From a virus, in the IMG/VR virus record IMGVR_UViG_3300046517_001220, positions 1 through 25,798 of that record: 25,798 bases of DNA. One strand, 5' to 3'. The position numbers and the translations under genes are program-made. Shown piece by piece: positions 1-25,798 of this stretch. How positions within the stretch are numbered: the stretch's first letter is position 1; the number at the start of each line of letters is the position of its first letter. The notes under the pieces are model-generated. The model saw only the letters and a list, made by a program, of their open reading frames with translations. It was not told where the DNA came from and ran no database searches.

Positions 1-1
1 A

Positions 2-271
2 GGAGGCCTGACACTTGCATCAGGCATGCCGATCATCACTGATGACCGCGCGCAAGCAAAGATCAACGGTGCACGGATCGCGGCGTTGGCGACCAAGTGG
101 TATGCCGCCGATGGCATGTTTTATGATCTGACTTCCGCACAGGTGATTGCCATGAGTGATGAGCTGCAGGCGCATATCAATAATTGCTTTGTGATCGCGG
201 CTGATGTGCAAGCGCAGATTACGGCAGGGGCCATCACCACGTGCGAACAGGTTGACGCGGCTTTCGCGTGA
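2..271 (+). CDS. C-terminal part of a phage tail-region protein (DUF4376-like), truncated by the window edge
   Basis: The frame is open back to the first bases of the window, so this is probably the end of a longer gene. An ATG at 26 exists, but the AGGAGG at 1-6 is about 19 bases away, too far to serve it. The visible part is mostly helical. It contains the pattern KWYAADGMFYDLTSAQV followed by a helix and an ending of the type AGAITTCEQVDAAFA. This resembles the C-terminal domain of DUF4376-type proteins found beside tail-fibre genes in alphaproteobacterial phages. The family role is not known in detail, and a structural or assembly role in the tail tip is an inference from position. Confidence 0.6.
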   Translation, partial: GGLTLASGMPIITDDRAQAKINGARIAALATKWYAADGMFYDLTSAQVIAMSDELQAHINNCFVIAADVQAQITAGAITTCEQVDAAFA

Positions 272-284
272 AGGGCAAGTGCAC

Positions 285-635
285 ATGGCGGCCATCGTCA
301 ACATCACCGTAACGAACGACGCGGATTTTTATCGCAAGTTTCAATACCTGATGGACACATCAGGTGCACCGATCAACATGACTGGAGCATCCCTGGAAAT
401 GATGCTGCGCAGGCATGCGGCTGATGTTGAGGCCCTGCTGCGCCTCGCCACCGATACTGGTGAGATTGTGCTGATCAATCCTGCACTCGGCCTGTTCACA
501 GTTTTGATTCGCCAGGATGAGCTGGAGCGCCTTGGCCTCGGCAGCTTTGATCATTCCAACATCATGACCCAGGGCGGCCTCAAAACAAAAATCTGGAGCG
601 GCACGCTGACCAACAATGCAGGTCCGACACGATGA
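285..635 (+). CDS. Small tail/baseplate-type protein upstream of the tail fibre
   Basis: This is a 116-residue protein starting [10 protein letters not shown] chose the ATG at 285 over the upstream in-frame codon at 204, because 204 lies inside the preceding gene and 285 has AGGGCAAG about 7 bases upstream. The body reads like a beta-rich domain: a strand, then [19 protein letters not shown], then later strands with [18 protein letters not shown]. That layout is familiar from small phage proteins with an immunoglobulin-like or BppU-N-terminal-like fold next to tail fibres. Its stop overlaps the tail-fibre start (ATGA), so the two are translationally coupled. Function is unproven; a tail attachment protein is most likely. 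Confidence 0.6.
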
Positions 636-2296
636 GCGATGTTAGCTCTGCAACAGACCGCGACGTTGCCATTGATCCTGCCGGTGGTGCAGTCGTGGTG
701 TTGTATCCCGACGATGTTGAGACAATAGCAACAGGTGAGCAGGGACCGCCAGGGCCGCCCGGCACACCAGGAGGACCACAGGGACCGCAAGGCCCACCCG
801 GTTTACCGGGACCAATGGGACCGGCAGGACCGAACGGCGCAAATGGTCCGCAAGGCCCGAAAGGCGATCCTGGCCCGACCGGTGCGGCAGGGCCGACAGG
901 CCCGCAAGGGATACAGGGACCAGTAGGAGCTGCAGGGCCGACAGGGCCGACAGGCGCTGACAGCACAGTGCCGGGACCAACCGGCCCGGCAGGGCCGACA
1001 GGCCCAGCTGGCGCGACAGGATCACAAGGATCGAAAGGCGATACCGGCGCGACAGGCCCGCAAGGGCCAGCTGGGGCAGATGGTGCCGGTGCACCTGGCA
1101 CCGCGCCGCCGCTCATGGACAGCACGGCGGCGGTCGGCACGTCGCTGTTATTTGCGCGCCAGGACCACATTCATCCGAGCGATACGTCGCGCGCGGCGGC
1201 CAATACGGTCGTCCGCTATGACACCGCGCAAGCATTAACCGCCGCGCAACAGCAACAGGCGCGGCAAAACATTTTCGCCGCGCCGTTCGACGCGATGGCC
1301 TACAACGGCTTGCAGATTAACGGCGGCATGGAGGTCAGCCAGGAACGCGGAACAGCCGCGATAAGTTCAACCGGGTTTTATATCTGCGACGGCTGGAAGC
1401 ATGGGTTTGTCGGCACAATGGGAGTTAGTAGCTCACAAGCCGCGTCCGTTGGCGGCCCGTTTGTCGCTCTCGGGTTTCCTTATGTGCTAATTGTTGCCGT
1501 TTCTACCGCTCAAGCGGCGCTTGGTGCTGGTGATTACCTGTTTATTTATCAACCGATTGAAGGATTTCGCATTGCTCGACTCGCATGGGGCACCGCCAAC
1601 GCGCAACCGCTCACCATTGGTTTTTGGTCGTCGCATCATCGACCGGGACTTTACAGCGGTTCGATTCGCAACAGCGTCAGTGGTACGCCAAACCGCTCTT
1701 ATACGTTCACCTATACGCATAGCGTTGCAGACGTTCCTCAATACAACACGGTCACTATTCCCGGTGACACGACGGGGACATGGGCGGTTGATAATTCGGC
1801 TGGAATATTGCTGACGTTCTCGATGGGGTGTGGCGCAACCTTTACTGCACCATCGGCAAACGCCTGGCTGGCGGGAAACTATCAAGCCGCACCGGGGCAA
1901 ATCAATGCCGTCGCCGCAACGTCAGACATATTCCGCATTACCGGTGTGACCGTGCATCCCGGCAACGAAGGGCCGAGCGCGGCGCGCTCGCCGTTCATCA
2001 TTCGGCCTTACCCGCAAGAGTTGGTTTGGTGTCAACGGTACTGGCAATTGGTCTATCCCGAAGCGCGATGGTCCGCGACAACCGGATCGGTATGGATGAT
2101 CTACGTCCACATGCTTTCGGTGGAAATGCGCGGCCTTCCCACGATAGCACAACTTGCGCCGGGAATATCCGGCAACGCTTCCGCCTTCACGCTGAATGCC
2201 TTGTCTGGCAGAGAATTGCGGGTGCAACTCACCAGTGCTGCCGCCGGGGACTGTTATTGTATGCAGCGTACCTTTTCGCTGGACGCGAGGCTGTAA
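632..2296 (+). CDS. Tail fibre/receptor-binding protein with collagen-like stalk
   Basis: This is a 554-residue protein. Residues 1-34 form a short N-terminal segment. Residues 35-108 and 115-152 are Gly-X-Y triplets rich in proline, typical of trimeric collagen-like phage fibres; the two blocks are split by ADSTVP. Next come a short linker with [13 protein letters not shown], a helical segment rich in Gln and Ala, and a beta-rich C-terminal domain from about residue 225 beginning [17 protein letters not shown]. That domain is shared by many rhizobial phage tail proteins and may bind the cell surface. Start and stop overlap both neighbours (ATGA at 632, TAATG at 2294). The stalk is a clear observation; receptor binding is inferred from family and position. 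Confidence 0.8.
734..1088 (+). repeat. Collagen-like Gly-X-Y coding repeat
   Basis: This tract codes for the Gly-X-Y stalk of the tail fibre. The DNA consists of degenerate 9-base units of the type GGN-CCN-NNN, with several near-identical copies such as GCAGGGCCGACAGGCCC. It is interrupted once, around residues 109-114. The repeat is prone to slippage and can change fibre length. It also produces long false proline-rich frames on the minus strand. Confidence 0.85.
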
Positions 2297-2601
2297 TGGC
2301 CGACTATCAACTCACCGACAGCGACGTTGTGATCCGCACCGTCGACGGCGCGTATATTCCGAACGATCCGGCCAATCGCGACCGCGACGCATACGAGCAA
2401 TGGCTTGTCGACGGCGGTGTGCCTGATCCGTATGTGCCGCCCGAGCCAGTAGCACCGGAGCCGCAGCCCGAGGGCGTATTGCTTTATGATCACGAAAACC
2501 GCTTGCGCGCATTAGAGGGGCAGCCACCGCTGACGCTTGGTGACTTCATTGCCAAGACAACGCAGCAAGCCGCGCCAGGACCAAAGCGCAAACGGAAATG
2601 A
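2296..2601 (+). CDS. Tail-fibre-associated small protein
   Basis: This is a 101-residue protein whose ATG overlaps the tail-fibre stop (TAATG), so its start is fixed by coupling. The N-terminal part has DSDVVIRTVDGAYIPNDPANRDRDAYEQWL, which I recognise as a conserved pattern in proteins next to tail fibres of rhizobial phages. A proline/glutamate linker (residues 43-60) follows. The C-terminal part has LYDHENRLRALEG and a basic tail KRKRK. No catalytic motif is visible. It is probably a structural or fibre-assembly protein, by position only. Confidence 0.65.
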   Translation: MADYQLTDSDVVIRTVDGAYIPNDPANRDRDAYEQWLVDGGVPDPYVPPEPVAPEPQPEGVLLYDHENRLRALEGQPPLTLGDFIAKTTQQAAPGPKRKRK

Positions 2602-2924
2602 TGACCAGCGCCAAGCCATGGTTTTATGTGGTCGGCTTTGCTGTTGTGATGATGCTGGCAGTCGGTAGCATGATCTATTCGCAAAGTGATGCTCAACCGG
2701 CGAAGCCTGTCTGTGTCACCGACGAAGACCGCGTCCACATTCGCGCGCAGGTGCTTGCGGCGGTTGATGATGCATTCAGGGATAACATCAAGCATCTGTT
2801 CACCGGTTGGCTCAAAGACGCTCGCGACCAACCGGGGCGCGCATCTGCAGGCCTGCAGAGTTCAATTGTTGCCTACCAGCGCGCGCGAGCCGACGCGCTG
2901 AAATGGACGCCAGCAGCTTGCTAA
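2598..2924 (+). CDS. Membrane-anchored small protein upstream of the endolysin
   Basis: This 108-residue protein overlaps the previous stop (ATGA). Residues 8-27 form one hydrophobic segment after a short basic N-terminus. The rest is a soluble helical domain containing two Cys (residue 39 and the C-terminal residue 108). The soluble part, with AAVDDAFRDNIKHLFTGW and a later AYQRARADALKW, resembles a conserved hypothetical found in rhizobial phages and genomes. Position directly before the amidase suggests a lysis-related role, such as a spanin or signal-anchor partner, but no spanin hallmark (lipobox, coiled coil) is present. I do not assign a function. Confidence 0.6.
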   Translation: MMTSAKPWFYVVGFAVVMMLAVGSMIYSQSDAQPAKPVCVTDEDRVHIRAQVLAAVDDAFRDNIKHLFTGWLKDARDQPGRASAGLQSSIVAYQRARADALKWTPAAC

Positions 2925-2937
2925 GGAAGGACCGCAA

Positions 2938-3897
2938 ATGATGCTCAGCCTGAAAGGCAAGGTGTCGCATTTCGGCGGGCCAAACGATGAGGGCGTGGCA
3001 CCGGATGAAGGCCTGGCTTTCATCAGTGCCGTTGACCAGGCACCGCACCTGTTCCTGAGCTACCAGCCGGAAGGCACCACAGGCCTGGCGCGCAGGCTCA
3101 ACCCGCAGACCTACTACATTGCCTGTCGCTGGGACTATGACGAGACGCCTGCCTACATGCTGCTTGAGGAAATGGCCCTGGTGCATGCGCCCAAAACAGG
3201 GCGTTCGCTCAAGTTATATCCGGCCGATTGGGGGCCGCATGTTGACACCAATCGCGTGGCGGATATTTCCCCTGGTGCCATGGAAGTCCTGGGCATCACC
3301 ACCGATGATGAGGTGGTGGTCGAATTTCCCTTCACCTCGCGCGGTGCTGTCGCCTCGGCTGGTTATAACCGCATCGTCATTTCATCCGGTCACGGTCTCT
3401 ATGCGCGCGGCGCATCCGGCATCCTTGATGAGGTGGATGAGGCGCGCAAGGTGGTGGAGCGCCTGGCCGATAATCTGCGCGATCGAGGTGTTGCGGTTAA
3501 AACATTCCACGACGACACCAGCCACAGTCAGAATGAAAACCTCAACACCATCGTGGACTATCATAATTCACAGACGCGCGAGCTGGATGTGTCGGTGCAT
3601 TTCAACGCCTACATTGAAACCACCAGCCCGATGGGCAGCGAATGTCTTTATGTGACGCAGAGCGCATTGGCTGGCCATGTGTCAGCAGCCCTTGCGGCCT
3701 GCGGCTTCATCAACCGCGGCGCAAAAAAGCGCACCGATTTATTCTTCCTCAATCAGACGACCGGCCCAGCCATTTTGATTGAGGTGTGCTTCGTTGACAG
3801 TTCGGCCGATGCCGCTGTCTATGAGGATCAGTTCGACGCTATCTGCGAAGCCATCGCTGGTGTGCTGGGAGGTGTGCAAGCCAACCTGGCCGTCTGA
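2938..3897 (+). CDS. Endolysin: DPBB domain fused to N-acetylmuramoyl-L-alanine amidase (Amidase_3)
   Basis: This is a 319-residue protein preceded by GGAAGGA six bases upstream of the ATG at 2938. Residues about 20-130 resemble a double-psi beta-barrel (RlpA-like/DPBB) domain, seen in DWGPHVDTNRVADISPGAMEVLGI. Residues about 145-312 are an Amidase_3 domain. The putative zinc ligands are His152 (ISSGHG), Glu165 or Glu168, and His221 (SVHFNA); the catalytic Glu is Glu282 (ILIEVCFVD). The family cleaves the bond between MurNAc and L-Ala in peptidoglycan. There is no signal peptide, so export would need a holin. It is the last gene of the rightward tail/lysis unit, just before a terminator. Confidence 0.87.
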   Translation: MMLSLKGKVSHFGGPNDEGVAPDEGLAFISAVDQAPHLFLSYQPEGTTGLARRLNPQTYYIACRWDYDETPAYMLLEEMALVHAPKTGRSLKLYPADWGPHVDTNRVADISPGAMEVLGITTDDEVVVEFPFTSRGAVASAGYNRIVISSGHGLYARGASGILDEVDEARKVVERLADNLRDRGVAVKTFHDDTSHSQNENLNTIVDYHNSQTRELDVSVHFNAYIETTSPMGSECLYVTQSALAGHVSAALAACGFINRGAKKRTDLFFLNQTTGPAILIEVCFVDSSADAAVYEDQFDAICEAIAGVLGGVQANLAV

Positions 3898-3990
3898 AAT
3901 GGAATTGTCCTGATCTTGCACCTCCGGCCAGGACGATAGGTGGCCCGCGCCTGATGAGCGGGCAATTTCGTACATGGGTGAAAACAACTT

Positions 3991-4025
3991 GGCCCGCCCA
4001 GGGAAACCTGGGCGGGCCTTTTTTT
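3991..4025 (+). terminator. Rho-independent terminator of the tail/lysis unit
   Basis: A perfect 12-bp stem (3991-4002 with 4007-4018, GGCCCGCCCAGG) has a GAAA loop and is followed by seven T residues (4019-4025). It lies about 95 bases after the endolysin stop and separates it from the convergent integrase unit. The U-run is only on the plus-strand side, so it mainly stops rightward late transcripts. Confidence 0.92.
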
Positions 4026-4046
4026 ATTGCTGCGGGTGCTGGGCTG

Positions 4047-4211
4047 CTACTGCATTTTGTCAATCAGGAAGGCCGAAGCCAGCATGACCATGCCGCCGAT
4101 CCACAGCAGCAGGATGCAGGGCACCACGGTGAGCGGTGTTGAATAGGCCAGGGTTGCAAAGCCACAAACGAAGAAGCCGAGGAAACCCCACAGGCCGAAT
4201 AATATTTTCAT
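4047..4211 (-). CDS. 54-residue two-helix membrane protein coupled to the integrase
   Basis: The ATG at 4211 overlaps the integrase stop (ATGA), and the frame closes with TAG at 4047. The product starts MKILFGLWGFLGFFVCGF and has a second hydrophobic segment (VVPCILLLWIGGMVMLASAFL), ending IDKMQ. That gives two transmembrane helices with a very short connecting loop. It is transcribed with the integrase. Possible roles include a lysogenic membrane protein, superinfection exclusion or a small holin. The position next to the endolysin is notable, but the strand is opposite, so a holin role would need a different transcript. Function is unknown. Confidence 0.6.
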   Translation of the reverse strand: MKILFGLWGFLGFFVCGFATLAYSTPLTVVPCILLLWIGGMVMLASAFLIDKMQ

Positions 4212-5533
4212 CACGCCACCTGCCTGAGCTGGACCACATTGCTGGTGGTGTCCTTGTCGCGCAGCTCATCCAGCCTGGTCGACCAGTGGGCCATCATCTT
4301 GACGCGGATTTCCCATTGGCGATCCAGGCCGTCCTGGATTTCCTTGCCTGACATGATGGCATCAGCAGCAGCCATGCGGTTATAGGTTTTGCGAACCACA
4401 TCCTCATCGCCATGCGCCAGCTGCATTTCAATCAGGTCAGACGGCCAGCGGTATTCACCATTGAGCAAGGTGGATGCTGTTGACCTGAAGCCATGGGCAC
4501 AGTGCAGCTCACCGCCGTAGCCAAGCTGCTGCAGGGCACGGTTGAGCGTCTTGGGTGTCATCGGCTTGTTGGCAGTGGTGAACACATACTGGCCAGCACC
4601 AGTGAACGGCCTGACCAGCTCAAGGATGGCCAGCACCTGGGCAGACAGTGGCACTCGGTGGAAGGTGCCCGGCTTCATCATGCGGGCCATCTTCATCTTG
4701 TGGCGCGGGATGCTCCAGGTGCTGCCATCAATTTCACTCCACTCCATGGCTGCCACATTGGCAGGCCGCTGGAAGGTGCGCGCCAGCACCTCAAGTGCAG
4801 CCTGCACCAGCATGCGGCCATCGTAGCCACGAATGTCGCGCATCAGTTTGCCAACCTGGCTGGATGAAATGATAGCAGGCAGTGGCTCAGGCTTCCTGGG
4901 CGGCAGCTTGAAGCACTTAATCTCGGCCGGGTTGTCACTGCAGTATTTATTGGGAACGGCATACTCAAAAACCTCCCTGAGCATGCCGCGCAGCTGGCGC
5001 GCCTTGGCATTGTGGCCATCACCATTGGCAATCTTGAGCAGTGCCTGTTGCACATCCCCAATGCTGATGTCGGCAATCAGCTTGGTGCCGAACAGGTCAA
5101 TGAGCTGGTCGCGCTTGGTGGCATCCATGTCCCTGGTTTTTTGTGTGCGGTTGGTATCGCCTTCGCGGAAGGCTGCAAACCATTCCATGATGACGGACTC
5201 GAAAGTGCGCTTGGCGCGGATGGCTGACTTTTCTTTTTTGCGCTCAAGAATGGGGTCTTTCCCAGCAGCAACCTGCTGGTGAGCTGCCATTGATTTTTCG
5301 CGCGCCAGGCCCAGGCCGGTCTTGGGATAGATGCCGAGCGACATGCGGGTGCGCTGGCCTGTCACCGGGCTGGTGAAGCGGAAGCGCCAGCAGCCTGTCT
5401 TTCCCTCGGTGATTTCCAGGGCCAGGTTGTCACTGTCATGCTTTTGTGAAACCTGGGCTTCATTGCCTGCATCATCGGTCACGATGAAATAGCCTGCGGT
5501 GATGGCCTTCTTGATTTCCGGATCGGTCAACAT
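4211..5533 (-). CDS. int: Tyrosine-recombinase integrase (P4-type with arm-binding DUF4102-like domain)
   Basis: This 440-residue protein begins at the ATG at 5533, with AGGAAAAG just upstream; longer in-frame versions lack such a site. Residues about 20-100 look like the arm-type DNA-binding domain (DUF4102-like, with RMSLGIYPKTGLGLAREK). Residues about 108-200 are the core-binding SAM-like domain. The catalytic domain shows Arg256 (FQRPANVAAMEWSEI), a basic pair around Lys279/Lys281, His347-x-x-Arg350 (HGFR), His374 (QLAHG) and the nucleophile Tyr384 (RKTYNR). All the key residues are present, so it is probably active in integration and excision at attP. The excisionase partner may be the HTH protein at 7326-7604. 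Confidence 0.93.
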   Translation of the reverse strand: MLTDPEIKKAITAGYFIVTDDAGNEAQVSQKHDSDNLALEITEGKTGCWRFRFTSPVTGQRTRMSLGIYPKTGLGLAREKSMAAHQQVAAGKDPILERKKEKSAIRAKRTFESVIMEWFAAFREGDTNRTQKTRDMDATKRDQLIDLFGTKLIADISIGDVQQALLKIANGDGHNAKARQLRGMLREVFEYAVPNKYCSDNPAEIKCFKLPPRKPEPLPAIISSSQVGKLMRDIRGYDGRMLVQAALEVLARTFQRPANVAAMEWSEIDGSTWSIPRHKMKMARMMKPGTFHRVPLSAQVLAILELVRPFTGAGQYVFTTANKPMTPKTLNRALQQLGYGGELHCAHGFRSTASTLLNGEYRWPSDLIEMQLAHGDEDVVRKTYNRMAAADAIMSGKEIQDGLDRQWEIRVKMMAHWSTRLDELRDKDTTSNVVQLRQVA

Positions 5534-5878
5534 TTCTTTTCCTTTGTTTTTTAGGATGTACCATTGGGTGACAATCTGAGCTGCGGTGCTTGAGACAAGC
5601 AGACACAACCAGGGACAGGCATAGAGCGTGAGCCGCTGGGAGAGAAGCGGTGCGGCGAGTGGGAGTTAATAGGATGCAGTCAGAGAGAGTGTGTCCGCCA
5701 CTGGGGGTAAAGCAGACAAATTGACTTAACGCATTGTCGTGCTTTCGTTTTCTCAGATTGGCCAAAGTCCATGGTCCTCGCCCTGTACCATTACAAGAGG
5801 GGTCAAAATATATTTTACTTTTAACGGGGGACGCTGCAGGAAGGCAGCTCAACCACGCAAAAAGGATGACACCAGGCT
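5534..5878. promoter_or_regulatory. 345-base intergenic region upstream of integrase; control region and candidate attP
   Basis: This region separates the leftward integrase from the rightward early genes, so it should hold divergent promoters. An AT-rich block at 5805-5822 has TATATT at 5809-5814 that could be a -10 box toward 5879, but no good -35 precedes it. A TTGACT at 5721-5726 has no partner -10 at the usual distance. Toward the integrase, TTGTCA and TAAAAA are only 15 bases apart. A short hairpin CCGCT/AGCGG is at 5633-5650. I see no tRNA 3' end. attP is expected here or at 3898-4046. No convincing gene lies within it. Confidence 0.4.
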
Positions 5879-6145
5879 ATGACGAAACCGACCAAAAAGA
5901 CTGCCAAAAAGGTCAACGGTTCCTATGATTGGGATGCGGCCAAGAAATTAGCTGCAGCAGGCAAGCTGCCACCGATGCCGACATTCCGCAGCTATGCTCC
6001 ACACATTAAAGACCTGCATGCCCTGGCCAGAAAAAAGGATGTGGCAGGCATCAAGGAATGGGCTGCCGGTTTCAAAAATGAAAAAGGCGGGCGGGTGAAT
6101 ATGTTTCGCTTTCGCGATCTTTGTCTCACTGCCTTGAGAAAATAA
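5879..6145 (+). CDS. Small basic hypothetical protein
   Basis: This 88-residue protein is preceded by AAAAAGGA about 12 bases before the ATG. The N-terminus is rich in Lys and Thr (MTKPTKKTAKK). A helical domain follows with FRSYAPHIKDLHALARKKD, then a repeat-like helix ending in FRFRDLCLTALRK. The C-terminal pattern resembles short helical domains of alphaproteobacterial proteins where a run of Ala-rich helices ends in YRDLCxxAL. No enzyme motif is visible. It is the first gene of a four-gene rightward early unit with close spacing to the next (one base between stop and ATG). Function is unknown. Confidence 0.65.
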   Translation: MTKPTKKTAKKVNGSYDWDAAKKLAAAGKLPPMPTFRSYAPHIKDLHALARKKDVAGIKEWAAGFKNEKGGRVNMFRFRDLCLTALRK

Positions 6146-6146
6146 A

Positions 6147-6374
6147 ATGGCCTACGTCCTTGTCACCAGCTCATGCTTCGGTTGCGGCAAAATATTCAGC
6201 TATCATCCGAACAAGGTGCCAAGCATTCCAATTGAGGGTGAGCGCCGGCCGATTTGCCTAGCCTGCGTCACCCTGGTCAATCCAAAGCGCATTAAAAATG
6301 GCCTGCCACCCATTGTGATCTTGCCGGGTGCCTATGAGCCAGCTGATGAGGAAGAGGTTCGCTGGGATGGATAA
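6147..6374 (+). CDS. Zinc-ribbon protein (CxxC...CxxC) of a widespread phage family
   Basis: This is a 75-residue protein. Cys10-x-x-Cys13 and Cys37-x-x-Cys40 are placed to bind one zinc ion. The surrounding sequence (MAYVLVTSSCFGCGKIFSYHP, later PICLACV, then LPPIVILPGAYEPADEEE) matches a pattern I know from small proteins common in actinobacterial phages and also in other phages. Their function is not established. The start is fixed by the single-base gap to the previous stop (TAAAATG). The role could be structural or regulatory. Confidence is high that it is a real gene, low for function. Confidence 0.72.
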   Translation: MAYVLVTSSCFGCGKIFSYHPNKVPSIPIEGERRPICLACVTLVNPKRIKNGLPPIVILPGAYEPADEEEVRWDG

Positions 6375-6687
6375 AACGACACTCGCTGGGATGTATCAAA
6401 TGAAACTCTATTACGTCGCGCTCGATGCTGCGCGCGCGGGTGTTGATAGTTCTGACACCTATGTGTGGGCCAATGATCCAGAGCAGGCTGCAACATTGGC
6501 AAAACAATATTGGGGTCAATTCAGCGGCTGGAAACAAAGCCTGCAATATTATGTTGATGAAGTGCCGACAGACGTGCCTGCTCAACCCGCTGTCGTGCCC
6601 TGGGAGGATGTTGCGCGCATTGAAAAGCTGGTCGATGGGACGCACCGACGAAGGCGGGCCTTTGTGCCACCACCCAAAAAGGAATAG
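6367..6687 (+). CDS. Small hypothetical early protein
   Basis: This is a 106-residue protein if the ATG at 6367 is used. That start overlaps the previous stop by eight bases and is preceded by GAGGAAGAGG. Further in-frame ATGs at 6391 and 6400 are possible, the last giving MKLYYVALDAARAG. The middle region reads like an alpha/beta domain: SSDTYVWANDPEQAATLAKQYWG suggests a viral-type domain that transforms an argument series. The C-terminus is basic (HRRRRAFVPPPKKE). No known family is recognised. The start context carries a 10-base duplication (CGCTGGGATG at 6360 and 6384) that adds eight codons. Confidence 0.6.
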   Translation: MDKTTLAGMYQMKLYYVALDAARAGVDSSDTYVWANDPEQAATLAKQYWGQFSGWKQSLQYYVDEVPTDVPAQPAVVPWEDVARIEKLVDGTHRRRRAFVPPPKKE

Positions 6688-6689
6688 GG

Positions 6690-7097
6690 ATGGATAAAAC
6701 CCTGGTCGTGACAAACATCGACCCGTTGGCCGACGAACTCATTTTCTGCAACGACACTGCCTGCTGGAATGTGTCGCGCGCCCTGCGTGACTGTGCAGCC
6801 GAAAAGCACGACCTCTATGTGCTGGATGTGGCCGAGGCCTATGCAGCCAATGCCGCCGTCGAAGTGGATGAGGCCAAGGTGCAACGCTTCATGCGGACAC
6901 CGGATGTGTTCAGCCAGCCGCTCGTCCTGGTCATTGAAGATGGTGCAGCCTGGATGATTGACGGCCACCACCGGCTGCGCGCCATGCATCGCCTGGGCCT
7001 CACGGATTTTGCAGCCTACGTCATCGAGGAAGCCGAAGCCGCACCGTACCAAGTCTGGTATAACGGCAAGCGTAAGCCGCCTTTTCCAATTGATTGA
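6690..7097 (+). CDS. ParB/sulfiredoxin-like domain protein
   Basis: This 135-residue protein has AGGAATAGGG directly before its ATG. The core motif is Asp91-Gly-His-His-Arg95 in WMIDGHHRLRAMHRLGL, the hallmark of ParB/Srx-type nucleotide-binding domains, here with two His. In this superfamily the motif contacts a nucleotide or acts in nuclease or modification chemistry. The protein is short and lacks the HTH of partition ParB, so it is unlikely to be a partition protein. It ends the early rightward unit and faces the leftward operon convergently. The exact reaction is unknown. A second ParB-domain protein is at 18133-18768. Confidence 0.65.
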   Translation: MDKTLVVTNIDPLADELIFCNDTACWNVSRALRDCAAEKHDLYVLDVAEAYAANAAVEVDEAKVQRFMRTPDVFSQPLVLVIEDGAAWMIDGHHRLRAMHRLGLTDFAAYVIEEAEAAPYQVWYNGKRKPPFPID

Positions 7098-7134
7098 GCA
7101 ATTGCAAATCGACGTTTTTCATGTCCTGGGGATT

Positions 7135-7329
7135 TTAAGTTTCGTCGTAGCCTTCTGGTGGCTCAGCAGGCCTTAATGTTTTTTCAATATTCAAGCGCAA
7201 TATCAGGCGCTCATTTTCCCGCCGCAAAAAACCAATTTCATTAGCAGCCTCAGCCAGCAGCTCGCGGCCTTCGCGGGACCGGCCTGGCCTGTCTCGATAG
7301 ACGATGAGGCGTTCAACAATATCCATCAT
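7135..7329 (-). CDS. Small coiled-coil hypothetical protein, last gene of the leftward operon
   Basis: This protein is 64 residues from the ATG at 7329, or 63 from 7326. The first ATG overlaps the previous stop (ATGA). It begins MMDIVERLIVYRDRPGRSR, then REGRELLAEAANEIGFLRRENERLI, which suggests one long helix or coiled coil. Similar short proteins (DIVERL...EGRELLxEAAxEI) are frequent in rhizobial phages, without known function. It lies at the end of the operon; I see no clear terminator after it. Confidence 0.65.
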   Translation of the reverse strand: MMDIVERLIVYRDRPGRSREGRELLAEAANEIGFLRRENERLILRLNIEKTLRPAEPPEGYDET

Positions 7330-7604
7330 CGCTGCAGTCTAATTTCGGGCAGTGAATTGTGGTCGGCATCCATTGTATTCAAATCAATCAGGGTGCGTCG
7401 GCCATCCTTGTAAGCCTTGATGCGCCCAGCCTTCACTTTGCGATAGAGCGTGGCCGGGCTCATATGACCGTAGCGGCAAGCCTCTTTGACTTCGACCAGG
7501 CGGCGCACTCCTGGTGGCTTGTCGAATAGTCTCACCCGTTCCATTTCCATCTTGCGCGGTGCCTTGCGCAGTCGGCGGCGTGTCATGTCATCAATCTCCA
7601 ACAT
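7326..7604 (-). CDS. Excisionase/AlpA-like HTH protein (HTH_17 type)
   Basis: This is a 92-residue protein. Residues about 35-78 form a winged-helix MerR-like domain: RRLVEVKEACRYGHMSPATLYRKVKAG, followed by RIKAYKDGRRTLIDL, the typical HTH_17 pattern of small DNA-binding proteins and excisionases. The N-terminus is basic. It overlaps both neighbours in the operon. In a temperate phage with a P4-type integrase, such a protein is a reasonable excisionase (directionality factor) candidate. It could instead be a plain transcription regulator. The domain assignment is firm; the excisionase role is inference. Confidence 0.7.
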   Translation of the reverse strand: MLEIDDMTRRRLRKAPRKMEMERVRLFDKPPGVRRLVEVKEACRYGHMSPATLYRKVKAGRIKAYKDGRRTLIDLNTMDADHNSLPEIRLQR

Positions 7605-7806
7605 CGGCTGCCCTCTCTTTTTTCCGCTCGCGCTGGGTCTGCAGCTGCTTGAGCGTGACCATCACGGCTCGCATCCGGTTCATGTGATAGTCAGCAACCG
7701 ACCGGCGCATTTTACCCATGTGCACCTGGCCAGGATAAACCCGCGCCCGCAGTGCCAGCTCGCGCTCGATTTCCTCGATCTGTTCGCGCAGCGAAAACTC
7801 GGTCAT
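7591..7806 (-). CDS. Small helical conserved hypothetical protein
   Basis: This 71-residue protein starts at 7806, preceded by AGAAAGAAAAC. The pattern is REQIEEIERELALRARVYP, then GKMRRSVADYHMNRMRAVMVTLKQLQ. I recognise this as a common small protein of rhizobial and other proteobacterial phages, with a conserved RVYPxxVxxGKMxxxxAxYHxxRMxAV core. It is all-helical and charged. The role is unknown; its usual place is among recombination and replication genes. Its end overlaps the next start by 14 bases. Confidence 0.72.
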   Translation of the reverse strand: MTEFSLREQIEEIERELALRARVYPGQVHMGKMRRSVADYHMNRMRAVMVTLKQLQTQRERKKERAADVGD

Positions 7807-7815
7807 GTTTTCTTT

Positions 7816-7998
7816 CTAGCCATCAGCGCGGCGCTTGGGTTTTATTGGCGTGATCATCACGCGGATTTTCCGCAGGTTTGATTGCAATTCGCTTTTGTAC
7901 CAATGGACTCCCCAAATCTCAGGCGGAACGTCATCGCTGATCGCCGCCCAAGCCTTCGTAGGTTTCACGTCTTTGATCTTCGATGTTCTCGGTGCCAT
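7816..7998 (-). CDS. Small basic hypothetical protein
   Basis: This 60-residue protein has a strong ribosome site (GGGAG, six bases before the ATG at 7998). It is Lys/Arg-rich at both ends, with a central ISDDVPPEIWGVHWYKSELQ. No family is recognised. It sits between two equally small genes in the operon and ends with TAG. The good ribosome site and tight spacing support a real gene. Confidence 0.6.
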   Translation of the reverse strand: MAPRTSKIKDVKPTKAWAAISDDVPPEIWGVHWYKSELQSNLRKIRVMITPIKPKRRADG

Positions 7999-8000
7999 AT

Positions 8001-8165
8001 CTATCTCCCGTCCCCTGTAGGGCCAACAACGGCTTTCATCACGACTTCCTCAAAGAACAAATCAATGCGTTCGCCTTCGGGCATATCGCGCAACCGCTCT
8101 TTGTGCTCGTCGAGCCATTTCGCGTACTCTGTCAGTGCAACGGCTATAGATTGTTCTATGCTCAT
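8001..8165 (-). CDS. 54-residue hypothetical protein
   Basis: The frame runs from ATG at 8165 to TAG at 8001. AGGGA lies five bases upstream of the ATG, and the next gene starts three bases after its stop. The product begins MSIEQSIAVALTEYAKWLDE, continues as an acidic/basic amphipathic helix with RLRDMPEGERIDLFFEE, and ends VVGPTGDGR. No family is recognised. Placement, ribosome site and spacing make it a credible gene. Confidence 0.55.
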   Translation of the reverse strand: MSIEQSIAVALTEYAKWLDEHKERLRDMPEGERIDLFFEEVVMKAVVGPTGDGR

Positions 8166-8227
8166 GTCGTCCCTATAGCGGCGGTATGCGGTCTATACTC
8201 AGATTGCGGTTTGCGTATAACTGTCAT
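8162..8227 (-). CDS. Possible 21-residue microORF
   Basis: A short frame from ATG at 8227 to TGA at 8162 overlaps the next start in the ATGA manner used throughout this operon. The product would begin MTVIRKPQSEY. No good ribosome site precedes it. It may be a translational link between 8244 and 8165 rather than a functional peptide. Confidence 0.22.
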   Translation of the reverse strand: MTVIRKPQSEYRPHTAAIGTT

Positions 8228-8243
8228 TTCGGGCGCATCAGCG

Positions 8244-8645
8244 TCATGCCGCGATCTGCTTTCCGTTCTTGACCTTGCGCCGCACCGGCAGCGGGATCTC
8301 GAAATGATCGAGCTGCGCGCGCAGGCTTGAAAAGAGCGCGCGACAGTCGGAGACCTCCTGGCGCAATGCCTCGCATGTTGATTGCAAGGTGCAAAGATTG
8401 TTGCGCGCCTCAGCCAGCTCCAGCTTTAAATTCTCAATAGCGCGATTGCGCGCCTCGATGCCGAGAGTGGCTTCCGTCAGCATCACCTCGAGCTGCTGGC
8501 GCTGCTGCTCAAATTGATCGTACAGCACAGCAGCCTTGATCATCGCCTCGCGCTTTTCATCAACCGGCTTCGGCTCAGGCTCAGGCTTTTCCGGCAACGG
8601 GATTTTAGCAACCTCGGGCACCTCGAATGTTTCAGCTTCAGTCAT
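8244..8645 (-). CDS. Coiled-coil hypothetical protein
   Basis: This is a 133-residue protein. Residues 1-30 are acidic and Pro/Glu-rich (LPEKPEPEPKPVDEK). Residues about 30-115 form a long heptad-rich helix (YDQFEQQRQQLEVMLTEAT, later NLKLELAEARNNLCTLQS), and the C-terminus is basic (PVRRKVKNGKQ). It probably forms a dimeric or trimeric coiled coil. Start and stop overlap the neighbouring genes (ATGA at 8645). No enzymatic motif is present and the role is unknown. Confidence 0.65.
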   Translation of the reverse strand: MTEAETFEVPEVAKIPLPEKPEPEPKPVDEKREAMIKAAVLYDQFEQQRQQLEVMLTEATLGIEARNRAIENLKLELAEARNNLCTLQSTCEALRQEVSDCRALFSSLRAQLDHFEIPLPVRRKVKNGKQIAA

Positions 8646-9010
8646 CGGCTCGCCTCCATGATTTGATCATTATCAAAAAGGACGTTGCTGCCAGGCCAGC
8701 GGTAGTCGATGACGCTGACAATCACTGACGGCTCAAGTGCAGCACCGCCGTCGAAGCCGCGCGCATACCAATGCACGTTGGTAAGGTTGCCGTCAGGCTC
8801 ACGGCTTGGTGCGCGGTTGGTTTTGCGCTCGCGCGTGACGCGGCCAGCATGTCTTTCGTTGGTCCAACAGTGTTTCACGGTCCTCCACCACAGATGATCG
8901 TTTGGCCAATGCGCGCGTGCCTCTGCATAGGTGTGGCATTGTTCACTTGCTTGAGCCGCTATTAGCAAACTCACCAAAAAGACCGCGAGCCACAGCGATG
9001 TAAGCCGCAT
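8642..9010 (-). CDS. Exported hypothetical protein with signal peptide
   Basis: This 122-residue protein has an excellent ribosome site, GGAGGAAGCAC, before the ATG at 9010. Residues 1-22 are a signal peptide (basic start, LWLAVFLVSLLIAAQASEQ) with a likely cut after AQA. The mature part begins with CHTYAEARAHWPNDHLWWRTVKHCW, a Cys/Trp/His-rich pattern I know from small exported phage proteins where HLWWxxxxHCW is conserved. The C-terminal half is basic, then acidic. It acts in the periplasm if the signal is used. Function is unknown. Its start lies inside the 3' end of the HNH gene. Confidence 0.65.
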   Translation of the reverse strand: MRLTSLWLAVFLVSLLIAAQASEQCHTYAEARAHWPNDHLWWRTVKHCWTNERHAGRVTRERKTNRAPSREPDGNLTNVHWYARGFDGGAALEPSVIVSVIDYRWPGSNVLFDNDQIMEASR

Positions 9011-9437
9011 GTGCTTCCTCCGGTGTTTTGAAGGTTCCTAACTCAATCCGTTTTTGGTTTTTGGTGATGTAGGCGCGGAAGTGTCCGCCCTTTGCGTGGG
9101 CCACGCCCTTAAACCCTGTCACGTTATCGCACCGCAAGCTGGTGTTGGCGTGATTCTCGGAATGTGATGCCTTGCGTAAATTTGTGATGCGGTTATCGCA
9201 TCCGTTTCCGTTGATGTGATCAAGCAGCGGTGGCCATTCGCCATAGATATAAAACCATGCAAGCTGGTGTGCGTAGTAGTGCTTCCTGTCGATGACAATT
9301 CTTAAGTATGTTCTTTTGCGTCTAACGGCCTTGCATCCCAAAATATCTTTGCAAGTGGAGCGTTTTATTTGCGCGCGAAAAATCCCTGTGTGTGGATCAT
9401 ATGTAACCAGTTGTTTCAATCGGTCCTGGGTCAGCAT
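8943..9437 (-). CDS. HNH endonuclease with AP2 DNA-binding domain (free-standing homing type)
   Basis: This is a 164-residue protein. The HNH_3-type core is around residues 57-95: His57, Asp73-His74 in LLDHINGNGCDNRITNLRKA, and the Asn of that motif. Residues about 108-158 form an AP2 domain (TGFKGVAHAKGG, then LGTFKTPEEAHAAYI). This pairing is typical of phage homing endonucleases that cut DNA at recognition sites and spread themselves. The gene is visibly richer in A and T than its neighbours. Its last 68 bases overlap the following gene, and its ATG (9437) lies inside the end of a 32-codon frame. This fits insertion into a pre-existing operon. Confidence 0.85.
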   Translation of the reverse strand: MLTQDRLKQLVTYDPHTGIFRAQIKRSTCKDILGCKAVRRKRTYLRIVIDRKHYYAHQLAWFYIYGEWPPLLDHINGNGCDNRITNLRKASHSENHANTSLRCDNVTGFKGVAHAKGGHFRAYITKNQKRIELGTFKTPEEAHAAYIAVARGLFGEFANSGSSK

Positions 9438-9529
9438 GAGGCACCGTGCGCAGCAATGATTGCAATGATGAGAATGGCGACGGCCGCGAACACAGCCAGG
9501 ATCGCCAGTGCCATGGGCTGCTTGATCAT
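9431..9529 (-). CDS. 32-residue single-pass membrane microprotein
   Basis: The frame from ATG at 9529 to TGA at 9431 starts on the previous stop (TGATG). It codes for MIKQPM followed by one hydrophobic run (ALAILAVFAAVAILIIAIIAA) and a short tail HGASC. It ends overlapping the HNH start. It could be a real membrane microprotein or a coupling ORF. The clear transmembrane helix favours the former. Confidence 0.42.
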   Translation of the reverse strand: MIKQPMALAILAVFAAVAILIIAIIAAHGASC

Positions 9530-9714
9530 CAATGCACCGTCTCGTCGGCCTGTTGTCGGTCCTCATTGACTTCGCGGATGGAGCTGGCGAAATCCCGCAA
9601 GGCCTGGGCACCGGATACTGTGCTGCCCTTGGCATCCAGACCGGCTGCACACACCTCAGCTGTCTTGGCGATGGCCTCAGTGACCATGATGACGATGCGC
9701 TCGATTTCCTTCAT
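9529..9714 (-). CDS. Small hypothetical helical protein
   Basis: This 61-residue protein runs from the ATG at 9714. It begins MKEIERIVIMVTEAIAKTAEV and has a second helix around ALRDFASSIREVNEDRQQ. The ribosome site is weak, but the frame is linked by overlaps to a microORF upstream and a membrane microprotein downstream. It probably forms a short helical hairpin. No family is recognised. Confidence 0.5.
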   Translation of the reverse strand: MKEIERIVIMVTEAIAKTAEVCAAGLDAKGSTVSGAQALRDFASSIREVNEDRQQADETVH

Positions 9715-9785
9715 GGCCGACTCAATAGGAAGGTCACTGGTGAGTTTTGAGGGGTGCCCGAAGGGAATGCATCAATGAACATCAT
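9711..9785 (-). CDS. Possible 24-residue microORF
   Basis: A frame from ATG at 9785 (a second ATG at 9782) to TGA at 9711 overlaps the next start (ATGA). GGAA lies about 10 bases upstream. It would begin MMFIDAFPSGTPQN. It may supply translational coupling to the weakly led gene at 9714. Only the overlap supports it. Confidence 0.25.
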   Translation of the reverse strand: MMFIDAFPSGTPQNSPVTFLLSRP

Positions 9786-9801
9786 TGGCGAATTTCCGTT
9801 T

Positions 9802-10296
9802 TCACTTGACCCGGATTGTCAGGCCATCCTCGGCGTTTGACAGTGTTGCACCTGGCACCGGCTTGAACTGGCTCAGCTCATCTTTGATTTTTGTTTTATT
9901 TGGTTCGCGCTTGAAGCGGCAGAGTTCGTCAGGGACTGCAGCCTCATCAGTGATGATCACCTTGGGCACACCGAGGCGGACTGAAAGCGTTGCCTCGGGC
10001 AACTCCATCCGCTTGAGGTGTGCTGTCTGCAGCAGCTTCATCATCAGGTCGCGAATGGCCTGGTCGCGCCGATCAAAGCGCGACTGACGCTGCCGCCAGT
10101 TGTCAATCAAGGTGTCGATCGCGGCCGCCGTGGCAGTGGCCTGCTGCCGGGCTGTTTCCAGCCTGCGCAAAAACTCAACCAGGTCCGTGCTCCCTTCCAA
10201 CATGTCGGCGCGCAAAATTTCATCATCTTGCAGCTCAGGAAAACTGACCAGCAGGCTTTCAATTTGTGCGCGGACGGCAGCGGGGTCGAGGCGCAT
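9802..10296 (-). CDS. Siphovirus Gp157-family protein
   Basis: This is a 164-residue protein whose start overlaps the previous gene's stop at 10296. It has an N-terminal helical half with RRLETARQQATATAAAIDTLI, then the conserved block RDLMMKLLQTAHLKRMELPEATLSVR, and an ending of the type ALSNAEDGLTIRVK. These features match the siphovirus Gp157 family, first known from a Streptococcus thermophilus phage-resistance locus. The family commonly lies beside phage recombination genes, as here. Biochemical function is not established; a role in DNA metabolism is inferred from context. Confidence 0.85.
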   Translation of the reverse strand: MRLDPAAVRAQIESLLVSFPELQDDEILRADMLEGSTDLVEFLRRLETARQQATATAAAIDTLIDNWRQRQSRFDRRDQAIRDLMMKLLQTAHLKRMELPEATLSVRLGVPKVIITDEAAVPDELCRFKREPNKTKIKDELSQFKPVPGATLSNAEDGLTIRVK

Positions 10297-11087
10297 CAGT
10301 CTTGAACCTCATCGGATTGATGGATGGCATCTAGCAGCTTTTTATGTTCGGTCGGCTCAGCCTTCCGCATGGCCTCAAGCGTGGTTCGGTTAGCCTGCAG
10401 CCAGGGGCCGCGCTCACCGTTGGCGCGGATCATGGTCAGCAGCTCGATGGCCCAGGTGTGCCAATCATCACTGCCATCAGCCAGTTTGGGCACAGCAAAG
10501 GCATGCGCCGGAACATCAGCTGCCGTGAGTGGTGTGACCTGCTCATCAGGCTTTTCTTCGGGAGGTTTATCGTCAGCCGGATAAAGCCTGGTGGGTTGCC
10601 GTCTCTCAGCAGTGCGCGGTGCATCATCACCTTCGCTGTCGAGAAACCCCAATCCGCAAATTGAAAGCGTGACCCTGCGCTTGGCCTTGGTCACAGCTTT
10701 AAGAATTAAATTAGCAACGGCTTCACCACCGCGCAGCTGACCAAGAGTGACGACACCGACATCCTCATCCGTGCGGCCTGTGTCATCTTTTGCCCTGGCA
10801 TGGACGGTGTAGAGGCCATCGGCACTCAAATCCTGGCTGATAATTTCAAGCGAAATGCCGTGGATTTTGCGCAGCTGCTCGGCACAGGATTTGTTCGGAT
10901 AGAGCACCAGCTTTCCGTTGAGATACAAATAATCGAACGGCTTGGTGAGCGGATTTAAGCCGACCATCTTGCAAACTGCATCGTGGTATTCCAGCTTTTG
11001 TTGTTCAGTCAGTTTCGACAGATCACCCTTGAACAGAGCGGCATTGATGGCCGGGATGCTGTCATCAGCCTTTTTCGCCGGGATCAT
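10296..11087 (-). CDS. Probable single-strand annealing/recombination protein
   Basis: This is a 263-residue protein. The N-terminal 170 residues carry LNPLTKPFDYLYLNGKLVLYP, then CAEQLRKIHGISLEI, then GRTDEDVGVVTLGQLRGGEAVANLI and KAVTKAKRRVTLSICGLGFLD. This pattern is shared by a family in phages and mobile elements that sits where RecT, Erf or Rad52-like annealing proteins are usually found. The KAxTKAKRR helix resembles the conserved basic helix of such proteins. A Pro/Glu-rich linker leads to a small C-terminal helical region. It is adjacent to Gp157, a frequent partner. Annealing activity is inference; the family is not confirmed by a search. Confidence 0.55.
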   Translation of the reverse strand: MIPAKKADDSIPAINAALFKGDLSKLTEQQKLEYHDAVCKMVGLNPLTKPFDYLYLNGKLVLYPNKSCAEQLRKIHGISLEIISQDLSADGLYTVHARAKDDTGRTDEDVGVVTLGQLRGGEAVANLILKAVTKAKRRVTLSICGLGFLDSEGDDAPRTAERRQPTRLYPADDKPPEEKPDEQVTPLTAADVPAHAFAVPKLADGSDDWHTWAIELLTMIRANGERGPWLQANRTTLEAMRKAEPTEHKKLLDAIHQSDEVQD

Positions 11088-11614
11088 GTCGTGGCCTCTG
11101 ACAGCGTGACAACACCAGCTTTGACCTTTGCGCGCGGCCGATGATCAACACCCAGGCGATGGACGCGCTGCCGGGCTGCCTTGCTGCGTTTCTTGATCGG
11201 TGCCCCATTCTTGATGGCAGCATGCCGCGCCTTGTTGAGTGTGCGGCGGTGTTTCAGGGTGCGGCCCTTGCTCGGCACTTTGAGCATGAGCGTCTGTGAT
11301 TTCAGATCGCGCTTTGTCTCAAAGGCATCACGCACCTTGGCTGATGAAGCCGGAATGGTGAAATGCACCGCATGCGGAAATTCGCGGCTCGGTGTGCTTT
11401 TGTAAACGACATAGGCATCCTTGCCGGAACCGATATAAGCCTCGATGACATTGGGCAGACGGCAGAGGCCTTTGGCTTCGATGCAATTGAGCGGATCCGC
11501 AATGACGGATTTTTTGCGGTCGGACTTGAACACTTTGAAAGCGGTGTCGTAGTCGGCTTCGAAGAGAGGCACAGTGGTGCCATCCTTCAGCTGATATTCG
11601 AGCTGCTTCGTCAT
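11084..11614 (-). CDS. Conserved hypothetical basic protein
   Basis: This 176-residue protein starts at 11614, just after AAGGAGAAAAAACC, a strong ribosome site. The N-terminal part has beta-rich sequence with ADPLNCIEAKGLCRLPNVIEAYIGSG and AYVVYKSTPSREFPHAVHF. It resembles a phage family in which DPxxCxxAxAL is followed by YVG and AYV. The C-terminal third is strongly basic (KHRRTLNKARHAAIKNG, KKRSKAARQR) and may bind nucleic acid. It overlaps both neighbours by ATGA junctions. Function is unknown; it sits between a zinc-ribbon/HTH protein and the annealing protein. Confidence 0.65.
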   Translation of the reverse strand: MTKQLEYQLKDGTTVPLFEADYDTAFKVFKSDRKKSVIADPLNCIEAKGLCRLPNVIEAYIGSGKDAYVVYKSTPSREFPHAVHFTIPASSAKVRDAFETKRDLKSQTLMLKVPSKGRTLKHRRTLNKARHAAIKNGAPIKKRSKAARQRVHRLGVDHRPRAKVKAGVVTLSEATT

Positions 11615-12126
11615 GGTTTTTTCTCCTTGGGATATTGCACTTCGATTTGCTGGGCGAGGCGCTGGCAATTCTCGGCGCAAAGGTGCAGGGCATTGAGTAG
11701 GGTGACGACTGCGCCCTCATCCAGCAGCGGCCTGGTCGCCAGCCATTCCTCCAGCTCACTGATGTAGCCTTGCGACAGCTTGACGGGTGGCGCGGCCATC
11801 TTGTTGACCTTCGCCTGCAGCGTCAGCTTTTTGCGCGGCCGCTTGGCCGGGTAGTCTTTGCCATCCTTACCAGTGCGAGTAGGTGGCACATTTGTGCCAG
11901 CTGTCTTGCGGGCGCGCCGTACAGTTTCCCTGCTAACACCTAGATCGTCGGCAACAGCGCGGTTGGATTTCTTAGGGCTGGCAGCAACCGCCTTGGCTGC
12001 GTATTCGCCGGCCGAAATATAAATTGCGCCGCAATTGCAAGTCGCCTTGGTGGCAGCTCCGCACTCCGAGCAGCGCAAGCCAGCAGTTGAGGTGCGCGGT
12101 TTTAATTTTAAAACAGTGGCAGGCAT
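11611..12126 (-). CDS. Zinc-ribbon plus HTH DNA-binding protein
   Basis: This is a 171-residue protein. Cys19, Cys22, Cys30 and Cys32 form a compact metal site (CSECGAATKATCNC). Residues about 53-74 are an HTH (KSNRAVADDLGVSRETVRRARK), followed by a linker with TGKDGKDYP and a basic stretch RPRKK. HTH plus RTGKDGK is a pattern I know from rhizobial and other alphaproteobacterial regulatory or ParB-related proteins. The C-terminal part is helical. It is the second gene of the leftward operon and probably binds DNA, either as regulator or replication accessory. GAGG precedes its ATG. Confidence 0.65.
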   Translation of the reverse strand: MPATVLKLKPRTSTAGLRCSECGAATKATCNCGAIYISAGEYAAKAVAASPKKSNRAVADDLGVSRETVRRARKTAGTNVPPTRTGKDGKDYPAKRPRKKLTLQAKVNKMAAPPVKLSQGYISELEEWLATRPLLDEGAVVTLLNALHLCAENCQRLAQQIEVQYPKEKKP

Positions 12127-12133
12127 GATGACC

Positions 12134-12412
12134 TCACAGGGGTTCCGGCTGGATCAGGACAATCTCACCGAAGGCCGCGTAGCAGCCATGTCCGATGGAG
12201 TGCGGGCCGCGCCAGCTGCTGCCAAAATTGGCTCCGTGCTGCTCAAGTTCGGCCACTAGGCTGCTGATATAATCCTGCACATCCTGGCTACGGCTGCCGT
12301 AGAGTCGATATTCGGTGCAGTTGGGTCTGGATGCACTGGCCTTACGCTCAACGCGCACCGCTGGCCTTCTGCGGGCATCCAGGCTGGTGATGTTGCTGGC
12401 CACTGTCGGCAT
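12134..12412 (-). CDS. Small hypothetical protein, first gene of the leftward operon
   Basis: This is a 92-residue protein if the ATG at 12412 is used; CGGGAG lies eight bases upstream of it. A GTG at 12421 is possible, but it overlaps that ribosome site. The N-terminal half is basic and probably disordered (DARRRPAVRVERKASASRP). The C-terminal half has RLYGSRSQDVQDYISSLVAELEQ and then Gly/Ser-rich sequence ending AFGEIVLIQPEPL. No family is recognised. It follows the strong minus-strand promoter directly, so it is the first leftward early protein made. Confidence 0.62.
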   Translation of the reverse strand: MPTVASNITSLDARRRPAVRVERKASASRPNCTEYRLYGSRSQDVQDYISSLVAELEQHGANFGSSWRGPHSIGHGCYAAFGEIVLIQPEPL

Positions 12413-12437
12413 CGGCTGCACTCCCGAATGGCAGCCG

Positions 12438-12467
12438 ATTATAAGTCCAAGAAGTTTTGACTAGCAA
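12438..12467 (-). promoter_or_regulatory. Leftward early promoter (minus strand)
   Basis: Read on the minus strand: TTGCTA (12467-12462), 18 bases, then TATAAT (12443-12438), a perfect -10. Transcription would start near 12431, about 19 bases before the ATG at 12412. It drives the whole 12412-7135 operon. The operator at 12445-12463 fills its spacer, so a repressor would block it directly. Confidence 0.72.
12445..12463. promoter_or_regulatory. Operator O-L, copy of the operator at 13224
   Basis: GTCCAAGAAGTTTTGACTA matches the 13224-13242 sequence at 15 of 19 positions, with all differences in the central four bases. GTCCAA and TTTTGAC form an imperfect inverted repeat, as expected for a dimeric HTH repressor. 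It lies between the -10 and -35 of the leftward promoter. Confidence 0.65.
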
Positions 12468-12584
12468 GGCGGAGAGGCCAAAATTCTTGTCCTCCACTTT
12501 TAGCTTGCAGGCTATAAAAATTGTGTCAGAATTTTACCAACGCCAACGGGACGGAAACGCTGGGGAGCGTATTCACTAACAAAG

Positions 12585-12601
12585 CCTCTCTGAAAGAGAG
12601 G
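12585..12601 (+). promoter_or_regulatory. Hairpin covering the ribosome site of the 12606 frame
   Basis: CCTCTCT (12585-12591) pairs with AGAGAGG (12595-12601) over a GAA loop. The right arm contains the only GA-rich ribosome-site candidate before the ATGs at 12602 and 12606. Folded RNA would hide it, which could restrain translation. There is no T-run, so it is not a terminator. Confidence 0.4.
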
Positions 12602-12605
12602 ATGC

Positions 12606-12962
12606 ATGCCGTTTAACTCTGCGGAAATGCAGGCGATTTTTGAAATTTTGAATGAACTTGAGGCAGCAGCGCCTGGCCTGCTGGCCCTTGTCCAAACTAC
12701 CAAAACACCATTGGCAAAAGAACTGCAGCCTGGTGTTGAGCATTTGGCTTACCTGACGCGCTGGTGGTTTGGTGGAGAGTTGTCCCCACAAGTCACAGGC
12801 GGCGCTTCCGCCTCTTCACGGCTTTCGAAGCGGGGCCGTTCGGGGTCGGCCCATCCAGTTCGCCCAATTTCTTCGCCAAATCCAAAGGCAGGTGCGTATG
12901 GTAGCCGAAATAAAGCCAATCGCTCGTCAGGCCGTGCACCTTCTCACACAGTAAAAAGATGA
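12606..12962 (+). CDS. Doubtful small protein, 3' end antisense to the repressor gene
   Basis: The 118-codon frame starts at 12606. Residues 1-62 look like a real helical protein (FEILNELEAAAPGLLALVQ, then VEHLAYLTRWWFGG). From about residue 63 on, the frame lies antisense to the CI-like gene and reads as Ser/Arg/Gly-rich sequence without structure (170-base overlap), so this part may not be conserved. Long opposite-strand overlaps are rare, so either the gene is real with a poor tail, or the true stop was lost. The hairpin before its start suggests regulated translation. Function is unknown. Confidence 0.4.
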   Translation: MPFNSAEMQAIFEILNELEAAAPGLLALVQTTKTPLAKELQPGVEHLAYLTRWWFGGELSPQVTGGASASSRLSKRGRSGSAHPVRPISSPNPKAGAYGSRNKANRSSGRAPSHTVKR

Positions 12963-13146
12963 TCTCGCGCGGTAACGGATACCCGCGTTCGTAATTGTTC
13001 CAGCGCGCCTTGGAAAGCCCGAGAAACCTGGCAAATGCTGCTGCCTGGGGAAACCCCAGGGCAAGGCGCAGGCGCTTCAAGCGCTCTGCAGTGGGGTCAG
13101 CAGCCCTGCGCCCTGGGTTCATGACGGCATACCAAGTCTTCTTCAT
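12793..13146 (-). CDS. CI-like HTH_XRE repressor
   Basis: This is a 117-residue protein. Residues about 21-56 form an XRE-type HTH (ERLKRLRLALGFPQAAAFARFLGLSKARWNNYERG), followed by CEKVHGLTSDWLYFG, typical of lambda-repressor-like family proteins. The C-terminus is basic (KAVKRRKRR). There is no S24 peptidase domain, so it cannot be cleaved by RecA like lambda CI, and induction must work differently. It is divergent from the Cro-like gene across a 109-base control region, the classic immunity layout. ATGs at 13146 and 13122 both lack a clear ribosome site. The immunity role is inferred from position. Confidence 0.75.
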   Translation of the reverse strand: MKKTWYAVMNPGRRAADPTAERLKRLRLALGFPQAAAFARFLGLSKARWNNYERGYPLPREIIFLLCEKVHGLTSDWLYFGYHTHLPLDLAKKLGELDGPTPNGPASKAVKRRKRRL

Positions 13147-13169
13147 GTTGAGCAGACTAGCATTTTGCC

Positions 13170-13192
13170 TTTACTGGTAAACTTATTTTTAC
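13170..13192. promoter_or_regulatory. Possible second operator in the immunity region
   Basis: TTTACTGGTAAA at 13170-13181 is an inverted repeat with 5-base arms and a 2-base centre. A further TTTAC half-site follows at 13188-13192. It lies in the likely promoter area of the leftward CI-like gene. Short palindromes occur by chance, so this is weak support for an autoregulatory site. Confidence 0.3.
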
Positions 13193-13208
13193 ACAAGTCT
13201 CCAAGGAC

Positions 13209-13230
13209 TTTGGACTATTGATCGTCCAAA
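13209..13230. promoter_or_regulatory. Inverted repeat overlapping the cro-type promoter -35
   Basis: TTTGGAC (13209-13215) and GTCCAAA (13224-13230) are exact inverted repeats separated by eight bases. The right arm is also the left arm of the operator at 13224-13242, so the region holds three consecutive half-sites. The repeat spans the -35 box at 13218-13223. Confidence 0.6.
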
Positions 13231-13246
13231 TGTTTTTGACTATTAT
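13218..13246 (+). promoter_or_regulatory. Rightward cro-type promoter with spacer operator
   Basis: TTGATC (13218-13223), 17 bases, then TATTAT (13241-13246). The spacer is filled by the operator GTCCAAATGTTTTTGACTA (13224-13242). The -10 ends nine bases before the ATG at 13256, so the transcript would start within a few bases of the start codon, giving a leaderless or nearly leaderless mRNA. Confidence 0.7.
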
Positions 13247-13255
13247 CGCGGCCGC

Positions 13256-13594
13256 ATGACCGGTCGCACCCTCACAACCACCACAGCAGTGATTGATGCC
13301 CTGGGCGGCAACCAAGCCGTCCAGGCGCTCACTGGTGCTGCCTCAAGGCAGACTGTTTCCAACTGGCGCAGGTTCAAGGCTTTCCCGAGCAATACGCATG
13401 CCGTGCTGTCAGCAGCTCTGATCGCCATCGGCAAGGAAGCCCCGCGCGAATTGTGGGGCCAGGTTGGACCAAAGCGCATGCGCCAGCTCAAGCGCATGGG
13501 CCTGCGGATTGGCCCGCGCTCCAAGCCACGCAAGCGAAAGCAAGTATCGCGTTCGAAAGATGCAGCGCGTGAGGGGGCGCGCTCGTCGGTGTGA
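13256..13594 (+). CDS. Cro-like (YdaS-type) DNA-binding protein
   Basis: This is a 112-residue protein. Residues about 11-58 carry a YdaS/Cro-like HTH: VIDALGGNQAVQALTGA, then SRQTVSNWRRFKAFPSNTH. They are followed by LSAALIAIGKEAPRELWG, a pattern typical of alphaproteobacterial phage Cro-like proteins. The C-terminal 40 residues are very basic (KPRKRKQVSRSK), an extension that may add DNA affinity. No ribosome site precedes the ATG at 13256; the promoter lies only nine bases away, consistent with leaderless translation. It is the first gene of the rightward arm and probably antagonises the CI-like protein at the same operators. Confidence 0.8.
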   Translation: MTGRTLTTTTAVIDALGGNQAVQALTGAASRQTVSNWRRFKAFPSNTHAVLSAALIAIGKEAPRELWGQVGPKRMRQLKRMGLRIGPRSKPRKRKQVSRSKDAAREGARSSV

Positions 13595-13648
13595 GTTGCG
13601 TCTGCGTTGCGTTTGTTTGTTCACCAGCGAAAGGGCGGGTCCGCGCTC

Positions 13649-14170
13649 ATGGCAATGCTGCCACCAACCAGCACCCCTGCAGCTGGGCGAGGCCCGCCCC
13701 GAACATCACGGAACAAACGCTGGCCCTGTGACCTGCTGCAAAGCTTCCTGGCCCTGTGGAATGAAAACAAACTATCGGCTTCGCAAATGGCAGGGCATCT
13801 CGGCATTTCACGCGGTGCAGTCCTGGGCAAGGCTCATCGTCTCGGCCTGACCACACACCGCAAGGTCAGGCAGGCCAAGCCGCGCAAGCCACTGCCGCTG
13901 ACCTACCGGCCATTGAAAACCTTGCCGCCTGTGATGCCGATTGTGGATGAGCCAGCACCGCTGCCGCCGAATTTCCTGGGCCTGTCCCTGATTGAGCTGC
14001 AGGCATCCAGCTGCCGGTATCCGCATGGTGAGGTTGCGCCGTTTTCCTTCTGCGGCCAGGCCAAGCAGGATGGCTCATCGTACTGCCAGTATCACCACCA
14101 ACTGACGCATCACGCCCTATCAGCCTATCGGCCACTGACGGACTACATCCCTCGCGGGGTCAATCCATGA
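13649..14170 (+). CDS. GcrA-family cell-cycle regulator homologue
   Basis: This is a 173-residue protein from the ATG at 13649; upstream in-frame starts are only TTG. Residues about 25-68 match the GcrA N-terminal HTH (WPCDLLQSFLALWNENKLSASQMAGHL, then SRGAVLGKAHRLGL). Residues about 109-155 match the conserved GcrA C-terminal region (LGLSLIELQASSCRYPHGE, FCGQAKQDGSSYCQYHHQL). Cys122, Cys135, Cys146 and His149/150 are retained. Known GcrA proteins bind sigma-70 RNA polymerase and act at promoters methylated by CcrM at GANTC. The middle is Pro/Lys-rich. A phage copy may redirect host or phage promoters. I saw no methyltransferase nearby. Confidence 0.87.
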   Translation: MAMLPPTSTPAAGRGPPRTSRNKRWPCDLLQSFLALWNENKLSASQMAGHLGISRGAVLGKAHRLGLTTHRKVRQAKPRKPLPLTYRPLKTLPPVMPIVDEPAPLPPNFLGLSLIELQASSCRYPHGEVAPFSFCGQAKQDGSSYCQYHHQLTHHALSAYRPLTDYIPRGVNP

Positions 14171-14499
14171 CCCAGCAGCTCGATATGTTCCCGCCGCGCA
14201 CCAGGGCGCGCCGAACTGACCCCGACACCTCACGCAAGGCTGCTGAGCAAGCTGCACCCAGGATGACGGAGCGGCGCAGGATCGTGCTGCGGCATTTCCT
14301 GCAGTTCACGGCAATGACCGACCTGGACCTGCAGGGCCTCTGCAGTGACCACGGTTCAACCTACCGCACCAGGCGCTCTGAGCTGCAGCGCATGGGCTAC
14401 ATCGCGGACAGCGGCCGGCGCATCGCCCAGCGCGGCAGTAACCGCATTGTCTGGACCATCACGCCGGAAGGCATCAAGGCAGCCAGGGTGTTGTGTTGA
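14167..14499 (+). CDS. Winged-helix DNA-binding phage protein
   Basis: This 110-residue protein overlaps the GcrA-like stop (ATGA). The N-terminus has TDPDTSRKAAEQAAPRMTERRR, a signature I know from small phage winged-helix proteins. It is followed by a helix bundle with LDLQGLCSDHGSTYRTRRSELQRMGYI and a wing with GGRRIAQRGSNRIVWTI-like strands. The fold is MarR-like. It probably acts as a regulator or replication accessory; its neighbours are GcrA-like and DUF1376. GCGGGG lies seven bases before the ATG. Confidence 0.7.
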   Translation: MTQQLDMFPPRTRARRTDPDTSRKAAEQAAPRMTERRRIVLRHFLQFTAMTDLDLQGLCSDHGSTYRTRRSELQRMGYIADSGRRIAQRGSNRIVWTITPEGIKAARVLC

Positions 14500-14828
14500 T
14501 GGGCACGATGAAATGGTATGCGCGCGATCACCATGCGGCCCTGGTCGGCATGCAAGGCATGACGCTCGAAGAACGCGGTGCCTATAACACCATTCTCGAC
14601 CTGATCTATATGCACGATGGCTCACTGCTTGATGAGCCTGCCTCAGTTTGCAAATGGCTTGGCACCAATGCTCGCGGCTGGAAGCGCATCCGCGCACGGC
14701 TGCTCAAGCTCAAAAAAATCTATGTGCTGGCTGGCAACATCCGCAATGAACGCGCGGATCGGGAAATCCGCTACGCGCATGCCAAGGCTGCGGAACGTGC
14801 GCGCAAAAGGCTGACGGTAGTGAAATAG
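14499..14828 (+). CDS. DUF1376 protein, possibly truncated by an amber codon
   Basis: This is a 109-residue protein; its ATG overlaps the previous stop (TGATG). The pattern MKWYARDHHAALVGMQGMTLEERGAYNTILDLIY and later GWKRIRARLLKLKKIYV is the DUF1376 domain, frequent at the start of phage replication proteins. It ends with TAG at 14826-14828. The same frame then stays open (next entry) and reads like the low-complexity tail of longer DUF1376 proteins. The gene may thus be shortened by mutation, or the TAG may be read through. Expected role: replication-associated DNA binding. The usual helicase-loader-type C-terminal part is missing. Confidence 0.78.
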   Translation: MGTMKWYARDHHAALVGMQGMTLEERGAYNTILDLIYMHDGSLLDEPASVCKWLGTNARGWKRIRARLLKLKKIYVLAGNIRNERADREIRYAHAKAAERARKRLTVVK

Positions 14829-15023
14829 GAATGGCCAAAGTTTGGGGAAAGTTTGGGTGAAACAACGCCAAACATTTTGGCCAAGTCATTGAAAGGAAAC
14901 AAACCAAACCTTACCGCGACCCACAGACTCTACAATCTACAAAGAAAGCTAAGCGCAAACATCGTGCCAACTCTCGAAGGGGCAACCAAGGAAAGCGGGG
15001 ATAACTCATGGAGACACCACACC
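14829..15023 (+). other. 195-base open stretch in frame with DUF1376; also a CCAAA/TTTGG repeat cluster
   Basis: After the TAG the same frame continues with EWPKFGESLGETTPN, then KGNKPNLTATHRLYNLQRKL, resembling the tails of full-length DUF1376 proteins. It stays open into the next gene. No ATG with a ribosome site starts within it. The DNA at 14833-14910 is rich in CCAAA/TTTGG words, including the palindrome CCAAAGTTTGG (14835-14845) and the inverted pair GGCCAAA (14833) and TTTGGCC (14876). It could be coding tail, an iteron-like element, or both. Confidence 0.4.
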
Positions 15024-15404
15024 ATGAAACCAGTGACACCCAATCTGATCGAGCAGGCCAAACTGCTGCGCCGCAATCATCTGTCCTGGCGCGGCATCGC
15101 CATTCGCCTGGATGTTTCCGAATGGCACATCCATTGCGCGGTCGAGCCGGGGTTTCGTGAGCATCGCATGGCCAGGCAGCGTCCACGGCAACGGGCTGAC
15201 TACAAGAGGCCGACAGTGAATAGCGCGGTGCATCACCAGGTTCGCTATGTGCACCGGCATCCGCCACCAGAGGTGCTGCGTGAAGCTGAGCTGGCATTGG
15301 AGCTGAGACTGCAGCCGCGATCGGTCACAGCTGAGCTGCTGGGTGATCCGATTTCTGGCCGCTCTGCACTTGATCAAAAACTGCGGGAGAAAAAAGCAAA
15401 ATGA
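15024..15404 (+). CDS. HTH-containing hypothetical protein
   Basis: This is a 126-residue protein from the ATG at 15024 (GGAG ten bases upstream). Residues about 6-50 form a homeodomain/recombinase-like HTH: NLIEQAKLLRRNHLSWRGIAIRL, then DVSEWHIHCAVEPGFREHR. This pattern (LSWxxIAxRLxVS...PGxRExR) is common in small rhizobial phage proteins. A basic stretch (QRPRQRADYKRP) follows, then a His-rich and helical C-terminus. It lies in the same frame as the DUF1376 gene, with no stop between them except the TAG at 14826. DNA binding is likely; the role is unknown. Confidence 0.6.
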   Translation: MKPVTPNLIEQAKLLRRNHLSWRGIAIRLDVSEWHIHCAVEPGFREHRMARQRPRQRADYKRPTVNSAVHHQVRYVHRHPPPEVLREAELALELRLQPRSVTAELLGDPISGRSALDQKLREKKAK

Positions 15405-15919
15405 ACTGGCTGACCCATCCTGATTTTCCTGCCTATGAGATTTCAGAAAATGGGCAGGTCCGACGCATCCAGGACAGCACCCGGTACAAGGCTGGTGTCA
15501 TGCACACAGGTCGGATTTTAAAATCTGGCTACAGGCAATTTCACCTCATAGACAAGAACAGAAAAAAGCGTGGCATTCGTGCCAATAGATTGGTTGCAGA
15601 AACATTTTTAGGACAAGCACCATCACCGGAACATCATGCAGCCCACAGCGATGGTGACAGGTTGAATAATGATTATCGAAATCTCAGGTGGGCGACAGCA
15701 TTAGAAAATCATGCCGACAGAATTAAGCACGGCACAGTGTTGCGTGGTGCTGAGGTCAAAACAGCTAGATTAGACGAAGATAAGATCAAAAAAATTCGTG
15801 CGGCCTGGACCGGCAAGCGCGGCGAGCTACTTTCATTTGCCAGAAAATATCAAGTTGGTACGACAACGATCAGGCGAGTGATCGAGCGCACTACTTGGCG
15901 ACACATCGAGGTTGGATGA
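15401..15919 (+). CDS. HNH homing endonuclease with NUMOD4 domain
   Basis: This is a 172-residue protein whose ATG overlaps the previous stop (ATGA). Residues 3-50 match NUMOD4 (HPDFPAYEISENGQVRRI). Residues about 60-105 match HNH_3 (NRLVAETFLGQ, AHSDGDRLNNDYRNLRW, ENHADR). The C-terminal part has an HTH (KIKKIRAAW, FARKYQVGTTTIRRVI). Domain order NUMOD4-HNH-HTH is typical of free-standing phage homing endonucleases. In HNH the first His lies in HHAAHSDGD; substitution of the usual DH by HS is seen in several NUMOD4 members. The gene is richer in A and T than its neighbours, consistent with recent arrival. Confidence 0.85.
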   Translation: MNWLTHPDFPAYEISENGQVRRIQDSTRYKAGVMHTGRILKSGYRQFHLIDKNRKKRGIRANRLVAETFLGQAPSPEHHAAHSDGDRLNNDYRNLRWATALENHADRIKHGTVLRGAEVKTARLDEDKIKKIRAAWTGKRGELLSFARKYQVGTTTIRRVIERTTWRHIEVG

Positions 15920-16449
15920 TGGCCCGCCTGTTTACTGGCTGCGAAGTCGTGGATGATTGGCACCCCTTGGATGATGTTGCCGCGCCCGAATTTGTCCCAC
16001 AGCATTGGACAGGTCCGCATGTGCAGCTCAGGCTGGCGGATGCCTGGCGCATCCTGTCCAAAATGCCCTGGCGATCACCATACCCGCGCGCATTCGGCCG
16101 CTGGTGGCCGCCTTACCGGGTGGAATGGACTGACTTGCTGGCCATGCTGGGTGGCGGCGACCTCGAGGAATTGCAGCGCGAGGCCAACCGCACCCGCGTT
16201 CTGCCATCAGCTCAGGAAATATCTCGCATGGAAACCGCCATTGATTGGCCGATGGATTACCTAGCCGAGCCGCGTCATGTCCTCATCGTCAACGTCTGTG
16301 CGCGGGTGGCATCCTTCGATGGCGACCTGACCAGGGAAATCAAGCAGAAGAATTACGGTGGTGATCCCGAGCAATGGCAGCAGATGAACTGGCAATTCTG
16401 CGACAGCATCGCTGACCAGCTCATCGGCCGGCGCATCATGGTGTTTTGA
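15916..16449 (+). CDS. Hypothetical phage protein
   Basis: This is a 177-residue protein. The ATG at 15916 overlaps the previous stop; a second ATG at 15919 follows. GAGGTTGG precedes it. The sequence has DAWRILSKMPWRSPYPRAFG and WPPYRVEWTDLLAMLGGGD in the first half. The second half has SRMETAIDWPMDYL, VNVCARVASFDGDLTREI, and GGDPEQWQQMNWQFCDSIA. The central PSxxxISRMExAIxWP region is a pattern shared by rhizobial phage proteins near replication genes. No catalytic motif is obvious and the role is unknown. Confidence 0.65.
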   Translation: MMARLFTGCEVVDDWHPLDDVAAPEFVPQHWTGPHVQLRLADAWRILSKMPWRSPYPRAFGRWWPPYRVEWTDLLAMLGGGDLEELQREANRTRVLPSAQEISRMETAIDWPMDYLAEPRHVLIVNVCARVASFDGDLTREIKQKNYGGDPEQWQQMNWQFCDSIADQLIGRRIMVF

Positions 16450-16473
16450 TCTATGCCAAAAACGGAGGGAATG

Positions 16474-16725
16474 ATGGCAAAGCGGAAAGCGAAAAAGAAA
16501 CCAGCAAAGCGTAAGCCGGTGCGGCAAGGTGAAATTATAGCCTTAAACATGATTGCTTTGGGTTTGAGGCAGCGCGTCGAGCGCATCGAGCAATTTCTTG
16601 GTGATGATCTGAAACTGTTTCATGACAAACAACCGGAACCCGACACACCCGAGACTGCTGGTGCAAAGGCCAAGCAGGCGAAGGACATCATGACGAAATT
16701 GGCAGCAGCCGCTGGTGATGGTTGA
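16474..16725 (+). CDS. Small basic hypothetical protein
   Basis: This protein is 83 residues if started at 16474, chosen because GGAGGGA (16464-16470) lies at the right distance; ATGs at 16453 and 16471 are also in frame. The N-terminus is very basic (MAKRKAKKKPAKRKPVRQGE) and may bind nucleic acid. A helix with LRQRVERIEQFLGDD follows, then an acidic/Pro linker and an Ala/Lys-rich C-terminus. Its stop overlaps the next start. Function is unknown. Confidence 0.55.
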   Translation: MAKRKAKKKPAKRKPVRQGEIIALNMIALGLRQRVERIEQFLGDDLKLFHDKQPEPDTPETAGAKAKQAKDIMTKLAAAAGDG

Positions 16726-17377
16726 GAATGTCAGCACTGCCGCGAAAACCTATCTCTCGGCCATCGGTGCGGTTGCAATCTTTATCTGCACTGACAAGGG
16801 CAAACCGGTCAACATCGGTGTGGCGCGGGATCTGGACAAGGCGCTGCGCCACTTGCGAAAAATTATCTCGCCAACTGCGGCGATTGATTGGGCAGCCTGG
16901 GGAATGAACTACGCCAAGCTGGCAGAAATCGCCCAGCTGGGTGACCTGCTCTATGAGTACCAGCTTGATGGCCCTGCCAAATTAGTGCCGGTGGAGGAAA
17001 TCGCGGTGCGCATCACCATGATGGCAACGGCCAAGGGTTGTGTGCTGACACCACATTCGCGCGCCCTGGAACGCGCACAAACCTATGCCGGATATTTGGA
17101 TAAGGCGCTGGAAGGCATGCAGCGCAACGGCACATTTGCCGCCTTCAACCAGGCCTACAAGGAACATCGCCTGGCACTGCTCAAGGTGAAACAGCCGGTG
17201 CAGCCGTATTGGGCCGTGATGGCTGAATTGCGCGCGGTGATCATCCGCAGCCTGGTCGTGGACCCGAGAAATCGACTTGTGCCATCCAGCATGCTGGTGG
17301 AAATCCGCCAGGCATTTCCGTGGTTTACGAAGCCGCCGCTGATCCGTATGCGCAAGCACAAGCGCAAGGGCAATTGA
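16718..17377 (+). CDS. Hypothetical protein with possible degenerate GIY-YIG/Mug113-like N-terminus
   Basis: This is a 219-residue protein from the ATG at 16718, which overlaps the previous stop. Residues about 15-50 read GAVAIFICTDKGKPVNIGVARDLDKALRHLRK, resembling the first strands of Mug113/T5orf172-type GIY-YIG domains (GxxKIGxAxDxxxRLxxLQ). The key Arg and Glu residues for nuclease activity are not clear. The rest is helical, with a basic end (KPPLIRMRKHKRKGN). It lies between small phage genes and the HNH gene. I class it as unknown, with a weak hint of a nuclease-derived fold. Confidence 0.6.
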   Translation: MVENVSTAAKTYLSAIGAVAIFICTDKGKPVNIGVARDLDKALRHLRKIISPTAAIDWAAWGMNYAKLAEIAQLGDLLYEYQLDGPAKLVPVEEIAVRITMMATAKGCVLTPHSRALERAQTYAGYLDKALEGMQRNGTFAAFNQAYKEHRLALLKVKQPVQPYWAVMAELRAVIIRSLVVDPRNRLVPSSMLVEIRQAFPWFTKPPLIRMRKHKRKGN

Positions 17378-17472
17378 CAACACACTGCAAATCACTGAAC
17401 TCTACGCGCGTGAATTTTTCAGGGCGGAGCCGCGCCCGCAATTCACGATATTCCCAAAAACGGAATGCACTG

Positions 17473-17793
17473 ATGGCTGCTTATGCTTACGGGCAAGAGC
17501 CTTGCCCCTGGTATGGCAAGATGCGTTGGCGGCGCATGTCCAAGGCACAGTTGCGTGACCATCCTCTATGTGTGAAATGCCTGCAGCGTGGTCAAGTCAT
17601 CCCTGCCACGGTTGCTGACCACATCATCCCGCACAAAGGTGATCAGCACGCCTTCTGGTTCGGCAAACTGCAAAGCCTATGTGTGCCATGCCACAACCAT
17701 CACAAACGCTTTGAGGAATTGCGCGGCTACACCACTGACATTGATGCAAGCGGTTGGCCCACTGATCCACGCCATCCAGCAAACAGGAGTTGA
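17473..17793 (+). CDS. HNH endonuclease of the terminase-associated type
   Basis: This is a 106-residue protein; I chose the ATG at 17473, since the longer frame needs a GTG inside the previous gene. It has Cys33-x-x-Cys36 and Cys70-x-x-Cys73 zinc knuckles, Asp49-His50 in VADHIIPHKGD, and CHNHHKR, giving the ββα-metal HNH core. This small type lies upstream of terminase genes in many siphoviruses, and in HK97-type phages it is needed for DNA packaging. It ends with GWPTDPRHPANR, a tail common to this family. Note the Trp-rich start (CPWYGKMRWRRM). Confidence 0.85.
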   Translation: MAAYAYGQEPCPWYGKMRWRRMSKAQLRDHPLCVKCLQRGQVIPATVADHIIPHKGDQHAFWFGKLQSLCVPCHNHHKRFEELRGYTTDIDASGWPTDPRHPANRS

Positions 17794-17796
17794 GCC

Positions 17797-18030
17797 ATGA
17801 GCCTGTCAGGCGTTCTCTTGGGCGTTATCAATATCGCCATCTACATCGCAATCCTTGTTCTGATTGGATTGATCATCGTGTGGTTTGCTGAGTGGCTTGG
17901 CTTTGCCATTCCGCAACAGATACAGCGTGTGTACATGGTCATCGTGGCACTCATTGCCCTGTACATGATCGTTGCATTGCTGTTCGGACTGCCATCGCCA
18001 GGCTTCATCAAGCTGGGTGCCATCCATTAG
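17797..18030 (+). CDS. Small two-helix membrane protein
   Basis: This 77-residue protein is preceded by CAGGAGTTGAGCC, a good ribosome site. It has transmembrane segments at residues about 5-33 (very hydrophobic, with IAILVLIGLIIVWF) and 43-64 (VYMVIVALIALYMIVALLF), with QQIQR between them. Similar small membrane proteins occur at this place, between HNH and terminase, in rhizobial phages. It might be a holin by size and topology, but it is far from the endolysin. Function is unknown. Confidence 0.65.
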   Translation: MSLSGVLLGVINIAIYIAILVLIGLIIVWFAEWLGFAIPQQIQRVYMVIVALIALYMIVALLFGLPSPGFIKLGAIH

Positions 18031-18132
18031 CCAGCCAGGGGGGATGGCAAATCTAAAAGGATGCCTTGGACTACCGAGCGCCCCCAGCGTTTGCATTAGA
18101 GCCCTAGGGTTTTTGGGAGGGGTCAAATCGCC
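18019..18132 (+). other. Non-coding gap with hairpin before the ParB gene
   Basis: The only gap over 100 bases in the 14-19 kb arm. A stem TGCCATCC (18018-18025) with GGATGGCA (18042-18049) spans the stop codon of the membrane gene, with no T-run after it. CCCTAGGG (18102-18109) and GGGAGGGG lie before the ATG at 18133. It may hold a promoter or a packaging site; no convincing -10/-35 pair was found. Confidence 0.3.
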
Positions 18133-18768
18133 ATGAAGCCTTGGCCTGCTGACAAAGTTGAAAGGATGGCAACGCTGTCGCTTGTCCCGTCAGCCCGCAA
18201 TGCTCGTCTGCATTCGGATGCGCAGATTGAGCAAATCATGGCATCCATCCGCGAATGGGGATGGACCACTCCGGTGCTGGTGGATGAGCGTGGGGTTATC
18301 ATCGCTGGCCATGGGAGGGTGATGGCTGCCGAGAGGATGGAGCTGGCTGAGGTGCCGGTTATCGTTGCTCGCGGCTGGTCAGAAGCACAGAAGCGCTCCT
18401 ACCTGATTGCCGATAACAAGCTGCCTGAAAATGCCAGCTGGGATCAGTCATTGCTGCAGTTGGAATTTGCCGACCTCAAGCAGCTTGGCTTTGATGGTCT
18501 GCTCACTGGCTTCACCGAGAACGAGATTGAAGCCTTCGGCCTGCCGGAAAACAACCCGCTGGCTGAATGGGTGGGCATGCCTGAGTTTCAGCAGAACGCC
18601 AAAAATGCCTTCCGCACTCTGATTGTTCACTTCAAGGATGCTGAAGCTGTGCAGCAATTCTGCCAGCAGGTTGGCCAGCAGCTCACCGACAAGACGAAAT
18701 TCATTTGGGTGCCACCTGTCGATGATGAAAGTTATGTCGAGCAGCAATTCCAATCCGCCGCGGAATGA
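18133..18768 (+). CDS. ParB/Srx-domain protein paired with a glycosyltransferase
   Basis: This is a 211-residue protein. Residues about 12-100 are a ParB N-terminal domain: LSLVPSARNARLHSDAQIEQI, then VLVDERGVIIAGHGRVMAAERM (motif Gly59-His-Gly-Arg62) and YLIADNKLPENASWD. The C-terminal part (about 155-205) has FRTLIVHFKDAEAVQQFCQQVG and KFIWVPP. This is a module I know from phage ParB proteins often fused to or beside DNA methyltransferases and other DNA-modification genes. It lacks the HTH of partition ParB. GGGAGGGG lies ten bases before the ATG. It is immediately followed, without gap, by the glycosyltransferase, suggesting joint action on DNA. Confidence 0.8.
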   Translation: MKPWPADKVERMATLSLVPSARNARLHSDAQIEQIMASIREWGWTTPVLVDERGVIIAGHGRVMAAERMELAEVPVIVARGWSEAQKRSYLIADNKLPENASWDQSLLQLEFADLKQLGFDGLLTGFTENEIEAFGLPENNPLAEWVGMPEFQQNAKNAFRTLIVHFKDAEAVQQFCQQVGQQLTDKTKFIWVPPVDDESYVEQQFQSAAE

Positions 18769-19671
18769 ATGAACCCGCAATTTCCGGTTTACATTTGCTC
18801 CAAGCGTAGAGCAGCCAGCCGCCTCACCATGAGGCACCTCGATGCAATGGGTGTTCCTTACCTGGTGATAGTCGAGCACCAGGAACTGGCTGCCTATTCC
18901 TCTGTGATTGATCCTGCCAGGCTGCTGGTGCTGCCTGAGCAGTACCAGCAGAAATATCAAACCTGTGACCCTGCTGGTGATGAGCAGGGATTGGGCAAAG
19001 GACCAGGACCAGCCAGGAATTTTGCCTGGGCGCATGCCATCAGCCAGGGCCATGCCTGGCATTGGATCATGGATGACAACATTGCCGGATTTTACCGGCT
19101 CAATCAGAACCACAAGACAGCCGCAGGCGATGGCACGATCTTCCGCTGCATGGAGGATTTCTGTCTGCGCTACAGAAATGTTGCCATGGCCGGTCCTGCC
19201 TATGAGCTGTTCACACCGCGCAAGAAAAAGCACCTTCCCATCATTCTCAATTCCCGCATCTACAGCTGCAGCCTGATCCGCAACGATGTGCCGTTTGAAT
19301 GGCGCGGCCGCTACAACGAGGACACCGACTTATCCTTGCGCATGCTCAAGGCGCACTGGTGCACCATCCAGTTCAATGCCTTCCTGCAAAAGAAGATCGG
19401 CACTCAGAGGATGACCGGTGGCAACACTGATGAATTTTATTCCAAGGAAGGGACGCTACCGAAGTCGCAGCTGCTGGTGAAAATGCACCCTGATGTGGCC
19501 AAGGTGGTGTGGAAGTTTAACCGCTGGCATCACTTCGTGGACTACAGGCCCTTTGCCAATAACAAGCTGCTCAAAAAACCTGGTGTGGCTGTGCCTGATG
19601 GCATCAATGAATATGGCTTGGCGCTCAAGCAGCAACGCTACTCTGCAGTGAAGCTGCAACCAGTGAGCTGA
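18769..19671 (+). CDS. TET-associated-type (TAGT/GREB1-like) glycosyltransferase
   Basis: This is a 300-residue protein starting directly after the ParB stop (TGAATG). Motifs match the TAGT family: FPVYICSKRR (5-14), GKGPGPARNFAW (77-87), HWIMDDNIAGFYRL (98-111, with the DDN metal/sugar-nucleotide motif), DGTIFRCMEDF (121-131), RIYSCSLIRNDVPFEWRG (163-180), RYNEDTDLSLRML (181-193), then GGNTDEFY (217-224) and RWHHFVDYRPF (252-262). The family has a GT-A fold and in phages is thought to glycosylate hydroxylated bases in DNA. No TET/JBP oxygenase or hydroxymethylase gene is in the window, so its substrate is open. The family call is strong; the reaction is inferred. Confidence 0.83.
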   Translation: MNPQFPVYICSKRRAASRLTMRHLDAMGVPYLVIVEHQELAAYSSVIDPARLLVLPEQYQQKYQTCDPAGDEQGLGKGPGPARNFAWAHAISQGHAWHWIMDDNIAGFYRLNQNHKTAAGDGTIFRCMEDFCLRYRNVAMAGPAYELFTPRKKKHLPIILNSRIYSCSLIRNDVPFEWRGRYNEDTDLSLRMLKAHWCTIQFNAFLQKKIGTQRMTGGNTDEFYSKEGTLPKSQLLVKMHPDVAKVVWKFNRWHHFVDYRPFANNKLLKKPGVAVPDGINEYGLALKQQRYSAVKLQPVS

Positions 19672-19675
19672 CCCA

Positions 19676-20170
19676 ATGGGAAAACGCGGGCCGCGTCGAG
19701 TGCCGACGCATCTGAGATTATTGCGCGGCAACCCTGGCCATCAAACACTGCCCAGGGATGAGCCGCAGCCAGCCATTGCACAAACACTGGAGCCGCCGCC
19801 TTTCCTGATTGGCTATGCCAAGGAGGAATGGATTGAGGTGGCGCAGGAGCTGCACCGCCTCAAATTGTTGAGCCGTGTTGATACCAAGCCGTTGGCTGCC
19901 TACTGCCAGGCCTATGCCATTTGGCGCATGGCCGTTGAAGCCTTCACTGAAATCTCGGCGCGTGATCCGCAGATGCATGGCCTGATGATCAAAGCTGCCA
20001 ATGGCACACCCTTGCAAAATCCTGTGCTGCTGACAGCCAGGCAGGCTGCCCAGGACATGGTGAGGTTTGCATCCGAATTTGGCTTCACCCCTGCAGCCAG
20101 GTCACGCATTTCCACCAGCAACAGCGAAGTGGCTGAAAGCAAGTTTGGCAACCTCATCCTCGCAGGCTAA
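19676..20170 (+). CDS. terS: Terminase small subunit, P27 family
   Basis: This is a 164-residue protein starting MGKRGPRRVPTHLRLLRGNPGH, a classic P27 (Terminase_4) beginning. It is followed by EPPPFLIGYAKEEWIEVAQELHRL, DTKPLAAYCQAYAIWRMA, and near the end FASEFGFTPAARSRIS. Small terminases bind the packaging site and recruit the large subunit. The ATG is four bases after the glycosyltransferase stop; a ribosome site is weak, so coupling is likely. Its last 26 bases overlap the large terminase. Confidence 0.9.
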   Translation: MGKRGPRRVPTHLRLLRGNPGHQTLPRDEPQPAIAQTLEPPPFLIGYAKEEWIEVAQELHRLKLLSRVDTKPLAAYCQAYAIWRMAVEAFTEISARDPQMHGLMIKAANGTPLQNPVLLTARQAAQDMVRFASEFGFTPAARSRISTSNSEVAESKFGNLILAG

Positions 20171-21725
20171 GCGCACCAAGGACAGCAGGCAGCGCGCCAA
20201 GGACGTTATTGATTTTATCGAATGCCTGACCGTGCCCAGCGGCAACGGCCAGGGTGAGCTGTTCAAGCTGCAAAAGTGGCAGAAAGACTTTATCCGCGAC
20301 ATTTATGAGCCTGCACTGCCGGATGGTCGGCGCGTGGTGCGCAGAGCCATTTTGTCGATGGCGCGCAAGAATGGCAAAACCGCACTGATTGCCTGCCTGG
20401 CTTTGGCGCACCTGGTTGGTCCTGAAGCTCGGCACAACAGTGAAATCTATTCCGCTGCAAACGACCGCGACCAGGCTGGCATCATCTTCAAATTTGCCAA
20501 GCAGATTGTTGAGCTCGAACCCGAGCTGAGCCGCAAGGTGGAAATCATCACCTCCACCAAGACCATGGTGGTGCGCAGCATGGGGTCGATGTACCGCGCC
20601 ATATCTGCCGAGGCCGGGACCAAGCACGGCTATCTGCCCACCTTGGTGATTTATGATGAGCTGGCCCAGGCCAAAAATCGCGACCTCTATGATGTGCTGG
20701 ACACCTCATTTGGAGCTGCGCGCGAGCCGCTGTTCATTGTCATTTCAACGCAGAGCAATGATCCTGAGCATGTTCTCTCGCAATTGATTGATGATGGCCT
20801 GGGCGAAGATCCGACCATTGTTTGCCATCTGTTCGCGGCCGATGAGGATTGCGACCTGGATGACCACGAGCAATGGAAAAAAGCCAACCCGGCTCTGGGA
20901 ATTTTTAGAGACCGTGATGACTTCGTGGCATCCATCGACAAGGCAAAGCGCATGCCTGCCGAGGAACCGAAAGTCAGGAACCTGCTGCTCAATCAGCGGG
21001 TGTCACCAGCAGCCACTTTGATCAGCCGCGCCGAATGGATGGCTTGCGCCGGCGCAGTCACATTCACACCAGGTGAGGAAGTGTACCTGGCGCTGGACCT
21101 GTCCAATGTCCTGGACCTGACCGCGCTGCTGATGTGTTCAACCGATGATGTGGCTCGCATCCAGCCCTATTTCTGGAAGCCGGATGACCCGCTGGGCGAA
21201 CAAAGCTTCAGGGATTTTGGCTCAGGCAATTACAGATACCTGGAATGGAAAAACGCCGGGCATATCCAGACCACGCCCGGCAAGTCGGTCAACAAGGAAA
21301 TCATTGCCCGGCACATTGCTGAGCTGACCCAGCTCTATAACGTCAAGGCGCTGGCTTATGACCGATGGCGCATTGAAGATTTGTTGCGCGAGTTTGACCG
21401 TATCGGCCTGCAATCCTTCAAGGAAGGTGACAAGGGTGATGGGCTTAGGCTGGTGCCCTGGGGTCAAGGCTTCAAGGATATGGCACCGGCCATCGATGCG
21501 CTCGCCATCGCGGTGACAGATGGCAAGCTGATCCATCCCAGCAATCCCTGCCTGAGCTGGAACATGGCGAACGCGATCGCAGTCATGGACCCGTCAGGCA
21601 ATCGCAAGCTGGACAAAGAAAAATCGCGCATGCGCATCGACGGTGCAGTGGCACTGGCCATGCTCATGGGCCTGCGTTCGCGCGACCGCATCCGACAAGT
21701 CGATATTGAAACCATGATCGTATGA
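20145..21725 (+). CDS. terL: Terminase large subunit (HK97-type), apparently non-ATG start
   Basis: This is about 526 residues from a TTG at 20145. No ATG or GTG exists between the TerS overlap and the start of conserved sequence, so the start is uncertain (another TTG at 20067 would overlap TerS far more). ATPase: ARKNGKT (about 73-79, Walker A), LVIYDE (about 167-172, Walker B). Nuclease: LALDLS (about 315) and LAYDRWRIEDL, later DGAVALAML. It translocates and cuts DNA during packaging. The family is Terminase_1-like. The overlap of 26 bases with TerS suggests coupling. Confidence 0.92.
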   Translation: MATSSSQAKRTKDSRQRAKDVIDFIECLTVPSGNGQGELFKLQKWQKDFIRDIYEPALPDGRRVVRRAILSMARKNGKTALIACLALAHLVGPEARHNSEIYSAANDRDQAGIIFKFAKQIVELEPELSRKVEIITSTKTMVVRSMGSMYRAISAEAGTKHGYLPTLVIYDELAQAKNRDLYDVLDTSFGAAREPLFIVISTQSNDPEHVLSQLIDDGLGEDPTIVCHLFAADEDCDLDDHEQWKKANPALGIFRDRDDFVASIDKAKRMPAEEPKVRNLLLNQRVSPAATLISRAEWMACAGAVTFTPGEEVYLALDLSNVLDLTALLMCSTDDVARIQPYFWKPDDPLGEQSFRDFGSGNYRYLEWKNAGHIQTTPGKSVNKEIIARHIAELTQLYNVKALAYDRWRIEDLLREFDRIGLQSFKEGDKGDGLRLVPWGQGFKDMAPAIDALAIAVTDGKLIHPSNPCLSWNMANAIAVMDPSGNRKLDKEKSRMRIDGAVALAMLMGLRSRDRIRQVDIETMIV

Positions 21726-21737
21726 GGGAGACAGAAC

Positions 21738-22127
21738 ATGCCGCTGGAAATTATTGACGGGCCAACCATCGAAGCCGGGGAAAGTTTGTCCGATGGTGCT
21801 GACTGCTCAGCTGGTGAGATTGTCAGGATCACTGTGCCGCAGGAATTTACCGAGGCCAACCTGACATTCCAGGTGTCCACGGACGGCAATCTGTTTAATG
21901 ACCTGTATGACAGTGATGGTGATGAAATCACTGTGACTGCAAAACCGGACACCGGCATTGCCATCCACGGCCTGTGGACGCACTCAATTGCCTTCATCAA
22001 ATTCAGGTCAGGGACGCGCGAACATCCAGTGGTGCAGCGCGAAGCCTGCAAGTTCGCCATCGCCATCGAGACACCCGTTGGCGCGGCCTCGATGAGTGAA
22101 CCGATCCCGCCATCCCGCAAACGATGA
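21738..22127 (+). CDS. Beta-rich hypothetical head-region protein
   Basis: This 129-residue protein is preceded by GAGGGAGACAGAAC. The sequence alternates strands: GEIVRITVPQEFTEANLTFQVSTDG, then LFNDLYDSDGDEITVTAKP, then HSIAFIKFRSGTREHPVVQ. I recognise it as a conserved gene in this position (between TerL and capsid/portal) in rhizobial phages, predicted as a beta-sandwich. A decoration or connector role is possible but unproven. It overlaps the next microprotein (ATGA). Confidence 0.65.
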   Translation: MPLEIIDGPTIEAGESLSDGADCSAGEIVRITVPQEFTEANLTFQVSTDGNLFNDLYDSDGDEITVTAKPDTGIAIHGLWTHSIAFIKFRSGTREHPVVQREACKFAIAIETPVGAASMSEPIPPSRKR

Positions 22128-22216
22128 ATAACGGCTCATGGCTGGTGCTGATCATGGCAATGATCGCTGCCGTGATCCTGGGCGTTTGGCTATCCGGCAC
22201 TTGGAATTGCTGCTGA
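22124..22216 (+). CDS. 30-residue single-pass membrane microprotein
   Basis: The frame from ATG at 22124, overlapping the previous stop (ATGA), to TGA at 22216 codes for MNNGS followed by one hydrophobic helix (WLVLIMAMIAAVILGVWL) and a tail ending in NCC. It fills the small gap before the capsid gene exactly. The helix and both junctions argue for a real membrane peptide. Function is unknown. Confidence 0.5.
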   Translation: MNNGSWLVLIMAMIAAVILGVWLSGTWNCC

Positions 22217-22229
22217 AGGAAACAAATCC

Positions 22230-24326
22230 ATGAACCAGAGAATGCCGCCACCGGATGATGATGAGGATTATTCCGATTTCATGGACCGCTGCACCCTGGA
22301 GCTGGACCAGGATGAATGTCAGGACATCTGGGATGAGGAACGCAGCGGTGGTGACAACATCATCCGCAAGACGCATGCGCAAAAAGTCGAGGGCATGGAA
22401 TTTGTCATGTCCGACGAGACGCCAGACCGCATGGACGACATCATCATGGCGGATGGCTGGGAGCTGGACAACTTCAAGAAAAACCCGATTGCACTGTTCG
22501 GCCATCGCAGTGATTTCCCGATAGGCAAGTGGAGCAATCTGCGTGTTGAGAATAAGCAACTGCGCGGCCAGCTCGAGCTGGCACCAGCAGGCACCTCAGA
22601 GCGCATTGATGAAATCAGAAGGCTGATCGAGGCTGGAATATTGCGCGCGGTGTCGGTCGGCTTCCATCCAAAAGAGTCGGTGGCGCTGGATCATAAAAAT
22701 CCGTTCAGCGGCTACAAATTCACCAAGCAGGAATTGATCGAAACCAGCCTGGTCAGTGTGCCAGCAAATCCGAATGCACTGGCTGTGGCCAAGTCACTGA
22801 AGATTTCACCCGAAACGCAGCAACTCGTTTTTGCCGGGCATGGCAGACGAAACGCTTTGCTGCGGCGCGGGCTCACCGGCGGGCATGCCGATCCCAAGAT
22901 GCAAAACAGAAAGGGCGCGACCATGTCGTTAGCTCAACGCATTGTTGAAATGGAAAAAGGCCTGCTGGAAAAAACCGACAAGCTGGCTGCCTTCCATGAA
23001 AGCAAAGGCAACGGAAACTACAGCGACGAAGATATTGAGACAGTCGGCAAGTCGAATGCCGAAATCCAGCGCGATGAAAAGCTGCTGGCCGTGTTGCGCG
23101 AGTCCGAGAAAAGCATGGGCAAGGCCAGTGATGACGGTGGCCGCACGGTCGTGTCTCATGCAGCCAAGGCCAATGGCTCAACCTCCATCGTCACGCCGCC
23201 GCGACCCTTCAATGTCGCAACGAAAAAACTGTCACCGCTCGATCTGTTGTGCAGGGCTGGTGCCATCCAGGTGCTTGCGCATCGCGATCACAAGCCTGCT
23301 GCTGAAATCTGCCGCATGGTGTACGGCGACGACGAAGCCACCAGGGCCGTGCTTGATTGGCAAATCAAGGCGGCAAGCGCCCCAGCCATGACCACGGTCA
23401 CCGGCTGGGCTGCTGAGCTGGTGCAGCAGATCGTTGTTGACTTCATGGCAACCCTCTATCCGAAATCAATCTACCCGAGGTTTTCGAGTTTAGGGCTGAG
23501 CCTCAGTTTCGGCCGCAACGGCAAGATCATCATTCCGACCAGGAGCCGCACACCGACAATTGCTGGCTCATTCGTCGGTGAAGGTTTGCCCATCCCGGTT
23601 CGCCAGGGTGCCTTCACATCGCAAACCTTGCTGCCGAAAAAGATGGCAGTCATCACCACATGGACGCGCGAGATTGATGAACACTCAATCCCGGCGATTG
23701 AAGGCCTGCTGCGTGATGCCATCCAGACCGACACCGCAATCGCATTGGACAGTGTTTTGATTGACAGCAATGCGGCAACGGTCATCCGGCCTGCAGGTAT
23801 CCTCAACGGTGTCTCAGGCCTGACCCCAACAGCAGGCGGCGGCTTCACTGCCCTGGTCGGTGACATCAAAGCACTGACCAATGCATTGCTGACAGGAACG
23901 CTGGGCAATGTGCGCAATCCGTGCTGGTTGATGAACCCGGCCCAGGTCAACAGCATTGGCTTGGTGGCAGCTCCTGGTGCGGGTGTGTTCCCGTTCCGCG
24001 AGGAAATCGGCACCGGCAGGCTGGGCGGCTGGCCGGTCATCGACAGCGGCACAGTGCCACTCGGCACAGTGATCGTGGCCGATGCTGCAGATTTTGTCAG
24101 TGTGACGGGTGACGGACCCAGGTTCGAAATTTCGGACCAGGCAACCTTGCACATGGAGGATACTGCGCCGACTGACATCAGCACATCCGGCACCCCGGCC
24201 GTGGTTGCCTATCCGGCGAAGTCGATGTTCCAGACCGACAGCCTGGCGCTTCGCCTCATCATGCCCATCAACTGGACATTGCGCCGCACTGGTGTGGTGG
24301 CCTGGGTGGCCGGAGTAACCTGGTAA
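22230..24326 (+). CDS. Prohead protease fused to major capsid protein (HK97-type)
   Basis: This is a 698-residue protein with AAGGAAA seven bases before the ATG. Residues about 48-190 are a S78/U35 prohead protease: His92 in ALFGHRSDFPIGKW, Ser173 in ELIETSLVSVPANPNA. Residues about 232-310 form a coiled-coil scaffolding (delta-like) part. Residues about 340-698 are an HK97-fold capsid domain (for example WAAELVQQIVVDFM, FGRNGKIIIPTRS, SDQATLHMEDTAPT, SLALRLIMPINWTLRR). The protease would release the capsid by cutting near the scaffold. An internal ATG at 22923 (Met232) with AGAAAGGGCG upstream could give the scaffold-capsid part alone. Confidence 0.92.
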   Translation: MNQRMPPPDDDEDYSDFMDRCTLELDQDECQDIWDEERSGGDNIIRKTHAQKVEGMEFVMSDETPDRMDDIIMADGWELDNFKKNPIALFGHRSDFPIGKWSNLRVENKQLRGQLELAPAGTSERIDEIRRLIEAGILRAVSVGFHPKESVALDHKNPFSGYKFTKQELIETSLVSVPANPNALAVAKSLKISPETQQLVFAGHGRRNALLRRGLTGGHADPKMQNRKGATMSLAQRIVEMEKGLLEKTDKLAAFHESKGNGNYSDEDIETVGKSNAEIQRDEKLLAVLRESEKSMGKASDDGGRTVVSHAAKANGSTSIVTPPRPFNVATKKLSPLDLLCRAGAIQVLAHRDHKPAAEICRMVYGDDEATRAVLDWQIKAASAPAMTTVTGWAAELVQQIVVDFMATLYPKSIYPRFSSLGLSLSFGRNGKIIIPTRSRTPTIAGSFVGEGLPIPVRQGAFTSQTLLPKKMAVITTWTREIDEHSIPAIEGLLRDAIQTDTAIALDSVLIDSNAATVIRPAGILNGVSGLTPTAGGGFTALVGDIKALTNALLTGTLGNVRNPCWLMNPAQVNSIGLVAAPGAGVFPFREEIGTGRLGGWPVIDSGTVPLGTVIVADAADFVSVTGDGPRFEISDQATLHMEDTAPTDISTSGTPAVVAYPAKSMFQTDSLALRLIMPINWTLRRTGVVAWVAGVTW

Positions 24327-24345
24327 GTTCTAAACCGGGAAAATA

Positions 24346-24378
24346 AGCGGGTCGGACTTTTTCCGGCCCGCTCTTTTT
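24346..24378 (+). terminator. Rho-independent terminator after the capsid gene
   Basis: A 10-bp stem AGCGGGTCGG (24346-24355) with CCGGCCCGCT (24363-24372), one G-U pair in RNA, has a loop of seven bases, followed by C and five T residues (24374-24378). It lies 20 bases after the capsid stop. It likely lowers transcription of the portal and later genes relative to the capsid. Confidence 0.8.
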
Positions 24379-24413
24379 CCGGCTCCCTCTTTTGCAACAG
24401 AAAGGCAAATCCA

Positions 24414-24734
24414 ATGACCGACAACACTGCCGACCAGGCCGCCAAGCAGTCGCAGGAGGCGGAAAAGAAACGCACCGAGGACACCAAGAAAAAACTCGGT
24501 GAGGAAAGACAGGCGCGCGAGAAGGCCAGCAAGGAGCGCGAAAAGACCGCGAGCGAAACCAAGCCGACACCGACGCAGGAGGAAAATGACCTTGCTGCAT
24601 CCGGTGTGCATGTCACCGAGCATGAGGATGACGGCAGCGGGCCTGACCCGACTGTGCCGCAAACCAAGGACAGCAAGCAGGCTGAGGCCAACAAGCCAAA
24701 GGCTGGTTATTCGACCAGGGCCACCACGGCATGA
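24414..24734 (+). CDS. Highly charged disordered/coiled-coil small protein
   Basis: This 106-residue protein follows AGAAAGGCAAATCC. Residues 1-50 are rich in Lys/Glu (QEAEKKRTEDTKKKLGEERQ), predicted helical. The rest is Thr/Pro/Asp-rich, with a conserved-looking DLAASGVHVTEHEDDGSG and TKAGYSTRATTA-like end. It lies between the capsid and portal genes and overlaps the portal start (ATGA). It could be a scaffold-like or accessory head protein; no family is recognised. Confidence 0.6.
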   Translation: MTDNTADQAAKQSQEAEKKRTEDTKKKLGEERQAREKASKEREKTASETKPTPTQEENDLAASGVHVTEHEDDGSGPDPTVPQTKDSKQAEANKPKAGYSTRATTA

Positions 24735-25798
24735 CCGTGCGTGGATTTTTGTCGCGCGTTGCGGGCCAGCTCATCGGTAAAGGCGAAGGCGATTACCGAC
24801 CTGGCCCGTATTTTTTGCCGATCACTGGCGGCTGGCTGCCAGCTGGTGCAACCGACAACTGGTGGCAGAAGGGCTACACGCCCATCAATGGCGCATCCTC
24901 GGCCATGGTCGAGGCCTGCGTGTCTGCTTATGCGCAGACCGTTGCCATGTGTCCTGGTGATCATTGGCGGCTGAATACAAAGGGCGGCCGCGATCGCGTT
25001 GACAATTCATCTTTGGCCAGGCTGCTGCGCCATCCCAATGACTACCAATCGGCCTCTGACTTTCTGCTTAATGCCACGCGCATGCTCTACCTGGATGGCA
25101 ATTGCTATGCCTTGGCGCTGCGCAATGCCCGCTATGAAATTGATGAACTGCACTTGATGGACAGCAATATGAGTTTTCCGCGCGTGGCGGAGAACGGTGA
25201 GATTTTTTATTCCCTTGAGGGCAATGACATCATTGCGCGGCGGCTCAACGGCGAAGAACTAAGCCCGGTGCCGATGCGCGATGTGCTGCACGTGCGCCTG
25301 CATGTGTCGCGCCGCTTCCCGCGACCGCTGATGGGTGAGAGCCCGCTGGTGTCTGCCTATGATGACATCGGCATTGGCAGCGCAATCGCGGCCCAGCAAA
25401 CCAATTTCTATCGCAACCAGGCGCGGCCCAGCGCTGTGCTGTCAACCGACCTGGTGCTGAGCAAGGACCAGACGCAGGATTTGCGCGACAGATGGAATGA
25501 CCAGGCCAAGGGATTGCACCAGGGTGGCACACCCATCCTGACAGCTGGCCTGAAGGTGCAGCCCTGGTCAGTCGGTTCAAAGGATGCAGCCACTGCTGAC
25601 ATCCTCAAGCTGTCCAATGAACACATTGCATTGGCATTTCGCATCCCGCTGCAAATCTTTGGCATCGGCGGCACCACCTACTCATCCACCGAGCTGCTGA
25701 TGCAAAGCTGGATCGCATCCGGCTTAGGCTTTGCCCTCAACCATATCGAGGAAGCTTTCGGCGTTCTGTTTGATCTTGAAGGGCAGCCAGATGAATAC
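24731..25798 (+). CDS. Portal protein (HK97-type), truncated by the window end
   Basis: The ATG at 24731 overlaps the previous stop. 356 codons are open to the window end. The sequence matches the Phage_portal (HK97) family: NWWQKGYTPINGASSAMVEACVS, LLRHPNDYQSASDFL, TRMLYLDGNCYALALR, LHVRLHVSRRFPRPLMGESPL, then TNFYRNQARPSAVLS, VQPWSVGSKDAATADILKLS and FRIPLQIFGIGG. Portals form the dodecameric vertex ring through which DNA is packaged. The C-terminal part is missing. Its position downstream of the capsid fusion is unusual. Confidence 0.9.
   Translation, partial: MTVRGFLSRVAGQLIGKGEGDYRPGPYFLPITGGWLPAGATDNWWQKGYTPINGASSAMVEACVSAYAQTVAMCPGDHWRLNTKGGRDRVDNSSLARLLRHPNDYQSASDFLLNATRMLYLDGNCYALALRNARYEIDELHLMDSNMSFPRVAENGEIFYSLEGNDIIARRLNGEELSPVPMRDVLHVRLHVSRRFPRPLMGESPLVSAYDDIGIGSAIAAQQTNFYRNQARPSAVLSTDLVLSKDQTQDLRDRWNDQAKGLHQGGTPILTAGLKVQPWSVGSKDAATADILKLSNEHIALAFRIPLQIFGIGGTTYSSTELLMQSWIASGLGFALNHIEEAFGVLFDLEGQPDEY

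Follow-up and report, generated by a model that had tools for sequence, protein, structure and literature searches.

A domain of about 53 residues at the C-terminus of a phage ParB-like protein, here called acc, appears from its genomic associations to be best explained as an obligate and undescribed partner domain of the clade of TAGT glycosyltransferases to which the enzyme of this phage belongs, in a comparison that leaves out Iyer et al. 2013. We lean towards the reading that the ParB-acc protein and the TAGT encoded by the next gene would form one two-part machine that glycosylates phage DNA. The acc-TAGT system is widespread, being found in phages of many bacterial phyla, with members that have none of the enzymes usually preparing DNA for such a sugar. 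TAGT stands for TET-associated glycosyltransferase, a name given for the association with TET enzymes, and the family was reportedly predicted by Iyer et al. in 2013.

Gene layout and the TAGT protein

The window (the whole stretch of DNA that was analysed, 25,798 bases making up an entire IMG/VR record) probably represents part of a temperate phage genome, with the portal gene only partly within it at the right edge. The pair and its surroundings are as follows.

17320..17793, + strand: HNH endonuclease, upstream context (PF01844, 5.6e-5; phrog_2323, 5.7e-29)
18133..18768, + strand: ParB-acc protein, 211 aa (phrog_620, 5e-49; purifying selection)
18133..18537, + strand: ParB/Srx-fold N-terminal domain, aa 1-135 (tblastn; fold match of the homologue L194 to 7bnk/7bnr)
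18307..18318, + strand: GHGR, the GxxR box II of the ParB nucleotide-binding fold, aa 59-62 (sequence)
18565..18723, + strand: acc domain, aa 145-197, putative obligate TAGT partner (HMM; reciprocal association)
18769..19671, + strand: TAGT GT-A glycosyltransferase, 300 aa (PF20691, E = 1.7e-40; GT-A fold of a homologue)
19072..19080, + strand: DDN motif, aa 102-104, expected DxD-like NDP-sugar/metal site (invariant in the alignment)
19315..19329, + strand: NEDTD motif, aa 183-187 (alignment)
19417..19437, + strand: GGNTDEF motif, aa 217-223 (alignment)
19676..20170, + strand: terminase small subunit, context (PF05119, 4.3e-25)
20067..21725, + strand: terminase large subunit, context (phrog_9, 4.6e-121); translation probably begins further downstream than the listed TTG

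The first-pass annotation had assigned the 300-residue protein to the TAGT family, and the profile search bore this out: the product of 18769-19671 matched the Pfam TAGT profile PF20691 with 139.6 bits (curated cut-off, 27.5 bits), and its ORF matched phrog_842 at 3e-43. The DDN, NEDTD and GGNTDEF motifs that had been pointed out are all present and fall largely in invariant columns in an alignment of 19 diverse homologues. Against near relatives, dN/dS was 0.08-0.09 for TAGT and 0.07-0.15 for ParB-acc, and these low values indicate that both are functional genes. Neither TAGT nor acc has a relative by sequence in the PDB. E. coli genomes, searched with the Pantoea homologue, gave no match, and nor did plasmids.

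Elsewhere in the window, a homologue of the GcrA cell-cycle regulator at 13607-14170 (PF07750, 2.8e-21) suggests an alphaproteobacterial host. The ORF at 632-2296 encodes a collagen triple-helix repeat protein (PF01391) that is probably a tail fibre, and a single 698-aa ORF at 22230-24326 is a prohead protease fused to the major capsid protein. A second ParB-like protein (ParBc_2 putative nuclease, PF08857) lies at 6690-7097, a position unrelated to the ParB-acc/TAGT pair, and two homing-type endonucleases, AP2-HNH and NUMOD4-HNH, are found at 8943-9650 (- strand) and 15401-15919 (+ strand). Searches of the window for Rfam families and for tRNA found neither.

Association of acc with TAGT, and the origin of the ParB domain

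It had been proposed that a ParB/Srx protein with a GHGR motif is paired with the TAGT that directly follows it. The adjacency is real, with zero gap between the two ORFs, and the phrog_620 match and the GHGR at aa 59-62 support the ParB assignment. However, the conserved partner is the C-terminal acc domain, and ParB is one carrier of several: it is present in 106 of the 189 acc-bearing ORFs, while most of the others are short and stand-alone, and some have acc fused in front of TAGT. ParB was therefore dropped as the specific partner of TAGT in favour of acc. The acc pattern comprises W-x-GMPEF, a hydrophobic strand ending in F (vhF), a helix containing an invariant F and, after these, Q and TxKTKxIWxP; the domain is absent from Pfam.

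A TAGT scan of viral contigs gave 66 loci, of which four are cut off; in each of the 62 testable ones acc is either next to TAGT or part of the same protein. The same holds in GTDB genomes for 44 of 44 testable loci (among the 46 TAGT loci, acc was found by profile in 43 and by eye as a divergent copy in L111, and two are cut off). Conversely, three acc-only scans with alignments from three lineages found TAGT within the flank in 235 of 240 loci (79, 79 and 77 of the best 80 each, remoter acc domains falling outside this scope), and in the other five the contig ends 29-573 nt past acc. These scans overlap one another and the TAGT-first set. In the INPHARED TAGT phages examined, acc likewise adjoins TAGT or is joined to it, and in INPHARED acc occurred only with TAGT, barring chance-level matches; those to Streptococcus tape-measure genes (E = 0.6-0.8) were dismissed as chance.

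Among 167 unique acc/TAGT pairs, 14 are fused, 122 are no more than 30 nt apart (mostly overlaps of -11 or -4 nt), and 27 are more than 150 nt apart. Two loci, L194 and L096, encode ParB, acc and TAGT as one polypeptide, a natural fusion. Among the products of genes found between acc and TAGT are second TAGTs, a GT4-like enzyme, radical SAM proteins, class I SAM methyltransferases, an FkbM methyltransferase and an NAD-dependent epimerase. Most of these intervening genes thus encode a second glycosyltransferase, a SAM methyltransferase, a radical SAM protein or a sugar epimerase, which suggests that some phages build a larger decoration. One SAM-methyltransferase family recurs at this position (L137, L148, L152, L155, L157 and L031), and in L008 and L162 radical SAM proteins stand there instead. 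Two complete acc-TAGT pairs lie in tandem in L181 (2662-5030), and Vibrio phage Kuja (L200) has two acc-TAGT fusions side by side. In L078 (1895-4309), an intein/Hint domain lies inside the terminase large subunit.

The AlphaFold2 model of the L194 fusion had a pLDDT of 88 and a pTM of 0.71. Residues 14-104 matched the solved ParB structures 7bnk and 7bnr (Z = 12.6-12.7, rmsd 1.7-1.8 Å over 90 residues, 28% identity), and residues from about 210 to 467 matched GT-A enzymes (GalNAc-T2: Z = 14.4, 230 residues, 4.5 Å). COLGALT1 and two peptide S-glycosyltransferases, SunS and ThuS, are among the nearest glycosyltransferases in Foldseek; the substrates of the closest GT-A folds are peptides, proteins or polysaccharides. 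An AlphaFold2 model of acc alone had a pLDDT of 75 and zero fold matches in the PDB.

The ParB part of the protein scored 24.1 bits against Pfam ParB_N, slightly below the cut-off of 26.3. GHGR is the commonest form of box II among 92 unique acc-linked ParB domains; GxxR, the box II motif of the ParB fold as defined in PMC12704722, predominates, and some domains have GNGV-like forms. The protein is not a canonical partition ParB: the 211-aa chain has no further Pfam domain that would supply the HTH or the C-terminal dimerisation domain, and Pfam scans of the window ORFs found no ParA.

By tblastn, aa 4-135 of the ParB half share up to 67% identity with the N-terminal part of adenine DNA methyltransferases of phages (phrog_498/620 type), which occupy the same slot before the terminase; in MW202748, a ParB-adenine methyltransferase stands directly before the terminase genes. 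Among 406 phage records matching the ParB half by tblastn, none reached the acc part or 80% of the protein. The match ends at aa ~135-173, and acc occupies aa 145-197 with no C-terminal methyltransferase domain. Thus, unlike the ParB-adenine methyltransferases, the window has acc in place of the methyltransferase domain and TAGT as the next gene, and from the shared N-terminus and the same slot it follows that the methyltransferase domain was exchanged for acc plus TAGT. Phages are thus seen to replace one module by another, methyltransferase by glycosyltransferase, while the ParB domain in front stays the same. The ParB-CTPase fold fusions of phages (PNAS 2025, PMC12704722) likewise join a ParB fold with the GxxR box II to a modifying-enzyme module; the fusions named in the passages located there are with methyltransferases and DUFs, and its main text yielded no glycosyltransferase fusion. 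A DNA adenine methyltransferase, identified by Pfam as MT-A70 in L048, lies immediately upstream of acc-TAGT in the 19 loci of a second lineage.

Handle-making enzymes and known TAGT systems

Pfam scans agree with the first-pass annotation that no oxygenase, hydroxymethylase or methyltransferase, the kinds of enzyme that would make a handle for the sugar, is visible in the window. Its suggestion that such an enzyme lies in an unseen part of the genome has been weakened. G002 and G004, which represent the same phage type with ~86% DNA identity, lengthen the map at either end, and Pfam found no oxygenase, thymidylate-synthase-type enzyme or DNA methyltransferase in the resulting ~37 kb, where integrase, portal, sheath, tube and baseplate genes were covered. 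The nearest long relative is G005, with 59.8 kb; neither it nor G002 and G004 showed a C5 methyltransferase, a thymidylate-synthase-type enzyme, a 2OG oxygenase or a TET/JBP enzyme, and in G005 the sole product encoded between acc and TAGT is a radical SAM/SPASM protein. The profile of the thymidylate-synthase-family hydroxymethylases (PF00303) matched none of 39 related records including the window, while its positive controls did match and T4 and T6 were matched too, and the 2OG-oxygenase profile PF13640 matched none of 31. The TET/JBP profile PF12851, for which no positive control matched, gave no match in 50 phage records, in 27 host genomes plus five phages, or among 396 genomes of one phylum, a result that was not taken to prove absence. 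The C5 methyltransferase profile PF00145 matched four of 31 related records; such an enzyme, as in an Erwinia prophage about 7 kb from TAGT, was considered as the handle source and rejected, since only these four records have one. Since no known handle enzyme was found in the ~37 kb or in G005, since hydroxymethylase and the 2OG-oxygenase profile are absent from the related records (39 of 39 and 31 of 31), and since phage Aeh1, which also has acc-TAGT, is without gene 42 (PMC2993671), the missing enzyme is probably not merely unseen.

The annotation had also linked phage TAGTs to TET/JBP enzymes, which is too strong as a rule: the T6 TAGT is a DNA glucosyltransferase that acts on glucosylated 5hmC downstream of dCMP hydroxymethylase (PMC13216743). 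The same 2026 study reported solitary TAGTs of no defined function, which accounted for 288 of the 753 phage genomes with glucosyltransferase homologues. The T6 enzyme (beta-glucosyl-HMC-alpha-glucosyltransferase) is in the same Pfam family, with 37.2 bits compared with 139.6 for the window protein, and has the GT-A fold in common. It has no acc domain, and the profile of the window's clade misses it (E = 0.14). While the T6 gene adjoins a thymidylate-synthase-family gene annotated as thymidylate synthase, the window's clade recurs without a hydroxymethylase. Thus, by profile and fold, the window protein is a TAGT family member, but it is not of the T6 type, since the linkage to a hydroxymethylase was not found.

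Closer relatives are the acc-TAGT fusions of Aeromonas phages Aeh1, 65 and phiAS5, Tenacibaculum phage PTm1, Vibrio phages Kuja, henriette, 1.076.O and 1.124.O, and Pectobacterium phage POP12. In these phages TAGT is ~50% identical to that of the window and acc is usually fused at the N-terminus, and, unlike in the window, no ParB domain was seen in the phages examined. For the glucosyltransferase of Aeh1, PMC8056088, with reference to Iyer 2013, gives an 'unknown base' as what it modifies.

The acceptor and the proposed machine

It is likely that DNA would be the target of the window's TAGT clade, because the ParB domain is shared with DNA methyltransferases, MT-A70 enzymes are neighbours, and the T6 TAGT acts on DNA. 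In the machine that we propose, the ParB/Srx domain, derived from the phage ParB-adenine methyltransferases, would bring the complex to DNA and may work as a nucleotide-gated clamp. The acc domain, replacing the methyltransferase domain, would be the obligatory adaptor or subunit of TAGT that holds or activates the glycosyltransferase; their constant association and natural fusions point to physical docking. TAGT, which has the fold and motifs of a GT-A enzyme, would by analogy with its family use a nucleotide-sugar as donor and attach the sugar to a base. Many phages have acc without ParB, so targeting to DNA through ParB would not be universal. Protection from nucleases is the likely benefit, and an anti-restriction role is plausible.

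Since the phage type and most relatives have no recognisable handle enzyme, the acceptor is probably not 5hmC or 5hmU made by a known phage route; for the proposed machine, it is most likely that the base is not 5-hydroxymethylcytosine from such a route. A bolder version, which we put forward tentatively and consider doubtful, is that acc and TAGT by themselves make up a complete two-component system for DNA glycosylation in phages of many bacterial phyla, in which a base receives its sugar with no known enzyme hydroxymethylating it first and acc is the essential subunit for acceptor recognition. A glycosyltransferase needs a nucleophile, and we know of no precedent for direct base glycosylation by the TAGT family without a handle enzyme.

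An ordinary two-step hypermodification, in which an unrecognised phage enzyme or the host makes a hydroxymethylated or hydroxylated pyrimidine, TAGT glycosylates it and acc is a DNA-binding accessory, would fit the activity of T6 TAGT on glucosylated 5hmC and the TET association behind the family name. The C5 methyltransferases in four of 31 carriers and in the Erwinia prophage, the radical SAM proteins of L008 and L162, and the fact that the negative TET/JBP searches came from a profile without a positive control are also in its favour. However, it meets the zero counts for the thymidylate-synthase family (39 records) and PF13640 (31 records) and the ~37 kb of this phage type with no known handle enzyme, and a common host-supplied handle is unlikely since the carrier hosts span distant phyla. 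We therefore regard it as unlikely.

The acceptor might instead be a protein, whether a virion protein, the tail fibre or the acc protein itself, with ParB an adaptor of other use. The protein and peptide glycosyltransferases COLGALT1, SunS/ThuS and ppGalNAc-T as closest GT-A folds, the collagen-repeat tail-fibre gene of the window, and the small size and constant adjacency of acc, as expected of a modified peptide, are in keeping with this. Yet similarity of GT-A fold does not fix the acceptor, the ParB that carries acc is taken from DNA methyltransferases, acc is also found beside such enzymes, and the relative in T6 acts on DNA, so that a protein acceptor seems quite improbable. That the pair are chance neighbours, two unrelated cargo genes, has almost no probability: genes beside phage terminases are often variable cargo, but the reciprocal association, the translational overlap and the natural fusions refute it for acc and TAGT, and for ParB the two polypeptides that naturally join all three domains speak against it.

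For the proposed DNA-glycosylating machine, acc gives the clade an obligate partner for co-expression, deletion and assay, which makes the acceptor question directly testable. The findings also suggest that several database entries are misnamed: several RefSeq records of these acc-TAGT fusions have the name beta-glucosyl-HMC-alpha-glucosyltransferase, which the gene content of Aeh1 does not support, and the name is probably a misannotation because carriers such as Aeh1 are without dCMP hydroxymethylase. L196 (4695-5894) and its RefSeq relatives are cases in point.
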